Positions 1 through 64,000 of a DNA stretch of 64,000 bases are shown here, piece by piece. The stretch is taken from positions 1 to 64,000 of the forward strand of contig JAJEAH010000027.1 in the NCBI GenBank assembly GCA_022824225.1, read 5' to 3'. The stretch is from Chloroflexota bacterium (lineage in GTDB: Bacteria; Chloroflexota; UBA11872; VXOZ01). The position numbers and the translations under genes were made by a program. Each line of letters opens with the position of its first letter. Within the stretch, counting starts at the first letter, position 1. The notes beneath the pieces are model-generated. The model ran no database searches. It was not told the origin of the DNA and saw only the letters and a program-made list of their open reading frames with translations.

Positions 1-116
1 ATGATGATTGACTTGCCGGCGCCGGTCTCGCCGGTCAGCACGTTGAGACCGGGCTGAAACTCGACGTGCACCGAGTCGATGAGCGCAAAATCACGGATTT
101 CCAAGTGCTCCAACAT
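1..116 (-). CDS. recN: DNA repair protein RecN, N-terminal fragment
   Basis: The reverse strand reads [20 protein letters not shown] and continues to a Walker A motif (TGETGAGKS) before the window ends. This is the start of RecN, an SMC-like ATPase that acts in recombinational repair of double-strand breaks. The ATG is at 116, 8 bases after the nadK stop, so the two genes are probably co-transcribed; nadK-recN adjacency is common in bacteria. Only about 38 residues are visible, and the rest lies to the left of the window. It is too short to appear in the ORF track. Identification rests on the [10 protein letters not shown] opening and the P-loop. Confidence 0.9.
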
Positions 117-124
117 AGCGCATC

Positions 125-967
125 CTAGGAGCTATCCAGCGGGATCCTCAGCTTGCGCACCAACGATTCGTAGAAATAGGTCCGTTCCTGCACCCGCGCG
201 AACTTGCAGGTCTCCCTTGCCGTGGTCACGTGCATCATGCCCTCGTTGGCCAGGTCGCCAACCAGCAAGCCGTCCAACGTCACCACGGCCTCGTGGTCGT
301 GAAAGACCTGGAGGCGCAGCCGTGCCGATTGCCGCAACACAAAAGGTGTAGTGGGCCCGCGCAAGGCGCAGATCGGCGTGATGAGCAAGTTGCGGACCTC
401 CGGGTGGAGGATGGGACCGCCGGCCACCATGGAATACGCCGTCGAACCCGTGGCCGTGGAAATCATCAGGCCGTCGGCAACGTAATCGGCGAGAAAGGCA
501 TCGTCAATCCACACTTTTATGTCCAGCACGCGGCGCACGTGTCCCTGACTGATGACGGCTTCGTTGAGCGCCACCGAGTTCTGCGGTTCGCCCTCGATCT
601 GGCACTCCAGCAGCGAACGTTCCTCGATCCAGTATTCGCCGCTCAAGAAGCGCGGCAAGGACTGGATCGCCTCCGTTGGCAAGAGTTCGGAGAGAAAGCC
701 CAGCCTGCCAAACTTCACGCCGACGATGGGCACGCCATGTCGCGCGCAGAGCGATGCCGCCCGCAGAATGCTGCCGTCGCCGCCCAGCGTGAAGAGCAGC
801 TTGGTGGCAGGGACGCGCTCGTGCCACTCGTCCTCAGCTTCCACCGGCGCCTGCCACGCGTCTATACCCTCCTTCTGAATAAGGGAGTGCAACACGGTAG
901 CCAGTGACTGCGCCTGTTCGCGACCGGGATGGTAGAGCAGTCCGACCGATTCTGCTTCTGCGTTCAT
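125..967 (-). CDS. nadK: NAD kinase
   Basis: This 280-residue protein phosphorylates NAD to NADP in the cytoplasm. It has the family's LGGDGSIL motif at about residues 61-68 with the catalytic Asp, an NE pair (ALNEAV) near 134, and the signature [14 protein letters not shown] near 173-186. Length is normal for bacterial NAD kinases. The ATG at 967 is taken from the ORF track, and no strong ribosome binding site is seen. It is followed 8 bases later by recN in the same direction, so a nadK-recN operon is likely. Confidence 0.95.
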
Positions 968-1309
968 ACTTGCATCTCGCCGGAAACTAGTTGCCTACTC
1001 AAGATCGGGTTGTCCCGCAACTCGTGACGCGCATGGCCAGCCACTAATGAAACCTTGGCTGCGGCGCAGGTCGTGTGTGGGGCGGCGTTACTGCCACCCA
1101 ACGCGGTAGAGCATGGGTCGCATTGCTGACCGCAGCATCGGCGGACGCCGGGACGGTGTACTGCCGCCCTCGTCTGCTGCTACCGGCGGCGGCTTGATTA
1201 TACCGCAGTGGCGGTGCGCAGCGTACGCTCAGGGCCGGAAAGCCACCGGCGCGCCGCGCCAATTAGAGCCGGCCCGCAAGCGGGCGCACGGCCACGGCGC
1301 CGGGAGGAG
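968..1309. other. intergenic region upstream of nadK
   Basis: These 342 bases separate nadK from the preceding minus-strand glycosyltransferase gene. They should contain the nadK promoter on the minus strand. I see no convincing -10/-35 pair, terminator hairpin, RNA gene or repeat. The ORFs called here (for example 1044-1262) have arginine/proline-rich translations typical of random GC-rich frames. Confidence 0.5.
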
Positions 1310-2467
1310 CTACCGTTCAGACGGCGGGTTCCGCGCGCCGTAGAGCAGACCGCCGGTAAGCTGCCGGTACATGAGCACGGTGCGGGACGCGACCTCCTCC
1401 TGGGTGTATTCAGCGAGCGCTCGCCTGCGCCCCTGCCCGGCAAGCCGCTCCCGCAGCGCCGGATCGGCGTGGAGTCGCTCCAGTGTCTCGGCGAGCGCCC
1501 CGGCGTCGCCTTCCGGGAACGTCAAGCCGCCTTGCTCGGCGGCGGCGCTGCCGATAACTTCGGGAATCTCACCGGAATCCGACCCCACCACAGGCACGCC
1601 GCAGACCATGGCCTCCACGAGCGCGCGGCCAAATTGCTCTTTCCACTGGGGCGTGGTGAGCGACGGCAAGACACACACGTCCAATTCGCGGTAGCGGTCC
1701 GGCATCGTGTCACTATCTACGTGGCCGCGAAAGTTGACCCGGTCCTCGATGCCCAGCGCGGCGGCCCGTGCGCGCAGCGCGGTTTCCGCCGGGCCGGCGC
1801 CGAAGATTTCCACCGCATAGGGGAAGTCGAGGCGGGACACGGCGCGGAGCAACACGTGGACTCCCTTGGCCGGCACCAAGCGGCCCACATAGCCGATTCG
1901 GAAGACGCCGGAGGGCGCCTGGGGGCGGGGTGCGGGCGCGAAGAGCGCGGCGTCCACGCCGAATTGGGGAAAGACCGCCGACGGCGACGAATACCGCTTG
2001 CGGCGCAGCACTTCCTGGGCCTGACGGGTGCCGGCCTGGGCCGCATGCGATCGCAGCAGCGAGTAAAGCTCGAAGAAGTAGAATGGCGGCGGGTATACCC
2101 GGTAGATATTCTGCCAGGCAAAGAAGATTGCTCTGGCGCCAAAGCGCCGCGCCAGCCAGATGGCGTGCGCCGTTGCAAAGTTGTACGGCTCCTCGTCCAC
2201 GTGCACCACGTCCGGCCGCCAGGCTCTCACATGGCGGTGCAGCCCCGGATAGTAGTGCATGTGGTAATGCCCGTTGAAGCGCATGTGCTCCGCCACCAAC
2301 TCATAGCCGCGGGTGTAACGGGGATCGAGTTCCTGACGATGTTCGCCTTCCCGCCAGAAATGGGGCACGACTGCGCGCAGTTCCACGTCAGGATACTTCG
2401 CGATCTCCTCCAGCTTGCGCTGGTACGTAGCCACCACCAGCGCCTTGGAGATGTAGAGCACGCGCAT
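1310..2467 (-). CDS. GT4-family glycosyltransferase
   Basis: The 385-residue protein (start MRVLYISKAL) is a GT-B fold, family 4 type glycosyltransferase that moves a sugar from a nucleotide donor to a glycan or lipid acceptor at the inner membrane. The C-terminal Rossmann half shows IGYVGRLVPAKGVHVLL, EIFGAGP, and the donor-binding EX7E-type segment EQFGRALVEAMVCGVPVVGS. The ORF track extends the frame upstream to 2701, but that part overlaps the previous gene. The ATG at 2467 forms a TGATG overlap with the stop of the upstream glycosyltransferase, so translational coupling is likely. It is the last gene of a glycosidase-GT-GT operon. Sugar specificity cannot be read from sequence. Confidence 0.85.
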   Translation of the reverse strand: MRVLYISKALVVATYQRKLEEIAKYPDVELRAVVPHFWREGEHRQELDPRYTRGYELVAEHMRFNGHYHMHYYPGLHRHVRAWRPDVVHVDEEPYNFATAHAIWLARRFGARAIFFAWQNIYRVYPPPFYFFELYSLLRSHAAQAGTRQAQEVLRRKRYSSPSAVFPQFGVDAALFAPAPRPQAPSGVFRIGYVGRLVPAKGVHVLLRAVSRLDFPYAVEIFGAGPAETALRARAAALGIEDRVNFRGHVDSDTMPDRYRELDVCVLPSLTTPQWKEQFGRALVEAMVCGVPVVGSDSGEIPEVIGSAAAEQGGLTFPEGDAGALAETLERLHADPALRERLAGQGRRRALAEYTQEEVASRTVLMYRQLTGGLLYGARNPPSER

Positions 2468-3597
2468 CAGCTTACCTGCTTGTAGACCGCAATCGTCTCT
2501 GCCGCGGTCTGTTCCCAGGAAAAGCCCTGGGCTTGCGCCACTGCCCGATCCGCGTAGAACCGGCGCTCCCGCTCGGACTCCCACAAGCGCCCGATGGCAG
2601 CCGCCCACGCGTCCGCATCGTCCGGCGGGACCAAAATGCCGCCCTCGCCTACTACTTCCGGCAGAGACGCGGCATCGCTGCACACAACCGGCGTACCGCA
2701 CGCCATCGCTTCCAGGGGATCCAGGCCAAAGCCCTCATAGCGCGACGGGAATACGAAAACTGTCGCCGCGCGGTAGAGCAGCGGTTTGTCCGCCTCAGGC
2801 ACGCCGCCCAGAAAGCGGACTCGCGGCCCAAGGTCGGCTTCCGTCGCCTGGCGCACCCAATCGGGAAAGAGCCTGGCCTTGCCGTGCCGGGTGCGTCCCG
2901 CGACGACGAGGGTGACGTCCGGCGGCAGCTTGGGGAGCGCCTCAAAGAGCACGCCGAGGTTCTTGCGCACGTCCAGACCGCCGAGGTAGAAGAGAAACCG
3001 CTCGGGCAGGTCATAGCGCCGCCGTACCGCTTTCACGTCCTCAGACCGCAGGCCCGGCGAAAAGCGCGCGTCCGCGGCCAGATGCACCACGCGCACATGC
3101 ATTTCGTCCAGGCCAAGGTGCTCGACTATGTCGCGTTTGGAGGCGTGAGAATCCGTGATGACAGCATCGGCCTTGTGCGCCGCCGCCATAACAAGGCTCG
3201 TGTAGAGGCGCACAAGGAAGTTGCCCCGGTACTCGGGCAAGATCACGGGAATGAGGTCATGGATGGTGGTAACGAGCGGAAAGCCATGGTAGTGGGCAGG
3301 CGCGAAGTAAGGCACGTGGCCCACCACGTTCGGTCCTGACTTCCCGGCCAGGCGCGGCCACGTCATCTGCTCCCACCACAGCTTGCCGAGGCTGCCGCGC
3401 CCGAGCGCTCCCGCCAGCGGCGCCCGCGCCTGGATGCCGCCAACGGGGCGCAACGTATCGCGCATGAAGTACGGCACGTGCGCCGCAATCTGCAATCCGC
3501 CACCGAGTCTCTGCAGTGCCCGCAGCAACTGATAGGTATACTGCGCGCTGCCGGTGTGCGGCACGTTGAGGAAATACCCGTTGACGGCGATTTCCAT
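2467..3597 (-). CDS. GT4-family glycosyltransferase
   Basis: A 376-residue GT-B glycosyltransferase starting MEIAVNGYFLNVPHTGSAQYTYQLL. The N-terminal acceptor half carries HDLIPVILPE and DAVITDSHASKRDI, and the C-terminal donor half carries FLFYLGGLDVRKNLGVLFEAL and the EX7E region PSRYEGFGLDPLEAMACGTPVV, typical of mannosyl/glucosyl transferases of family 4. It starts 9 bases after the stop of the exported glycosidase and overlaps the next glycosyltransferase by one base. It is similar in plan to the transferase at 5555-6676. The likely role is assembly of an exopolysaccharide or cell-surface glycan; the exact linkage is unknown. Confidence 0.87.
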   Translation of the reverse strand: MEIAVNGYFLNVPHTGSAQYTYQLLRALQRLGGGLQIAAHVPYFMRDTLRPVGGIQARAPLAGALGRGSLGKLWWEQMTWPRLAGKSGPNVVGHVPYFAPAHYHGFPLVTTIHDLIPVILPEYRGNFLVRLYTSLVMAAAHKADAVITDSHASKRDIVEHLGLDEMHVRVVHLAADARFSPGLRSEDVKAVRRRYDLPERFLFYLGGLDVRKNLGVLFEALPKLPPDVTLVVAGRTRHGKARLFPDWVRQATEADLGPRVRFLGGVPEADKPLLYRAATVFVFPSRYEGFGLDPLEAMACGTPVVCSDAASLPEVVGEGGILVPPDDADAWAAAIGRLWESERERRFYADRAVAQAQGFSWEQTAAETIAVYKQVS

Positions 3598-3606
3598 GTG
3601 CCCGGA

Positions 3607-5328
3607 CTATTTTTCCAGTGCTTGGAGGGCAAAGAACGCGGGACGCGGATTCAGGTGCTCATCGAGAATGCCGAACGCATAGGCGCTATCGGTCGGCTCG
3701 ATGTGATTGGCGAAGTTCAAGTTGAAAACAACCAACCCCGTCACGTACGGGAAACGCGCCTTTACCAATCGATACGATTCAGCCAGAAACTGCCCCTGCT
3801 CTTCATCGGAAATCTCCGCCCCATAGGGGAATTCCGGATGCAAGTTGTGCGTCGTCCAGCCCATCTCCGTCAGCCAAATTTGCTTGTTCGTATCGCCGTA
3901 CTTTTGCAGAACGTCCCAGTGGTTCTCGAAGCGCCGGAAATAGAACGACCAATGGTGTTTGTAGGTGGTGCCGGAGGTGGAATAGTTGTCAGGCGTATCG
4001 GCGGGCGCGTTATTGAAGCCGTATGAGTGCAAGCCGAGCACGTCGTAGTAGTTGCGAAAGACGCCGTCGCCGTACTGGTACATCGCTTCCAGATAGGCCA
4101 CGTCATCCATGGCGACTCCCTCCAAGTTGACACCGGTTGGCGATAGGCCGCCGCTCACGACGATGGCATTCGGATTGCCGCGCTTCACGCCGCGATAGCC
4201 CACGCCCATGAGTTCCACGAATTCGCCGGGATTGACGGTGCCGTCCCAATTGCCGGCGAGATTTGGCTCATTCCACAGCTCATACGACTGCACCCTGTCG
4301 CCGTAGCGCGAGGCGATGATGGTCAGGAAGTTCTCGAAGTCGCCAAAATTCGCCGGTGGGCCGTTATGGAACGTTGCGAATTGCGCCCACCATTCCTCAG
4401 CGGACACCGTAGCCGTGCCTTGTGGTACGCCGGCCTGGTTACCCGTGGGGCGCACGCGGCGCATCCAATGCGGGGAGGCGTAGATGCCCAGCATGACTTC
4501 CAACCCGTGCCGGTTGGCGGCCTCGACGATGCGGTCCACCTGGTCCCACATGTACCCGCCGGGATGCAATTCCACGGCTTTCCACTCCACTTGCTGCTTG
4601 ATGCCGGTAAAGCCCGCCAACTTGGCCAATTCGAGCACTCGTTCGATTTGCGGGTCGTAGAAGAGGGATACCTGTGCGATGAGCTTTAGTTCATTCGCGC
4701 GGGCCGGCGTATCCACCAGCGCTTGCGACTGTCCGCGCAGGGCGAGGAACTCGCGGCCGAGGGGGGCCAACTGCACTTCCTCGGGGGTGCCGGCCTTGGT
4801 CGGATCGTAGCGCAAGACCGCGCGCTCGAAGTACTGGACCGCGTGTTGCCAATCGTCGTCGGCCGGCAATTCACCCGAAATCGGCAGGCCGAAAACGCCG
4901 ACACCGCCGTGCTCCTGGAAGAAATGCAAGAATGCGAAACGAACGGCATGACCCGTCTCAGGGAAATAGCGCTGGGCCGACGTTTCCGGCACCGGTTCCT
5001 CCGTAGCAAAGAAACGCCAGTGCGGGATTAGCATGCGTCCCAGCGGGCTCATTCGCACCTGGCCGCGCTCCGGCCACCATTCCAGCCGCGCGTTTTCGAA
5101 ATACTGCACCATGTGGCCGTCTTCGCGCTGCTCATTGGTGAGCGGCTGACCCAAGACTAACTCGCCGCCCATCTGCTCGAAATATTCGAGCATAGCGCCG
5201 TGCACGACGGTATTCGTTTCAGGAAACTCCCGGGGCTCCGCCGCAAACGCTGGCGTCGGCAGCAGCAGTACGCACGCAAAGGTCAACAGAACGCGTATCA
5301 GCCAACGCCGATGTCTCTTGGCTAGCAT
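3607..5328 (-). CDS. exported clan GH-A glycoside hydrolase with two N-terminal LGFP-like repeats
   Basis: The ORF track starts at 5376, but the ATG at 5328 follows GGAGGG and gives a clean signal peptide (MLAKRHRRWLIRVLLTFACVLLLPTPAFAA), so the protein is 573 residues. Residues about 35-105 and 125-205 are two related repeats (FPETNTVVHGAMLEYFEQ... and YFPETGHAVRFAFLHFFQEHGG... with FGLPIS, VQYFE and PLGRE/M), a module common in exported Chloroflexota proteins. The remainder is a TIM-barrel glycosidase: IKQQVEWKAVE, LGIYASPHWM, YELWNEPN (acid/base Glu) and IWLTEMGW (probable nucleophile Glu), resembling GH39/GH5 enzymes. It is first in an operon with two glycosyltransferases, suggesting trimming of a surface polysaccharide. 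The substrate is unknown. Confidence 0.82.
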   Translation of the reverse strand: MLAKRHRRWLIRVLLTFACVLLLPTPAFAAEPREFPETNTVVHGAMLEYFEQMGGELVLGQPLTNEQREDGHMVQYFENARLEWWPERGQVRMSPLGRMLIPHWRFFATEEPVPETSAQRYFPETGHAVRFAFLHFFQEHGGVGVFGLPISGELPADDDWQHAVQYFERAVLRYDPTKAGTPEEVQLAPLGREFLALRGQSQALVDTPARANELKLIAQVSLFYDPQIERVLELAKLAGFTGIKQQVEWKAVELHPGGYMWDQVDRIVEAANRHGLEVMLGIYASPHWMRRVRPTGNQAGVPQGTATVSAEEWWAQFATFHNGPPANFGDFENFLTIIASRYGDRVQSYELWNEPNLAGNWDGTVNPGEFVELMGVGYRGVKRGNPNAIVVSGGLSPTGVNLEGVAMDDVAYLEAMYQYGDGVFRNYYDVLGLHSYGFNNAPADTPDNYSTSGTTYKHHWSFYFRRFENHWDVLQKYGDTNKQIWLTEMGWTTHNLHPEFPYGAEISDEEQGQFLAESYRLVKARFPYVTGLVVFNLNFANHIEPTDSAYAFGILDEHLNPRPAFFALQALEK

Positions 5329-5554
5329 AGTGTCTGGCTTCCCTCCTCGAGCGCCACAACTCAGACATTCGCGCACAAGCGCCGCACAGCCGCCGCAAGC
5401 GTAAGGCCTGCCGCAGGCCGCCGTGATTCACCAAAGAGCCGGCGCTCCCGCGCAGGCACATTTCGGACAGTATAGCAGATAGGCGGAGCCGCACATGCGC
5501 TCGCGCCGCAGTGCACCGTCCAGGCCTTAGGCGCATGCTCTACCAGCGCAGTGG

Positions 5555-6676
5555 TTAGAGTTGCGCAGCGCGGGCGAGTTGCTCTCGCACTTGCCCAGCC
5601 GCCTGCTCCCATGAGAATTGTGCGACGCGGTCGCGCCCGGCGGCGCTGAGCGCAGCGCGCGTCCGCTCATCCCCCGCCAGCCGCACCATTCCCTCGGCTA
5701 TGGCCCCCACGTCGGCGGGATCGACGAGGATTGCCGCGTCTCCCGCCACTTCCGGCAAGGACGATACGTTCGCGGTCAGCACCGGCGTTCCGCACGCCAT
5801 GGCCTCCAACACCGGCAACCCAAACCCTTCATAGAGGCTGGGGAAGACGAGCGCGCACGCACCGCTATACAGCGCGGCCAGGTCTTCATCGGTTTCTACG
5901 TCTGTCAGAAAGTGCACCCGGTCGGCAACGCCATGGGACTGCGGCGCGGCGAGGATAGGCCCGTGCAGCCAACCGGGGCGTCCCACGTGCACGAGGTGGT
6001 GCGGCAGCCCCGCCTGCGCAACCGCGGCCATGGCCGCGATGATGCGGGCGATGTTTTTACGGGGTTGAATGGTGCCCACCGAGAGAAAGTACGGGTACGA
6101 AATGCCGAATCTCTCGCGCAACGTAGCGCTCCCGCAACGTCGCTGAAAAACGGGTTCGACGCCGCAGTAGACGACCTCAACCTGCTCCGGTCGCGCCCCA
6201 TAGGCGGCGAGCAAGTCTTGCTTGGTGGCAAGGGAGTCGGCGAGCGCGAGCCGGGCCCGCGCAAGGCTGCGGGGCACGATCCGGTGCAGGTGCGCCCGCA
6301 ATGACGCCGGGTAGGATTCCGGTTCGTGCAGGTACGAGAGGTCGTGCACGGTGAAGACACCTGGCGCGCGCCACAGCGGCGGCAAAGCGAAGTCCGGCGC
6401 GTAGAAGACGTCCACGCCGCCCGCGACCAGGTCCGCGTAGAGCGGCAGCCGCAAGCGATGCCAGATGCGCGTCAGGGCGCGTTCTGTCAGCGGCAGAAGC
6501 CGGTACCGTACCTTTGGGGACAAGAGACGCTGCCCGCGCCGGTGTGCGGACCGAGGCATTACCAACGTGATCTCATCGGCGTGGGGCAGTGCGGCCAGGG
6601 CGCTGACCAACGCCCACGTATACCGGCCGATACCGGCCCGCTGGGACGACGAGGTGAAGTCGATGCCAATATTCAT
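5555..6676 (-). CDS. GT4-family glycosyltransferase
   Basis: A 373-residue glycosyltransferase starting MNIGIDFTSSSQRAGIGRYTWALVSAL. The glycine-rich GIGRYT loop, FTVHDLSYLHEPESYP, the SVGTIQPRKNIARI motif at the start of the second Rossmann domain and the donor motif PSLYEGFGLPVLEAMACGTPVL place it in GT4, close to mannosyltransferases of O-antigen and exopolysaccharide clusters. It lies 226 bases downstream of the start region of the exported glycosidase gene and 127 bases beyond the end of the flippase-like gene, all on the minus strand, so the whole 1.3-7.7 kb block probably serves one surface-glycan pathway. Confidence 0.86.
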   Translation of the reverse strand: MNIGIDFTSSSQRAGIGRYTWALVSALAALPHADEITLVMPRSAHRRGQRLLSPKVRYRLLPLTERALTRIWHRLRLPLYADLVAGGVDVFYAPDFALPPLWRAPGVFTVHDLSYLHEPESYPASLRAHLHRIVPRSLARARLALADSLATKQDLLAAYGARPEQVEVVYCGVEPVFQRRCGSATLRERFGISYPYFLSVGTIQPRKNIARIIAAMAAVAQAGLPHHLVHVGRPGWLHGPILAAPQSHGVADRVHFLTDVETDEDLAALYSGACALVFPSLYEGFGLPVLEAMACGTPVLTANVSSLPEVAGDAAILVDPADVGAIAEGMVRLAGDERTRAALSAAGRDRVAQFSWEQAAGQVREQLARAAQL

Positions 6677-6803
6677 GGACTGTGGTCCCGCGTACTCTTA
6701 CGCGCGGCTACCGGGATTTCCTCTAATTTGTGTGACCGCACAGCGCATTGTCATTTGCCTTGCGGTCGCCGGAAGCGACGCGCTGCCGGACACCGCCGCG
6801 CCC

Positions 6804-7733
6804 TTAGAGCCGCAAGCGCCGGTGGGTGAAGTAGTATGCCGCCCCCGGGATGAGCACGAGCCAGTAGCTAATGAGCCGGTCAAGTATTGCCACCGCGGCC
6901 GCCGTGTCTACGGAAACGCCCAACAACAGCATCACGCCGACCATGCCGCCTTCCACCGCGCCCAGGCCGCCAGGGGTCGGGGCCGCCAGGAGCAACGCCC
7001 CGGCCGCGAACACGAAGAGGAGCTGAGGAAAGGCCAGCGGCACACCCAAAGCGCTTGCCACCAAAAGGAATCGTCCGGCTTCCGCGGTCCAAGCCAGACC
7101 CGTCAGCAGCGCCATGAGCCAGAGCGGTTGCACGGAAGTAAAGATGCCCCGCTGAAAGCGCTCGAACCGCTCGCCCAGCCTGTGGGGCAACCACGTCAAG
7201 TCATTGCTGTCCATGCGCCAGAAGAGAAACAGGCCGCCGGCGATGAGCACGGCCAAGATGGCGCCGCTGAGCAGGATGCCGCGCATCTCACCCAGCAATT
7301 CGCCCCTCACGAAGAATAGCGCGGCAAGCACGGCCAGCACGAGCAGAGCGAGCATATCGATGACACGCTCCGCCAGTACACTCCCCGTGGTCAGAGCGAA
7401 AGAGATCTGCCGCCTGCGGCGGAGGATGAGCCCACGGTAGAGGTCGCCCATCTTGGCGGGTATGACGTGGTTGACGAACCACGAGAGAAAGATGACCTCG
7501 CCCAAGAAACGGGCCGGCGCCGTGTGGCCCAGGTTTTGCAGCATCCGGCGCCAGCGCACGGCGCGCGGCACGAGCGTTGTGTAGTACACCACCAACGCCA
7601 GCACATAGAGCCGCAGGTCCAGACCACTGATCTCGTCCCAGATGCCGCGCCAGTCCAGGCCCACCAGCCGCCACAGCGCCGCCAGGAGCGCCAGGGCAAT
7701 GAGGAAAGACGCGAGCGTCTGGGGACTCAGCAA
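6804..7733 (-). CDS. flippase-like integral membrane protein (LPG synthase TM domain / UPF0104 family)
   Basis: A roughly 309-residue protein with about eight hydrophobic segments. It shows family features: YTTLVPRAVRWRRML after the second helix, FVNHVIPAKMGDLYRGLILRR, and APTPGGLGAVEGGMVGVMLLLG near residue 250. Members include the membrane domain of lysylphosphatidylglycerol synthases and stand-alone proteins linked to glycolipid biosynthesis. It lies upstream of glycosyltransferases and may translocate or present a lipid-linked glycan. The only start at this position is TTG (7733). The frame stays open upstream with plausible residues (RFRQRLLSPQT) but without ATG or GTG, so the true N-terminus is uncertain. 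Confidence 0.75.
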   Translation of the reverse strand: MLSPQTLASFLIALALLAALWRLVGLDWRGIWDEISGLDLRLYVLALVVYYTTLVPRAVRWRRMLQNLGHTAPARFLGEVIFLSWFVNHVIPAKMGDLYRGLILRRRRQISFALTTGSVLAERVIDMLALLVLAVLAALFFVRGELLGEMRGILLSGAILAVLIAGGLFLFWRMDSNDLTWLPHRLGERFERFQRGIFTSVQPLWLMALLTGLAWTAEAGRFLLVASALGVPLAFPQLLFVFAAGALLLAAPTPGGLGAVEGGMVGVMLLLGVSVDTAAAVAILDRLISYWLVLIPGAAYYFTHRRLRL

Positions 7734-8120
7734 GCGCTGGCGAAACGATGGGGGCGCGGCTTCAGCGTCGTTGGCGTGACGTGCTGCGGAGGTCGAAACT
7801 CGCTTGATGATCCCGTCTCTCCATTGCGGTAATATGCACTACCCATGATACCCAATGCCCGGCGCCTGCCGCTAACCAGCCACCGGGCGGCATTGCCGCC
7901 AAGGGCGCGGCTGCCAGTCACACACAGATCTAGCGAATGTGCTAGTTCAGGGCCCGGCTCCCACGGACTGCCAGCCCGGACGCGACGGCAAACTGGCGAC
8001 ACTTTGCCGGACGTACCGTCGAAGTTTCCAACACCTAGCCGTTCGGGCAGAACATGGTTACACTACAGGGAGCACGAATTCTTCGTTTTCCACTACTGCC
8101 CAGAACCAAGGAGGCGGCCC
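7734..8120. other. divergent intergenic region
   Basis: These 387 bases lie between the divergent flippase-like gene (minus) and the M42 peptidase (plus), so promoters for both should be here. The ORF track extends the peptidase frame back to 7845, but that extension is low-complexity Arg/Pro/Ser sequence with no family similarity. I could not identify a convincing promoter pair, hairpin or repeat. Confidence 0.45.
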
Positions 8121-9158
8121 ATGGAGCTCTTGAAGCAACTCAGCGAAACACCGGGCATTCCCAGCCGGGAAGAGCCGATACGCAATGTCATTAGCGCGGA
8201 ATTGGCGCCGCTTGTCACCGCCATGGAAGTGGACGCGCTGGGAAACCTGATTGCCTACCGCAAAGGCAACGGCGGCCCCAAGGTCATGATCGCCGCGCAC
8301 ATGGACCAAATCGGCTTCATGGCCCGGCACGTGGACGACAACGGCTTCATCCGCTTGCAGCCCGTGGGCGGGTTCGACCCGCGCACGCTGGTGGCGCAGC
8401 GGGTGCGCGTGCACGGCGAAGAGGAACTCTCGGGTGTGCTCATGCCCGCCACCAAGCCCACCCACTTGCTGGACGATGCAGAGCGGGGCAAGTCTCTCAA
8501 GTTGGATGACCTGTTTGTGGACGTTGGCATTGCAGGCGAACGGGTGAAAGAACTCGTGCCTCTGGGTACGCCAATTACGTTCGACCGCACGTGCAACGAT
8601 TTGGGTGAGGTCATGGTAGGGCCGGCGATGGACGACCGGGTCAGCGTATACGTCATGATCGAGGCCGTGCGCGGTCTGACCGAGCACCAGGCCGAAGTCT
8701 ACGCCGTCGCGTCCTCACAAGAGGAAGTGGGCCTGCGGGGCGCTACGGTGGCGGCATTCGGCGTTGAGCCCGACATTGGTCTTGCGCTGGATTCCACGCT
8801 GGCGGTGGACATTCCCGGCGGCACGGACGTTGACCGGGTCTCCAAACTTGGCGACGGCACAGCCATCAAAATCATGGATTCTTCCTTGATCTGCGATCCC
8901 CGCCTGGTGGCGCACTCTCGCAAGATCTGCGAGGCGGAGGACATCCCGTACCAGATGGAGATTCTTCCCAGAGGCGGCACCGACGGCGGCGCAATCCAGC
9001 GGACGCGAGACGGCGTGCCGTCAATTACGATTTCCACGCCGACGCGCTACGTGCACACGGTGAATGAAATGGTGAACAAGCAAGACGTGCAGGCAACGGT
9101 TGATCTGGTGCGCCGCTTCATCGAAACCGCACATGAGATCGATCTCTCCTGGTCGTGA
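8121..9158 (+). CDS. M42-family aminopeptidase (FrvX/glutamyl aminopeptidase type)
   Basis: The chosen ATG at 8121 follows AAGGAGG with 6 bases between, giving 345 residues (MELLKQLSETPGIPSREEPI), the normal length for M42 metallopeptidases. These are dodecameric cytoplasmic di-metal aminopeptidases. The metal-binding pattern is present: AAHMDQIGFM (His, Asp), a central AMDDRVSVYVMIE (bridging Asp), SSQEEVGLRGA (catalytic and ligand Glu pair), LALDSTLAVDIPG and a C-terminal STPTRYVHT (His). RGGTDGGAIQ is also typical. Several M42 proteins were historically misannotated as endoglucanases. A strong hairpin lies about 120 bases downstream. Confidence 0.9.
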   Translation: MELLKQLSETPGIPSREEPIRNVISAELAPLVTAMEVDALGNLIAYRKGNGGPKVMIAAHMDQIGFMARHVDDNGFIRLQPVGGFDPRTLVAQRVRVHGEEELSGVLMPATKPTHLLDDAERGKSLKLDDLFVDVGIAGERVKELVPLGTPITFDRTCNDLGEVMVGPAMDDRVSVYVMIEAVRGLTEHQAEVYAVASSQEEVGLRGATVAAFGVEPDIGLALDSTLAVDIPGGTDVDRVSKLGDGTAIKIMDSSLICDPRLVAHSRKICEAEDIPYQMEILPRGGTDGGAIQRTRDGVPSITISTPTRYVHTVNEMVNKQDVQATVDLVRRFIETAHEIDLSWS

Positions 9159-9280
9159 GGGGGTGGGCAGCCTAAGCTCGTTCGCGCCTGCACCGCCCTG
9201 TCGGGAATTCTACCCCCTGGGGCAGGCATCGCAGGCCGCGGGGCATTAGCGCTTGTCCTATCGGGAGACTCAGAGAAAGG

Positions 9281-9310
9281 AGGCCTGCCGGACCTTGGTC
9301 CGGCAGGCCT
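9281..9310. terminator. inverted repeat, probable terminator
   Basis: AGGCCTGCCGGACC and its exact complement flank a TT centre, giving a 14-base perfect arm match. It lies between the M42 gene (plus) and the end of the cytochrome P460 gene (minus), where a bidirectional terminator is expected. No clear T-tract follows on either strand, so termination is inferred from the hairpin and position. Confidence 0.65.
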
Positions 9311-9372
9311 CTCATTCGTGAACCGCGTTGGCCTGGGCGACGGAAACTACCGCCAATCCCGGGATGCTCGCG

Positions 9373-9903
9373 CTACTTCACGTCCGCGGTGAACAGGAAG
9401 TCGTTGTCCTGCACGTCGCTGTGGCACTCAGTGCAACCCGGGACCTGGCCCTCCGCCTCGATGACGCCGTCGGGCGCGTACTTCAAGAAGAACCAGCCGT
9501 TTGCCTGAGGATTCTCATAGCCGGCGGCCTTATACATGATCGTAATAGCAGCCAGCGTGCCGTCCGGCATGTAGTTTTCCTTGACGACCATGCCGCCTTC
9601 GGGAATGCTGCCGGACTTATCCTCGATTGCCTGCAGCGCTATCGCGTTGAAATACGTGCTCAGCAATGCGCCGTGGGGGTCCCCGCCGGTGTAGAGCGGC
9701 TCCACACCCGGCAGATGCTGCCACTCATTCTGATAGTCGGTGGCGCCAACATACTCGACGATTGCGGCGCCGTCCGCGGCCGGCGCCGACATTTCGTCGG
9801 ACTCCCCTTCCGTGGCGCATCCTGCTAGTATCAGCATAGCGCCCATGAGTACGCCGCTGAACAAGACAAGAGTCGCTCGCAACGAAAATCTGCCGCGAGG
9901 CAT
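9373..9903 (-). CDS. cytochrome P460-family lipoprotein
   Basis: A 176-residue exported lipoprotein. It has a hydrophobic signal ending in LILAGC (acylated Cys 29), then a domain with EWQHLPGVEPLYTGGDPHGALLSTYFNAIA, MVVKENYMPDG and MYKAAGYENPQANGWFFLKYAPDG. At the C-terminus is a c-type heme motif CTECH (residues 157-161). This arrangement matches cytochrome P460/cytochrome c' beta proteins, which bind heme c and act on hydroxylamine or NO. The crosslinking Lys of true P460 cannot be assigned here. The ribosome binding site is strong (AAAGGGGAGGAGA before ATG). It is divergent from a Crp/Fnr regulator, and heme attachment would use the ccm cluster at 43-53 kb. Confidence 0.8.
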   Translation of the reverse strand: MPRGRFSLRATLVLFSGVLMGAMLILAGCATEGESDEMSAPAADGAAIVEYVGATDYQNEWQHLPGVEPLYTGGDPHGALLSTYFNAIALQAIEDKSGSIPEGGMVVKENYMPDGTLAAITIMYKAAGYENPQANGWFFLKYAPDGVIEAEGQVPGCTECHSDVQDNDFLFTADVK

Positions 9904-9964
9904 TCTCCTCCCCTTTCTTTATGTCTACGACAATAGTTGCCGTTGGTTGGTTTGTTGCAGGATA

Positions 9965-9979
9965 GGGAATCTCATTCCC
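9965..9979. promoter_or_regulatory. palindrome in divergent promoter region
   Basis: GGGAAT-CTC-ATTCCC is a perfect 6-base inverted repeat in the 116-base gap between the divergent cytochrome P460 and Crp/Fnr-family genes. Its size and position suit a dimeric regulator's operator, possibly autoregulation by the adjacent regulator. No experiment or second copy supports this. Confidence 0.35.
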
Positions 9980-10019
9980 GCAAGTATGTCGGCTGCCAAA
10001 CAACTTTAGGGCTAAGCAC

Positions 10020-10751
10020 ATGAAATCGCTACGGACGATGCTCCCGCCGCGGGAGGGGAACCCCATCCGCAGCAAGGAAGACCGGACAGCCTTTCTCATG
10101 CGCTATCTTGTGCATGTGGACCTGTTCCGCGATCTATCGAAGAGCGAATTGGAACAGCTCTTCGGCCATATGCCGATGCTCACGTACCCGAAGGGCACGC
10201 TGGTATTCTCTCCTGACGATCGCAGCGATCACCTCTATATCCTGAAATCCGGCGGCGTGGACATCTATCGCCTCAGTGAAGAGGGCAAGCGCCTCAGCAT
10301 CCGGCGGGTGTTCACCGGCAGTGTCTTCGGCGAAATGGGACTGCTGGGACAGAGCATGCACGGCTGTTTTGCCGAAACGGCCGCGCCCAGCCTCGTCTGC
10401 GTGATCTCCCGGGCCGAAATGGAAGACCTCCTGCGCCGCCGGCCGGACGTCGGGTTGCGCTTCTTCAAGGTAATCGGCGAGCGCATGCGGTCTCTGGAAG
10501 ACCACCTTGCCCGCCTGGCATTCAGCCCCGTCCGCGCGCGGGTGGCCGCCTTCCTGCTCGCGCACCTCGATCCTGCTTCCCGCGAGATCAAGGGCTTCAC
10601 ACATGAGGAAATCGGCGATAGCATTGGGGCATTGCGTTCCACGGTGACCCAGACCCTCGGTGACTTGGCCCGCACCGGCGTGCTGGAGATCAAATACAAG
10701 CGCATATTCGTGCACGATCTACGCGAACTCGCCAATCAAGTAAGGGAGTAG
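10020..10751 (+). CDS. Crp/Fnr-family transcriptional regulator
   Basis: A 243-residue regulator with an N-terminal cyclic-nucleotide-binding-like beta-roll ([33 protein letters not shown], then [30 protein letters not shown]) and a C-terminal winged helix ([41 protein letters not shown]). No FNR-type cysteine cluster is seen at the N-terminus. Aligned by eye with E. coli CRP, the recognition helix keeps the Arg but has Ser and Gln where CRP has Glu and Arg, so DNA specificity may differ. It is divergent from the heme lipoprotein gene and 7 bases upstream of the ThuA-like gene, suggesting control of one or both. Confidence 0.88.
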
Positions 10752-10758
10752 AAAGAAC

Positions 10759-11496
10759 ATGGCTCAGCCGGTCCGTGTCACGGTTTGGAACGAGTTCCGC
10801 CACGAGCGGAAGGACGAACAAATCCGCCGGGTGTACCCCGAAGGCATCCACCGCGCCATCGCCGAATATCTGGAGCAGCAACCGGGCTTCGCGGTGCAGA
10901 CCGCGACGCTGGATGAGCCGGAACACGGCCTGACGGATGCGGCGCTGGCCGAGACTGACGTTCTCATCTGGTGGGGCCACCAGGCCCACGCGGCGGTGGC
11001 AGATGAAATCGTGGACCGCGTCCAAGCGCGGGTGCTGGACGGCATGGGCCTCATTTGCCTGCACTCCAGCCACTTCTCCAAGATCTTTAAGCGACTCATG
11101 GGCACGACCTGCAATCTGAAGTGGCGCGAAATCGGTGAGAACGAACGCCTGTGGGTAGTTGACCCCAGCCATCCTATCGCGGAGGGTGTGGGTCAATACA
11201 TCGACATTCCCCATGAAGAGATGTACGGAGAGTTCTTCGACATTCCGCAGCCCGATAGGCTGGTATTCGTAAGCTGGTTCGCCGGCGGCGAGGTCTTCCG
11301 TAGCGGCTGCTGCTACCACCGCGGCCGCGGCAAAGTCTTCTACTTCCGCCCAGGCCATGAGACGTACCCCACCTTCTACCATGCCGAAGTGCGCCACGTG
11401 CTCGGCAACGCCGTGCGCTGGGCGGCGCCGTCGGCCGGCCCCGAGCCGGTATTCGGCAACGTGCAACCGTTGGAAGAGGTAACGGTTCAGGCTTAG
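10759..11496 (+). CDS. ThuA-like protein
   Basis: A 245-residue ThuA-family protein with a class I glutamine-amidotransferase-like fold. It contains [10 protein letters not shown] at the start, [34 protein letters not shown], and [32 protein letters not shown] followed by [16 protein letters not shown]. ThuA-type proteins are linked to trehalose or other disaccharide use, and the exact reaction of this subgroup is not established. GGGAG precedes the ATG, and the gene begins 7 bases after the Crp/Fnr stop, so the pair is an operon. A strong hairpin lies 73 bases past the stop. Confidence 0.82.
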
Positions 11497-11569
11497 CGGA
11501 TTTGCGCCCGCACAGCGCCTCCGACCGCAGGACCCGAGGCTACTGTGTCTGCCAACGGCAGGTGTAATT

Positions 11570-11594
11570 GGGGGCGGCCGCAATGGCCGCCCCC
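11570..11594. terminator. GC-rich hairpin terminator
   Basis: GGGGGCGGCC-gcaat-GGCCGCCCCC is a perfect 10-base stem with a 5-base loop, followed by GTTCT. It lies between the convergent ThuA-like gene (plus) and a membrane protein gene (minus), where termination for both is expected. Confidence 0.7.
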
Positions 11595-11668
11595 GTTCTC
11601 TGCCCATATTCGGCGCGCGAGCGCGCCGCTGCCAGCCCGCGCCTGTCCCGGCCTGCGGTGAGTGCTAC

Positions 11669-12181
11669 CTATTCCGGCGCGTCGTTCTGTTGGGCGCGGC
11701 GTTGCCGGTGTCGCTCTGCGCCGCCGCGAAGCCCGATGGTCGCTCCTCCCAGAGCCAGGCCAATCTGCAGTAACACGCCGGCAGCCAGCATGGGCGCCGG
11801 ACCGACTTCGCCCCTGCCCACCTCCCACCAGCGTTCGGCAAGCGACATCGATTCCCACCGGTCGGTATAGCGGCCGTCCAGCGGCGCGGTGTCATAGTTT
11901 GCCGCCAGGTGTTGCCAGATGCCCACCACCGCCATGGCAATCGCCAACACGGCCAGCATGCGGGCCAGCCACACCGTTATGTTCGAGACCCGCACCAGCA
12001 GCGCCGCCAAGCCTATGCAGACGCCTCCCACGGCAACCCAAGGTAGCAACTGGATCCAGTCGTGCCAGTGGCGTTCCAGCGCCAACTCGCCGGCCGTGCC
12101 GGCAACACCGAGCACGACGAGAACCAGCAACACGACCCGCAGCACGTCGGCGCGCCCTCGCTGCCTAATGTGTTGAATCAT
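11669..12181 (-). CDS. hypothetical membrane protein with about four TM segments
   Basis: A 170-residue protein of unknown family. Hydrophobic stretches occur at about 15-33 (VLRVVLLVLVVLGVAGTAG), 43-63 (LLPWVAVGGVCIGLAALLV), 70-87 (VWLARMLAVLAIAMAVVG) and 127-150 (PMLAAGVLLQIGLALGGATIGL). A short external loop follows helix three (YDTAPLDGRYTDRWESMSLAERWWEVG), and the C-terminus is charged. The ATG overlaps the stop of the upstream lipoprotein-like gene in an ATGA junction, so the two are translationally coupled and may act together. I do not recognise a function. Confidence 0.7.
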   Translation of the reverse strand: MIQHIRQRGRADVLRVVLLVLVVLGVAGTAGELALERHWHDWIQLLPWVAVGGVCIGLAALLVRVSNITVWLARMLAVLAIAMAVVGIWQHLAANYDTAPLDGRYTDRWESMSLAERWWEVGRGEVGPAPMLAAGVLLQIGLALGGATIGLRGGAERHRQRRAQQNDAPE

Positions 12182-12669
12182 GGTAGGTGCAATTGCGCGA
12201 CTATGGCGTCCACGACACCGGGAGCCGGATTGTACTTAGCCAGTTCACGGCGCAGCTTCGCGTAGTCCGTGTCGTCAGTGTCATAGGGGCGGTATTCGTC
12301 GACCTCTCGCGCCCAGCGCTGGGCATTGCTGATGCCGGCCGCCTCGAAAGCGGCGGCAAGCTCAGCGATCGTTGCATTGTTAGCCGAGAGTGTTTGCGCG
12401 TCCTCGGTGGAACGAGCAGTGGGAGTCGCTGCGGGTTCGGCCGTGGCGGCAGCGGGTGTTGCGTCAGTTGCCGCGGCAGTGGCGGCGCCGTTCTGGGCCG
12501 CAGTTTCCGTATCGTCGCCTCCGCACGAGGCGCCCAGGGCAACTACGGCCACCAATGCGATTGCCAGCGTGAACCGCAGGAATGCAGGCGGCGGTCGCAG
12601 CCCGGTGCGCTTGCGTCTCCGATTCCTTGTCGTGGCTGGGGTTTTTGCATCGAGGCTGGCGGACTGCAT
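12178..12669 (-). CDS. exported hypothetical protein (probable lipoprotein)
   Basis: The ATG at 12669 follows AAGGAGAG and gives 163 residues; the ORF track extends further with no support. The N-terminus is basic (NRRRKRTG), then hydrophobic (FTLAIALVAVVALGASCGG), ending in a possible lipobox with Cys near residue 49. A long Ala/Thr/Pro linker follows. The C-terminal 70 residues (TIAELAAAFEAAGISNAQRWAREVDEYRPYDTDDTDYAKLRRELAKYNP) look helical and repeat-like. It is coupled to the membrane protein gene downstream by an ATGA overlap. The function is unknown, and the domain resembles nothing I can name with confidence. Confidence 0.65.
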   Translation of the reverse strand: MQSASLDAKTPATTRNRRRKRTGLRPPPAFLRFTLAIALVAVVALGASCGGDDTETAAQNGAATAAATDATPAAATAEPAATPTARSTEDAQTLSANNATIAELAAAFEAAGISNAQRWAREVDEYRPYDTDDTDYAKLRRELAKYNPAPGVVDAIVAQLHLP

Positions 12670-12971
12670 GAGAGACTCTCCTTGCAAGTTGAACTCGGCG
12701 ACACAGGACAATCCGAACAAGGCCGCAGGCAGAAGCTGGGGCGTACAGCACAGACGACCAGCGGGCAGCGGGCGCGAAATGCGGTTCAGACTGCTTTCGG
12801 CAGACCAAGATCTAACTCAGGGGCGCAACGTACGCCTGCCACCGCGTGCCACGATGTTTCAAGCCCATCGCCCCTTCCGTACCTCCCGCTTGGCGCGGAA
12901 GGGAAACGCAAGGGACACAAGACGCCGCCTACACGTGCACTACCCGAACAATCTGCCCCAATAGCCCCGCT
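12670..12971. other. intergenic region
   Basis: This 302-base stretch lies between the start of the small lipoprotein gene and the stop of the next minus-strand gene. It presumably carries the lipoprotein gene's promoter. I see no hairpin with a T-tract, no RNA gene and no copy of the repeats found elsewhere in the window. Confidence 0.4.
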
Positions 12972-14471
12972 TTACTGCCGCAGCATTTCCTGCATCGCGA
13001 TCGAGACCTGTTGGGCCGCGTCGGCCACGCCGCTTTCGCCGCTCAAGATGGGAGTCATGAGGTGCTGTTGCAGCAGGCTCTGCAGCGAGGGCGCGAGCAG
13101 CGGAGGCACGCCTCGACTGTAGCCTAGGGCGTTGGCTATGACTGTGGCGTCCTCAATGGTCAGGCTCGGGCGCACTTGTCGGATGCGTTCGCCGGACACG
13201 TTGTAGACGGGATAGCCGAAGAAGGTGACCGGCAACTGGGAAAGCTCCCGCGCCAGCACCACGGCCGCCTGGGCCGCCAGCCCGGTGTCTTTGGCCTGCG
13301 CGCCTACGCCCAGTCCCGCGGCCGGCGCCACCCACGTGGCCTGGCGGCTATCAACCGGCAATGCCGCGGCGCGGATCTGGTCCGCGCCCAGTCCCTGTCC
13401 GCCGCCGGAGCGCACGGCAGTCGCCAGGCGCGCCGTTGCGCTCGGCTGGTTGCCGCCGCCCCCACCGCCGCCTCCGCCGCCCCGGCCGGCCTGCGGCAGT
13501 TCGTCGAAGGAAACAACCTGCATGCCGTCGCGGGTGGAGCGCATGAACGAGAAGGTGCCGGCGGGCGGGTTCGGCGCAATCTGGTGGAACGTGATGATGT
13601 CGCGCCAGAGTTCTATGCCCTTGATGGCTTCCGGCTCGGCCAGCCGCACGTCACCGCCTTCGGCCCCAAATACTTCACCGCCGTGGCTCCAGATCATGCT
13701 GAGCAGCAGCGGCACGGAGTTGTGGGCATACGTGCCCCATTGTCCGCCCGCTTCATCGGCATACGTCAGGCGTTTGCCCGCTTCGATCATCTCGGTCCAG
13801 GTCCACGATTCCGTGGGCGCGGGTACACCCGACAATTGAAACAGATCCTCATCATACGTGAGCGTGTTGATGGTACTGGAAAGCGGCAACAGGAGCACCT
13901 GCCCCTGCCAGGTGACTGCCTCGAGCGCGCCGGGCGCGAACGCGTCGAGGTCAACACTGCCGTCGACGCGGGTGGCCTGCTCGAACGGTTCGATGATGCC
14001 CTCTTCCAAGAGGAGCGGCAACTCGTTCATATTGCTAATCATCAGGAGATCGGGCAGGGGATCGCCGCTGGCCAATTGACCGCTTGCCTCCGCCTCATTG
14101 AGGGTCTCCGCGATGGGGCTGAACGGCGTCGGCGTCGGTTCCGCGTTGTTGTTCGCGCCGAAGAACGCGCCAAAGTTCGGGTTTGGCCCCGGCGGGACGA
14201 CCGTGAGCGAGACGTCCATGGTGAAGCCCAGGCTCTGGTTGTTGATTTCGTTGGCGGCAGACTGGAGGTTGGCCAATATGTTCCCCGCCTGTGCGGCCTG
14301 AAAATTGCCGCCTTGGCCCTGGCCTTGGGGAATGAAGACCGCGACGTTGACCGTCTTGTCGCCGCCGTCGCCACCGACGAGATCGTCAAAGAAACCGCAT
14401 CCCGACGCGAGGCTAGCCGCCAGCGGCACGCCCCCAAGCAAACCTAAGTACGATCGACGAGTCATCCCCAT
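12972..14471 (-). CDS. ABC transporter solute-binding lipoprotein (family 1, sugar type), orphan
   Basis: A 499-residue extracellular binding protein. The N-terminus has a twin-arginine-like TRRSYLGLLGG followed by LASGC (lipobox Cys 25), suggesting Tat export and lipid anchoring. The body matches family 1 sugar-binding proteins: DLLMISNMNELPLLLEEGIIEPFE, PLSSTINTLTYDEDLFQLSG, ESWTWTEMIEAGKRLTY, GIELWRDIITF and a C-terminal tail LLQQHLMTPILSGESGVADAAQ. An unusual run of ten glycines (near residue 332) sits in a loop that in relatives faces the ligand cleft. AAGGAG precedes the ATG. No permease or ATPase genes are adjacent, so transporter partners must be elsewhere. Confidence 0.85.
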   Translation of the reverse strand: MGMTRRSYLGLLGGVPLAASLASGCGFFDDLVGGDGGDKTVNVAVFIPQGQGQGGNFQAAQAGNILANLQSAANEINNQSLGFTMDVSLTVVPPGPNPNFGAFFGANNNAEPTPTPFSPIAETLNEAEASGQLASGDPLPDLLMISNMNELPLLLEEGIIEPFEQATRVDGSVDLDAFAPGALEAVTWQGQVLLLPLSSTINTLTYDEDLFQLSGVPAPTESWTWTEMIEAGKRLTYADEAGGQWGTYAHNSVPLLLSMIWSHGGEVFGAEGGDVRLAEPEAIKGIELWRDIITFHQIAPNPPAGTFSFMRSTRDGMQVVSFDELPQAGRGGGGGGGGGGNQPSATARLATAVRSGGGQGLGADQIRAAALPVDSRQATWVAPAAGLGVGAQAKDTGLAAQAAVVLARELSQLPVTFFGYPVYNVSGERIRQVRPSLTIEDATVIANALGYSRGVPPLLAPSLQSLLQQHLMTPILSGESGVADAAQQVSIAMQEMLRQ

Positions 14472-15301
14472 TGCCGGCTTCTCCTTGGCCTATGCCTTCA
14501 CGTGCGACTAACTTTGTTGCGCGAACATTCGCGCCCGCCGCGTTGAATCTATCCCGCGTAGACTGGGCCTGCCGCACACGGCGCCTGCAAGGCGCCACGC
14601 CGCCGCTACACCCGCTGGCCAGCCTTCCCACTCGCGCCTGACGCCGGTTGCGCCTAGAGTCGCTTGCGCTATTGCCCACGCGTGCAGGGCAGAAACCCGG
14701 AACAGAACTCAGTAGGACGCACATCAACTCCTGCCTATGCTAACGGCGAACTGTCAAGAGAATATGAAGAAGCGGCGTCGCAGTCCGCAGAATCAACGTA
14801 TTGGGAGTGCGCTCCCCTATGGGACGGGCAAAGCGCCGCGCCCGCGCTCGTACGGTTTTCCGCCATGGGTGGCACGTGGTTCTACACGCCGCGCTATGAA
14901 CGTGCCGCGCGGCATGGTGCACCGCGCAAGGCCGCGCCCCAGCCGCCGGAGCGATCCTGGCCGCGCGCGGTCGCCCGGCACTTGGGCCTGGCAGCGCAGG
15001 GGGCCGCTGCAATCCACACCTAAGATCACCCACGCCAGACGTTTTGGGGCAGCCATGGGATCGGCGACGCGGCAAGCCAGTTTCGCCGCAGAGCCAGACG
15101 GGCTCGCCTGTTTCGCTCGTGTCAAGACCCATGAATCGCCAAAGCCGCCTATGGAGTCTGGGTCTCACCATATGACGGCTTTGGGAGTGCAAGCCGTTAC
15201 TCTCTACGTGCTCGCCGGCGCTTGGCGTACGCTCTGCGTCCGGCAAATACCTCGCACTACACCTCCACCTCGCCAAGAGCGCTGGGGTGGGGATCCGAGC
15301 A
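14472..15301. other. large intergenic region
   Basis: This 830-base gap separates a binding-protein gene (minus) from the end of the Gfo/Idh/MocA gene (minus). Overlapping ORFs in three frames (14664-15023, 14737-15645, 14740-15426) all give Arg/Pro/Ser-rich translations without recognisable motifs, and none has a convincing ribosome binding site. A small hairpin (GGGAG-tgcg-CTCCC, near 14807) is the only structure noted. It may hold a decayed gene or just the promoter of the binding-protein gene. Confidence 0.4.
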
Positions 15302-16282
15302 CTACAGTGGGAGTTGCACCACGGCGCCCTCTTCCGCCGACTGGAACGTGGCCAGGCAGACTTCCAACGCGCGGCGGCCGTCATGGCCGTCGGGCGACGG
15401 CGTGGCGCCGGTGCGCACACAGTCATAGAACGCCGCGAGTTGGCTGCGCATGCCCTCGCTCTGGCTCGGCGTCTCGACGGTCTCGCGCGTGCCGTCGTGG
15501 TTCGCGATACTCAGCCCGGAGTGCCGGTTCACGTGGATGGAGCCTTTCGTGCCGGCAATGCCGAAGTTCGAAGCCCCCGCGGGGTAGATCTGGCCGCTGT
15601 GCAGCGAGCCGATCGCTCCGTTCGCAAAATTCATCGTGGAGATGAACACGTCCTCGATGTCCGTATCGGCAAACGTGCCAAAGGTGGCGTTGCCGTTGAC
15701 GGAAGACACCGCGCCGCCCATCCAGAGCACGAGGTCAAGCTCGTGGCAAGACGAAGACCAGGTTCCGCCCACCATGTCCCGGCGCAGCCGCCACTGGCCT
15801 ACGCCCACCGGAGGCCGGCCGCTCAGGCGGGTTGCCCACACCATCTTGAGGTCGCCAATATCGCCATTCTCCAGGCGCTTGTGCAGGTCGATGTAGATCG
15901 GCCAGTAGCGCATGACGAAGCCGAGCATGAGCGGCACGCCGTTTTTCTCGGCGGCGGCGATCATGGCGTCGCAGTCGTCAAGCTGCAGGGCCATGGGTTT
16001 CTCGCAGAATACGGCTATGCCGGCATTCGCGGCGTCTACGCAGATTTCACGGTGGGTAAAGGTCGGTGTCACCACCAACACGGCATCCAGGCCTTCGGCG
16101 AGCAAATCACTGTGGTTGGAAAACGCCTTGACACCCAATTCGCCCGCCACCGCCTGGGCGGATTCCAGGTTGACGTCCGCCACGCCCACCAACTCAATGC
16201 CTTCTAATTCATGCGAGATCTTCGCCTCGCTCGGACCCAGTCCTCCGCAGCCTATGACGCCGGTGCGCAATGTGCTTGCCAT
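15302..16282 (-). CDS. Gfo/Idh/MocA-family oxidoreductase
   Basis: The ATG at 16282 (MASTLRTGVIGCGGLGPSEA) follows AAGGAG and gives 326 residues; the longer ORF start at 16327 is unsupported. The NAD(P)-binding GVIGCGGLG, the catalytic-region motif VFCEKPMALQLDDCDAMI (EKP lysine) and GFVMRYWPIYIDLHKRLENGDIGDLKMV are typical, as is WSSSCHELDLVLWMGG with the active-site His. These enzymes oxidise or reduce sugars, inositols or related polyols. It is divergent from a second family member, with which it shares about 30% sequence by eye, suggesting a joint catabolic route. The substrate is unknown. Confidence 0.9.
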   Translation of the reverse strand: MASTLRTGVIGCGGLGPSEAKISHELEGIELVGVADVNLESAQAVAGELGVKAFSNHSDLLAEGLDAVLVVTPTFTHREICVDAANAGIAVFCEKPMALQLDDCDAMIAAAEKNGVPLMLGFVMRYWPIYIDLHKRLENGDIGDLKMVWATRLSGRPPVGVGQWRLRRDMVGGTWSSSCHELDLVLWMGGAVSSVNGNATFGTFADTDIEDVFISTMNFANGAIGSLHSGQIYPAGASNFGIAGTKGSIHVNRHSGLSIANHDGTRETVETPSQSEGMRSQLAAFYDCVRTGATPSPDGHDGRRALEVCLATFQSAEEGAVVQLPL

Positions 16283-16421
16283 AGCCGGACTCTCCTTGTT
16301 TATTCTGGTACTCAGGGCAGCATGCAACCCGCCTCAAGCGGATTTGGACACCATGATAGCAGGTAGATTCTTGCATGGGAACTTTGCCCTTTCTTCCCCT
16401 TGTCTTTCGCCGTTTGGCGCG

Positions 16422-16451
16422 TTCACGTTCGCAGGTCAATCTCGCTACAAT
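16422..16451 (+). promoter_or_regulatory. candidate sigma-70-type promoter
   Basis: TTCACG (16422) and TACAAT (16446) are separated by 18 bases, 42 bases upstream of the ATG at 16493. The -10 matches 5 of 6 consensus positions and the -35 matches 4 of 6. It would drive the plus-strand Gfo/Idh/MocA gene. This is inferred by eye. Confidence 0.4.
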
Positions 16452-16492
16452 AGAACCACTGTTATCACGCAAAATCCATGAGGAGACTATCC

Positions 16493-17536
16493 ATGGCGGA
16501 AACGTATCGCGTCGGCATCATCGGGTGCGGGTGGATGGGCAAGGCGCACGCGCAGACGTATGCCGAACTGGACAACGTGCGGATGGTGGCCGCCGCGGAC
16601 ACGCATCCCAAGGCGCTGGCCGAGTTGCAGGGGGAGCATTCCATCGCGAACGGGTATGCCGACTACCACGACATGCTGGCCAAAGAAGATCTGGACATCG
16701 TGAGCGTTTGCTCGTGGCCAGGGCTGCACGCGCCCATGACCATCGCTGCCGCCGAGGCGAACGTGCCCGGCATCATCTGCGAAAAACCCATGGCGCGCAC
16801 CCTCGCCGAGGCCGACGCCATGATCGCCGCCGCGGAAAGGCACGGCTCCAAGCTCGTCATCGGCCACCAAGGCCGGTTTCGCAAGCAGACCAACGCAATC
16901 CGGAGTCTCATCCAGGATGGCGCCATCGGTCGCGTGGAAATGCTCTATATCCAGCAGGCCGGCGGGCTTACCAACAGCTCCGTTCACAATGTTGACTACT
17001 CCCGCTTCATTTTGGGCGACCCCAAGGTGAACTGGGTGATGGGGTCGGTGGAACGCCGCACGGACCGCTACGAGCGCGCCCAACGCATCGAGGACCGCGC
17101 CCAGGCGCTGATCGGCTTTGCCGGCGGCGCGCGCGGCATCCTGGAGTCAGACATTGGCGACGACCGCCGCGTGCAGCCCTGCGTCATCTACGGCTCACAC
17201 GGCAGCATCTTCCCGGTGAGCGGCGGCATTCGCGTCCTCAACGCCGACGGCATCCGGGAGATGTCGTTCACTGAGCCCAACGCCCAGGCGCTCCAGGCGC
17301 AAGAACTCATCGATTGGCTGGAGGGCCGGCGCGAACACCGCGGTCACGCCCAAAACGGCCGGCAGGCGCTGGAGGTGCTGCTGGCGATCTCGGCATCCAC
17401 CTATACGCGGGGCATCGTGCACATGCCGCTGGAGATTGCGGACTACCCGCTGGACCTCGCCATCGACGAGGGCGTGTTGCCGGTGGAAGAGCCGGGAGCT
17501 TATGACATTCGCGGCTATCTGGTGCGCAAAGACTAG
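16493..17536 (+). CDS. Gfo/Idh/MocA-family oxidoreductase
   Basis: The ATG at 16493 (MAETYRVGIIGCGWMGKAHAQTY) follows GAGGAG; the ORF track start at 16478 lies upstream of this site. The 347-residue protein has the GIIGCGWMG nucleotide-binding loop, IICEKPMARTLAEADAMI with the catalytic Lys, GHQGRFRKQTNAIRSLIQDGAIGRVEML and a C-terminal beta-sheet substrate domain. The usual GGG/H-D segment is replaced by NSSVHNVDYSRFILGD, where His-Asn-Val-Asp likely supplies the active-site His. It is divergent from a paralogous gene. The role is probably NAD(P)-dependent dehydrogenation of a carbohydrate or polyol. Confidence 0.9.
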   Translation: MAETYRVGIIGCGWMGKAHAQTYAELDNVRMVAAADTHPKALAELQGEHSIANGYADYHDMLAKEDLDIVSVCSWPGLHAPMTIAAAEANVPGIICEKPMARTLAEADAMIAAAERHGSKLVIGHQGRFRKQTNAIRSLIQDGAIGRVEMLYIQQAGGLTNSSVHNVDYSRFILGDPKVNWVMGSVERRTDRYERAQRIEDRAQALIGFAGGARGILESDIGDDRRVQPCVIYGSHGSIFPVSGGIRVLNADGIREMSFTEPNAQALQAQELIDWLEGRREHRGHAQNGRQALEVLLAISASTYTRGIVHMPLEIADYPLDLAIDEGVLPVEEPGAYDIRGYLVRKD

Positions 17537-17567
17537 GCGGAGTACACTGTCACTGGGGAGCGAGAAC

Positions 17568-17684
17568 ATGGACGCGGCCGCGCGGACGCGGGCGCGCAGG
17601 CCGCCCAAGCCCACTGGTCGCTCGCAACGTAGGACCGCAGCCGGCAAGGCCCGAAAACGCAGGTCTGCGGCCCGCGCTACCTGA
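17568..17684 (+). CDS. possible small, highly basic protein
   Basis: A 38-codon frame starts with ATG 7 bases after GGGGAG, 31 bases downstream of the dehydrogenase stop. The product (MDAAARTRARRPPKPTGRSQ...KARKRRSAARAT) is about one third Arg/Lys with Ala and Pro, resembling the disordered basic tails of nucleoid-associated proteins. The good ribosome binding site favours translation. The low-complexity GC-rich sequence and overlap with a degenerate palindromic repeat argue for chance. The ORF track shows this frame only as the end of a longer shadow. Confidence 0.3.
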   Translation: MDAAARTRARRPPKPTGRSQRRTAAGKARKRRSAARAT

Positions 17685-17759
17685 CGGCTCACTGGCGAAT
17701 CCCGCAATCCGATTACTCAGTCCTGCAACTCGACACCAAGGCGCACAGTTCCGCAACCG

Positions 17760-17801
17760 GCATCCCCGGTAGCGTGGGTTTGCGACCTGCGCCACCTGCC
17801 A
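17760..17801 (+). repeat. 42-base palindromic repeat, copy 1
   Basis: GCATCCCCGGTAGCG followed by a GTGGGTTTGCGACCTGCGCC-type inverted repeat. It matches the copy at 17849-17890 at all but 4 or 5 positions, and the pair are 89 bases apart. The palindromic half can fold into a hairpin. It lies in a non-coding gap, as expected for a REP- or MITE-like element. Confidence 0.7.
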
Positions 17802-17848
17802 GCCTAGATTCGGCAAACTGAACACAGAGGAGCGGAAAACCCTGGCCC

Positions 17849-17890
17849 GCATCCCCGGTAGCGCAGGTTTGCAACCTGCGCCGCCTGCCA
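17849..17890 (+). repeat. 42-base palindromic repeat, copy 2
   Basis: This is the better preserved copy: GCGCAGGTT-TGC-AACCTGCGC is a perfect 9-base inverted repeat, preceded by GCATCCCCGGTA and followed by CGCCTGCCA as in copy 1. A degenerate, inverted relative may lie at about 17651-17674 (cgcaggtctgcggcccgcgctac). Apart from these copies and a possible small ORF, the 529-base gap 17537-18065 shows only the ribosome binding site of the next gene. Confidence 0.75.
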
Positions 17891-18065
17891 GACAATACTC
17901 GCGACCCCGAAGCCCAGCGGCGGGCGACTAGATTTCTGCGTGCCCGCTAATCAAAAGACGGCAACCTGCTGCCGCGATGCACTGCTTTTCAACGTAGGAG
18001 TACATATCCGCCAGGGGTTGCCAGCGTACGAGAGCCCCAATACCGCCACCAAAGGAGCGATTGAC

Positions 18066-19112
18066 ATGGCCGTACAGAGCGCTAGCGTGCTGTCCCAGGA
18101 CGAATTGGCCGCCATTTTGGCCCAGCAGCCCCGCGTTGACCTGGGCACGTTTCCTACGCCCCTGGACCCCTGCCCCCGGCTCTCCGAAGCCGTCGGCGGG
18201 CCGCCGATCTACATCAAGCGCGACGACCTCACCGGACTCGCCCTGGGCGGCAATAAGACGCGGAACCTCGAGTTTCAGATCGGTTCGGCCGTGGCGCAAG
18301 GCTGTGACAGTGTCGTTGCCGGCGCCGACACCCAGTCCAATCAGTGCCGTCAGACTGCTGCTGCCTGCGCCAAAGTGGGCCTGGACTGCTATCTGGTGCT
18401 CTCCGCCGGGTTGCACAGCGAGTTGCAGGGCAATCTCCTGCTCGACCACGTCTTCGGCGCCAACGTCACGGTGCTTGACGACGCCAACATCGACAACTTG
18501 CAGGCGCGGATCGATCCCATCGAGGCAGACCTGCGCGCCCAGGGCCGCAAGACCTATCGCATCACCAGCATGTATCCGGAACCGGCGTTGCGGGCCATGT
18601 GCGGCTATCTGAGCTGCGCTCTCGAACTCTCAACCCAGCTTGCCGCGCTACCCAAGCCGCCGAGCGCCATCTTCATCACGTCCGGTTCCGGCACCACCCA
18701 CGCCGGGTTCGCCACCGGGGTCAAATTGCTGGGTCTCCCCACCAAGGTGATTGGCATTTCAATCAAAGAACCTGCGGACGAACAGCGGGAGAACGTGGCG
18801 AAACGGTCACAGACGCTCGCCGAGCAGCTTGGCCTGCCGTGCGCCCTCACTGTGGACGAGGTGCTCGTCTACGGAGAGTATATCGGCGAGAAGTACGGCG
18901 TCGTCACGGAGGCCGGCATGGAGGCGCTCCGGCTCACCGCGCAGACTGAGGGCATCCTGCTCGATCCGGTCTACACGGGCAAGACCATGTCCGGCCTCAT
19001 CGACATGGCGCGAAAAGGCGACATCCCCGCCGACCAACCCGCCGTCATGGTGCATACAGGCGGCATTCCGGCGCTGTTCGCCTACCACGAAGAACTCATG
19101 GCCGCGCTGTAA
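18066..19112 (+). CDS. D-cysteine desulfhydrase / ACC deaminase-family PLP enzyme
   Basis: The ATG at 18066 follows AAAGGAG and yields 348 residues; the track's earlier start has no support. It is a fold-type II PLP enzyme: IYIKRDDLTGLALGGNKTRNLEF contains the PLP-binding Lys in GGNKTR, followed by GADTQSNQCRQTAAACAKVGL and the phosphate-binding loop FITSGSGTTHAGFATG. The C-terminal LDPVYTGKTMSGLIDM and VMVHTGGIPALFAY are shared by D-cysteine desulfhydrases and ACC deaminases. It would convert D-cysteine to pyruvate, sulfide and ammonia, or deaminate a related amino acid. Separating the two activities needs active-site comparison. Confidence 0.85.
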   Translation: MAVQSASVLSQDELAAILAQQPRVDLGTFPTPLDPCPRLSEAVGGPPIYIKRDDLTGLALGGNKTRNLEFQIGSAVAQGCDSVVAGADTQSNQCRQTAAACAKVGLDCYLVLSAGLHSELQGNLLLDHVFGANVTVLDDANIDNLQARIDPIEADLRAQGRKTYRITSMYPEPALRAMCGYLSCALELSTQLAALPKPPSAIFITSGSGTTHAGFATGVKLLGLPTKVIGISIKEPADEQRENVAKRSQTLAEQLGLPCALTVDEVLVYGEYIGEKYGVVTEAGMEALRLTAQTEGILLDPVYTGKTMSGLIDMARKGDIPADQPAVMVHTGGIPALFAYHEELMAAL

Positions 19113-19203
19113 GCGTCGCGGGGCACAGTCCGGCAACCGTTGGCCAAACTTTGGTGTGGCAAGCGACCGCACTTACGCAGTACGTAGTCGGTTGGGAGTC
19201 AGT

Positions 19204-19584
19204 CTAGCCTGCCGTCCCATCCTTGCGGCGGTGCAAGAGTATCAGGTTGCCGTCCGGGTCAGCAATGGCGGCCGCATGGCAGGTCGCCTGTTCGCCAGGC
19301 TCGAGGACCACGTTCACCCCTTGCCCGCGCAGTTCCTCAACTGCTTGCCGCACGTCATCTACCGCCAGCGCGACGGCGCCGCCCCGGTGGTCTGCATTCC
19401 CGGCGTCGTCCTCACGAGTGGCTCGCAGCGCAAGCACCGTGGGCGTGTCGCCGACTGAAAACTCCACCCAACCGGAGCCGATCCATCCAGAGAGCGTGAG
19501 GCCGAGGGTGTTTTCGTAGAAGTCCGCGCTCTTGCCAATGTCGCTCACCGTAAAGCAGAAGAAGTCGACGCCTCTTGGTTTCAT
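19204..19584 (-). CDS. VOC-family (glyoxalase/bleomycin-resistance-like) protein
   Basis: The ATG at 19584 (MKPRGVDFFCFTVSDIGKSADFYENTLGL) is preceded at 7 bases by GGAG and is preferred over the GTG at 19596; it gives 126 residues. Two beta-alpha-beta-beta-beta modules are visible: FFCFTVSDIGKSADFYENTLGLTLSG, and GGAVALAVDDVRQAVEELRGQGVNVVLEPGEQATCHAAAIADPDGNLILLHRR. Metal-binding VOC proteins usually have His/Glu at module starts and ends; here a His (GGAVALA preceded by DHRGG) and a C-terminal segment DPDGNLILLH are visible. The substrate is unknown. It is convergent with the PLP enzyme gene. Confidence 0.82.
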   Translation of the reverse strand: MKPRGVDFFCFTVSDIGKSADFYENTLGLTLSGWIGSGWVEFSVGDTPTVLALRATREDDAGNADHRGGAVALAVDDVRQAVEELRGQGVNVVLEPGEQATCHAAAIADPDGNLILLHRRKDGTAG

Positions 19585-19727
19585 CGGAAACTCCACAGTT
19601 GATACCCATCACGTTTTGATCTGCGGCGGCGCGGCTTAGGCATTCTCCATACTCTCTGGACCGCGACTGGTAGGTATTGACGGCTGCACAAGTATGAGTG
19701 TCAACGCAATCGGCTGCGGTTCGAAAT

Positions 19728-19858
19728 GTCACTTTGAGAAGCGCAGCCAAATCGTCACTCTGAGGAGTGCACCCAAAACGTCATTCTGAGGAGCGCAGCC
19801 AAAATGTCATTCTGAAGAGTGCAGCCAAATCGTCATTCTGAGGAGTGCAGCGACAAAG
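19728..19858 (+). repeat. tandem repeat, five copies of a 26-base unit
   Basis: Units beginning GTCA(C/T)T(C/T)TGA(G)GAG(C/T)GCA start at 19728, 19754, 19780, 19806 and 19832, an exact period of 26. The unit is close to GTCATTCTGAGGAGCGCAGCCAAAAC. There are no spacers between units, and the last unit continues into GACAAAGAATCTAG. Confidence 0.9.
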
Positions 19859-19920
19859 AATCTAGAGTCGGAAGCATGCTAGATTCCGCGAACCCTGTTC
19901 GACGCTCCGCTCGGAATGAC
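19832..19920 (+). repeat. inverted-repeat (MITE-like) element at end of tandem array
   Basis: The last tandem unit, GTCATTCTGAGGAGTGCAGCG, is answered at 19902-19920 by CGCTCCGCTCGGAATGAC, its near reverse complement. Internal AATCTAG and CTAGATT (19859-19886) also pair. The roughly 89-base element can fold into a long hairpin. Related GTCATTCTGAG...CTAGATTC sequences are familiar as dispersed non-coding repeats in GC-rich environmental bacterial genomes. Confidence 0.65.
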
Positions 19921-20275
19921 ATGAGATCCAAAACAGCAAGGACTTCAAGCCCAAATCTGCTAAACCCCCTCTGGACAGGGCTTGCGCAACAGAGACCATC
20001 CGCACAACAGCAAGACAAGCGTGCGCGACCTGCAACTTGACACCATTCTAGTGCAGTAGCTGGGCAACGGCGCGGGTCAGCCTCAGTTCGCTCTGCCTCT
20101 ATGCCCTGATTCTCAGCCACGCAACCCGCCCCGGCTGCGGCTCACCATTCTTGACGACCAGTTCGAATCTGTATAACACTAGGTGTGAGACCGGCGCATT
20201 GCTACCATAGAGGTGATCATCGTAGCAACTGTCGCTCCTCGGTCGTAGGCGTCAAGCAAATGGAGGAAATCCGAA

Positions 20276-21685
20276 GTGAGTATCGTGCATTCGAACAAGA
20301 TTACGCGTCGCACCGCGCTCGCGGGCGTGGGGGCAGGCGCGCTGGGCGTGGTAATTGCCGCCGCGTGCGGGCAGGCGACAATGGCCACGGAAGAAGCGCC
20401 CAAGGCGGAGATGGCGGAAGAGGCGCCCAAGGCTGAACCGACGGCCATGCCGGAAATGGAAACGGTTACCATTTCCATGATCTCGGCGGAGAAGCCGACC
20501 ACGCGGCCGGTGTTGGAGCCGGTGTTCGCCGACTTCAGCGATGAAATGCCGCATATCGCAATCGACCTGGTGCCGTCCGGCGGCTGGGGCGAGGTGAGAA
20601 CGAAATTCTACGCGGCGCAAGCGGCCGGCGACCCCATCAACATCATGGAGAACGGCTGGAGCGCGGTGCTCACCACGTTCGAGACCGGTGTCACCATTGA
20701 CCTCGCGCCGCTCTTCACGCGCGACAAGATCGATCCCGCCGCTACGTTTGCCGCTCCGGCCATCGATATGTGGACGGTGGAAGGCAGAATTCTCGGTATG
20801 CCCATCACCATGTCGGTGGACGCGATGGCGTACAACGTGGAACTCTTCGAGGCGAACGGGATCAACCCCCTGCCTGTCGACTTGAACGACACCGACTGGA
20901 ATATGGAGACCTTCCTGGACCTGGCAACCCAGCTCACCAACGAGGACCGCACGCAGTTCGGTCACGGCGGCGGTATCACGTGCTCCAACGGCGGCGGCAT
21001 CGGCACCGGCACGTATTGGGGCGTGGGACCGTGGGATTCGGAGGCAGGGCGGGCGACGATCGACTCGCCCGAATTCGTCGACGCGCTGAATTGGTGGCGC
21101 GACTTTGGCGACAAGCACCGCGTTTCGCCAAACGCTGACGAGCGTGAGGCGGCCATGGGCGGCCAGAGCGGCAACGTCTTCATGTCGGGCAAAGTGGCCA
21201 TGCAGCTTACGTGCACGTCCTTCCGCGATGCCCCCTTTACGTGGGCCCTGGGCACGATGCCGTATTCCGGCGAAGGACCGAGCCAGTCGGGCCGCACGTG
21301 GACACATCCCCTGCAGATGGCAGACGACGGCCCCGATAACAACGATCTTGCTTGGGAGCTTTTCAAGTGGCTCCTGCGGCCGGAGAACGGCGGACGCTTC
21401 CCGCCATCTGCCGGTCACGTCGTTTCGCCGCTGCTGAATGACGACGCCTCCTCGCTGGCGCAGGCGGGCTACCTGGACGCGTTGGGCGTAGATCCCCGGG
21501 CGTTCCTCCTGCACTCGCGGACGACCAAACCGGCAGGTTGGGGCCTGTGGACGTTCACCGAATACGGCGACATTTCCGGCGACCTCAACGGTCAGTACCG
21601 TGAGTTCATCGCCGGCAACCTCACTGCCGCGGAGTACGCGCGCTGGGCGGCCGATCTCATCAACGAGACACTTGGCGGACGGTAG
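20276..21685 (+). CDS. ABC transporter solute-binding lipoprotein (family 1), orphan, Tat-exported
   Basis: A 469-residue binding protein starting at GTG 20276, with GGAGG 9 bases upstream. The N-terminus TRRTALAGVGAGALGVVIAAAC has a twin arginine and a lipobox Cys at 31. An acidic spacer follows with EEAPKAE repeated. The mature domain shows FADFSDEMPHIAIDLVPSGGWGEVRTKFYAAQAAGDPINIM, ILGMPITMSVDAMAYNVELFEANGI, WNMETFLDLATQLT, WWRDFGDKH and GKVAMQLTCTSF, all typical of carbohydrate-binding family 1 proteins. No permease or ATPase is nearby. Its neighbours are catabolic enzymes, so it may deliver their substrates. Confidence 0.87.
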   Translation: MSIVHSNKITRRTALAGVGAGALGVVIAAACGQATMATEEAPKAEMAEEAPKAEPTAMPEMETVTISMISAEKPTTRPVLEPVFADFSDEMPHIAIDLVPSGGWGEVRTKFYAAQAAGDPINIMENGWSAVLTTFETGVTIDLAPLFTRDKIDPAATFAAPAIDMWTVEGRILGMPITMSVDAMAYNVELFEANGINPLPVDLNDTDWNMETFLDLATQLTNEDRTQFGHGGGITCSNGGGIGTGTYWGVGPWDSEAGRATIDSPEFVDALNWWRDFGDKHRVSPNADEREAAMGGQSGNVFMSGKVAMQLTCTSFRDAPFTWALGTMPYSGEGPSQSGRTWTHPLQMADDGPDNNDLAWELFKWLLRPENGGRFPPSAGHVVSPLLNDDASSLAQAGYLDALGVDPRAFLLHSRTTKPAGWGLWTFTEYGDISGDLNGQYREFIAGNLTAAEYARWAADLINETLGGR

Positions 21686-22137
21686 AGCCGTCTGCCGGTA
21701 GACTGACCCAGTCAGCGCCGTTTCACACAACGCACACGTCGGCCGGCGGCCAGCGCAGAGCTGCTCGCCGGCTTTCGGCGATAGTCCAGGGGCACGATGT
21801 GTCGCGCCCCTGGACTTACCATGCAATTAAGTTGCGCGCTTGCCCAAGACACCTACCGCGAACTGTCGCTGTCCCCCCGGAGTCTCTGCCGCGCACGCGG
21901 GAATCTATCTGCTAAATGCGTATGCGGATGGCGACCATGGCCGCACAGGCGGTAATCCATCCTAGGCTCTTCGAGTTCCCAATCCACGGAAAGAGGCGAG
22001 GAGAGACGCCCACAAGGGTTGAGCACTTCTGGAGATTCTCAGACGAACTCAGGTGATGGTAGTTTCCTGAATTCCGGCCAACCCTTGACATGCCCCGCAG
22101 CTGCGAGGAACGGCGGTGAAACGGAAAGAGCATAGTT
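21686..22137. other. intergenic region with terminator
   Basis: These 452 bases follow the binding-protein gene. The first 130 bases contain a terminator hairpin. The remainder shows no gene, repeat or promoter I can defend; GGAAAGAG at 22122-22129 serves the next GTG start. Confidence 0.5.
21783..21816 (+). terminator. rho-independent-like terminator
   Basis: AGTCCAGGGGC and GCCCCTGGACT form a perfect 11-base stem with a 12-base loop, about 100 bases after the solute-binding-protein stop. It is followed by TACCATGC rather than a T-run, so efficiency is uncertain. Confidence 0.65.
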
Positions 22138-23589
22138 GTGGCAACTCCCAAACACGGTGAACTAGAGGCCGGCGCCGGCGCCGTGCGCATCAATCCTCCG
22201 GTCGGCGTGCCGCTCCCCCTGGCCTACAGCGGGGGCGGCGATGACGTGGTGGTGGAGGGCCACCATGACGACTGCTGGGCGAGGGCCGTGGTGGTGGCGC
22301 AGGGCGAGACTCGCCTTGCCATCGTCGCGGTTGACATCTGCACCATGCGCGACGACCAATACCAGGAGATTGCGGCCCGCACTGCGGCGCGCTGTGGCAT
22401 TCCCGCGGCACACGTTACGGTGGCGTGCACCCACAACCACTCCAATGCGCCCTTGCTGGAGCCCTTTGGCGCGCCGCCCGGCCCGTGGCAGGAGGTCCTC
22501 ACCGATCTCATCGTTTCCGCCGTCTATCAGGCCGGCCAGCGCATGCAGCCGGTGTCCCGCATACGCCAGGCCGCCGCCCGCCATGACCAAGCGGCCTACA
22601 ACCGCCGGGTGGACTTGCCGGACGTGGTCTGCATGCTCATCGGCGCAGAGCCGAGTTGGGACGGCTTGATCGAAAGTCTGGCAGAGCGGCTAGGGGCGAC
22701 GCGTGCGCAACTGGGCGCGCCGCAGGAACCCATCACGCCCAACGGGGTCGTCGACGACCTCCTGCGACTCTTGGTTTTCGAGGACAGCGAGGGGCGAGCC
22801 ATCGCCAGCATCGTCAGCGCCGCCTGCCATCCGGTCACCCACAGCTTTGCCGACCGCCGCACGTCGGCGGACTATCCCGGCTACCTGGTCGACCTGGCCG
22901 AACGCGAGTTGGGCGGCGTCGCGCTCTTCCTGCAAGGTTGCAGCGGCGACGTGCGCACCCGCTACCAATCGTCGGCCTACGCCGAGGTGTCCCGGCTGGG
23001 CCGGCAATTCGGCAGCGCGCTCCTGCGGGCCGTGAGCAGCCTGGCGGAAGTCCCCGGCCCCCACGCCATCGCGGCGGAGACGCGGGAAATCGACTTGCCG
23101 CTGAAGCCCTATCAGGCTCGCGACTGGCAACGTGCCCGGCTAGCCGAGGTGGAACAGAGCCTAGACCAACGCGCGCAATTGCCGCCCACTGGCGCCGCGG
23201 ACATACGACAACGCTGGCAACTCTACCAGGAAAGCGCCTTCCTGCGTTACCAACTGCGGTGGGGCGATTTGGAAACTCCCGGCGAAGACCTGAAGCGAGA
23301 GCACACGAGGGTGACGCTGCAAGCGGTCAAACTGGGGCGGACGCTGCTCCTGACGTCGCCTGCAGAGGTCTTTGCCGCCACTGGCATTGAGCTCACCGCC
23401 TGGGCCAAAGCGCAGGGCTGGCAGAGCAGCATCGTCGCGTCTTGCACGAATGGTTACGTCAATTATATCCCGCCCCGCGCCGAGGCGGAACGGGGCGGCT
23501 TCGAGCCAAGCTGCACGATGCTGGCGCCGGGCTCTTGCGAACTGATGGTGGACGCCCTGCAGCAACTGGGACAGCGCGTCGCAACCTGA
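22138..23589 (+). CDS. neutral/alkaline ceramidase-like hydrolase
   Basis: A 483-residue protein starting at GTG with GGAAAGAG upstream. It resembles the N-terminal catalytic domain of neutral/alkaline non-lysosomal ceramidases: VGVPLPLAYSG near the start, an early RAVVVAQGETRLAIVAVD, the zinc-binding VTVACTHNHSNAP (His-x-His), a second metal region SAACHPVTHSFADRRTSADYPGYLVDLAE, and LFLQGCSGDVRTRY, the conserved nucleophile/oxyanion segment of the family. No signal peptide is present, so the enzyme is probably cytoplasmic, unlike secreted ceramidases. Related bacterial proteins are often encoded in sugar-catabolic regions, and the natural amide or ester substrate is unknown. Confidence 0.78.
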   Translation: MATPKHGELEAGAGAVRINPPVGVPLPLAYSGGGDDVVVEGHHDDCWARAVVVAQGETRLAIVAVDICTMRDDQYQEIAARTAARCGIPAAHVTVACTHNHSNAPLLEPFGAPPGPWQEVLTDLIVSAVYQAGQRMQPVSRIRQAAARHDQAAYNRRVDLPDVVCMLIGAEPSWDGLIESLAERLGATRAQLGAPQEPITPNGVVDDLLRLLVFEDSEGRAIASIVSAACHPVTHSFADRRTSADYPGYLVDLAERELGGVALFLQGCSGDVRTRYQSSAYAEVSRLGRQFGSALLRAVSSLAEVPGPHAIAAETREIDLPLKPYQARDWQRARLAEVEQSLDQRAQLPPTGAADIRQRWQLYQESAFLRYQLRWGDLETPGEDLKREHTRVTLQAVKLGRTLLLTSPAEVFAATGIELTAWAKAQGWQSSIVASCTNGYVNYIPPRAEAERGGFEPSCTMLAPGSCELMVDALQQLGQRVAT

Positions 23590-23723
23590 TCCCGCCCACG
23601 GCAGGCCCCGACAGACCGCTCGTCGCGCGACGGTCTCCCTCGCCTGGTTGCTCGCGGCGAAACGCATGCGCCCTGCCCGCATCCAGCGCGCGCCGCCTCG
23701 CGCGAGCGCGGACCAAACGCAAA

Positions 23724-23747
23724 AGGAGCGCCCAATTGGGCGCTCCT
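23724..23747. terminator. bidirectional terminator palindrome
   Basis: AGGAGCGCCCAA and TTGGGCGCTCCT form a perfect 24-base palindrome between the convergent ceramidase-like gene and ftsH. Read on the minus strand, it is followed by TTTT, making it a good intrinsic terminator for ftsH. Confidence 0.8.
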
Positions 23748-23799
23748 CTGTCATTCCCTACCTATGCGGCCGAAAACGGGCACGCAGGCGCGCAGCCTC

Positions 23800-25758
<1,959 letters not shown>

Positions 25759-25830
25759 AATGCTCTTCCTCAGGCAAATGCTCTACAGAACATTGTAAGC
25801 GCGAGGCTAACCACCACATTTGCCACGTTC

Positions 25831-25839
25831 ATTATACCA
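25831..25839 (-). promoter_or_regulatory. ftsH promoter, extended -10
   Basis: On the minus strand TGG precedes a perfect TATAAT (25836-25831), an extended -10 element, 73 bases upstream of the ftsH GTG. The -35 region is weak (TTGGTT at a 15-base spacing), consistent with an extended -10 promoter or an activator-dependent one. Confidence 0.6.
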
Positions 25840-25847
25840 CACCACTG

Positions 25848-25863
25848 TGTGAACCAATGCACA
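25848..25863. promoter_or_regulatory. CRP-like operator upstream of ftsH
   Basis: TGTGA-ACCAAT-GCACA matches 9 of the 10 conserved positions of the CRP-type consensus TGTGA-N6-TCACA. It overlaps the -35 area of the ftsH promoter, where a bound regulator could repress or activate. A near-identical copy is found at 33216-33231. Assignment is by motif similarity only. Confidence 0.5.
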
Positions 25864-26256
25864 TGCCCGCCGTTAGCGGCTTGGGTGCGCGCCAGGACGC
25901 AAGACCGGCGTCCGGCCAGCGAGGCCCGGCGATAGGACCTCGCCGCAAGTTGCTGCCTCAAAGCCGCGCCATCGCCGCGGCTGCCTACTGGAGAAGAAAG
26001 AGAGAGTGTGCGCCGCGTGACGCCCTGAAACCGCCAAGGTGAGGAATGCAGCGACCGTTGGAACACACAGTAGAACAGCGGCGTGCCGCGGGAGCGCGTT
26101 GCGCACATGCGTTTCGCGACCACCCAAAGCGCACTCTTACCACGACCGCGCCTTGCCGCGCTGCCGGCGGCTCTAACGTGTCACCGCCCGCAAGCGGTTA
26201 CCACATGCAATGCGGCGAGCCGGCGCCAACGCCGCACAACAAATGCATGTCCTATC

Positions 26257-28170
26257 CTACGTGGAGGGCACCGCGCTGGGCTGGCCGGCGGCCTTTGCGT
26301 CATCCAAGCCCGCGGTCACGCCGGTGGTGTACAGCTCGGCATAGAAGCCTTGTGCCGCCAGCAGATCGTCGTGTTTGCCCCGCTCGACAATCCTGCCGTC
26401 CCGCAGCACGTGGATAGCGTCCGCGTTCTTGATGGTGGACAGGCGATGAGCGATGACGAACGCCGTTCTGCCGCGCAGGAGCGTGGCGAGCGCGCGCTGG
26501 ATCAGGATTTCGGTGTGTGCATCCACGCTGCTGGTAGCTTCGTCGAGTATCAGAATGCGCGGGTCGATCAAGAGCGCCCGGGCGAAGCAAATCAACTGGC
26601 GTTGACCGACGGAGAGCCTACCGCCGCGTTCCATGACCGGCGTCTGGTAGCCGTCCGGCAAACGCTTGATGAAACTATCGATGCCCACGGCCTGGGCGGC
26701 CGCCTCCACTTCCGCCATGCTGGCGGTGGGCTTCCCGTAGCGGATGTTCTCCAGAATGGTGCCGGAAAAGAGGAAGCTATCCTGCAGCACCATCCCGACT
26801 TGGCTGCGCAGCGACCGGATTTGCACGTCCCGCAGATCGTGGCCGTCAATCGTGATCTGGCCTTCCTGCACGTCATAGAACCGCATGAGCAGATTGACGA
26901 TGGAGGTCTTGCCCGCGCCCGTCGGCCCAACCAGGGCTATGGTCTCCCCGGGTTTCGCTTCCAGATCGATATCCATGAGCACGGGCTGTTCCGGGTCGTA
27001 GCCAAACGTCACGTCCGCAAAGCGCACGTGCCCGTTCACCCCTGACAACACCGGCGCATCAGGCTTGTCTACGATTTCGGGATCGGTATCGAGGAGCTGG
27101 AAGATGCGCTCTCCACCGGCCATGGCTTGTTGCAGGTTGGTATACCACTGCGACATTTCGCGAATGGGCATGAAGAACTGCTGAACGTAGGAGAGAAAAG
27201 CCACGAGTATTCCCACCGTAATGGCGCCATCGATCACGCGGTAGCCGCCGTAGACGATGACGATGCCGATTGCCAGCGCAGTGATCAATTCCACTGCCGG
27301 GGGAAATGCCGCCATGACCCGGGCCGCGCGCAGCGACGCGTCCAGGTTTTCGCGGTTCGTGCCCTGAAACTGGCGGTAGTTCAAGTCTTCCCGCGTAAAC
27401 GACTGGGCGACGCGGACCCCGCTGATGTTCTCTTGCAGGTTCGCATACACCATCCCAACACGATGCCGCACTTCCCGGAAGCGGCTGCGGGCCTGGGAAC
27501 TAAACACTCGCGTAATGAGGTACATGAGCGGCATCACGACGAACGTGACCAGCGAGAGAGCGGGGTCTAAGAGCAACATCGCGCCCAAAATGAGCACGAG
27601 AACCAGAAAGTCGGCTATCAACGTCATGGTGCCCTGGGAAAACGCGTTGTTCAACGCGTTGACGTCGCTGGTCACCCGGGCAATGATGACGCCGATCTCA
27701 TTGCTGTCGAGATAGCGAAATGAGAGCTTTTGCAGGTGGTCAACGACGCGCACGCGCAGTGAATGCAGCATGCGCTGGGAAATCGCCGCCATCATGGCGC
27801 CGTGCGTATACGACGACACGCCCATGACGACCAAGCTCAGGAGGTAGAGGACTGCCGCGAACGCCAGGACTCGCGTGTCCCCGGTGGCGATGCCGTCGTC
27901 GATTGCGATCTTGATCAAGAGCGGGCCGGCCATGGTGGCGCACGACGTAACGATGACGAGGAAGACGGCAACCACGATCTGCCCTACGTGGGGTTTCAGG
28001 AACGGCAACATGCGGCGCGCAATATTCTGGTCGAACGCTTTGGTGTCCGGATCGATCTGGACACTGTCGTCGCCGCCGCCGCGCCAACTGCTGCGGGAAC
28101 CGAAGCCGCCGCGCGAACTGAAGCCGCCGCGGGAGCTGAAGCCCCCCATGTCAAAGCCGCCGCTTATCAT
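26257..28170 (-). CDS. ABC exporter half-transporter (MsbA-like), with Gly/Arg-rich N-terminus
   Basis: A 637-residue TMD-NBD protein. Residues 1-35 are unusual: MGGFSSRGGFSSRGGFGSRSSWRGGG, an RGG/FG-like low-complexity tail. Six TM helices follow (about 55-340), then the NBD with Walker A LVGPTGAGKTS, signature LSVGQRQLICFARAL (LSVGQ rather than LSGGQ) and Walker B ILILDEATSSVD with catalytic Glu, then the H-loop VIAHRLSTI. Its ATG overlaps the stop of the upstream ABC gene, so the two probably form a heterodimer exporting a lipid or drug-like compound across the inner membrane. The substrate cannot be predicted. Confidence 0.9.
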   Translation of the reverse strand: MISGGFDMGGFSSRGGFSSRGGFGSRSSWRGGGDDSVQIDPDTKAFDQNIARRMLPFLKPHVGQIVVAVFLVIVTSCATMAGPLLIKIAIDDGIATGDTRVLAFAAVLYLLSLVVMGVSSYTHGAMMAAISQRMLHSLRVRVVDHLQKLSFRYLDSNEIGVIIARVTSDVNALNNAFSQGTMTLIADFLVLVLILGAMLLLDPALSLVTFVVMPLMYLITRVFSSQARSRFREVRHRVGMVYANLQENISGVRVAQSFTREDLNYRQFQGTNRENLDASLRAARVMAAFPPAVELITALAIGIVIVYGGYRVIDGAITVGILVAFLSYVQQFFMPIREMSQWYTNLQQAMAGGERIFQLLDTDPEIVDKPDAPVLSGVNGHVRFADVTFGYDPEQPVLMDIDLEAKPGETIALVGPTGAGKTSIVNLLMRFYDVQEGQITIDGHDLRDVQIRSLRSQVGMVLQDSFLFSGTILENIRYGKPTASMAEVEAAAQAVGIDSFIKRLPDGYQTPVMERGGRLSVGQRQLICFARALLIDPRILILDEATSSVDAHTEILIQRALATLLRGRTAFVIAHRLSTIKNADAIHVLRDGRIVERGKHDDLLAAQGFYAELYTTGVTAGLDDAKAAGQPSAVPST

Positions 28171-30056
28171 CTGCCGTTCGTCTCCCCTGCGTTCCCACCT
28201 TCAACGGCGACCAGCGTATCCTGCGGGCCGTTGCCGGCCGCCTGGGCCGCTCGCTGCCGCGCCATGTGTTCTTCCTGTTCCTGCAATTGATACACGTACA
28301 TGTCGCGGTAGAGGCCCGGCTGGGTTACGAGTTCGTCGTGCGTGCCGCGTTGCACGATGCGGCCTTCATCGAGCACGACGATTTCATTCGCTTCGCGCAC
28401 GCTGGAGACCCGTTGGGCGATGATGAATGTCGTGCGCCCGCGCATCAGCGCTTTGAGCGCTATTTGCAGCGCCGCTTCCGTGCGCGTGTCCACGGCGGAC
28501 GTTGACTCATCGAGGACGAGGACTTTGGGGTCGAGCAGCAGGGCCCGGGCAATTGCCACGCGCTGCTTCTGCCCGCCGGAAAGCGTCACTCCCCGTTCGC
28601 CGACGTGCGTGTCGTAGCCATCCGGCAATTGACTGATGAACTCGTGGGCCTGCGCCGCCTCAGCCGCCGCGACCACGCCCTCCTCAGTCGCATCCGGCCG
28701 GCCGTAGGAGATGTTCTCGCGGATAGACGCCGCAAAGAGGAAGGTCTCCTGCGCAACCAGGCCGATGTGCTGGCGGAGCGCGCGAAAGGTCAGATCGCGT
28801 ATATCGTAGTCGTCTACGGTGATCTTGCCTGTCGACACATCGTAGAAACGGGGCAGCAAGTTGATGATAGTACTCTTTCCCGAACCCGTACTCCCCACGA
28901 TGCCAATTACTTCTCCGGCCTTGGCATGGATATTGATGTCTTCCAACACGGGCAAGCCGCCGGCCCGGTAGGATACCTGCTCGAATGAGACGTTGCCGGC
29001 AACGGAAGCTACGTCGATTGCATCGGGTTTTTCCTCGATCTCCGATTGGGTGTCGAGGATTTCGAAGATGCGCTCCCCCGCCGCGACCGCCCGGGCATAG
29101 GTGTTGATAGTCATGCCCAACATTCGGATCGGGCGCTGTAAGAGCATCAGGTAGGCGCTGAACGCCACCAGGGTGCCCAAGCTCATGCCGCCGGCTATCA
29201 CTTGCAGCCCGCCGTACCAGACCACGGCGGAGGTGCCGATGCCGGCGATGAATTGGAGCAACGGGTTGCGCATGGCGAAGAGTTCCATAGTGCGCGAGGT
29301 GGCCACCGCCAACCGGTCGCTGCGAAATAGGAACTTCTCCGTCTCCCGGCCTTCTTGGGCGAACGCCCGCACCACGCGCATGCCGGAAAGGTCTTCCTGC
29401 AACACGGTGCTGAGTTCCGCGGTCTCCTGCTGCACCAGGCTAAACATGGGTCGCAACTGACGGGCAAAGATCAAGGCGATGACGAACAACACCGGCATGG
29501 TCGCGAGGGAAAGCAACGCCAGTTGCCAATTCGTCAACAGGAGGACCGCCAAGACCGCGACAAACGTCAGCAGCATCAGCGCCCCATTGATAAGGCCCTG
29601 CGAAACGAAGAAGCGGATTTGTTCCACGTCGCTGGTAGCCCGTGACATGAGCTGACCGGTCTGCGAGCGATCATGATAGGCAAAGGAGAGGCGCTGGTAC
29701 TGATTGAAGATGCGGTTGCGCAGGTCAAAGCACACGCGCTGGGAGAGATACTCGGCAAGAAAGACCTGGGAAAACGTGAAGATGCCCTTGATGAGCGTCG
29801 CGCCCAGGATGAAGCCGGCGAAGAGAAACAGGATTTCAATCGGTTCGAGCGAAAAGAGCGTCTCCGTGCCCGCTGCCGCAACGCCGCCTTGAACGGCTTG
29901 TTCTTGCTGGTCCCCCAGCGCCTGATCGACGACGTCGCCGATCAAACGCGGAATGAGCAAGCTGAGGAGCGTGGTTCCCAACAACGCGCCGTACGCCAGA
30001 AAGGCGAGTTTGCGATAGCGCCACGTATAGAGAAAGAGCCGCCGAAGCGTATCCAT
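28167..30056 (-). CDS. ABC exporter half-transporter (MsbA-like)
   Basis: A 629-residue partner with six TM helices (about 15-320) and an NBD showing Walker A GIVGSTGSGKST, Q-loop GLVAQETFLFAASIRENI, signature LSGGQKQRVAIARAL and Walker B VLVLDESTSAVD. In place of the usual AHR motif at the H-loop it has IIAQRVSSV, so the switch His is replaced by Gln (Q in IIAQR). That makes this NBD the possibly degenerate half of an asymmetric heterodimer, consistent with the partner retaining IAHRLS. AAGGAGG precedes the ATG but at a long 16-base spacing. Confidence 0.9.
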   Translation of the reverse strand: MDTLRRLFLYTWRYRKLAFLAYGALLGTTLLSLLIPRLIGDVVDQALGDQQEQAVQGGVAAAGTETLFSLEPIEILFLFAGFILGATLIKGIFTFSQVFLAEYLSQRVCFDLRNRIFNQYQRLSFAYHDRSQTGQLMSRATSDVEQIRFFVSQGLINGALMLLTFVAVLAVLLLTNWQLALLSLATMPVLFVIALIFARQLRPMFSLVQQETAELSTVLQEDLSGMRVVRAFAQEGRETEKFLFRSDRLAVATSRTMELFAMRNPLLQFIAGIGTSAVVWYGGLQVIAGGMSLGTLVAFSAYLMLLQRPIRMLGMTINTYARAVAAGERIFEILDTQSEIEEKPDAIDVASVAGNVSFEQVSYRAGGLPVLEDINIHAKAGEVIGIVGSTGSGKSTIINLLPRFYDVSTGKITVDDYDIRDLTFRALRQHIGLVAQETFLFAASIRENISYGRPDATEEGVVAAAEAAQAHEFISQLPDGYDTHVGERGVTLSGGQKQRVAIARALLLDPKVLVLDESTSAVDTRTEAALQIALKALMRGRTTFIIAQRVSSVREANEIVVLDEGRIVQRGTHDELVTQPGLYRDMYVYQLQEQEEHMARQRAAQAAGNGPQDTLVAVEGGNAGETNGR

Positions 30057-30415
30057 AGTTGGCTACCCCGCACCTCCTTCTCTTGCGACGCAGACTCTCA
30101 GGTCTCAAACCAAACCCTGGCAAGTGCCGCCGTCTTCCGACACGCGCACACCGGACCCATGGCAACCACGGGCGGATTCGGGAACAATTCATACTCGCAC
30201 GTTTACGTTAATGTGCATGCTAGCACGCGGCGGCGGGCCGGTCAAACGATGGTTGCGTCAATGCTGGCCAGGTTCCGGGCTGCCTCCGCGCCGCGTTTGC
30301 CCAGGTGTAGGGCGCGATGCCCGGATCTGCCGTCTCTCGCGGATTTGCGGCAAGCCTAGCGGTAGTGGCCCGCGCGGCGCGACCTGTGCTTCGCGGGCCC
30401 TGTCGCCCAGCTATC
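30057..30415. other. intergenic region upstream of ABC exporter operon
   Basis: This 359-base gap should hold the exporter promoter (minus strand). At 30212-30227 TGTGC-ATGCTA-GCACG is a weaker relative of the TGTGA-N6-TCACA-like sites at ftsH and 33.2 kb. No other structure was recognised. Confidence 0.4.
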
Positions 30416-31231
30416 CTAGCTCTGGCAGCGCGCGCAAAAGTGTGTGCCGCGTTGGGCGACCACGATGCGCTGGATTGGCGCGCCGCAGGTGAGGCAGGGC
30501 TCCTCCGCGCGGCCGTAGACCGACAGGTGGCTGCGGTAGCGGCCGGGTCTGCCTTCCGCATCGCGGTAAACGGCATCGAACGTCGTGCCCCCGTTGGCGA
30601 TGGCCGCCTGCAGGATGCTGCGCGTGGCGTCGAGGAGCCTGGCGACTTCCGCCTCGGCCAGGGAGCCGGCCGGTCTGCGCGGATGCAGGTTGCTGGCAAA
30701 GAGGATCTCGTCCACGTATATGTTGCCCAAGCCAGCGATGATGCGCTGATCGAGCAGCAGCGACTTCAACGGCGCCGTACGCCGGGCCAGGCGATCTTGC
30801 AGGGCGGCAACGGTGAGCGCCGGATCAAACGGCTCCGGGCCCAGCGGCGCAAAGAGCGCCGCCAGACGGTCGTCGTCCACCAGCCAAATGCGTCCGAACC
30901 GGCGCACGTCGTAGAAGCACAGCACCCGGCCTGAAGCGAAGTTCCACTGAGCGCGCAGGTAGCGCATGTCCTCCACCGGCCGATCCAACCGCAACCGGCC
31001 GCTCATGCGCAGGTGCACGACCAGGTTGTGCGCCTCCAACGCGATGACGAGATACTTGGCGCGGCGGTGAATGCCCGTGACCCGTTTTCCCGGCGCTATG
31101 CCAACGATGGCTTCCGGGCTGGGTTCAGCCACGGCGTGGGGATCGAGCAGCGGCACGGCCGCAATCACGTCTTCGGGGAGGTGCGGCGCCAAGCTGCGGC
31201 GAATGGTTTCGACTTCCGGTAGCTCAGGCAA
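30416..31231 (-). CDS. mutM: formamidopyrimidine-DNA glycosylase
   Basis: A 271-residue Fpg/MutM that excises 8-oxoguanine and formamidopyrimidines and nicks the DNA. After the initiator it begins PELPEVETIRRSL, where the N-terminal Pro is the nucleophile and the following Glu is catalytic. The start codon is therefore fixed at TTG 31231 despite being rare. The conserved HRRAKYLVI region carries the catalytic Lys, and RFGRIW and LLDQRIIAGLGNIYVDEILF follow. The C-terminal zinc finger CLTCGAPIQRIVVAQRGTHFCARC is complete. The length is normal. It lies alone, with 300-base gaps on both sides. Confidence 0.96.
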   Translation of the reverse strand: MPELPEVETIRRSLAPHLPEDVIAAVPLLDPHAVAEPSPEAIVGIAPGKRVTGIHRRAKYLVIALEAHNLVVHLRMSGRLRLDRPVEDMRYLRAQWNFASGRVLCFYDVRRFGRIWLVDDDRLAALFAPLGPEPFDPALTVAALQDRLARRTAPLKSLLLDQRIIAGLGNIYVDEILFASNLHPRRPAGSLAEAEVARLLDATRSILQAAIANGGTTFDAVYRDAEGRPGRYRSHLSVYGRAEEPCLTCGAPIQRIVVAQRGTHFCARCQS

Positions 31232-31593
31232 GGCAACCTCGTCAGCTCTGTGCTTTCGTTAGAGTTTGACCGTTTGCCGGCGCGTCGAACCGACACTTGC
31301 AACGTCAAGCGCCGCACAGGCGAGGCCCGGCAGCCCATTCCTTCCTGATTCTCAAATGGGGCGCGCCCATAGCCAAGCGCGGCCTGCGCTCAAACAGTTG
31401 CCGGGCTGCTCGAATAGCCCTAGTACACACTGAGCAATTCGCGGGGGTGCGCTCTGCGTCCGTCACAGGCCGGCGCCGCCTCCCGATTGAGGAACACGTG
31501 GGGGGGAATGTTCCGGTAAAATGCGCAAGCCCACGGTTTCTAACGGTAAGCAATTGGAGCACTGCGGCGCGGTGTCACGCTGCCGGTCGCCGC
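31232..31593. other. intergenic region upstream of mutM
   Basis: This 362-base stretch lies between mutM (start at 31231) and the end of a lipoprotein gene, both on the minus strand. A mutM promoter is expected but not clearly visible. No repeat, RNA or credible ORF was found. Confidence 0.45.
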
Positions 31594-32208
31594 CTAGCGC
31601 AGCTTTTCGCCGGTAAGGTGCAGTTGGCCCGGGAGGATCGCGACGTGCGTTACCCGTATTCCGTACTCCGTCCTGAACCAGATATCGAGCTGCTCGTTGA
31701 CCTCAGCGGATGCCTCCGCGATGTACCATGCGGGCACGGCGATGAAGCCAAATCTCCCCTTCACGCCCTCCACCTCTAACCTCCCATTGCGCACCACCAG
31801 GCTGCCGCTAACCTGGATCGTTGCGCGAAATGGACGTTCGAGGCGCCCCCGAATGGTGAAGACGTCGGGCTCGAATACAAGAACTACGCCCGAAACTTCT
31901 CCTTCATCATCGCTGGCAGCGATGGCGGCGGCGATTTTCGGCGTCAATTCGCGTTCTGAGATTGTCAACGTATACTGCCCGGGCGCAGGCGAAGGGCACA
32001 AGAGTAGCGGCATTGTTGGCGGCTCTTCTTGCGGCGGCAGACAGGACACCCACGTGTACGGCGCACTCGGCGCCGCGTCTGGCGTGCTCAGGGACGCGGG
32101 CGGAGCTTCGGCGGATCTCGGCGCCGCAATTTCACCGCCGCAGTGCGCGAGGAGCAGCACACTCGCCAGGACCGCCAGCAAACTGGATTGGACCCGCATC
32201 CGCCCCAT
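31594..32208 (-). CDS. exported lipoprotein, paralogue of the next gene upstream
   Basis: The ATG at 32208 follows GAGGTG and gives MGRMRVQSSLLAVLASVLLLAHCGG, a lipoprotein signal with Cys at residue 23; the long ORF-track extension is not supported. The 204-residue protein has a Pro/Ala spacer, then an about 120-residue domain: PGQYTLTISERELTPKIAAAI, VSGVVLVFEPDVFTIRGRLERPFRATIQVSGSLVV, and the ending VAILPGQLHLTGEKLR. The same pattern is seen in the 32485-33195 product, so the two are tandem paralogues. The fold is probably beta-rich and located outside the membrane. Function is unknown. Confidence 0.75.
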   Translation of the reverse strand: MGRMRVQSSLLAVLASVLLLAHCGGEIAAPRSAEAPPASLSTPDAAPSAPYTWVSCLPPQEEPPTMPLLLCPSPAPGQYTLTISERELTPKIAAAIAASDDEGEVSGVVLVFEPDVFTIRGRLERPFRATIQVSGSLVVRNGRLEVEGVKGRFGFIAVPAWYIAEASAEVNEQLDIWFRTEYGIRVTHVAILPGQLHLTGEKLR

Positions 32209-32484
32209 GTGCCCAGCACCTCGGATTGCGTCAAACTGTCCCACATTCCCAGTGTGCATGAAGTAGCCAGCGACCGCACTGCCGCGCCTTTCCGGCGCCC
32301 GCCGCCTCTCCACCGCCTGTGGGCGGCCGCCCTCGAGGGAGGAAGTACTCGGCCGCCAGACATGCGCTGGCCGCTCCGGACGTTGTCCAAGGAGTTCGGC
32401 ACGCCGTCCCTGGGCAGCAAGAGGCGATTGCCTGCAACCACAATGCCGCAAAAGCCATGCTGGCAAGCGTTCGAGCGCGCTTAG

Positions 32485-33195
32485 CTACTGGAGCCGCTCA
32501 CCGGTAACAGTAATCGTGCCCGGGTCGATTTCGACGGAATCTATGCGCAAGCCCTCACCTACGCCAATGTTCTCGGCCAGGTACTGGTTTGCCTGCAAGG
32601 CAAACTGGTCCCGCAACGCTTCAGGCATGACCAGGGCGCCCAGTCGCGCTTCGCTAAACGCGACCTGCACGGATTCTTCACCTACAACGAAATGTCCCCG
32701 ACCCGAAACGTCGGCCCGAAACGGCGTCGTAACCGTACCGCTGACCACGAACTCGTCCTCTTCGAACGTGATGACGAGATTGCTTACCGGCGGGTTGTCC
32801 AGCGCATTGATTACCTCTCCCAGCAGCGCGGTAAGGTCGGTGTCGGCGACTTCGATGGTGAATTCGCCAGGCTCGTCGGCCTGTTTAAGCGCGTCTTCGG
32901 CGCGCTGAATTGCCAGCGCTTCCGCTGAGAGCGCCGGCGGCGGCGGCGTGGACGCCAAAGGAGTTGCCGTGGCCGAGCTGTCTGCTGCCGGCGTCCCTGA
33001 GTCCTTGGCCTCTGGCACAGCCGTGGCCGCAGGAGTCGGTGTCGGTGCGGGACTCTGCCCCATGATGTCGCTGAGTATCGGCACGTCCACCCAGCCCAGT
33101 CCTGCCACTAATACGAGGCCGATGAGCACCAGCGCCAGGAACAGGGTGAAGAAGAGTACCGAAATCGCCTTATACAATTGCCACACGCATCCCAT
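32485..33195 (-). CDS. membrane-anchored hypothetical protein, paralogue of 31594-32208
   Basis: A 236-residue protein with one N-terminal TM helix (about 8-33, AISVLFFTLFLALVLIGLVLVAGL), a Pro/Thr/Ala-rich linker and a C-terminal domain: EFTIEVADTDLTALLGEVINAL, VSNLVITFEEDEFVVSGTVTTPFRADVSGRGHFVV and the ending VEIDPGTITVTGERLQ. The phrasing resembles YpmS/DUF2140- or DUF2993-type proteins that bind lipids at the membrane surface, but I cannot name the family firmly. The start lies 20 bases from a CRP-like site. With its downstream lipoprotein paralogue it forms a tandem duplication. Confidence 0.75.
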   Translation of the reverse strand: MGCVWQLYKAISVLFFTLFLALVLIGLVLVAGLGWVDVPILSDIMGQSPAPTPTPAATAVPEAKDSGTPAADSSATATPLASTPPPPALSAEALAIQRAEDALKQADEPGEFTIEVADTDLTALLGEVINALDNPPVSNLVITFEEDEFVVSGTVTTPFRADVSGRGHFVVGEESVQVAFSEARLGALVMPEALRDQFALQANQYLAENIGVGEGLRIDSVEIDPGTITVTGERLQ

Positions 33196-33215
33196 GGGAC
33201 CAGTCCAGCGTTATT

Positions 33216-33240
33216 TGTGAACCTATGCACATGGTACAAT
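33216..33240 (+). promoter_or_regulatory. CRP-like operator and extended -10 promoter
   Basis: TGTGA-ACCTAT-GCACA (33216-33231) differs from the ftsH operator at one position. Directly after it on the plus strand is TGG-TACAAT (-10 at 33235-33240), so the site fills the spacer of a plus-strand promoter. It is also 20 bases upstream of the minus-strand start at 33195. It could control either gene. Confidence 0.5.
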
Positions 33241-33399
33241 ACCGGCGACGCGTTCGAACAGGCGCATCGCCCTGAATGCCTGGTTCGCCGGGGCGTTAGC
33301 CCGCGCCACAGGCGCGCGAATCGATGCGCGACGGCCCGCGGGTCTGGCCCACCCCTCCGCGGGAGTGAGCATACGGCTGCCATCTTCCTGGGAGAATTC

Positions 33400-33999
33400 A
33401 TGCTAGACACGGATGCCGCAGCGCCTCCCGGGCTGGAGTCGTCTGCCGCCGCGCCGCTCCACCGCTCTGGACGCAAGACTCTGGCGGCGCTGCACGCCCA
33501 ACGAACGGCCCACCTCGGCAATCCGAACTTGAGTGAAGCTGAGAAGAACCTTCTCGCCGCCTGCGGTCTGGCAGATCTGCCCGCGGTGCGGCGGGAGTTG
33601 CGGGAGCGCGCTCTGCTGGCCGCATACGACGGCGCGCCCAACGCGCTCTACACAACGTGTCGGGAACAGGCGCTGGAGACGACACCGGCGGGATCCCAGT
33701 GCGCACCGACGCCAGAACCGGCCGCCCAGCGCGGCGTGACGCTGGAAACGGCGCTGCAATTCGAACCCGATACCGGCCGCGTGTGCGTGCGCTACTCGGT
33801 GGCCTGCCGACCGCAGGGCGTACATGCGGCACGCGCGCAATGCGATAGGGATGATGCGAGCGACTTCTACGCCGTGACGTTCAATGCGCTCACCGGCCGC
33901 GCGGCCTGGCGAGAATTCAGCATCAGCGAACAGCACGCCGGACACGGCGGCAAGCCCCGGAAAGTGGCGGTTGAGCCGGTCGCGCACAGCGGGAGATGA
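33400..33999 (+). CDS. hypothetical protein
   Basis: The ATG at 33400 follows GGGAGAAT and gives 199 residues (MLDTDAAAPPGLESS); the ORF track's longer N-terminus is unsupported. The sequence is hydrophilic with a central segment LSEAEKNLLAACGLADLPAVRRELRERALLAAYDGAPNALYTTCREQ and a C-terminal VTLETALQFEPDTGRVCVRYSVAC followed by DDASDFYAVTFNALTGRAAWREFSI. No signal peptide or TM segment is present, and I recognise no family. It lies between the CRP-like promoter and the TauE/SafE gene. Conservation needs to be tested before it is trusted. Confidence 0.55.
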   Translation: MLDTDAAAPPGLESSAAAPLHRSGRKTLAALHAQRTAHLGNPNLSEAEKNLLAACGLADLPAVRRELRERALLAAYDGAPNALYTTCREQALETTPAGSQCAPTPEPAAQRGVTLETALQFEPDTGRVCVRYSVACRPQGVHAARAQCDRDDASDFYAVTFNALTGRAAWREFSISEQHAGHGGKPRKVAVEPVAHSGR

Positions 34000-34261
34000 G
34001 CGACGAGGTGCGCTACGTCCGGGGCGCTCGTGCCCGCGTAGAGACTCCCAAACCGGTCCAGGCGTCACCGCGCGCCTCTCGAGGCTCGTCCCAAGTCTAT
34101 GCGCATATCGCTTCACGAGCTTACCGCTATGCGCCTCGCGTCCGCCCTGCGCGGTTCGGCTCGCCCCGGCGCAACGCATGCGCGTGCCCAGCGACAGCGG
34201 CCCGCGCACTGGCAGATCTTGCGGTGTCGCGGCCGGCCCCACCTGAAATAGGTCATCTTCC

Positions 34262-35014
34262 GTGATTGGTCTCACCGAATTCCAAACGCTCTTGCTCATT
34301 GGCGGCATGGTTACGTTTCTTGCCGCCGCAATTGCCGGCATGGCGGGATTCGGATATGGGCTCACCAGTGTGCCGTTGCTCATTCTCTTACTGCCGCCCA
34401 AGGTCGTCGTGCCTGCCGTCACCACCCACATCTTTCTGCTCTCGCTGCTCATCATGCTCGACGTCCGCAAGAACGTAGACGTGCGGCGCATTTGGCCGTT
34501 GATGGTCGCCGGTCTCTTGGGCCTACCTCTGGGTCTCTACGTGCTGCTCGTCCTGAGCGAGAGTGTGCTCAGAACCATCGTCGGCTTGGTGACGGTGTCG
34601 TTCGCGTTGGCGTTATTGCTGGGGCTCAATCTAGCAATCAAGAACGAGAAGCTCGGCCTGGCGCCGGTGGGCGTTGCCAGCGGCTTGCTCGCCTCCGGGA
34701 TCGCTATGGCCGGGCCGCCCGTCATACTCTTCTTCTCAAACCAAGGCATGCCGAAGCAGGTTTTCCGAGCCAACCTCGCTGCCTATTTCGTTTACCTCAA
34801 CTCACTGACCATCCCCGCCCACATCGCCAGCGGGCTCTTCACCGGAGAGGTGCTGCGTTATGCGCTGCTCTTCCTGCCTACTCTGATCGCCGGCATGGTC
34901 GTGGGCAGCGTGCTCTCCCGCAAAGTCCCGGAGTCGCTCTTTCACCGCGTAGTGCTGGTGATCGTGCTCTGCACCGGGTTGCTCTCCATCACTTCCGGCC
35001 TGGGCGTGTTCTAA
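34262..35014 (+). CDS. TauE/SafE-family membrane permease
   Basis: A 250-residue protein with about eight TM helices. It starts at GTG 34262 (MIGLTEFQTLLLIGGMVTFLAAAIAGMAGFGYGLTSVPLLILLLPPKV); the AGMAGFGYGLTSVP loop and the mid-protein ASGLLASGIAMAGPPVILFFSNQGMPKQVFRANLAAYF are the paired signature regions of TauE/SafE proteins. Members export sulfite, sulfoacetate or other organic anions or take up related substrates. The stop overlaps the convergent acetyltransferase gene by 4 bases. The D-cysteine desulfhydrase at 18 kb would generate sulfide, but no direct link is seen. Confidence 0.85.
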   Translation: MIGLTEFQTLLLIGGMVTFLAAAIAGMAGFGYGLTSVPLLILLLPPKVVVPAVTTHIFLLSLLIMLDVRKNVDVRRIWPLMVAGLLGLPLGLYVLLVLSESVLRTIVGLVTVSFALALLLGLNLAIKNEKLGLAPVGVASGLLASGIAMAGPPVILFFSNQGMPKQVFRANLAAYFVYLNSLTIPAHIASGLFTGEVLRYALLFLPTLIAGMVVGSVLSRKVPESLFHRVVLVIVLCTGLLSITSGLGVF

Positions 35015-35550
35015 GCGGAGCCGCCGCGCAAGATGGCCATGAGCGCTTCCCAGCGTGCCGGGTAACTCTCATCGATCATTACCGGCTGAAAGCCAAGCTT
35101 CAAGTAGGTGTGAATTGCGGGCAGGCGTTCATCATCGGTCCGCAGGTGCACCGAACGGAATCCACGCTCCCGGAACCGGTGCAAGGTGGCAAGCGTGAGC
35201 CAATAGCCCAATCCGTGCCCGCGGTGGTCCGGATGGACGCACACCATATGCACCGTGCCGCGGTCTGGCGGGAGCTTTTCCTCGTAGAAGGCGCAAGCGG
35301 TCCCCACGACCTCATCTCCCTTGGCGGCAAAGAACAAGCCATCGGGATCGAAGCCCGGCGCGCCGATCAGATCCCGGCGGCAGTCCTCCACCGTCCACTG
35401 CGAGGACATGGCCACGACCACAAGTTCGGTCCACGGCACCTCGTCATTGGGCTGATACGTCCGGATAGTGTACGGCGGCGGGACGCGCACCGGGGGCAAA
35501 TCGTCCAGGTTGGGGCGTTCCATACGCAATTGCGTCCTGGCTGGGCTCAT
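35011..35550 (-). CDS. GNAT-family N-acetyltransferase
   Basis: The ATG at 35550 lies 4 bases after the stop of the enolase-family gene with AAGGAG upstream, giving 179 residues; the track's start at 35679 would overlap that gene. The acetyl-CoA-binding motif A is VHMVCVHPDHRGHGLGYWLTLATLHRFRERG (Arg/Gly-rich loop HRGHGLG), preceded by DGLFFAAKGDEVVGTACAFYEE and followed by VHLRTDDERLPAIHTYLKLGFQPV. It probably acetylates an amine of a small molecule handled by the enolase/creatininase operon. The substrate cannot be assigned. Confidence 0.85.
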   Translation of the reverse strand: MSPARTQLRMERPNLDDLPPVRVPPPYTIRTYQPNDEVPWTELVVVAMSSQWTVEDCRRDLIGAPGFDPDGLFFAAKGDEVVGTACAFYEEKLPPDRGTVHMVCVHPDHRGHGLGYWLTLATLHRFRERGFRSVHLRTDDERLPAIHTYLKLGFQPVMIDESYPARWEALMAILRGGSA

Positions 35551-35554
35551 AGTG

Positions 35555-36739
35555 CTACTCCTTGGCGGATTGCCCGTTCGGTTCATTGAAGATCGTGCCG
35601 CCCCAGGTATCCAGCGTGGGCCGGCTCCAGGGCGTGGGGATTTCGCGGTACGGATGTTTGCGTAACGCATCCTCGTCAAGCTCTATGCCTAGGCCCGGCG
35701 CATCCGGGATGCGCAACGTCCCGTCCGGCTGCAGGACTTCCAGCGAGTCGACCACAATATCCTGGCGCCAGGGACAGCCAAAGAGAAAAGACTCCAGGAT
35801 TAGGATGTTGGGTATGCAGCCCACGGCCTGTAAGGTCGCGGCCATGGCGACCGGCCCATAGGGATTGTGGGGCGCCACTGGAATGTCGAAGGTCTCGGCC
35901 CACGCGGCAATCTTCTTTGCCTCCAAAATACCGCCGGTATGACTGATGTCGGGCTGCAAGACGTCGAGGAGTTGCTGCTCGATGTACTCACGAAAACCCC
36001 AGCGCGTGAAGAAGCGTTCACCCGCCGCGATGGGCATGCCAATCTGCGCCTGGGACAGCTTGGCATAGGCCGCCGGGTTATCCGGCCGTAGCGGCTCTTC
36101 ATAGAATAACGGCCGGTACGGCCGCAACGCTTCCGCCGCCGCGATGGCGCTGGTGACGTTGAGTCGCCCATGCACCTCCACGCAGAGGTCCACGTCGTCG
36201 CCCACGGCTTCGCGCACGGCCGCGACGCTTGCCGCCGCTTCCTTGATCTCCCGGTCGGACGCGGTGATCCAGGCGGTGAATGGGTCCCACTTCATGGCCG
36301 TGTAGCCCTGGGCAACCACCGCTTGCGCCGCGACTGCAAACTCGTCCGGTGTGCTGGCTCCCTCGAACCAGCCATTGGCATACACCCGCACCCGGTCGCG
36401 GCAAGGCCCGCCCAACATGGCGTGCACCGGCAGGCCGGCATCCTTGCCCTTGATGTCCCAACACGCCTGTTCCAGGGCGCTGATGGCGGTGTTGTAGACC
36501 GGCCCCGTGCCGCCGAACTCGCCCCGGTGGAGCAACTGCAAGTTGGCCTCGATATGGCGCGGGTCTTCCCCGATGAGCACCGCGCCCAGTTCCGCTATCG
36601 CGGTGGCGGCGGTGTGCTCTTTCCACGCCAGCGGGGCTTCCCCCCAGCCATGGAGGCCGGAATCCGTGACGACTTTGGCAAATACCCAGTTCCACCACTG
36701 GCCGTCAACGATGTACGTCTTGATTTCCTGGATTTTCAT
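35555..36739 (-). CDS. enolase-superfamily (mandelate racemase/galactonate dehydratase-like) enzyme
   Basis: A 394-residue enzyme. The N-terminal capping domain (MKIQEIKTYIVDGQWWNWVFAKVVTDSGLHGWGE) is followed by a TIM barrel with the metal ligands in LCVEVHGRLN, FYEEPLRPDN and AAGERFFTRWGF, a D-x-S pair in LQPDISHTGGILEAKKIA, and the C-terminal catalytic His in VAPHNPYGPVAMAAT. The GYTAMKWDPF strand and the HGR/APHNPYGP motifs match acid-sugar dehydratases of the galactonate/gluconate type, which abstract the alpha proton of an aldonate and lose water. It lies 5 bases from the creatininase-family gene, so the pair is co-transcribed. Confidence 0.88.
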   Translation of the reverse strand: MKIQEIKTYIVDGQWWNWVFAKVVTDSGLHGWGEAPLAWKEHTAATAIAELGAVLIGEDPRHIEANLQLLHRGEFGGTGPVYNTAISALEQACWDIKGKDAGLPVHAMLGGPCRDRVRVYANGWFEGASTPDEFAVAAQAVVAQGYTAMKWDPFTAWITASDREIKEAAASVAAVREAVGDDVDLCVEVHGRLNVTSAIAAAEALRPYRPLFYEEPLRPDNPAAYAKLSQAQIGMPIAAGERFFTRWGFREYIEQQLLDVLQPDISHTGGILEAKKIAAWAETFDIPVAPHNPYGPVAMAATLQAVGCIPNILILESFLFGCPWRQDIVVDSLEVLQPDGTLRIPDAPGLGIELDEDALRKHPYREIPTPWSRPTLDTWGGTIFNEPNGQSAKE

Positions 36740-36744
36740 GTGCT

Positions 36745-37503
36745 CTAGGAGATCGGCGTCTTATGGAATCGTCGCACGAACGCGGCAAGATTCTGGACCA
36801 CCGCTTCCAGGATGGCCTTGCCTTTTTCTGCGCTTGCGTGGCTGGGGTCTCCGGCAACGCCGGTGGTGCCTGGGTCGAACACGGGCCAAAAGTACACGGG
36901 GCCGCCGGTAGGCAAACGGGTCGGCGGCACTTTCAGGTCTGTGACGGCAGTGTCCATATCGACCAGTTCTTGCCGCAGGTAGAGCATGAGCGAGGTCTCG
37001 ACTTCGCAGGCATGGCCCACGCTCTTGCGCTCACCGTCCACCAGTGCGGCTATTTCGGCCGCTGCCAGGTCCCAATAGGTCACGGCGCCCACTTCGATGC
37101 CTTCGGCGCCGAGCTTGAGCGCCGTTGCTTTCATCGTTTGGTCGTTGCCGCCGTGGCCGTTGAGCAGGAGAATGTGGCGGAAGCCATGCTGCCACATGCA
37201 CGTGACGATCTCTTTGAGCACTTGCGAGAACGTGTCCACACTCAGGGTGAGCGTGCCGGTGAAGTGCATATGGTGTGGGGAAACGCCCGACCAGACCGGC
37301 GGCGCGACAAGCACCGGAACTTCCCCAGCCAACGCCTGGGCCGCGCCCAGGGCGACCGTCTGCGCCATGTGGATGTCGGTGTCTACCGGCAGGTGGCGGC
37401 CATGCTGTTCGATTGACCCAACCGGCAGGATCACTACCGCGTCATGGTCGCGCATTTCCGCGATTTCGTCCCGCCGCATCTGTTGCCACACGTACTTTTC
37501 CAT
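36745..37503 (-). CDS. creatininase-family metal-dependent amidohydrolase
   Basis: The ATG at 37503 (MEKYVWQQMRRDEIAEMRDHDAVVILPVGSIEQHGRHLPVDTD) follows AAGGGAGAAG and gives 252 residues, the normal family length; the upstream extension in the ORF track has no similarity. Metal ligands appear as GSIEQHGRHLPVDTD (Glu, His, Asp), NGHGGN and HACEVETSLML (Glu). SGVSPHHMHFTGTLTLS is also typical. Family members hydrolyse creatinine or other cyclic amides, or act in mycofactocin and riboflavin precursor pathways. Next to an acid-sugar dehydratase, a lactam or lactone substrate is plausible. Confidence 0.88.
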   Translation of the reverse strand: MEKYVWQQMRRDEIAEMRDHDAVVILPVGSIEQHGRHLPVDTDIHMAQTVALGAAQALAGEVPVLVAPPVWSGVSPHHMHFTGTLTLSVDTFSQVLKEIVTCMWQHGFRHILLLNGHGGNDQTMKATALKLGAEGIEVGAVTYWDLAAAEIAALVDGERKSVGHACEVETSLMLYLRQELVDMDTAVTDLKVPPTRLPTGGPVYFWPVFDPGTTGVAGDPSHASAEKGKAILEAVVQNLAAFVRRFHKTPIS

Positions 37504-37847
37504 GCTCTTCTCCCTTTCGGCTCTGCCGACGCTCCGATTGTGCGCACCGCTGACTGACCTCGCTGGGACGCCGGGTTGCTTGCCCCTGGATTCCGCCAAA
37601 CGACTGGGCCGGCAGTCCGGAGGCGCGCATACGTTCAGCGGCCAGCCGGGGACGAGTAGCATGCCGGCGCGCGCCAGCCGCCAATTGCCGTGATGCCGCG
37701 CTCCCGCTCCGGCCCCATGCCGTGCCGCCGCAAAGCTGTCGCCAACCTGTTGGGCGCCAGCCATCGATATTTGCGATTTCTATTCCCCCGCGGCCGCGGC
37801 GGCCAACTAACGGCTTTGACGTATGCCGTTCCGGTGGCAGCCCTAGT
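37504..37847. other. intergenic region
   Basis: This 344-base gap lies between the creatininase-family start (37503) and the stop of the M55 gene, both on the minus strand, so it should include the promoter of the creatininase-enolase-GNAT operon. No clear promoter, hairpin, repeat or ORF was found. Confidence 0.45.
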
Positions 37848-38675
37848 CTAGAGGTCCGCCTGCCCCGCAGCCGAATATGGCTGGGCCAACCGCGCGGTGC
37901 TGAGCGTCTCCAGAATACCCTCGCCCCGGTATTCGATCGTTCGCGGATCGATTTTTCTGCAAACAGCGCCATCGAAATACATGCGGTCAACGAAATCCGT
38001 GCTGTTGTACCGAATCCGCACCGTATTCGTGGCCGGCGCGCCCAGGGGAGACAGTTCGGCGACCCGCTCCACGGTCCGGCGCGCTTTCGTCCGCAGCAAT
38101 TTCCGCGCCCGCCGGGGGGAGAGCATCCGCGCCGCGTGGCGGCCCAACGCCCGTTTCACCTGCGCCGTCTCGATATCGCCGAGCAAAGCGCGGGCCTCCC
38201 CGCACGCCTTGTCGTCGCCGGTGACAAGGCCAACCGGCACGCCGAGAGCGCCCGCGATGAGGGCGTCGATCATGATCTCTCCCGACGGCGCGCCGTTGAT
38301 CCAAATGTCTTGGTACGACGCCGAACTCATGGTGTGATCGCGGACGGCGTTCGCCGTACCGGACATGGCATGGTAGCCCACGAGCATCATGACGTCGGCG
38401 TCTTCCAGAAACGGGAAGCGCTGCTGGTGCGCGCCGCCGGTGATGTACTCAGCATCGGGATGCAGTTCCTCGTAGATGAAATTGAAGCCGGAACTGTGCG
38501 CGTCTTCCACCAAGACCGAGTCCGCGCCGCCGGCCAGCGCGCCTTCAACGACGGCATTGGTGTCATTGACGAGCATCCGCCGGGCCTCCTGGTAGAACAG
38601 CCGCCCGTGCCCAAGCTGCTCCGGGATGACGACGCCGCTTATCCCTTCCATGTCAACGGCAATGAACACATTCAT
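37848..38675 (-). CDS. M55-family D-aminopeptidase (DppA-like)
   Basis: The ATG at 38675 follows AAAGGA; the GTG nine bases upstream would leave no room for a ribosome binding site. The 275-residue protein has the zinc-binding set of DppA: FIAVDMEGIS (Asp, Glu), VEDAHSSG (His), VGYHAMSGTANAVRDHTMSS (His ligand and nucleophile His), and WINGAPSGEIMID (Glu). Members are self-compartmentalising decamers that release N-terminal D-amino acids from peptides, as in cell-wall peptide recycling. It stands 344 bases from the creatininase operon and is probably transcribed separately. Confidence 0.9.
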   Translation of the reverse strand: MNVFIAVDMEGISGVVIPEQLGHGRLFYQEARRMLVNDTNAVVEGALAGGADSVLVEDAHSSGFNFIYEELHPDAEYITGGAHQQRFPFLEDADVMMLVGYHAMSGTANAVRDHTMSSASYQDIWINGAPSGEIMIDALIAGALGVPVGLVTGDDKACGEARALLGDIETAQVKRALGRHAARMLSPRRARKLLRTKARRTVERVAELSPLGAPATNTVRIRYNSTDFVDRMYFDGAVCRKIDPRTIEYRGEGILETLSTARLAQPYSAAGQADL

Positions 38676-39213
38676 GGACTGCACGTCCTTTCAGGTGATG
38701 ACTTCGCTCAACACCGGCAACGATCGTCCCGCCGCAACCCGTAAGGCGCAAGTCCGCCCATAGCGGGCGTGCCGTGTGGACGCCCAAGGGCATGGCGCAC
38801 TTCGGCGCCGGTAGTCTCGCCGCGAGTTCGCGCCGGTTGCATGTATCTCGCGCCGGGGCCGCCGCAGCAAATCGCGGGCAGTGTTACTGACTGGGCCGAC
38901 AATGATAGGATATTATAGACACTGGTATGGGATACAGTAAACGGCGGCGTGCCAAGCTGACACGCATCCCAAACTATGGTACTCTCAGGAAAGTGCGCAA
39001 ACTTTGCCGCTTTCCCAGGCGCGTTTCCGTCTGAAGAGAATACGCGTCACTGGGGGCAGTTCGCGGGAATTCGCCCGGCGCGCCGGAGGGCCGGATAGTC
39101 CAAGCGCACACCGAGACCGCGCGCGTGCTCGCCGCGGCCCGGCCGCCGCCACACAATGCTAATCAATCAGAGTTGATCGCCGCGTCCACGCTGAGGAGGA
39201 GAACGACATCATC
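38676..39213. other. divergent intergenic region
   Basis: This 538-base gap separates the M55 gene (minus) and the large exported protein (plus). On the plus strand TATTAT (38911-38916) is a fair -10 but has no good -35 at the right distance. GAGGAGGAGAA at 39193 serves the 39214 start. The remainder shows no repeat or gene. Confidence 0.45.
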
Positions 39214-41136
39214 ATGCGCAGGAAGTTTCGATTGCGCCATGCGCCAAAGGCGCTGGCGTTGCCAAGAGCGCTGGCGTTGCCCAAAGCGCTGGCTTTCTTG
39301 GTGCTATTCGTCGCTCTAGCGGCCCCGCCAATCAATGCGCAAGAGGTTACCACTTTCTCATCGGCCGTGGTCACGCGCAATTTCTACGATGAAACGCTGA
39401 AACACAACATCCCCAATTTGCAGGTGGTGCGCAACGGTCGTACCCACAGCGTCAATTTCCTCGATCACTACAATTCTACCGGCGGCATCACCCGCTGGGG
39501 CTTCCCCACGTCTGAGATCATCGAAGAGGAAACCGGCAATCTCGCCCAGTACTATCAGCGGGGCGTGGTGGACTGGCACTGGCGACCCGATCTGGGGCGC
39601 TATGAGCTGGAACGCCGCTTGGCGTGGGACTTCTTCGGCGGCGGAGCCGGCGGCAGTGTTGACCAAGGTGTGGAGCCGGGCCGCCTGAACCCCAATCCGG
39701 GCACGCTGCTCGGGCCGTGGGGACACAAGGTATCGGATTTCTCCATCGAGGGCATCTTCACCGGATTCAAAGGGTTCTACGACTCCCTCGGCGGCATCCA
39801 GGCGTTCGGCTTCCCCAAGACGGACGCCCGCATCGACACGAATGCGCCAGGCACGCTGCACATAGAATCGGCCACGCCCGGGTTCATCCGCCAGTACTTC
39901 CAGGCAGCCGTGTTGGAATACCACCAGAATGACCGCGAGCCGGTGAAACTCCGGTTACTTGGCGACGACCTGCGCAATGTGAACTACCCTCTGAATAGCT
40001 GGCGGACCTATCCGGCCTTCAACCAAGCTGCGCCATTGACAGCGGGGCAACTGTATTCGATACCACGCGTGGTGCGCGGCTACAATGCCAGCGGGCGGCC
40101 GGTAACGCCCTCGCCGCAGCCCGTGGCGCCGACCCCAACACCGAGACCGGTAGTGCCCACGCCAACGCCGTTCGTCCCGACGCCTACGCCCCTTGCCCCA
40201 ACGGCCACGCCGACGCCGACGCCAACGCCGAGCGGGACTACCGTGTGGTTTGGCACGTACGGCGGCGGCGCCATCAGCTACGACGGCACGAATTGGCAGA
40301 CGTATCGCGGCTTCCAGAGTCCGCTGCCCAACGATCGCGTGAACGACATTTTCATAGCGGATGACGGCACCAAGTGGTTCGCCACCGAGGGCGGCTTAGC
40401 CCGCCTGCGGGGCACGACGTGGACGACATTCGATACCAATACGGACGGATTCCCCGGCAATAATGTCACGTCCGTCCACGCGCTGGGCAACCTGCTGTGG
40501 ATTGGCACGGCCGGGGACGGCGCGGGCATGTATGACATCCAGAAGAACACGTGGACGACGTTCGATGAGGACAACTCAGGCCTGCCGCACGACGCGGTGC
40601 GCGACGTGCACATCGTCAGTGAGCGGCTCAACCGCGTTTGGTTTGCTACGGCAGGCGGCGCCGCCCTCTACAACAACGGCCAGTGGCAAATCTTCAAAGT
40701 CCCTTCATTGCCGTCGAATGACGTCTTGAGTCTCGGCATCGACAGCCACGGCAATGTGTGGTTGGGCTTCAATGGGAGCGGGCTCAGCGTGTCTTCCGAT
40801 GGCGCAACCTGGTCCGACTACGACGATGGCAGCCGTGTTCAAGACGCCAAGATTCACAGTATTACCCCCGATCCGAGTGGGCGCGTGTGGTTTTCAACCG
40901 ATTCCGGGGTGATTGTCTACAATAACAACGGCGACTCGTGGGCCGCCTACGTGGAAGCTACGTCGGAGCTTGTCTACAACCAAGTTCACGACATTGCCGT
41001 CGAATCCAACGGTCGCGTGTGGATTGCGACGAACAACGGCGCTTCCGTGCTGCACAATGGCAGGTGGGAAAGCCACCAGACGAACACGAGTAGCGGCATT
41101 ACCTATGACGCCTTGCGCGCCGTGGCAGTGGAGTAG
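39214..41136 (+). CDS. exported protein with LGFP-like repeats, Pro/Thr linker and two-component-regulator-type beta-propeller
   Basis: A 640-residue exported protein. The signal peptide is unusual: three 18-base DNA repeats encode PKALAL-PRALAL-PKALAF before the hydrophobic core. Residues about 35-270 hold repeats related to those of the 3607-5328 glycosidase (GGITRWGFPTSEIIEEETGNLAQYYQRGVVDWH and GGIQAFGFPKTDARID...FIRQYFQAAVLEYH). A roughly 45-residue PTPTP linker follows (near 295-340). The C-terminal 300 residues are a propeller with repeated VWFATxxG-type blades (WFGTYGGGAISYDGTNW, KWFATEGGLARL, VWFATAGGAALYNNGQW, VWIATNNGASVLHNGRW). The N-terminal part is likely wall-binding and the propeller interaction-type. 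No enzyme motif is seen. Confidence 0.83.
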   Translation: MRRKFRLRHAPKALALPRALALPKALAFLVLFVALAAPPINAQEVTTFSSAVVTRNFYDETLKHNIPNLQVVRNGRTHSVNFLDHYNSTGGITRWGFPTSEIIEEETGNLAQYYQRGVVDWHWRPDLGRYELERRLAWDFFGGGAGGSVDQGVEPGRLNPNPGTLLGPWGHKVSDFSIEGIFTGFKGFYDSLGGIQAFGFPKTDARIDTNAPGTLHIESATPGFIRQYFQAAVLEYHQNDREPVKLRLLGDDLRNVNYPLNSWRTYPAFNQAAPLTAGQLYSIPRVVRGYNASGRPVTPSPQPVAPTPTPRPVVPTPTPFVPTPTPLAPTATPTPTPTPSGTTVWFGTYGGGAISYDGTNWQTYRGFQSPLPNDRVNDIFIADDGTKWFATEGGLARLRGTTWTTFDTNTDGFPGNNVTSVHALGNLLWIGTAGDGAGMYDIQKNTWTTFDEDNSGLPHDAVRDVHIVSERLNRVWFATAGGAALYNNGQWQIFKVPSLPSNDVLSLGIDSHGNVWLGFNGSGLSVSSDGATWSDYDDGSRVQDAKIHSITPDPSGRVWFSTDSGVIVYNNNGDSWAAYVEATSELVYNQVHDIAVESNGRVWIATNNGASVLHNGRWESHQTNTSSGITYDALRAVAVE

Positions 41137-41187
41137 AGCGCAGTCCTCCTAGGCGTTGACGCGATCGCGGACAAGACGACTGTGCGG

Positions 41188-41221
41188 GACCGCACCGGCG
41201 TGATGGCGCGCGGGTGCGGTC
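41188..41221 (+). terminator. hairpin downstream of exported propeller gene
   Basis: GACCGCACC and GGTGCGGTC form a perfect 9-base stem with a 16-base loop, 52 bases after the stop of the propeller gene. No T-run follows, so it is a possible terminator only. Confidence 0.45.
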
Positions 41222-41414
41222 GCTTCACGCCTTAGTCGGTATTGTCCCGCCGCCTACGCAACGCGCGGCGATAGTTCCGGCGGAAAGCCCTGCAAACACT
41301 CTGGCCGGGCCGCAATCGTCATTGCGCTGCCGCCTCGGGTCAGCGCCCGACACGAAAACTTCCAGTCCGGGCGACGGCGCCGCGCCCCGTCACACGCACC
41401 GCACACACGAGACC

Positions 41415-42083
41415 ATGCGCGATCCCATTCGACATCTCAAAGCCCTGGCGTTCGCGCTAACGGTCTTCCTCATCGGCGCGATCGCGCTGGCGCAAGTCTT
41501 TCCCCAGGCCTTGCCGTTCATGCCTTATGTCTGGCCGTATGTCTCCGGCGGGACGCTGACTTACACAGGCACCGACATCGATCTGGGCCCCGCGCCGCCG
41601 ATCGCGCTTCACGACCACCGGGGCGCGGCGGTCTCGCTCGCCGATCAACAGGGCAAGCTCGTGCTCCTCACCTTCCTCGATCCCCTGTGCACCGACGACT
41701 GCCTGCTCATGGCGCAGCAGATTAGCTTTGCCCTTTCGCGGTTGGAGTCCGACGCGCAAGACGTGGTCGTGCTGGCCGTCAACGTGAATGAGAACGAGCA
41801 ATCCACCCCGGCAATGGTGGAATTCCTGGCAAGCCAGGGGCTGGACGAGGACCCAGCCTGGCACTTTCTGGGAGGAGATTGGTCGCGCATTGCCGAAGTC
41901 ATCGAGGAGTACCACGTCTCGGCGGGCGGAGCGAAACCGGAGAAGCCCGACGAAATCGCGCATCAAGACGTGGTGTTCGTCATAGACCGCCAGGGCGATT
42001 TGCGGGTGCTCATCACCTACCCCACCCCGGCAGGCGTCACCTTGCAGGACGTCATCGTAACGCGGGCGCGACAACTACTGTAG
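41415..42083 (+). CDS. SCO1/SenC-family thioredoxin-fold protein
   Basis: The ATG at 41415 (MRDPIRHLKALAFALTVFLIGAIALAQVF) gives 222 residues with an N-terminal membrane anchor; the longer frame from 41214 is spurious. The SCO motif CTDDC (Cys 92 and 96) is followed by the conserved His in AHQDVVFVIDRQGDLR (His 183), matching copper chaperones that mature cytochrome oxidase or act as thiol reductases. With the ccm cluster starting 1.2 kb downstream and no CcmG seen, it may also reduce apocytochrome thiols, though that is inference. It is convergent with, and overlaps by 9 bases, the sucrase/ferredoxin-like gene. Confidence 0.82.
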   Translation: MRDPIRHLKALAFALTVFLIGAIALAQVFPQALPFMPYVWPYVSGGTLTYTGTDIDLGPAPPIALHDHRGAAVSLADQQGKLVLLTFLDPLCTDDCLLMAQQISFALSRLESDAQDVVVLAVNVNENEQSTPAMVEFLASQGLDEDPAWHFLGGDWSRIAEVIEEYHVSAGGAKPEKPDEIAHQDVVFVIDRQGDLRVLITYPTPAGVTLQDVIVTRARQLL

Positions 42084-43055
42084 CTTGTCCACGCGCTCCA
42101 CCACGAACTGCGGTTGGGGCTCGACCTCTTTTCCGCAGGAACTGGGGAAGTGGAGCAGGCGCTCCGGCGCTTCACGCACAACCACCCGATAGGTCCCGCT
42201 GCGCGCCGAAGCGGGGTCCGTGTAGTCAAGCTGCACGGTCACCGCTCCGTCCGCCTCGCCGCCCGGCGTGACCGCGCTTGCCACCTCATAGGTCGTCCAC
42301 CGCCAGCCTTCGGCGAGCCAGACCGCGTGTTCGGCGGTCTGTTCCAGGGGCGAAAGTCTGCTCCAGCCGCGATAGCGGCGGTCGAGCGCTCCGGCGGCCC
42401 CGTCCTGTTGAATCAGATTTGGCAGATCTGCCGACGATACGTAGGCGTAATAGCGGCCCGTGGGAAAATCCAGCAGAGTCGGCGACATCCGGTGGCCGCC
42501 CAGATGACTGCATCGCCAAACGCGCACGGACTCCGGCTGCCGGCGGGCGTACGTTTCGCGCAGTTCGCGGTAGATCTGAAAGCCAAAGGTAGCGCAGCAA
42601 CGGTCGCGGCTGCCGTGATTGCACACCAGCACTTCGCGAATCCCCGCCGTATGCTGCTCGAGTGCCGCGTAGCGCTGCGATTCGCCCGGCGCAAACAGCA
42701 GGGCTTCCACCAATCCCGGCAATTCCGCCGGGGGCACGCTGAACTCGCGCTTTGCGTACATAGGGGAACGGCTGTCCGTATGCGTGTAATAGAATAGGCG
42801 CGTCAGGCCCGGCTGCGAGTACTCCGGGTCCGGCATGATGCCCGTAATCCGCGGCTCGTCGCCTTCCTGCCCAGCGCGCGCGGCGAGGGCCGCCACCTCC
42901 GCCGGGAATGTTTCGGACTCCGCCACTTCCCGCTCCCATGGCAACGGGCATTCCACCACCAAATGCGACATGTACGTTGGCGCCGTGCCGACTGGGTGGA
43001 AGCCCGCAGCTTGTGCCACCTGCGAGCAGAATGCCATGCGTGCTGTATCCGCCAC
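42075..43055 (-). CDS. sucrase/ferredoxin-like family protein
   Basis: A 326-residue protein starting at GTG 43055 with AAAAGGGG upstream. It carries the family's two thioredoxin-like [2Fe-2S] ligand regions: EVLVCNHGSRDRCCATFGFQIYREL and VRVWRCSHLGGHRMSPTLLDFPTGRYYAYVS, preceded by FCSQVAQAAGFHPVGTAPTYMSHLVVECPLPWERE. The 'sucrase' name comes from an old plant assay and is not a reliable function; homologues resemble thioredoxin-fold ferredoxins. It is divergent from the CopD-like gene that opens the ccm cluster and convergent with the SCO-like gene, hinting at a redox or metal context. Confidence 0.83.
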   Translation of the reverse strand: MADTARMAFCSQVAQAAGFHPVGTAPTYMSHLVVECPLPWEREVAESETFPAEVAALAARAGQEGDEPRITGIMPDPEYSQPGLTRLFYYTHTDSRSPMYAKREFSVPPAELPGLVEALLFAPGESQRYAALEQHTAGIREVLVCNHGSRDRCCATFGFQIYRELRETYARRQPESVRVWRCSHLGGHRMSPTLLDFPTGRYYAYVSSADLPNLIQQDGAAGALDRRYRGWSRLSPLEQTAEHAVWLAEGWRWTTYEVASAVTPGGEADGAVTVQLDYTDPASARSGTYRVVVREAPERLLHFPSSCGKEVEPQPQFVVERVDKLQ

Positions 43056-43314
43056 CGGAATTCCCCTTTTGCTTCACTCGTGCGCGTCGGCGGGCCGGGA
43101 GGTCCTCGTCGCGCCGATAGCGCCGCCTGTGTTCCTGCTTCCCGCCTGAGCAAGCGCAGGAGGTTCCCGCTCTGCCCGTTCTCGAGTACAGGTGGCTGCC
43201 GGCCAGCCTCGCGGCCGCAGAATGTCGGCCCGCGCACACCTCCTGCCGGTCTACCATGCTACACTAACGAAACGGAGAGCATGGGGCAACGCGGTGGAGA
43301 GGTGCGCCTCCCGG

Positions 43315-43821
43315 GTGATCACGTTAGACATTTTGCGTGTGGCATTGCGCTGGGTGCATTTGGGAGCGGCAGTAGTCTGGATCGGCGGCACGTTCTTCTA
43401 TCTGCTGGCAGTCCGGCCAGCGATCCTTTCACCAGAGGCAGCCGCCGGTTGGCGGAAGCTGCGGGACGGTGTGGAGCGCCAGTTCCATGAGATCGTCCGC
43501 TTGTGCGTATGGACGTTCTTCATTTCCGGCGCCATCCTGACCTATGACCGGCTGACATCCGTCAATCCCAGCTTGGACTACATAGTTGTGCTCGTGATTA
43601 AGGTAATATTGGTAGGGTGGATGGTGTTCATTGCCGGCGGCCTGCGGCGTTCGGCTCCACCCGCACCGGCAGCGGCGCGGCCCAAGAGCGACCGTGGACG
43701 GCCCGGGCTCTTGCGGCGCTGGAGCTCTCCCGCGGTCAGGATCGCCATTGTCGGCAGCATTGTGCTTTTGCTGGCCGGCATTCTGAATGTAGTCGCGGAG
43801 AACGCCATACGTACCCAGTAG
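43315..43821 (+). CDS. CopD-like four-TM membrane protein
   Basis: A 168-residue membrane protein. GTG 43315 is chosen because GGAGAGG lies 12 bases upstream; GTG 43294 is an alternative. Four TM segments are seen: ILRVALRWVHLGAAVVWIGGTFFYLLAV, EIVRLCVWTFFISGAILTY, YIVVLVIKVILVGWMVFIAG and AIVGSIVLLLAGILNVV. His in LRWVHLGAAVVWIGG and HEIVRLC could bind heme or metal, as in CopD and related cytochrome b561-like proteins. It precedes ccmE by 19 bases, so it is the first gene of the cytochrome c maturation operon and may assist heme handling. Confidence 0.72.
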   Translation: MITLDILRVALRWVHLGAAVVWIGGTFFYLLAVRPAILSPEAAAGWRKLRDGVERQFHEIVRLCVWTFFISGAILTYDRLTSVNPSLDYIVVLVIKVILVGWMVFIAGGLRRSAPPAPAAARPKSDRGRPGLLRRWSSPAVRIAIVGSIVLLLAGILNVVAENAIRTQ

Positions 43822-43840
43822 CGCAGGAAGACCGGAGCAA

Positions 43841-44305
43841 ATGTCAGAAGACGCAGCGGTGGCTCGCCTTGGCAACGGCAGCCGCCGGAAATTCGATCTC
43901 AAGATCATCGTGGGAGGCGTTGTCATCCTCCTGGCGGTGGTGTATCTGATAGTCGCCGCTCTGCCCTCGGGCACGGCGTACTACATTACAGTCAGCGAGT
44001 TGGCGGAGTTAGGTGAACGAGCGCAAACGCAGCAGACCCGCGTGACGGGCAACGTGGTAGCCGGTACAATCGTGCAGTCGGCGGAAAGCCAGGTCATCCG
44101 GTTCGAGGTCGAAGACGAAAGCGGTCGGCTGACGGTCTCGTACAGCGGCCTCGTGCCCGACATCTTTGGCGACCACGCGCAGGTGGTGGTGGAAGGCACG
44201 CAGGACGCGGACGGCGTCTATCATGCCGAGGTCCTCTTAGCGAAGTGCCCATCGCGCTTCGAAGAGGCTGCGCCTGCCGACGGCGGCTACGCGGAGCCAA
44301 GGTAG
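43841..44305 (+). CDS. ccmE: cytochrome c maturation protein CcmE, cysteine type (CPSRF)
   Basis: A 154-residue heme chaperone of System I. One TM helix (about 21-41) anchors an OB-fold domain (YITVSELAEL, TRVTGNVVAGTI, IRFEVEDESGRLTVSYSGLVPDIFGDHAQVVVEGT, DGVYHAEVLLAKC). In classical CcmE the heme-binding His follows LAKHDENYMP; here the motif is LAKC-PSRF with Cys 136 and Phe 140. A variant CcmE class with CxxxY is known in archaea and some bacteria; this protein has Phe where Tyr is usual. Gene order and domain structure otherwise match ccmE. Confidence 0.92.
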   Translation: MSEDAAVARLGNGSRRKFDLKIIVGGVVILLAVVYLIVAALPSGTAYYITVSELAELGERAQTQQTRVTGNVVAGTIVQSAESQVIRFEVEDESGRLTVSYSGLVPDIFGDHAQVVVEGTQDADGVYHAEVLLAKCPSRFEEAAPADGGYAEPR

Positions 44306-44802
44306 CGGTTTCGAACGCGCGGCCTCCCAAGTGCGGCGACCGCACGTGTCCCCGCCCATGGCTGCCGTCCATTCCCGCGCGACGGCGCATGACGCGCCAG
44401 GCGGCGCCTACACGCTCACAAATGGCGACCGCGGGGCCTTGCAGACAAGTGGAACGCCCGTGGTTGCCGCATAGGGTTAGCCGCGCACCGGCCAAAGCCC
44501 AGTGCGGAGGTGTGCGCCGCTCACTAGCCGTGCGGCGCGGCGATACCGAGCGAAAGGCGAACATGAACATGCTGCTTTCAGCGACGGAAAGCCTGCCCGG
44601 CAAGCGGGCCCCCGCGGTCAAGGTTCCGGCCCAGAGCACCACAGTTCGTACCCGGCACGTAGGCCGCGACACTATCGCCACATTGCGCACGCTTGTCGGC
44701 GGGGAAGTTACCGAATACATGCTACTGCTGCCGGAATCTCGCAACGCCAATGTACCGGACTGACCGCTCCAAGCAGAACTGCAGGACCGCAAACGGGACG
44801 CG
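44306..44802. other. gap within the ccm cluster
   Basis: This 497-base gap separates ccmE from ccmF. A short frame at 44563-44763 (66 codons, MNMLLSATESLPGKRAPAVKV...TEYMLLLPESRNANVPD) has an AAAGGCG upstream and could be a small protein, but nothing supports it by homology. No CcmG-like thioredoxin gene is hidden here in any frame. No promoter or terminator could be assigned. Confidence 0.45.
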
Positions 44803-46800
44803 ATGACGGCAAACATCGGCACAGCCCTTCTGTTCATCGCCTTCTTGGCAGCGCTCTACGGTGCGGTAGCGTCCGTGCTGGGCGCGCGCCTGCGCATACC
44901 GGAACTGGTTGTGAGCGCCCGCAACGCGGTGGTCGCGGTGGCGGCGCTGGTGACGCTGACCGCCCTCACCCTCCTCTATGCGTTCGTCACCCACGACTTC
45001 AGCTTGAAGTACGTTGTCGCCCAGACCACGCGCTCGCAGCCGTGGCCGTATCTCTTCAGCGGCTTCTATGGCGGGCAAGCCGGTTCGCTGCTCTATTGGT
45101 CGCTCACTCTGGCGCTGCTTTCGTCGGCAGTGGTGCTCATCCATTTCCGCACCGACCGGCAGCTCATACCCTATGTGATTACCGTGCTGCTGGTGATCGA
45201 GTCCTTCATCCTCCTGGTGCTCAACTTCATTTCGTCGCCGTTCGAGACCGTATCGCCGGTGCCGCCCGATGGCCGCGGCCTCAACCCTCTGCTGCAAGAC
45301 CCGGGCATGCTCGTGCATCCGCCCATGTTGCTCGCCGGCTACATGAGCGTCTCGATTCCGTTCGCGTTCGCCATTGCCGCCCTGATTACGGGCCAGGTGG
45401 ACAACCGCTGGCTCAAGGCAACCCGGCACTGGGCGCTGCTGTCCTGGCTCTTTCTCTCCCTCGGCAACCTGCTCGGCGCGTGGTGGGCCTATCACGTGTT
45501 GGGTTGGGGCGGATACTGGGGCTGGGATCCTGTGGAAAACGTGGCGATTCTGCCCTGGTTTGCCATGTCGGCATACGTCCACTCGGTGCTCGTGCAGGAG
45601 CGCCGCGGCATGCTCAAAGTCTGGAACATGGTGCTCATCATCATCGCGTTCAACCTAGCAATCTTCGGCACGTTCGTGGTGCGCAGCGGCATTCTGGCCT
45701 CCGTGCATTCCTTTGCCGTATCGGAAATCGGGCCGTATTTCTTCGGCTTCCTGGCGGCAAGTCTCATCGTTTCTCTCACGCTCCTCATTCTTCGTCTGCC
45801 GCACCTGAAGGACGAGCACGACTTTGATTCCCTGCTCTCGCGGGAAGCCACATTCCTCTTCAATAATCTACTCTTGGTGGCCGTCATCGTGGTCACGTTC
45901 CTCGGCGTGATCTTTCCGCTCCTTTCGGAAGCGCTGCAAGGTCGGCGCATCAACGTGGGCCCGCCCTTCTACCAGCAGGTCAACGGGCCGCTTCTGCTAG
46001 CCATGGTGGCGCTCATGGGCTTCGGCATGCTCGTGCCTTGGCGGAGAGGCGGAGCGCGCGCGTTGGTGCGCGGCCTGCGCGTCACCCTCGGCCTCACCGC
46101 TCTCTTCACCATTGGCGCCGTCGTGCTTGGCGCGCGCTCGCCGTGGACGATACTCGCCGTCGCCGCCTGTGCCTTTGCCCTCGTTGTGGCCGTACGTGAG
46201 TTCCACCGCACCGCGCTGGCGTTGATGCGCGCGCGGCAGGCACTCTATCCTGCCGCCCTGCTTGCGGTCTTTCGCTACAATCGCCGTCGCTACGGCGGCT
46301 ACCTGGTGCACGTGGGCGTAGCCCTCATGGGCCTCGCCATCGTTGGCTCCAGCTTCTTTCAGACTGAGCGCTCCGTGAGCATGCGGCCCGGCCAGAGCGT
46401 AAACGTGGGCCAGTACACCGTGGCCTACCAGGGACTGACGAGTTGGGAAGAGCCCGGGCGGCAACGCACCGTCGCCTCACTGCTGGTGCGCAGCGGCGAT
46501 CGCTCCTTCGAGGTAAAGCCCCAGAAAGTCGTCTACGAGAACTGGGAAGACCAGCCCATCAGCGAGGTCGTCATCAAGACGGTCTACCCGCAATTGGATG
46601 ACGTATACGTCGTGATGGCGGCTTTCGGCGAAGACGGCGCCGCGAGCTTTCACATCTTCGTGAACCCGCTCGTCGCCTTTCTCTGGTTGGGCGGCGCGAT
46701 CCTCGTGATAGGCGGGATAATATCGTGGTGGCCGGAGACGGCCCACGCGCCCGCGGCCGTCCGCGCCGGACGTTTGGCGCCGGGAACCGTACCTTCGTAA
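44803..46800 (+). CDS. ccmF: heme lyase subunit CcmF
   Basis: A 665-residue membrane protein with about fourteen TM helices. The tryptophan-rich WWD domain that binds heme is intact: LGWGGYWGWDPVENVAILPWFAMSAYVHS near residues 232-260. The flanking His residues are present (HPPMLLAGYMSVSIPFAF and VRSGILASVHSFAV). YLFSGFYGGQAGSLLYWSLTLALLSS matches the N-terminal CcmF signature. The C-terminal periplasmic domain carries SVNVGQYTVAYQGLTSWEEPGRQRTVASLLV. It ligates heme from CcmE to apocytochromes together with CcmH/I. It is followed 15 bases later by ccmH. Confidence 0.96.
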   Translation: MTANIGTALLFIAFLAALYGAVASVLGARLRIPELVVSARNAVVAVAALVTLTALTLLYAFVTHDFSLKYVVAQTTRSQPWPYLFSGFYGGQAGSLLYWSLTLALLSSAVVLIHFRTDRQLIPYVITVLLVIESFILLVLNFISSPFETVSPVPPDGRGLNPLLQDPGMLVHPPMLLAGYMSVSIPFAFAIAALITGQVDNRWLKATRHWALLSWLFLSLGNLLGAWWAYHVLGWGGYWGWDPVENVAILPWFAMSAYVHSVLVQERRGMLKVWNMVLIIIAFNLAIFGTFVVRSGILASVHSFAVSEIGPYFFGFLAASLIVSLTLLILRLPHLKDEHDFDSLLSREATFLFNNLLLVAVIVVTFLGVIFPLLSEALQGRRINVGPPFYQQVNGPLLLAMVALMGFGMLVPWRRGGARALVRGLRVTLGLTALFTIGAVVLGARSPWTILAVAACAFALVVAVREFHRTALALMRARQALYPAALLAVFRYNRRRYGGYLVHVGVALMGLAIVGSSFFQTERSVSMRPGQSVNVGQYTVAYQGLTSWEEPGRQRTVASLLVRSGDRSFEVKPQKVVYENWEDQPISEVVIKTVYPQLDDVYVVMAAFGEDGAASFHIFVNPLVAFLWLGGAILVIGGIISWWPETAHAPAAVRAGRLAPGTVPS

Positions 46801-46815
46801 GACTGGACTCCTGTC

Positions 46816-47415
46816 GTGAAGCGCACCTCTCTGGCCGCACACCCCGCCTTGCCGCCGACGCAAATTACCACTGACGCGCCTATGGCGGCGGCAATGCCGC
46901 CTAAGCGGCGGTGGGCCGGGCCGAGGCGGCGCGCCCGGCTGGTCTCGACTGCGCTCGCACTCGCACTCCTCGCCCTCTGGCTGGGCGTGGGCGGGGCAGC
47001 GGCAGCCGATAGCGACGATCAGATCGTGAACATTGCCAAGCAGCTTAAGTGTCCAGTGTGCCAGAACGTGCCCGTGGCGTATTCGCAATCGCAACTGGCG
47101 GGAGAGATGCGGCAGGTAATCCAGGACAAGCTGGCCCAAGGCGAGAATGAAGAAGCCATCATCCAGTATTTCGTCGACCGCTACGGCGAGGACGTCTTGC
47201 TGGAGCCGCGCCGGGAGGGCTTCGGCCTGCTGCTCTGGGTTACGTCCCTGGGTGTGATACTCTTTGGCGCGCTGGTAGTCGGCATAGTGTTGTGGAATTG
47301 GAGCCAGACCCGGGGGGCTGTAACCCAGTCTACACCGGCCGGTCCGACTTCCCCCAAACTGGAAGAGCTCTTCGAGGAAGAATTCGCCCGCTACAAGCAG
47401 GGCAGGCGCACATGA
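46816..47415 (+). CDS. ccmH: cytochrome c maturation protein CcmH
   Basis: A 199-residue protein starting at GTG 46816, with ATG 46882 as alternative. After a long N-terminal extension and signal helix (LVSTALALALLALWLGVGG) comes the CcmH/NrfF domain: IVNIAKQLKCPVCQNVPVAYSQSQLAGEMRQVIQDKLAQGENEEAIIQYFVDRYGEDVLLEP, with the thiol pair in LKCPVCQN that reduces or holds the apocytochrome CxxCH. A second TM follows (FGLLLWVTSLGVILFGALVVGIVLW), then a short acidic tail (EELFEEEFARYKQGRRT). The stop overlaps the next gene in ATGA. Confidence 0.94.
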   Translation: MKRTSLAAHPALPPTQITTDAPMAAAMPPKRRWAGPRRRARLVSTALALALLALWLGVGGAAAADSDDQIVNIAKQLKCPVCQNVPVAYSQSQLAGEMRQVIQDKLAQGENEEAIIQYFVDRYGEDVLLEPRREGFGLLLWVTSLGVILFGALVVGIVLWNWSQTRGAVTQSTPAGPTSPKLEELFEEEFARYKQGRRT

Positions 47416-48704
47416 CCATTGTGGCAGTCGGGGGCGTCTTTGGCGCGGCAACGCTGCTCTGGATCCTATGGCCGCTGGTGCGCCGCGGCGGCGCTGCCGC
47501 CGCTCCGCCCACGCGCGGCGTCCACGACGACCTGGCCGAACGCACCATGCTGCTCTACCAGGAACTCGAAGAGATTGACCTGGAGCGCGAGCGCGGCGAC
47601 CTCTCGGCGGCCGAGCACGCCGCCCTGCGTGAAGGCCAGAAGCAACGCGTGCTGGCTATCCTGTCGCAACGGCGCCGCCAAGGCGGCGCGCTGGACGAGG
47701 CAGCCGCGCGCGGCGACACTGAAACGCTCAGCGACGCAATCGAGGAGGAAGTCCTGCGCATCCGCGCCCGCCGCCGCGGTCAAGCGCCTGCCGCAGGCAG
47801 CAGTGAGGCCGTAGCCCAGCCACCGGATCGAGGCATCCACTGGCTGTGGCTTGGCGTGCCTGCGGTCCTGGTGCTCCTCGCTTTTGGCGCCATCTTCCAA
47901 CTCTACCGAGCATCGGCCCGCACGCTTACCGAACAGACACCCATCGCGCAGGTGAACGCGGCGTCGCTGGTGGGCTTTGCCCACGTTGCTCCCGGTCACG
48001 TGCTCCTGGCGACGAGCAGCGGCTTGCAGGCCAGCCGCGACGGCGGCCGCACATGGCGCGCCGTCGAGCAGGCCGCGGCCCCGGCGGCCGTTGCGGTCTC
48101 GCCGGCCGGCGACGGCCATGCCTACGTCTTCACCGCGGACGCGCTGCTCGCCACCGCCGATGCCGGGCAATCCTGGCAAGACGTCCCAACCGAGTTGCCC
48201 GGCGTGGAAGTGCTGGGCGCTGCGGTTGACCCCTTTGCGCCAACCACGCTCTACGCAAGCTTTCGCGACACCGGACTGTACCGTTCTCAGGACGGAGGCA
48301 AGACGTGGACGCCGGTTGCGACCCCGCAGGACGACCCTATTGAAGCCGTATTCGTTGCCGGACTGCCGCCGCTGCTCTTCATAGCGACAGCGTCAGGCGC
48401 CGTGCAGGTGAGCGCCGACGACGGACGAACGTGGTCTGCGGCCAGCGGCGCCGTTACCATGGCGTTGCGAGCACCGGCCCGGGCGCTCAGCGGCGCGCCC
48501 GACGCGAGCATTATGTTCGCGGCCGCCCACACCGGCTTGTTTATGTCCACTACCGCAGGGCAGACTTGGGTGGACTTGCCCCTGCGTAAACGGCTGGTCG
48601 CTGTCTCTGTCGATCCCGCAGACGCCCGCACCGTGCTTGCGGTAACGGAAACGGGTGAGGTCTACCGCAGCGCCGACGGCGGCATCGCCTGGAGGGACGA
48701 GTGA
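47412..48704 (+). CDS. CcmI-like / BNR beta-propeller fusion protein
   Basis: The ATG at 47412 overlaps the ccmH stop (ATGA), giving 430 residues. The N-terminal 165 residues follow the CcmI plan: TM1 (3-22), a charged helical segment MLLYQELEEIDLERERGDLSAAEHAALREGQKQRVLAIL, and TM2 (143-164). Residues about 180-430 form an external propeller with Asp-box (BNR) motifs: SRDGGRTWRAV, DAGQSWQDV, SQDGGKTWTPV, SADDGRTWSAA, TAGQTWVDL and SADGGIAWRDE. Normal CcmI has a TPR-type C-terminal domain to bind the apocytochrome; here a propeller replaces it. It lies between ccmH and ccmA. Confidence 0.82.
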   Translation: MTIVAVGGVFGAATLLWILWPLVRRGGAAAAPPTRGVHDDLAERTMLLYQELEEIDLERERGDLSAAEHAALREGQKQRVLAILSQRRRQGGALDEAAARGDTETLSDAIEEEVLRIRARRRGQAPAAGSSEAVAQPPDRGIHWLWLGVPAVLVLLAFGAIFQLYRASARTLTEQTPIAQVNAASLVGFAHVAPGHVLLATSSGLQASRDGGRTWRAVEQAAAPAAVAVSPAGDGHAYVFTADALLATADAGQSWQDVPTELPGVEVLGAAVDPFAPTTLYASFRDTGLYRSQDGGKTWTPVATPQDDPIEAVFVAGLPPLLFIATASGAVQVSADDGRTWSAASGAVTMALRAPARALSGAPDASIMFAAAHTGLFMSTTAGQTWVDLPLRKRLVAVSVDPADARTVLAVTETGEVYRSADGGIAWRDE

Positions 48705-50188
48705 TGGCGATTTTAAGCTGCAAGCCCGCGCGGCTAGCGGCGCGGTCCGGGGTTATGATCGGGATTGCCGGCGCTCACAAGGTACTGCCCGGTTTCGCCA
48801 AGCGGCGACCTTGGTGCGCTAATCTAAAGGCTTGGTTTGCCAAGGAGGAAGATAGGCCGATTTCCCGTGCGCCCGGACCGATGCCGCGCGCGGCGGCCGC
48901 TTACCATCCGGCGCCCCCGTCGCGTAGCTCATTCTCCTTCAGCCCTGTCGCGGCTCTGTTGCTCGCGGCGGCGCTCTGGCTGGCGCTTCCCGGGGCGGCC
49001 GCGGCAGACGGCGGCGTCATCAGCGGCGTCGTCACCAACGGCACAGCCAACGGCAGCGTACCCGCGGACATTGCCGTGACCCTCTACTTCCTGCGCGACG
49101 GCCAGATCGTCGAACAGCGCACCGACGTGACCGGCGCGGACGGCTCGTACCGCTTCAGCGAGTTGCCCACCGATCCGGACGTGCGCTTCGTTGCCGTAGC
49201 CGCGTTTGCCCAAGTGCCGTACAACACGGCGGAAATGCAGTTTAGCGATACGAGCGAAATCGAGGCCGCCCCGCTGGTGGTGTACGAATCCGGCCAGGAC
49301 GTGAGTGTCGTGCGCGTGGTCACCAACGTGCTGATTATCGCGCCGGGAGAAGAACGGAGCGGCATGCTCAGCGTGATCGAGGTGGTGCGCCTAGCGAATG
49401 ACAGCGACCGCACGTTCCTTGCCACCGGCGTCGGCGATAGCGGCGCGCCCATGGACCGGGTGTTGCGCTTCCAACTACCCGCCAACGCCCAAGACCTTAC
49501 GATGTTGAGCGGCTTGAACTCCCAAAACGTGGTGCAGATCGACCGCGGTTTTGGCGTCTTCATGCCGCTCTTTCCCGGCGAGCGTGAGGTGGCGTTCGGC
49601 TACCAACTGCCGTATTCCGGCAACACGCTGGCCATTGCAAAGCGTACGGTGTACCCTACCGAACAGTTTGCGATCCTGGCGCAGGAAGAGTATGGCCTGC
49701 GCTTTTCCGCCCCGCAGCTCGAAGTGGAACCCACGACTATCGGCGAGCGCCGCTACGTGGTAGGCACCACCGCTGACCTGGCGTCCCGCGCCGACGTGAC
49801 GGTGCGCATCGAGGGGCTGCCTGCGCCGGCGTTGCGGGTCCGGCTTGAGCGTATCCTCACCAGCGTCCGCGACGCCCGGACCACGCTCTATGCTGCGCTG
49901 GCAGTGGTATTCGTGCTGCCCGTTCTCTATGCGGCCTACCGCCTGCACGGCAGCCGGCGCCGGCGCGCCGCCGCGCCGCTGGCCGAGTCGGCAGCACCGC
50001 CTGCGCGGCAGGCGATGTCCGATTCGACTGCCGCGCGCGAAGCCCTGCTAACAGAAATTGCCCAATTGGACGACGACTACGCCGCGGGCAGTGTTGTCGC
50101 GGACGAGTACCGACGCCTGCGGGACAACTTGAAGGAACGACTGATGGCCCTGCACCGCGCGCCGGATGTAGAGATTCAGGATGGCTGA
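48704..50188 (+). CDS. exported carboxypeptidase-regulatory-like protein with CcmI-like tail
   Basis: ATG 48704 overlaps the previous stop (TGATG), giving 494 residues. That leaves about 75 residues before the signal helix (VAALLLAAALWLALPGAAAA), so ATG 48881 is a plausible alternative start. The external part begins with a carboxypeptidase-regulatory-like beta-sandwich (ISGVVTNGTANGSVPADIAVTLYFLRDGQIVEQRTDVTGADGSYRFSELPTD) and a long beta-rich region (PLVVYESGQDVSVVRVVTNVLII, ERSGMLSVIEVVRLAND). A TM at about 395-415 precedes a cytoplasmic helical hairpin (LLTEIAQLDDDYAAGSVVADEYRRLRDNLKERLMAL) that echoes the CcmI helix of the neighbouring gene. Position inside the ccm operon implies a role in cytochrome maturation; the mechanism is unknown. 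Confidence 0.75.
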   Translation: MAILSCKPARLAARSGVMIGIAGAHKVLPGFAKRRPWCANLKAWFAKEEDRPISRAPGPMPRAAAAYHPAPPSRSSFSFSPVAALLLAAALWLALPGAAAADGGVISGVVTNGTANGSVPADIAVTLYFLRDGQIVEQRTDVTGADGSYRFSELPTDPDVRFVAVAAFAQVPYNTAEMQFSDTSEIEAAPLVVYESGQDVSVVRVVTNVLIIAPGEERSGMLSVIEVVRLANDSDRTFLATGVGDSGAPMDRVLRFQLPANAQDLTMLSGLNSQNVVQIDRGFGVFMPLFPGEREVAFGYQLPYSGNTLAIAKRTVYPTEQFAILAQEEYGLRFSAPQLEVEPTTIGERRYVVGTTADLASRADVTVRIEGLPAPALRVRLERILTSVRDARTTLYAALAVVFVLPVLYAAYRLHGSRRRRAAAPLAESAAPPARQAMSDSTAAREALLTEIAQLDDDYAAGSVVADEYRRLRDNLKERLMALHRAPDVEIQDG

Positions 50189-50918
50189 CGCCCCGCATGA
50201 CCGGTCCGGGCTCGCCGTTGACGCCCAGGGGTTGAGCAAACGCTACGGCGCCCAGACCGCCCTGGACAGCGTGGACGTGGCGGTGCGTCCCCACGAGCGG
50301 CTGGCGATACTTGGGCCCAACGGCGCCGGAAAGTCCACCCTCATCGCGGTTCTGAGCACGGCTCTGCGCGGGAACGCGGGCACGCTGCGCATCATGGGTT
50401 GGGACACCGCCGCAGCGCCCAACGAGGCGCGCCGCCGCATCGGCGTGGTAGCCCACCGTACGTATCTCTATGAGGAACTTACCGCCCACGAGAACCTGCT
50501 CTTCTACGGTCGCCTCTACAGCGTGCCCAATCTTACCGAACACGTCGAGCGCCTCTTGAAGCTGGTGGACATGTTCCCCCGCCGCCACGATCGGGTCGGT
50601 GATTTGTCGCGCGGCATGCAACAGCGGGTCGCGCTGGCGCGGGCGTTGGTGCATGATCCGCCGGTGCTGCTCCTGGACGAACCGGACACCGGCCTGGATC
50701 AACTGCACCTGGACCTGTTGGCAGCGCTGGTGCAAGGCCGCGCCCTCCCTGCCCGCACCGTCATACTCACCACCCACAACCTGGACCGCGCCCTGGCGCT
50801 GTGCACCCGCGTTGCCATCCTGGCGCGGGGACGGCTGGTCTTTAGCTGCGACACGGCATCCCTCGACCCCACGAGATTGCGCGAAACCTACAGCCGCCTC
50901 GCGGGAGCGCCGCAATGA
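50181..50918 (+). CDS. ccmA: heme exporter ATPase CcmA
   Basis: A 245-residue ABC ATPase: Walker A GPNGAGKST (near 49-57), Q-loop GVVAHRTYLYEELTAHENLLFYGRLY, signature LSRGMQQRVALARAL (LSRGMQQ is typical of CcmA), Walker B PPVLLLDEPDTGLD and switch LTTHNLD. It powers the CcmAB(CD) complex that releases holo-CcmE. The ATG lies 8 bases inside the end of the previous gene, and its stop overlaps ccmB by 4 bases, consistent with one operon. Confidence 0.95.
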   Translation: MADAPHDRSGLAVDAQGLSKRYGAQTALDSVDVAVRPHERLAILGPNGAGKSTLIAVLSTALRGNAGTLRIMGWDTAAAPNEARRRIGVVAHRTYLYEELTAHENLLFYGRLYSVPNLTEHVERLLKLVDMFPRRHDRVGDLSRGMQQRVALARALVHDPPVLLLDEPDTGLDQLHLDLLAALVQGRALPARTVILTTHNLDRALALCTRVAILARGRLVFSCDTASLDPTRLRETYSRLAGAPQ

Positions 50919-51583
50919 TGCCGGCGGCGCGGCAAGTCCTTACGGTGGTGCGCAAAGACCTCCTGGTGGAGACTCGCGCCCGCGACCTGCTCAACGTAAT
51001 GCTGACGTTCGCCGTCCTCTCGCTCGTGATCTTCAACCTGGCCTTGGACCTGCGGGGGCCTGTGGTGCGGGAGGTGGGGCCCGGCCTGCTGTGGCTGACA
51101 ATCGCGTTCGCCGCCATTCTCGGCATGGGTCGCACCTTCGTCCGCGAGCATGAACGGGGCACGCTTACGGGCCTGCTAATCGCACCCATGGACCGCGGCG
51201 TGCTCTTCGTCGGCAAGCTCCTGGCAAACCTCATATTTCTGTTCGTCATGGAGGCCGTCACGCTGCCAATGTTCGCCGTGCTCTTCGGTCTGCCTGTGCT
51301 GCAGCCGGCGGTGTTGCTCATCACCGCCTTGGGCACACTGGGGTTCGCCACGCTCGGCACACTCTTTTCCGCCATGGCGGCGCAGAGCCGGGCCCGGGAA
51401 GCGCTGCTGCCGCTCCTGCTTCTGCCGACAACCGTGCCCGTGCTCATCGGCTCGGTGCAAGCTACAAGCCACGTGCTCGACGATACTGTGGGCGGTCCGC
51501 CTTGGATAGGCTTGCTGCTCGCCTTCAACGTCATCTTCTTGACGTTGGCATTCTTGCTCTTCGAGCACGTGGTCGATGGCTGA
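50915..51583 (+). CDS. ccmB: heme exporter permease CcmB
   Basis: A 222-residue protein with about six TM helices. It starts MMPAARQVLTVVRKDLLVETRARDLLNVMLTFAVLSLVIFNLAL, typical of CcmB, with FREHERGTLTGLLIAPMDRGVLFVGKLLANLIFLFVMEAV (RTFVREHERGTLTGLL is a family hallmark) and ALLPLLLLPTTVPVLIGSVQAT near the C-terminus. It partners CcmA. It overlaps ccmA by ATGA-type junction and precedes ccmC by 275 bases. Confidence 0.93.
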   Translation: MMPAARQVLTVVRKDLLVETRARDLLNVMLTFAVLSLVIFNLALDLRGPVVREVGPGLLWLTIAFAAILGMGRTFVREHERGTLTGLLIAPMDRGVLFVGKLLANLIFLFVMEAVTLPMFAVLFGLPVLQPAVLLITALGTLGFATLGTLFSAMAAQSRAREALLPLLLLPTTVPVLIGSVQATSHVLDDTVGGPPWIGLLLAFNVIFLTLAFLLFEHVVDG

Positions 51584-51643
51584 GGCGAATAGCCCATGGG
51601 GGACGTGAAAGGCAGCGCACTGGCGCTCGAGAATGGCATACTA

Positions 51644-51674
51644 GACTGCGGATTCAGGCAGTCTCAGCCGCAGT
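51644..51674 (+). promoter_or_regulatory. pair of mutually exclusive hairpins in ccmB-ccmC gap
   Basis: GACTGC (51644-51649) can pair with GCAGTC (51658-51663) to give a 6-base stem with an 8-base loop. The overlapping ACTGCGG (51645-51651) can instead pair with CCGCAGT (51668-51674). Only one can form at a time, an attenuator-like layout in the 275-base ccmB-ccmC gap. Both stems are short. Confidence 0.3.
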
Positions 51675-51858
51675 GTGAGTCCGCCAGCGGTCGGTGCACC
51701 GCACGCCAAGGCGCTCCGGGAAATCAAGCCTCCCGCGAGGCCCGGCGCACGGCGAGCTCATTGGCGTGAAGGGCGCGCGGTGGTGCACCATAGAGACGCA
51801 ACCTTGAGCCGGAGTTCCCGCTCAAAGAACTGACCAGCCATTTGGGGAAAGGACGACG

Positions 51859-52563
51859 ATGTTGCGGTCCAAACACGCAAGCAGCCCTCGGCGCTGGGTA
51901 GACGATCTCCTGGGCGTCGGCGCGCTCGTAGGCATGGTGGGGGCGCTGTGGCTCATCTTCGTCTACACACCGTTGGAGCTGGTGCAAGGCGCGGTGCAGA
52001 AGGTGTTCTACATACACCTCGCCTCGATCTGGAACGCGTACGCGAGCTTCCTGCTTGTCTTCGTGGCGAGTATCCTCTACTTGCGGCGGCCCAGCGCCGC
52101 CACGGACCGCTTTGCCCGGGCCTGGGCCGAAATCGGCGTCGTCTTTACCACCATCACCCTCATCAGCGGCGCGATCTGGGGCAAACCCATCTGGGGCACG
52201 TATTGGAGTTGGGACGCGCGGCTCACCACCACGCTCTTGCTGTGGCTCATCTATGTGGTCTACCTCATGCTGCCCAGCTTCATGGACGATCCTGAACGCG
52301 GCAGGCGCTACGCCGCCGTGGTCGGCGTCATCGGTTTCGTGGACGTGCCCATCGTGCACATGTCCGTGCGCTGGTGGCGCACGCTTCACCCCGATCCCAT
52401 CGTTGCCAACCTGGAGGGTCCGGATTTACCGGCGAGCATGTGGTATACGGTGCTCTATTGCATCGTCGTCTTCACGGTGCTCGCCGTCTACTTGGTGCGG
52501 CAACGCATGCAAATCGACGAACTGCGGGCGACGCTCGCTCGCCTGCGCTCAACCGCCGTTTGA
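51859..52563 (+). CDS. ccmC: heme exporter protein CcmC
   Basis: A 234-residue membrane protein with six TM helices. The WWD heme-binding signature is WGKPIWGTYWSWDARLTTTLLLWLIYVVYLML, flanked by His in YIHLASIWNAYASF (after QGAVQKVFYIHL) and VPIVHMSVRWWRTLHP. CcmC attaches heme to CcmE at its Cys or His. AAAGGACGACG lies directly before the ATG. The gap to ccmB may contain an internal promoter. The small ccmD follows after 21 bases. Confidence 0.95.
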   Translation: MLRSKHASSPRRWVDDLLGVGALVGMVGALWLIFVYTPLELVQGAVQKVFYIHLASIWNAYASFLLVFVASILYLRRPSAATDRFARAWAEIGVVFTTITLISGAIWGKPIWGTYWSWDARLTTTLLLWLIYVVYLMLPSFMDDPERGRRYAAVVGVIGFVDVPIVHMSVRWWRTLHPDPIVANLEGPDLPASMWYTVLYCIVVFTVLAVYLVRQRMQIDELRATLARLRSTAV

Positions 52564-52584
52564 GCACAACAAGGATTGCTAACA

Positions 52585-52764
52585 GTGGACACACTACAGA
52601 ATCTTGACTATCTCTTCGCGGCCTACGCCATACTCTGGGTGATCATATTCGGCTACTTCTTCTACCTCACCCGCCAGATCGGGGACGTGCGGCGCGAAGT
52701 TGACGCGCTCCAACGGGAACGCGCCGAAACAACTGTCGCGCGGAACGACGAGACGACTTCATAG
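52585..52764 (+). CDS. ccmD: heme exporter protein CcmD
   Basis: A 59-residue protein. GTG 52585 has AAGGA 9 bases upstream and is preferred over the track's TTG at 52576. The sequence MDTLQNLDYLFAAYAILWVIIFGYFFYLTRQIGDVRREVDALQRERAE has one TM helix (about 9-29) with the conserved NLDYLFAAY start and a cytoplasmic charged helix, as in CcmD, which stabilises the CcmABC-CcmE complex. Position after ccmC supports this. Confidence 0.85.
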   Translation: MDTLQNLDYLFAAYAILWVIIFGYFFYLTRQIGDVRREVDALQRERAETTVARNDETTS

Positions 52765-52802
52765 ACCTGCGACCCAACCAACACCGGCGACGCCCTGCCG
52801 GT

Positions 52803-52830
52803 GTCGTAGCCACGCGCGCGCAACAGACCG
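52803..52830 (+). repeat. short direct repeat, copy 1
   Basis: GTCGTAGCCACGCGCGCGCAACAGACCG is repeated 60 bases downstream at 52863-52888 with one GC dinucleotide fewer. Both copies lie in the gap between ccmD and the ATP-grasp gene. Their purpose is unknown; slippage-type duplication or an operator pair are both possible. Confidence 0.6.
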
Positions 52831-52862
52831 GCCAAACAGTGCGGCGCGAGGTCTCGCACGAC

Positions 52863-52888
52863 GTCGTAGCCACGCGCGCAACAGACCG
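52863..52888 (+). repeat. short direct repeat, copy 2
   Basis: GTCGTAGCCACGCGCGCAACAGACCG matches copy 1 except for a missing GC. It ends 6 bases before the -35 element of a candidate promoter, so the pair could be regulatory. Confidence 0.6.
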
Positions 52889-52894
52889 CTTCTG

Positions 52895-52923
52895 TTGGCA
52901 CTCGCACAGGTGCATGGTATCCT
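52895..52923 (+). promoter_or_regulatory. candidate promoter of ATP-grasp/aminomutase operon
   Basis: TTGGCA (52895-52900) and TATCCT (52918-52923) are spaced by exactly 17 bases, with ATAAAT just after. Each hexamer matches 4 of 6 consensus bases. It is 48 bases upstream of the ATG at 52971 and just downstream of the direct repeat pair. Confidence 0.45.
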
Positions 52924-52970
52924 ATAAATAATGAAGTAATGGAGCCAGAGAAGGATTTAAGCGAGCGGTG

Positions 52971-54509
52971 ATGACGGAAGACGTGCCATGTCCAACCACG
53001 GGCGCCGGCGGCAAGGCCCCGGCAGCCGCAAGCAATGGCAGCCGGGCGGATAGCCCCAAGAGCGGCAAGGCCGCGGTCGGCGTCCTCACGGACACCGATG
53101 CCCGGGAACGCAGCCTCGCCCTCAACGAACGCGTTCCCGCCAGCGGCCTATTTGGCGAGGCGGACCGACCACTGGTAGAAGGGTCCCGCGCGTCCTGGCG
53201 CATTTCGCCGGAGCCGTTTCTCATCAGCCCCGCAAGCCTCGCGCGCCTCCAGCAGTTGGGCAACCACCTGCTCGCCTTCTACAGCGCCGCGAACCGCCTC
53301 TACCGCCGCAGCGTGCGCGGCACCATGCCCGCCTTCTTCCACGAATACTTAGACATTGGCAAGAGCGAGACCGTCATCGACTATGGGCGGATGAATCGCG
53401 TCCGGCGCGACCTGCCCGGTGTCATCCGGCCCGACCTTCTCCTGACGGCAGACGGGGTCAAGGCCGCCGAGTTGGACTCCGTTCCCGGCGGTATCGGCCT
53501 CACCGGCAGCATGCAGCAGCACTACGCCGGCCTCGGGTTCGCTATGGTGGGCGGCGCTAACGGTATGGTGGCAAGTTTCGCGGACATGATTCGCGACCGC
53601 GCCGCCCACGACGATCCCCGGCTTGCTATCGCGGTCTCGGATGAATCCACTGACTACCGACCGGAAATGCAGTGGGTATCCCAGCAGTTGTGCGAGCTCG
53701 GCATGGCGAGCGTGTGCGTGAAGCCGGGAGACGTCGAATTGCACGGCAACGAACTTACCGTAAACGGGCAGCCCATCGATACCCTCTACCGTTTCTTCGA
53801 GCTTTTCGACCTGAAGAACATCCCCAACTACGACGTGCTGCTCTACGCCCTGCGCAAGCAACTCGTCACCATGACGCCGCCGGTGAAGGCGTATCTGGAG
53901 GAAAAGCTGCTCTTTGCGCTCTTCCACCATCCGGCCCTGGCGGAATACTGGCGGCAGGAGCTGGGCGCCAAGACAGTCAACGCCCTGCGGCAGGTCATAC
54001 CGGAAACGTGGATACTCGACCCGCGCCCCTTGCCGCCGCAGGCAGTAGTGCCGGGTCTGGAAATCGCCAAGCGGCCGGTGACCGGCTGGGACCAACTCCT
54101 GGGTCTGGGGCAAGCGGATCGCCGGCTTGTCATCAAGCCGTCCGGCTACGCGGCGACGGCATGGGGCAGCCGCGGCGTCACCATCGGCCACGACCACCCC
54201 GAAGAGGCATGGAATGAAGCCGTGCAGGCCGCGCTGGACGCCTTCACCACCACGCCCCACGTGCTGCAGAAGTTCCACCACGGCAAGCGCTACGGCATCC
54301 GCTACTACGACTTTGCGCAAGACGCGGTCCGCAAGATGAACGGCCGGGCGCGCATGAGCCCGTACTACTTTGTGACGGGTGAAGAAGCAACTCTAGCCGG
54401 CATCCTCGTCACGATCGTGCCGGCTGATAAGAAACTCATTCACGGCATGATGGATGCCGTGATGACGCCTGCCGGCGTCAGTTCAGACGGCGTAAACTTG
54501 GATATCTAG
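52971..54509 (+). CDS. putative ATP-grasp ligase-like protein, partner of lysine 2,3-aminomutase
   Basis: ATG 52971 is preferred over GTG 52968; AAGGA lies 15 bases upstream. The 512-residue protein has a disordered first 60 residues, then a conserved-looking body: VIRPDLLLTADGVKAAELDSVPGGIGLTG (acidic strand with Glu/Asp and Gly loop), FADMIRDRAAHDDPRLAIAVSDESTDYRPEMQWV, DTLYRFFELFDLKNIPNY, and RRLVIKPSGYAATAWGSRGVTIGHDHPEEAWNEAV, whose IKPSGYAA-x-GSRGV looks like the ATP-grasp Lys and glycine loop. It probably belongs to the circularly permuted ATP-grasp group, but I cannot name a subfamily. It is 36 bases upstream of the aminomutase gene. The reaction is unknown. Confidence 0.6.
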   Translation: MTEDVPCPTTGAGGKAPAAASNGSRADSPKSGKAAVGVLTDTDARERSLALNERVPASGLFGEADRPLVEGSRASWRISPEPFLISPASLARLQQLGNHLLAFYSAANRLYRRSVRGTMPAFFHEYLDIGKSETVIDYGRMNRVRRDLPGVIRPDLLLTADGVKAAELDSVPGGIGLTGSMQQHYAGLGFAMVGGANGMVASFADMIRDRAAHDDPRLAIAVSDESTDYRPEMQWVSQQLCELGMASVCVKPGDVELHGNELTVNGQPIDTLYRFFELFDLKNIPNYDVLLYALRKQLVTMTPPVKAYLEEKLLFALFHHPALAEYWRQELGAKTVNALRQVIPETWILDPRPLPPQAVVPGLEIAKRPVTGWDQLLGLGQADRRLVIKPSGYAATAWGSRGVTIGHDHPEEAWNEAVQAALDAFTTTPHVLQKFHHGKRYGIRYYDFAQDAVRKMNGRARMSPYYFVTGEEATLAGILVTIVPADKKLIHGMMDAVMTPAGVSSDGVNLDI

Positions 54510-54545
54510 GTCGCCGCGCGACAGGAAGAGGGTGGAGAAACCACA

Positions 54546-55724
54546 ATGGCTATAGCACAATCCCAAGCAAAGCGACAGAGAGACGAGTGGCAGGAACTCC
54601 TCGCAGCCGGCATCAACCGGCCGGAGAAGCTCATCGCCGAGTTGGGCGAACGCCTCGGCTTGGATGACGAGACCGCCGCGAGCCTGCACCAGAATTTTCC
54701 CGTCCGCATCAATCCCTACTACCTCGGTCTCATCGAAGAGGTAAACGACCCCATCTGGCGGCAGGCCATTCCCGATGCCATGGAGCTCGACCACAGCGAC
54801 ACCATGACGACCATGGACCCGTTGGCCGAGGACATGGACGCGCCGGTGCCGTATCTCACGCACCGCTACCCGGACCGGGTGCTTATGGTGGTGCAGTTGC
54901 AGTGCGCCATGTATTGCCGGTTTTGCACCCGCCGCCGCGAGGTGGGCAGCCGCAACGCCGTGACCAAGGACGATTGGGACAGGCAGATCGAGTACATCGC
55001 CACCCATCCCGAGGTGCGCGACGTCATCATCTCCGGCGGCGACCCGTTCATGCTGCATGACGAGCAAATCGACTACATCCTCAAGAACCTGCGGGCCATA
55101 CCGCACATGGAGATCATTCGCCTGGATTCCCGCATGCCGGTCACGCTCCCCCACCGGGTGACGGAAAAGCTCTGCGGCATTATTCAGCAATACCATCCCG
55201 TCTATTTGAATACGCACTTCAACCACCCCCGCGAGATTACGCCGGAGTCCAGCCGGGCGTGTGAACTCATGAACGACCACGGCATTCCGGTCGGCAACCA
55301 GAGCGTATTGCTGCGGGGCGTGAATGACGATACCGAAATCATGAAGGAACTGGTGCAGAAGCTCCTCATGATTCGGGTCAAGCCCTACTATCTCTACCAA
55401 GCCGACCTGGTCACCGGCACGAGCCACTTCCGCACTGCCGTGGAGAAGGGCCTGGAGATCATCAAGGCCATCCAGGGCCACACCAGCGGCATGGCCGTGC
55501 CGCACTACGTGATCGATGCGCCCCAGGGCGGCGGCAAGATTCCGGTTTCGCCCGACTTCATCCAAGAAATTACCGACGATGAGATCGTGCTGCGGAACTA
55601 CGAAGGCAAAGTCTACCGCTACCCCATCGATGCCGAGGTGCCCAACGCGCGGGAGTCCGAGCTTGCCCAAGTGAAGAGCAATGGCGATGGCAACGGCGCC
55701 GCCCCGGCAACCGACAACCGCTAG
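54546..55724 (+). CDS. kamA: lysine 2,3-aminomutase
   Basis: A 392-residue radical SAM/PLP enzyme. The cluster motif CAMYCRFCTRR (Cys 120, 124, 127) binds [4Fe-4S] and SAM; ISGGDPFML and the PLP Lys in DAPQGGGKIPV (Lys 331) follow. The residues that set lysine specificity in the clostridial enzyme, an Asp in the YLYQADL segment (Asp 287) and one in YVIDAP (Asp 324), are both present, unlike in glutamate aminomutases as I recall them. It converts L-lysine to beta-lysine. Length fits KamA rather than the shorter EpmB. GGTGGAG precedes the ATG. No ablB-type beta-lysine acetyltransferase is adjacent. Confidence 0.9.
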   Translation: MAIAQSQAKRQRDEWQELLAAGINRPEKLIAELGERLGLDDETAASLHQNFPVRINPYYLGLIEEVNDPIWRQAIPDAMELDHSDTMTTMDPLAEDMDAPVPYLTHRYPDRVLMVVQLQCAMYCRFCTRRREVGSRNAVTKDDWDRQIEYIATHPEVRDVIISGGDPFMLHDEQIDYILKNLRAIPHMEIIRLDSRMPVTLPHRVTEKLCGIIQQYHPVYLNTHFNHPREITPESSRACELMNDHGIPVGNQSVLLRGVNDDTEIMKELVQKLLMIRVKPYYLYQADLVTGTSHFRTAVEKGLEIIKAIQGHTSGMAVPHYVIDAPQGGGKIPVSPDFIQEITDDEIVLRNYEGKVYRYPIDAEVPNARESELAQVKSNGDGNGAAPATDNR

Positions 55725-55793
55725 GGCTGGCAGGCCGCGTTCTACGTTTCTCGCGCCCCTGCCTCACGCGGGCCGCCAGACGGTGCGTGCGCC

Positions 55794-56861
55794 GTGAACT
55801 CTCCCCTTCGCTTTGCCGCCGTCGGTCTTGAACACGATGAAATCTACCGTGTGCTCGACCGGCTACGCCAGCATGAATCCGCCGAATTGGCCGCAATCGC
55901 CGAACGCAGCGGCAGGCTGCGCATGGCCGCGGCGGGCCGCTACCAAACGCCGGTCTTTGCGCGTCTGACGCGGCTCTTGGCGGAGGTTGACTGCGACGCC
56001 GTCCTCGTTGCTACGACAAATGGTGAAAAGGCGGCCGCCATCGCAGAGGCCATGCGGGCCGGCAAGCACGTAGTTGCTCACGCGCCGCTGGCCGTGAGCC
56101 CGGAGCAACTGGACGCCGTGGCTGCGGCCCAAGCGGCTGCCGGCGTCGGGCTGATTCTGCTCCTCCCTATGCGGTTCACACCCGCCTACAGGGACCTGCA
56201 CGCGGCTGTCGCCCAGGGAAAACTCGGTGCGTTGAGCCAAGCCGTCATCATCGACTCGCAGAAGATTGCGGCAACGCCCCGCACCCATGCCTTCTACGAT
56301 TCGCCCAACCAGGGCGGCGTGCTGTCCACACTTGCCGTGCACGACCTGGACGTGCTGCGGTGGCTGGGCGGTGAACTCACCGTGATGTCAGCGGCAGTCT
56401 GCCGCCACGGTCTCACAGACCATGCCGAATTCGAGGAAGCGGGCATCGTTCACTGCGCCTTCGCCAACGGCGGCACAGCCGTCGTTGCCTGCAATTGGCT
56501 GGCGCCGGACGCCGGGGCGGCGTTTCACGAGCTGACCGTCATCGGCGCCGCCGGTTCCGCCTGGATCAGCGGCGGCAAGGAACTCGCCTTCGCCCCAGCA
56601 GGCGACGGCCCTGCTCCGGGTGCGCACAGCCACCGTGCCTATGCGGCTACCTGCGACCGGCCAGGACATGCGCTGCCATCGGACGCCGACCGGGGCGCAG
56701 AAGACGTCGACGCCGCCATGGTTGACGCGGCGCTCCGTGCTCTCACCGAACCGGAACTGCGCCATGCCGCCACGTCTGATGCCCTCCGCACGTCGCGCCT
56801 GGCGGTAACAGCCCAGCACATAGCCCGGCAGAACGGCGCGAGACATGACGGCGGTGCTTGA
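55794..56861 (+). CDS. degenerate Gfo/Idh/MocA-family protein
   Basis: A 355-residue protein starting at GTG 55794 (MNSPLRFAAVGLEHDEIYRVLDRL). The fold and later motifs match Gfo/Idh/MocA (VDCDAVLVATTNGEKAAAIAEAMRAGKHVV, LLLPMRFTPAYRDLHAAVAQGKLGALSQAV, LAVHDLDVLRWLGGE). Two key elements are lost: the nucleotide-binding GxGxxG reads GLEHDEI, and the catalytic EKP is HAPLAV. It therefore may bind a different cofactor or act non-catalytically. Its end overlaps the kinase gene by 17 bases, so the two are coupled. Confidence 0.75.
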   Translation: MNSPLRFAAVGLEHDEIYRVLDRLRQHESAELAAIAERSGRLRMAAAGRYQTPVFARLTRLLAEVDCDAVLVATTNGEKAAAIAEAMRAGKHVVAHAPLAVSPEQLDAVAAAQAAAGVGLILLLPMRFTPAYRDLHAAVAQGKLGALSQAVIIDSQKIAATPRTHAFYDSPNQGGVLSTLAVHDLDVLRWLGGELTVMSAAVCRHGLTDHAEFEEAGIVHCAFANGGTAVVACNWLAPDAGAAFHELTVIGAAGSAWISGGKELAFAPAGDGPAPGAHSHRAYAATCDRPGHALPSDADRGAEDVDAAMVDAALRALTEPELRHAATSDALRTSRLAVTAQHIARQNGARHDGGA

Positions 56862-57708
56862 CACCACGCCGACGTTCCTGTGTGTCGGCCCAGTCGCCCG
56901 GGACGTTGTTCCCGGCGGCTGGCGGTGGGGCGGCACGGTGACGTACGCCGCGCTGCTTGCCCGCGCGTGGGGAATCTCCACAGCGGTGCTTACGGCCATG
57001 GCGGAAGACGACGTTGCCCCCTACCGAACGCTCCTCGGCAATGAAGTCCTGCTACACGCACTCCCCTCGATGCATACGACATCCATGGCCAACGAGTACA
57101 ACGCCGCGGGCCGCCGCCAGCGGTTCGTCTCCAAAGCCGCGCGCATCGAGCCCCGCCACGTGCCCCCGGCCTGGCGGCAAGCGCCCATCGTGCTCGTCGG
57201 TCCGCTGGTGGGTGAGGTCTCAACCCGGCTCGGCAGCCACTTTCCTACGGAATCCCTTCGCGCCATGACAATTCAGGGCCGCCTGCGCACGCATCGCAAG
57301 GGGCGCATGTACACCCGCCGCTGGCCTCGCGCCGCGCAGGAGTTTGGGGCCTACGACGTGCTCGTCTTTTCGGAAGAAGACGTGCGCGGCGACCGTGGGC
57401 AGGCAGAGCTCTACGCGGGCCTCGTTCCCCTGGCGGTGATGACCCATGGCAGCGCCGGCGCGACGGTCTTCGCGCAGGGCAAGGCCACGCACCACGCCGC
57501 TTTCGCTGCTGAATCAGTGGACGAAACGGGGGCAGGCGACGTGTTCGCGGCGGCGTTTCTGCTCACCTACGCCACAACCCGCGATCCGGCAGCCGCCTGC
57601 CGCTACGCCAACGCAGCCGCCGCGTGCAGCATCGAGCGCGTCGGCATTGCCGGCATTCCCACCCGGCGGCAGGTAGCCGCGCGTATGCGCTCCGCCGGAA
57701 GTCGCTGA
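56845..57708 (+). CDS. PfkB/ribokinase-family kinase
   Basis: A 287-residue protein. Family features are VGPVARDVVPGGWRWGGTVTYAALLARAWGISTAVLTAM at the start and the C-terminal signature VDETGAGDVFAAAFLLTYA containing the catalytic base Asp and anion-hole GAGD. The central VLVFSEEDV and VPLAVMTHGSAGATVF match the ATP-binding lobe. The N-terminal substrate region (GGWRWGGTVTY) is non-standard. It phosphorylates an unidentified sugar or nucleoside. The ATG lies within the end of the preceding degenerate dehydrogenase gene. Confidence 0.82.
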   Translation: MTAVLDTTPTFLCVGPVARDVVPGGWRWGGTVTYAALLARAWGISTAVLTAMAEDDVAPYRTLLGNEVLLHALPSMHTTSMANEYNAAGRRQRFVSKAARIEPRHVPPAWRQAPIVLVGPLVGEVSTRLGSHFPTESLRAMTIQGRLRTHRKGRMYTRRWPRAAQEFGAYDVLVFSEEDVRGDRGQAELYAGLVPLAVMTHGSAGATVFAQGKATHHAAFAAESVDETGAGDVFAAAFLLTYATTRDPAAACRYANAAAACSIERVGIAGIPTRRQVAARMRSAGSR

Positions 57709-57798
57709 CTCACCGGCGCGGCAGTGCGCGGGAACAATTCCCAAGACCAAGCCGCCAACGGAGACCCCAAGACCCGCGTTCGCACGCTGTGCGGGTCC

Positions 57799-57821
57799 GG
57801 GCGCACTACGCCGGAGCGCCC
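57799..57821 (+). terminator. small hairpin after kinase gene
   Basis: GGGCGC and GCGCCC form a 6-base stem with an 11-base loop, about 90 bases past the kinase stop and upstream of rqcH. It is weak and lacks a T-run. Confidence 0.3.
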
Positions 57822-57952
57822 ACACATGCGTGGCGCCGCATCTGAAGGCTTTCCATTCCCTGATCCATCAGACTGCCCGCCCGCACACGTGTAGTTTCGC
57901 GGATAGCGGTAGAATGAGGAGGTGGAATGACGCCTTCAGAAGGATCCAAGTC

Positions 57953-59698
57953 GTGAACATCGACGTTGCCACCCTCACCGCGCTCCGCCGCGAATGTGAA
58001 GACACCATCGTCGGCGGGCGGATACAGCGGGTGCTCCATCCGGACCACCTGGCGGTGGCCCTGGAAATCTACGCCCGGGGCGAGACGTGGTGGCTCATCA
58101 TCAACGCCGCGCCGCAAGCGCCCCACCTCTATCTGACCCATGCGCGCCCGGCGCGGGCCGACGACAACGTGACCCCCTTGCTGCTCCTGCTGCGCAAGTT
58201 CGTGCGCAACGGACGCCTAATCGCGGTCAGTCAACCGCCGTGGGAGCGCGTGCTGCAATTCACCGTGCAGGCGCGGGTAGACGCGGACATCCTCGAAACC
58301 ACGCTCACGGCTGAAATCATGGGCCGCACGAGCAACCTGGTGCTGTCGGATGCGGACGGGATCATCCTGGACTGCCTGAAGCGCGTGGACTCCTCCATCA
58401 ACCGCTACCGGCAAGTGCTCCCGAAACTGCCGTACCTTCCGCCGCCGCCCCTCAGCCGTCCCGACCCCTTCGCGCTACAGGCTGCGGCGCTTGAGGCCGC
58501 CGGCGGGGAAGCCCCACGGCAGCCTGCCTGGCGGGTCCTCATGGGACAGACCAGCGGCTGCGGACCCCTGCTCGCGCGAGAAGCAGTCCATCGGGCCGCG
58601 GGCGACGCCCAAACTCCGGCAAGCGACGCGCCGTGGCCGGAGGTGCTGGCGGCGGCGCGGGAGCTATTCACGCAGGCAGCCGAAGGTGAACCGGCGCCGA
58701 CCTTGGCCCGGGACGAGGCTGGCGCGCTGGCCGCCTATGCCCCCTATGCGCTGACTATGTACCCGCAGCATGAAACGGCGGCGTCCATGAGCGCCGCCGT
58801 GGAGCAGTTCTACCGTGAGCAGGGCCGCGCGCCCCAACGGCCGTCGGCAAACCGCGATCTGGGCCAGAAGCCGCTGCTGGCCGCGCTGGAAGAGCGCATG
58901 GACCACCTGCGCCAGCGGCGTCGCGCTCTGGAACGCCAGAAGACTGAATCGCTCGATGCCGACGACTGGCGGCGCAAAGGCGACCTGGTGCTGGCCTACG
59001 GCTACGGCCTGCCGCCGGGCAGTAAGACCATCGAGATCGACGGCGAAACCATCAAGTTCAATCCCGACGAGTCGGTTGCCGCCAATGCTGACGCCTACTT
59101 TGCCACGTACAAGCGCAAGAAACGCGCTCAGGAAGAGGTGCCGGGGCTCTTGCGCAAGGTCGAGAACGAGTACGCCTACTGCGAGCAAGCGGAGGCCCTG
59201 CTGGATGCGGCGGAAACCCCCACCGACGTGCGGGCGGTGCGCGCCGACTTGCGCGAACAGGGCATAGCCGGCGGCGGCAAGCCGGTCAAGCGCCAGAGCC
59301 GCGCGGGCAAACGCGGCCGGCGCGTGGAACAGGGGGCGCAGCCGGTCTCGTTCTGGCTGGACGGCGTGCAGGTGCTGGTGGGCCGCAGCGGCGGGCAGAA
59401 CGACGCCGCCCTGCGCCTGGCCGACGCCGACGACGTGTGGCTGCACGCCCGCAACGTGCCCGGCGCGCATACCGTGCTGCGCTCCGGCGGCCGCGAGGTG
59501 CCCGACGAGATCATCAGCCAAGCGGCGCAAGTCGCCGCCTACTACAGCAAGCTGCGGGAGTCTACCAGCGCCGAGGTGGACGTGACCAAACGCCGCTACG
59601 TCCGCCGCATCCCCGGCGCACCCCCCGGACTGGTCACCTACCGCAACGAATACACCATCCGCGTGAAGCCCGCACCGTTGCCGCAACCGGAACGGTGA
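57953..59698 (+). CDS. rqcH: RqcH/NFACT ribosome quality-control protein
   Basis: A 581-residue protein. GTG 57953 with AAGGA 7 bases upstream starts NIDVATLTALRRECEDTIVGGRIQRVLHPDHLAVALEI, the typical NFACT-N opening; the ORF track's longer start is unsupported. NFACT-N continues with LLLLLRKFVRNGRL and EIMGRTSNLVLSDADGIILDCLKRVD. A coiled-coil section (LEERMDHLRQRRRALERQKTESL, FATYKRKKRAQEEVPGLLRKVENEYAYCEQAEALL) leads to NFACT-R (VLVGRSGGQNDAALRLADADDVWLHARNVPGAHTVLRSGGREVPDEI). It binds stalled 50S subunits and directs alanine tailing. The first part is intact, so it is probably functional. Confidence 0.93.
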   Translation: MNIDVATLTALRRECEDTIVGGRIQRVLHPDHLAVALEIYARGETWWLIINAAPQAPHLYLTHARPARADDNVTPLLLLLRKFVRNGRLIAVSQPPWERVLQFTVQARVDADILETTLTAEIMGRTSNLVLSDADGIILDCLKRVDSSINRYRQVLPKLPYLPPPPLSRPDPFALQAAALEAAGGEAPRQPAWRVLMGQTSGCGPLLAREAVHRAAGDAQTPASDAPWPEVLAAARELFTQAAEGEPAPTLARDEAGALAAYAPYALTMYPQHETAASMSAAVEQFYREQGRAPQRPSANRDLGQKPLLAALEERMDHLRQRRRALERQKTESLDADDWRRKGDLVLAYGYGLPPGSKTIEIDGETIKFNPDESVAANADAYFATYKRKKRAQEEVPGLLRKVENEYAYCEQAEALLDAAETPTDVRAVRADLREQGIAGGGKPVKRQSRAGKRGRRVEQGAQPVSFWLDGVQVLVGRSGGQNDAALRLADADDVWLHARNVPGAHTVLRSGGREVPDEIISQAAQVAAYYSKLRESTSAEVDVTKRRYVRRIPGAPPGLVTYRNEYTIRVKPAPLPQPER

Positions 59699-59892
59699 CA
59701 CCGAGACCGGCCTAGTGAAGCCCTGTCTGTTCGCCTGAGGCCTCGATGGGACATATAGCGAGGGCAAACGCAGCAAACCGATCGCCCAACTAGAGAAACT
59801 CCCTGTTCGCCCTGCGCGCAGTCGTTCGTTCACTCTACACGCATTCGCCCGTTCGCCCCACACGCACTCGCCCGTTCGCCCTGCGCGCACTC

Positions 59893-59930
59893 GCCCGTTC
59901 GCCCTGAGCATAGTCGATGGGTGAACGGGC
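59893..59930 (+). repeat. long palindrome, copy 1
   Basis: GCCCGTTCGCCC-tgagcatagtcgat-GGGTGAACGGGC. Arms pair apart from one G.T mismatch. The loop carries the TGAGCATAGTCGA core seen in the other copies. Confidence 0.8.
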
Positions 59931-59982
59931 GGGCGACATAACCAGATCGACACCCCCACAACATGGTCACCCAAGCGCAGCA

Positions 59983-60028
59983 GCCCGTCCGTTCGCCCTG
60001 AGCATAGTCGAAGGGTGAACGGACGGGC
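59983..60028 (+). repeat. long palindrome, copy 2
   Basis: GCCCGTCCGTTCGCCC and GGGTGAACGGACGGGC pair over 46 bases around a TGAGCATAGTCGAA core. It lies at the edge of the mosaic duplicated segment. Confidence 0.8.
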
Positions 60029-60298
60029 GGAGTAGCACAGCACCAAGACTCGACCCCCATCGACTGCAAGAGACTCGGAGGAATGAACACGCGCCGGTCC
60101 TGCCCGCCCAACCCTTCATGCTTCGACTATGCTCAGCACGAACGGTTGGGCTACATTCCGTTCCCCCTGAGCTTAGTCGAAGTGCTCAGCACTCATGGTT
60201 GGGCTTCATGTCCGTGAGGGAAACGTCGGAGAGTGAAAGGGCGGACAATACTCACCAGCGGGCGGACACCCCCACAACGTGGTCACCCAAGCGCAGCA

Positions 60299-60344
60299 GC
60301 CCGTCCGTTCGGCCTGAGCACAGTCGAAGGGTGAACGGACGGGC
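60299..60344 (+). repeat. long palindrome, copy 3
   Basis: The same 46-base plan with core TGAGCACAGTCGAA and one internal change (TTCGGCC for TTCGCCC). The outer arms GCCCGTCC and GGACGGGC are intact. Confidence 0.8.
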
Positions 60345-60393
60345 GACGTAAGCAGATGGACGCGCCCACAACTTGAGTCGGCCGAGCACAGCA

Positions 60394-60439
60394 GCCCGTC
60401 CGTTCGCCCTGAGCACAGTCGAAGGGTAAATGGGCGGGC
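60394..60439 (+). repeat. long palindrome, copy 4
   Basis: GCCCGTCCGTTCGCCC with a decayed right arm (GGGTAAATGGGCGGGC). The core is TGAGCACAGTCGAA. Confidence 0.75.
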
Positions 60440-60656
60440 GGAGTAGCACAGCACCAAGACTCGTCCCCCATCGACTGCAAGAGTCTCGGAGGAATGAACA
60501 CGCGCCCGTCCTGCCCGCCCAACCGTCCATGCTTCGACTGTGCTCAGCACGAACGGTTGGGCTACATGTCCGTGGGGGAAACGCCGAAAGGTGAACGGGC
60601 GGACAATACTCACTAGCGGTCGGACGCGCCCACAACATGGTCGGCCGAGTTCAGAA

Positions 60657-60702
60657 GCCCGCCCGTTCGCCCTGAGCACAGTCGAAGGGTGAACGGACGG
60701 GC
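60657..60702 (+). repeat. long palindrome, copy 5
   Basis: GCCCGCCCGTTCGCCC...GGGTGAACGGACGGGC around TGAGCACAGTCGAA. It is followed by a segment identical to that after copy 1 (ACATAACCAGATCGACACCC). Confidence 0.8.
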
Positions 60703-60751
60703 GACATAACCAGATCGACACCCCCACAACATGGTCACCCAAGCACCGCAA

Positions 60752-60795
60752 CCCGCCCGTTCGCCCTGAGCACAGTCGAAGGGTGAACGGGCGGG
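60752..60795 (+). repeat. long palindrome, copy 6
   Basis: CCCGCCCGTTCGCCC...GGGTGAACGGGCGGG, the best-matched arms of the set, around TGAGCACAGTCGAA. Shorter, partly inverted relatives are at about 60112-60150, 60155-60200, 60528-60565 and 60851-60877. Confidence 0.8.
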
Positions 60796-61024
60796 CGACG
60801 CAAGCAGATGGACACTCCCACAACCTGGTCACCCAAGCACAGTAGCCCGGCCATTCGCCCTGAGCCGGTCGATGGGCGTGCTCAAGCAGTGGTGCACTTA
60901 CCCGCGCTCAGTCTAGACCGCCGCCATGAGCTTAGCCAAGGTTCGGGCACGGCCCACCTTAGGCCAATTGCCATCCTCCCACTCCGTAGACCATTGGGCA
61001 GCACTAGCATCACCTCAGAAGTCG

Positions 61025-63301
61025 CTACCGCGGCGTCCAATTCAGATGCCTATCCAAGAACGGAAACGTCCCCGTGCCTTCGATCATGTGGCCGCCGTCG
61101 AAGTAGTAGATTTCGGCGCGGTCGGGAATCTTGAGGTCGGCGTAGCGGCGTTGGACTCTCGCGTATTCGTGGGCGCACCATTCGTCAGACGCCACGGCGT
61201 CGCGGTGGCCGCGCTCGACCATGAAGGGGCGCGGCGCCATCAAGTAGGCCATCTCGGCGTAGTTGAAGGTCCGGCCCAGGTCGAACTCAGGTATCTCCCA
61301 TTCATGATTGAACAGATAACCTGAGAAGTAGTCGGTGCTGGCGCACTTGCGCAGCCACTCGTTGAAATCGCCGGAGCAAATCGAGAGCGCATATTGGGTT
61401 AACACCGTCGGGATGCGCATGGCCGCCTTGCCGCCGTAGGAGAGTCCGTAGAAGCCGATGCGGTCCGCGTCGACGAACGGCAGCGCGGCAAGCCAGCGGA
61501 GCAGTTGCTCGTGCTGCGCGATGGCGAACGAGAAGAGGGTCCAGCCCAGCGGATTCGCCTTGCGCTGGAGGGTGCGAAACTCGTGAAAGCCGATATAGGG
61601 GTTTTGCGGCGCGTAGGTGATGTAGCCCCGTTCGGCCAGCCGCGCGGCAAAGGCGCTATACGCGTCCTTGTCTTCCGTGATGACGTCCTCAGGCCGGCCC
61701 TCCAGCCCGTGCTGGCACACCACCACCGGCCGCCGCTCGCCGGGCGCAATGTCCTTCGGGATGAGCAAGATGCCGTGGGTGAAAACGTCCGCCAGCACGT
61801 CCAACGTAACCTCGTGTCCCCACCAGGCATCGCTGTCGCCGTAGGGGCGGCTGCGCAGGTTGAACGGCAGGCTGGGGTCCGGGCAACGCCCAATGAGGTC
61901 CTCCCAAAAGCGCTGGCGGTAGGCGGCTGTCGATTCTTCCCACTCTTCGAGTGATGACGTGTCAGCGTCGTTCCAGAATGCTTCCCGCACCCGCCACGCT
62001 TGGTCGATGCTGCCCTGCACGTGGGCTACGAGTTGCTTGAACTGCTGTTTCGTTCGCTCAGCGGGGTCAAAATCACTTCTGGCGTCACGCGGTTGCGTGT
62101 TTGCAGCTTCATCGCGGGCTTTCACCCCCAGACCTGCCAACAATGCCGCCAAGGCTGCATCGGAGCCGGGGCCGTCGGCGGCGGCAGGCGGCTCGACGAG
62201 GACCAGCCGGTCCGCAGCGCCCGCCGCGGCAAAGCGCGCGCGGGCGCGGTCCACTTCCGCGGCGACCTCGTCTAGCGGCGCGGGCTCGATCTTGCCGGGA
62301 GCCGTCGTTTGGCCGCGGGCGTGCTCCTGGTGCCGGATCGGCGGCGCGCCGGGCACTGCGGGCGCGGGTGTCGCCTCCACGACCAGACTACGGGGCGCGA
62401 CCATGGCGGCGAGTTCGGCGTCACTGTAGCCCCGCAGCAACCGCCAGACGTTGCGGTAGAGCGGTTCCTGCCACAGATCGCGCCGGTTGCGGAAGTAGCC
62501 GCTCACCCCCACTCCGCTAATGCGCTCGTCCAGCGCGCCGCTGTACAACGCCAGCAGGCCGCCCTCGCCGTAGCCAAAGACCGCCACCGGCGCGTCTTCG
62601 GGCGCTTGCTGGGGGGATGTGAAGAAGTCGACCAACGCCAGGAGCTTTTGCACCTCGTAGCCGATGACGTGACGCCCCATCTCGAAGGCCATGCGGTAGA
62701 TGAATTCGCGGTGGGGCTGGTCGGTCATGCGAATCGCCGGGTTGCCCGACAGGGAGTGGTCCCGGTCGATGAGTGCGGGAACCACAACCTGGCAGCCGCG
62801 CTCAACCAAGCGCCGGGCGAACTGCTGCGCCGGCGCTAAGCCGGGGGCGAGGCCGGCGAGCATCTCCGGCGTCCAATCGGCGTCCGGCACGGCGATGACG
62901 TGGGCGCTGGGCGGACGCTTGGGCCGTAAGAGCAAGCCTTCGCCATCGACACCATCCAGTACGGGCCACCGGACCGCGTGCACGTCATAGGTGGGCGTGG
63001 CCGCAACCCGGAACGGGTCCGTTGTGGAACACACGAACTCCAGTGACGGCGCCGGTTTTCGATCATCGGCCATGCCAATGATGTGCGCGAATTCCTGTCG
63101 CCGCTCTTGTACGGCCGTTTCCGAAAGCTCGTTGGCGGCCGGTTCCGACTGGAGCCTGGCGGCGGCCGTTTGGTCGGCGGCGCGCAGCTCGCGGTCCAGG
63201 TAGCGGTGGATGCCCGCAATCATCTGGGCGGCGATGTCGCCCGCCTCGTCAAGCGGCGCGGCGTCAGGCAGATGGGAGGCGTCGAAGTGCGATTGGCCCA
63301 T
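61025..63301 (-). CDS. tandem alpha/beta-hydrolase (acetyl-xylan-esterase/dienelactone-hydrolase-like) with inactive first domain
   Basis: The ATG at 63301 (MGQSHFDASHLPDAAPLDEAGD) with AAGGA upstream gives 758 residues; the track's longer start is unsupported. After a helical N-terminus, domain 1 (about 90-380) has a hydrolase-like core but its nucleophile elbow reads VFGYGEGGLLAL, where the Ser of GxSxG is replaced by Gly 245. Domain 2 (about 480-758) is complete: oxyanion VVVCQHGLEGRPEDV, elbow IGFYGLSYGGKAAM (Ser 621), Asp region MVERGHRDAVASDEW and His in FDGGHMIEG. The second half resembles acetyl-xylan esterases and dienelactone hydrolases. No signal peptide is present, so it is cytoplasmic. 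Confidence 0.8.
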   Translation of the reverse strand: MGQSHFDASHLPDAAPLDEAGDIAAQMIAGIHRYLDRELRAADQTAAARLQSEPAANELSETAVQERRQEFAHIIGMADDRKPAPSLEFVCSTTDPFRVAATPTYDVHAVRWPVLDGVDGEGLLLRPKRPPSAHVIAVPDADWTPEMLAGLAPGLAPAQQFARRLVERGCQVVVPALIDRDHSLSGNPAIRMTDQPHREFIYRMAFEMGRHVIGYEVQKLLALVDFFTSPQQAPEDAPVAVFGYGEGGLLALYSGALDERISGVGVSGYFRNRRDLWQEPLYRNVWRLLRGYSDAELAAMVAPRSLVVEATPAPAVPGAPPIRHQEHARGQTTAPGKIEPAPLDEVAAEVDRARARFAAAGAADRLVLVEPPAAADGPGSDAALAALLAGLGVKARDEAANTQPRDARSDFDPAERTKQQFKQLVAHVQGSIDQAWRVREAFWNDADTSSLEEWEESTAAYRQRFWEDLIGRCPDPSLPFNLRSRPYGDSDAWWGHEVTLDVLADVFTHGILLIPKDIAPGERRPVVVCQHGLEGRPEDVITEDKDAYSAFAARLAERGYITYAPQNPYIGFHEFRTLQRKANPLGWTLFSFAIAQHEQLLRWLAALPFVDADRIGFYGLSYGGKAAMRIPTVLTQYALSICSGDFNEWLRKCASTDYFSGYLFNHEWEIPEFDLGRTFNYAEMAYLMAPRPFMVERGHRDAVASDEWCAHEYARVQRRYADLKIPDRAEIYYFDGGHMIEGTGTFPFLDRHLNWTPR

Positions 63302-63548
63302 GGTATTGAGTGTCCTTCTCCTGCAATTGCATGCACATGGGAACAGTACCGCGTGAGCGCAACCGGCGCAAGACGCAAGAACGGCGCTTGCGGTGAGCCC
63401 ACAGCTACAAAATAGCCGTGGGCACATCCGGTAAGCGCCGCCTACTCTAATCCCGCGTGCGAAGTGCGGATGCTACGCTACGTCCTCAACAGACCGCGCC
63501 GACAAGCTGCGTCGCCAGCGCCGCGCGGTCTCCCAAGGGACTTAGCGG

Positions 63549-64000
63549 CTACTTCCATTCGTCCGGCCGCTGGGAGAACAGCTCGTTGAGCCTTGCCGCC
63601 GACTCCTGCATCGCCTCCGTGGTGTCGATTTCACCCGCAAGCGCGCGGCCCATCGGCTCGTTCATGGTGCTCCAGGCCTCTGAACCTTCCGGCAGCACCA
63701 GCAAGTCGTGACCGCCGCTCTGCCACACGCTCTGCACGTCGTTGATGTGCGTACCCTCGAACAGCCGCAGCCAGTTCTCGGACGTCGCCGCCCAGAACAA
63801 CGGCGGCCAGGAGATCACCTCGATCTGCGGGGTGTTTTCCAGGATTTCGCGGGTATGCGAGACACGCAGCACTTCCCAGGCGTCATCCAACTGCTCGGAG
63901 AGCGACAGGATGGACCACGAGTTGCCGCCGGTGCTCACCCGCTGGATGCCGGTGGGACCCACGGGCGGCGGGGCGAAGTCCAGATTCTCCGCGCCGATGC
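63549..64000 (-). CDS. ABC solute-binding protein, C-terminal part (cut by window end)
   Basis: The frame is open past the right edge: translation of the last bases adds IGAENLDFAPPPVGPTGIQRVSTGGNSWSILSLSEQLDDAWEVLRV before the track's GTG. This is the C-terminal region of a family 1 solute-binding protein (PPPVGPTGIQRVSTGGNSWSIL and a DAWEVL helix), followed by NEPMGRALAGEIDTTEAMQESAARLNELF. Any signal peptide and start lie outside the window. Permease genes could be upstream and off the map. It is the third family 1 binding protein in the window. Confidence 0.8.
   Translation of the reverse strand, partial: IGAENLDFAPPPVGPTGIQRVSTGGNSWSILSLSEQLDDAWEVLRVSHTREILENTPQIEVISWPPLFWAATSENWLRLFEGTHINDVQSVWQSGGHDLLVLPEGSEAWSTMNEPMGRALAGEIDTTEAMQESAARLNELFSQRPDEWK

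Follow-up and report, generated by a model that had tools for sequence, protein, structure and literature searches.

The known fates of beta-lysine are few and comprise acetylation to an osmolyte, modification of EF-P, fermentation and some antibiotics. A close parallel to the gene pair described here is EpmA/EpmB, where a truncated aminomutase works with a dedicated enzyme that uses ATP to ligate beta-lysine; unlike the ligase of the pair, EpmA is LysRS-like and is not an ATP-grasp enzyme. ATP-grasp enzymes of the glutathione-synthetase fold include the eukaryotic-type glutathione (GSS) and homoglutathione (hGS) synthetases, the glutathionylspermidine synthetase GspS and the peptide-spermidine ligases YgiC/YjfC of Escherichia coli, and the amine that they use is glycine, beta-alanine or spermidine. 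The same fold class holds Cp1B (9cjn), the ATP-grasp ligase of E-64, which resembles the ligase reported below in forming a small-molecule amide bond and in lacking a sequence match to other ligases, and differs from it in being fungal and in acting on epoxysuccinate and an amino acid (PMC12568646).

The window analyzed here, a stretch of 64,000 nucleotides from contig JAJEAH010000027.1 of a Chloroflexota bacterium, encodes a predicted ligase of this fold directly upstream of a KamA-family aminomutase. The features of the locus are as follows.

52895..52923, + strand: candidate sigma-70-like promoter TTGGCA-17-TATCCT, 5' of the pair (consensus match 9/12, weak)
52968..54509, + strand: predicted glutathione-synthetase-fold (circularly permuted) ATP-grasp ligase, assigned from the open reading frame, AlphaFold with Foldseek, and conserved catalytic residues
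54546..55724, + strand: KamA-family radical SAM/PLP aminomutase of the lysine type, 392 aa, assigned from profile matches and active-site residues

The original prediction described two genes 36 bases apart behind a shared candidate promoter. The open reading frame coordinates bear out the 36-base gap on the same (+) strand, where the ligase may begin at GTG 52968 (513 aa) or at ATG 52971 (512 aa). The promoter fared less well: the consensus match is present, with a TG preceding the second hexamer, but the region contains one such site against 0.7 expected from shuffles, a frequency no better than chance, so that the shared promoter amounts to a consensus match and to weak evidence.

Inspection of sequence databases placed the ligase in no described family. 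The protein has zero Pfam, NCBIfam or PDB sequence matches, no family model scored above threshold for it or for 62 homologues, and PDB searches from the single sequence or from two profiles returned nothing real. The curated models GSP_synth (Pfam) and CP_ATPgrasp gave sub-threshold matches in some members of the family (best E 0.0016). Structure comparison proved more informative. An AlphaFold model built with 63 sequences (pLDDT 89.3, pTM 0.89) was compared with the PDB by Foldseek, and the top 49 neighbours were all glutathione-synthetase-type or closely related ligases, headed by human GSS (E 8.8e-18), homoglutathione synthetase (2e-14) and Cp1B (2e-13), with YjfC (2e-11), YgiC (6e-11), GspS (8e-10), plant glutathione synthetase and trypanothione synthetase also among them. 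An earlier second AlphaFold model agrees on the glutathione-synthetase fold by Foldseek. Fold prediction of the 512-residue protein had been set in advance as a test that could refute the original prediction of an ATP-grasp-like enzyme; it returned an ATP-grasp fold, of the circularly permuted glutathione-synthetase type.

Residues R154, D156, E168, D170, K313 and K390 of the ligase are invariant in 101 homologues. By order and local spacing they correspond to GspS R316, D318, E330, N332 (Asp in the ligase), K498 and K533, which we take to be Mg/ATP catalytic residues, the correspondence being set by motif and not by residue-level superposition. This pattern of R/D/E/(N or D) and two ATP-site lysines is common in identity and spacing to the ligase and GspS/YgiC/YjfC, while hhalign of the ligase profile against the single GspS and YgiC sequences gave no informative alignment. 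On the basis of fold and invariant catalytic residues, the protein is very probably active as a carboxylate-amine ligase, as predicted in silico.

Comparison with characterized relatives indicates a common architecture and separate identities. The overall fold is common to human (8fbz) and soybean (3kal) enzymes of the GSS/hGS type (TM 0.61-0.68), and similar acyl-phosphate amide ligation chemistry is expected; in contrast, the ligase is only 13-15% identical to them, with no detectable sequence relation, and it is paired with KamA, the GCS2 partner being missing in 24 of 27 genomes. The fold is likewise that of GspS and YgiC/YjfC, whose polyamine-like amine acceptor offers an attractive parallel, but the ligase lacks an amidase domain, falls under the GSP_synth cut-off and has KamA as its genomic partner. 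A role as GspS proper was rejected, since GSP_synth is absent from the genome of the window. A more distant circularly permuted ATP-grasp family of ~465 aa, also unannotated, occurs in other Chloroflexota classes (four loci) and aligns with the window ligase in hhalign at 99% probability. Invariant acidic residues, E278 among them, could hold the positive charge of beta-lysine; the MAFFT alignment with these distant relatives is unreliable in the N-terminal half, so family-specific acids of this kind give only a hint.

The aminomutase passes the cut-off of the subfamily model TIGR00238 and is closest to TIGR03820 among profiles and to 2a5h in the PDB. It scores 469 bits against TIGR03820, the lysine 2,3-aminomutase equivalog (cut-off 525.4), 414 bits against TIGR04368 (cut-off 650) and 259 bits against the EpmB model TIGR03821 (cut-off 369). 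Alignment to KamA/AblA lysine 2,3-aminomutase (2a5h) reveals that the CxxxCxxC radical SAM cysteines are conserved, that K331 is equivalent to the PLP lysine K337, and that D287/D324 are equivalent to D293/D330 of the Clostridium subterminale enzyme, the Asp pair that holds the lysine epsilon-amine. The lysine-type Asp pair of the original prediction is therefore present, and it is kept in 43/43 ligase-linked KamAs aligned. The product of the window KamA should be beta-lysine, as judged from its family and active-site residues. By way of comparison, a second KamA found in two Limnochordia genomes carries Lys/Asn where the Asp pair would be, the pattern of glutamate 2,3-aminomutase. In contrast to KamA/AblA, the window KamA lacks the C-terminal Zn/multimerisation domain of classical lysine 2,3-aminomutases (LAMs), its tail having no Cys motif and the LAM_C match covering 57/127 positions; it also falls below the AblA equivalog cut-off and resides in a genome without AblB. 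The C-terminal domain is missing from most ligase-linked relatives as well, and the same loss has been reported for EpmB/YjeK (PMC2821294).

The distribution of the two genes was surveyed across bacterial genomes, a co-occurrence survey that, like the fold, had been named beforehand as a test capable of refuting the original prediction; the pair was found to be conserved together across phyla. The ligase occurs in Chloroflexota, Nitrospirota, Poribacteria, Latescibacterota, Gemmatimonadota, Bacillota and Eremiobacterota. KamA adjoins it in Nitrospirota, Bacillota and Chloroflexota, that is to say in at least three phyla, and in a fourth, Poribacteria, both genes are found in the same genomes. 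Among 198 Nitrospirota genomes, 98 hold both genes, 88 lack both, 1 has the ligase alone and 11 have KamA alone, such that KamA is present in 98/99 genomes with the ligase versus 11/99 without it (Fisher p = 3e-42). KamA lies directly downstream on the same strand in 95 of the 99 ligase-bearing Nitrospirota genomes, a pairing far beyond chance. For the class to which the window belongs, a phylum sample of 301 genomes places the ligase in 37/37 sampled members, and KamA scored above the search threshold in 36 of these 37, the exception being a fragmented genome. KamA is directly downstream of the ligase in the loci examined from families f1, f3, f4 and f5 of this class, while in the genomes checked from family f2 it is unlinked, 11-28 kb from the ligase. 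In a mixed set, KamA is held by 40/42 ligase genomes.

Phylogenetic analysis groups the ligase-linked KamAs with the unlinked KamAs of Poribacteria and family f2 in one clade that stands apart from the classical LAMs (SH-aLRT 98). A single clade for all linked KamAs was not rejected (p-AU 0.20), and it can be put no more strongly because the linked KamAs of Bacillota group elsewhere. The mirror-tree correlation is 0.69, a value reached in 0/2000 permutations and confounded by the species tree. The ligase of Latescibacterota, Gemmatimonadota and Eremiobacterota occurs with only a distant KamA (~40%), and one ligase-bearing genome of Eremiobacterota yielded no KamA. At ten loci of Latescibacterota and Gemmatimonadota, the place downstream of the ligase is taken not by KamA but by a gene for a PP-loop ATPase that resembles the sulfur transferase LarE. 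This LarE-like gene was rejected as a partner of the ligase, as it is a lineage-specific neighbour found without the KamA clade.

Taken together, the pair probably constitutes a putative two-enzyme route to a beta-lysine amide. By radical SAM/PLP chemistry, KamA would relocate the amino group at C2 of L-lysine to C3, yielding beta-lysine (3,6-diaminohexanoate). The ligase would then use ATP to form an acyl phosphate on a carboxylate, which would be joined to an amine, for which the two amino groups of beta-lysine are the most probable candidates. Being a beta-amino acid as well as a diamine, beta-lysine would suit the amine place of this fold, where it would stand in for the beta-alanine of homoglutathione synthetase or the spermidine of GspS and YgiC. 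The scheme would thereby yield a soluble conjugate of beta-lysine. The reverse polarity may apply, with the carboxylate of beta-lysine activated instead. Because the acceptor is one that we infer, the conjugate not yet described of the original prediction would be conjectural to the same degree.

Known routes were weighed against this scheme. The original prediction noted the lack of ablB and EpmA, and this extends beyond the window: across the whole genome, the ablB acetyltransferase was not found and nothing scored above the genX cut-off for EpmA, the best sub-cut-off genX match (a 516-aa frame) being probably lysyl-tRNA synthetase, judged by length. The ligase might nonetheless replace EpmA and attach the beta-lysine that KamA produces to the lysine at the tip of EF-P or to another protein, and the truncation that KamA shares with EpmB/YjeK (PMC2821294) is in keeping with such a role, as is the tip lysine of EF-P in the sampled Nitrospirota, Poribacteria and Bacillota genomes. 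However, the tip is Arg in the genome of the window and in 9 further members of its class (10/10 ligase-bearing genomes examined), so that lysylation of EF-P is excluded as the common role and EF-P was rejected as the common acceptor for this class; KamA also scores far below the EpmB cut-off, and neither gene was seen beside efp in the loci looked at, albeit unsystematically. Replacement of EpmA is accordingly improbable, and a protein acceptor other than EF-P is possible. That the ligase produces a thiol tripeptide akin to glutathione, such as gamma-Glu-Cys linked to beta-lysine, is very improbable. The eukaryotic glutathione and homoglutathione synthetases are its nearest folds, and many Nitrospirota loci encode, between ligase and KamA, a glutaredoxin/GST_N-class CPxC protein of 80-110 aa with which such a thiol could be used. 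Against this, a GCS2-type gamma-glutamylcysteine ligase is absent from 24/27 ligase-bearing genomes, that of the window included, on which ground a thiol made by the GCS2 route was rejected; the region of the human GSS Ser/Ser motif, which presumably binds gamma-Glu-Cys, appears Pro/Gly-rich in the ligase; and the glutaredoxin-like gene was not found outside Nitrospirota in the loci examined.

An osmolyte function, in which a beta-lysine dipeptide or amide accumulates and the ligase does the job of AblB, would be a role for the two-enzyme route, with the same chemistry. The acetyl-beta-lysine osmolyte of AblA/AblB was rejected owing to the absence of ablB, an absence that leaves room for a substitute, and several ligase holders are marine sponge symbionts according to record titles. 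In contrast, other record titles place the ligase in freshwater, groundwater and digester lineages, which together with its presence in all 37 sampled class members suggests a general role that is not linked to salt, and we regard the osmolyte function as rather unlikely. Absence of AblB, EpmA and usually GCS2, along with the Arg tip of EF-P, leaves acetyl-beta-lysine, EF-P lysylation and a GCS2-dependent glutathione analogue as poor fits. That the conserved pair fits none of the tested fates of beta-lysine points to a metabolite or a modification that is new and has a general role. A simple operon effect, with KamA serving lysine use and the ligase acting on an unrelated peptide, is unlikely. 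Two observations lean toward it and away from the two-enzyme route: the genes are non-adjacent in Poribacteria and family f2, and the ligases of Latescibacterota, Gemmatimonadota and Eremiobacterota are accompanied by ~40% KamAs only. The two-enzyme route also has against it that the window KamA is under the curated lysine 2,3-aminomutase cut-off and that co-inheritance in a small operon could mean separate tasks. Separate pathways are, however, difficult to reconcile with the near-perfect co-occurrence of the ligase with one KamA clade even where the genes are unlinked, or with the finding that this gene association alone outlasts the genus in the lineage of the window.

With the two-enzyme route to a beta-lysine amide as the preferred reading, we give an even chance to the broader proposal that the pair represents a branch of lysine metabolism that is widespread and so far unreported, in which a dedicated lysine 2,3-aminomutase, truncated at its C terminus, and ligases of a new glutathione-synthetase-fold family make a beta-lysine conjugate belonging to the core metabolism of Nitrospira and relatives, the whole Chloroflexota class of the window, Poribacteria and some Bacillota. 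A search of the open-access literature found no report of such an aminomutase-ligase pair. The enzymes are of known kinds; what appears new is their combination, along with the ligase family and the product. The pair is found in about half of sampled Nitrospirota genomes (nitrifiers included, per record titles) and in every sampled member of the Chloroflexota class, and beta-lysine ligation, if shown, would assign a function to a large protein family outside Pfam and NCBIfam.

Inspection of the surrounding genes reveals how far the association reaches. Intergenic distances between ligase and KamA in a larger Nitrospirota sample fall into short and long groups, consistent with presence or absence of the glutaredoxin-like gene; the protein that it encodes may maintain the aminomutase, or what the aminomutase makes, in a reduced state. 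In the lineage of the window, the pair is the sole gene association kept beyond the genus, and its flanking genes are kept within the genus only. The downstream GFO/IDH/MocA, PfkB and NFACT genes were rejected as partners, given that their synteny is restricted to the genus and that they are not near the pair in three other families. Directly upstream, at 50181-52563, lie cytochrome c maturation genes conserved in the genus, namely an ABC ATPase and a membrane protein (both named from sequence only) and a CcmC-like cytochrome c assembly protein. Downstream, an NFACT (RqcH-like) ribosome-rescue protein is encoded at 57830-59698. Between this gene and that at 61025-63427, intergenic repeats span 59798-60891, composed of 23-nt and 94/95-nt tandem units, and the 26-nt motif TCCGTTCGCCCTGAGCATAGTCGAAG occurs there in nine copies, some of which are inside longer repeats of 138-194 nt.
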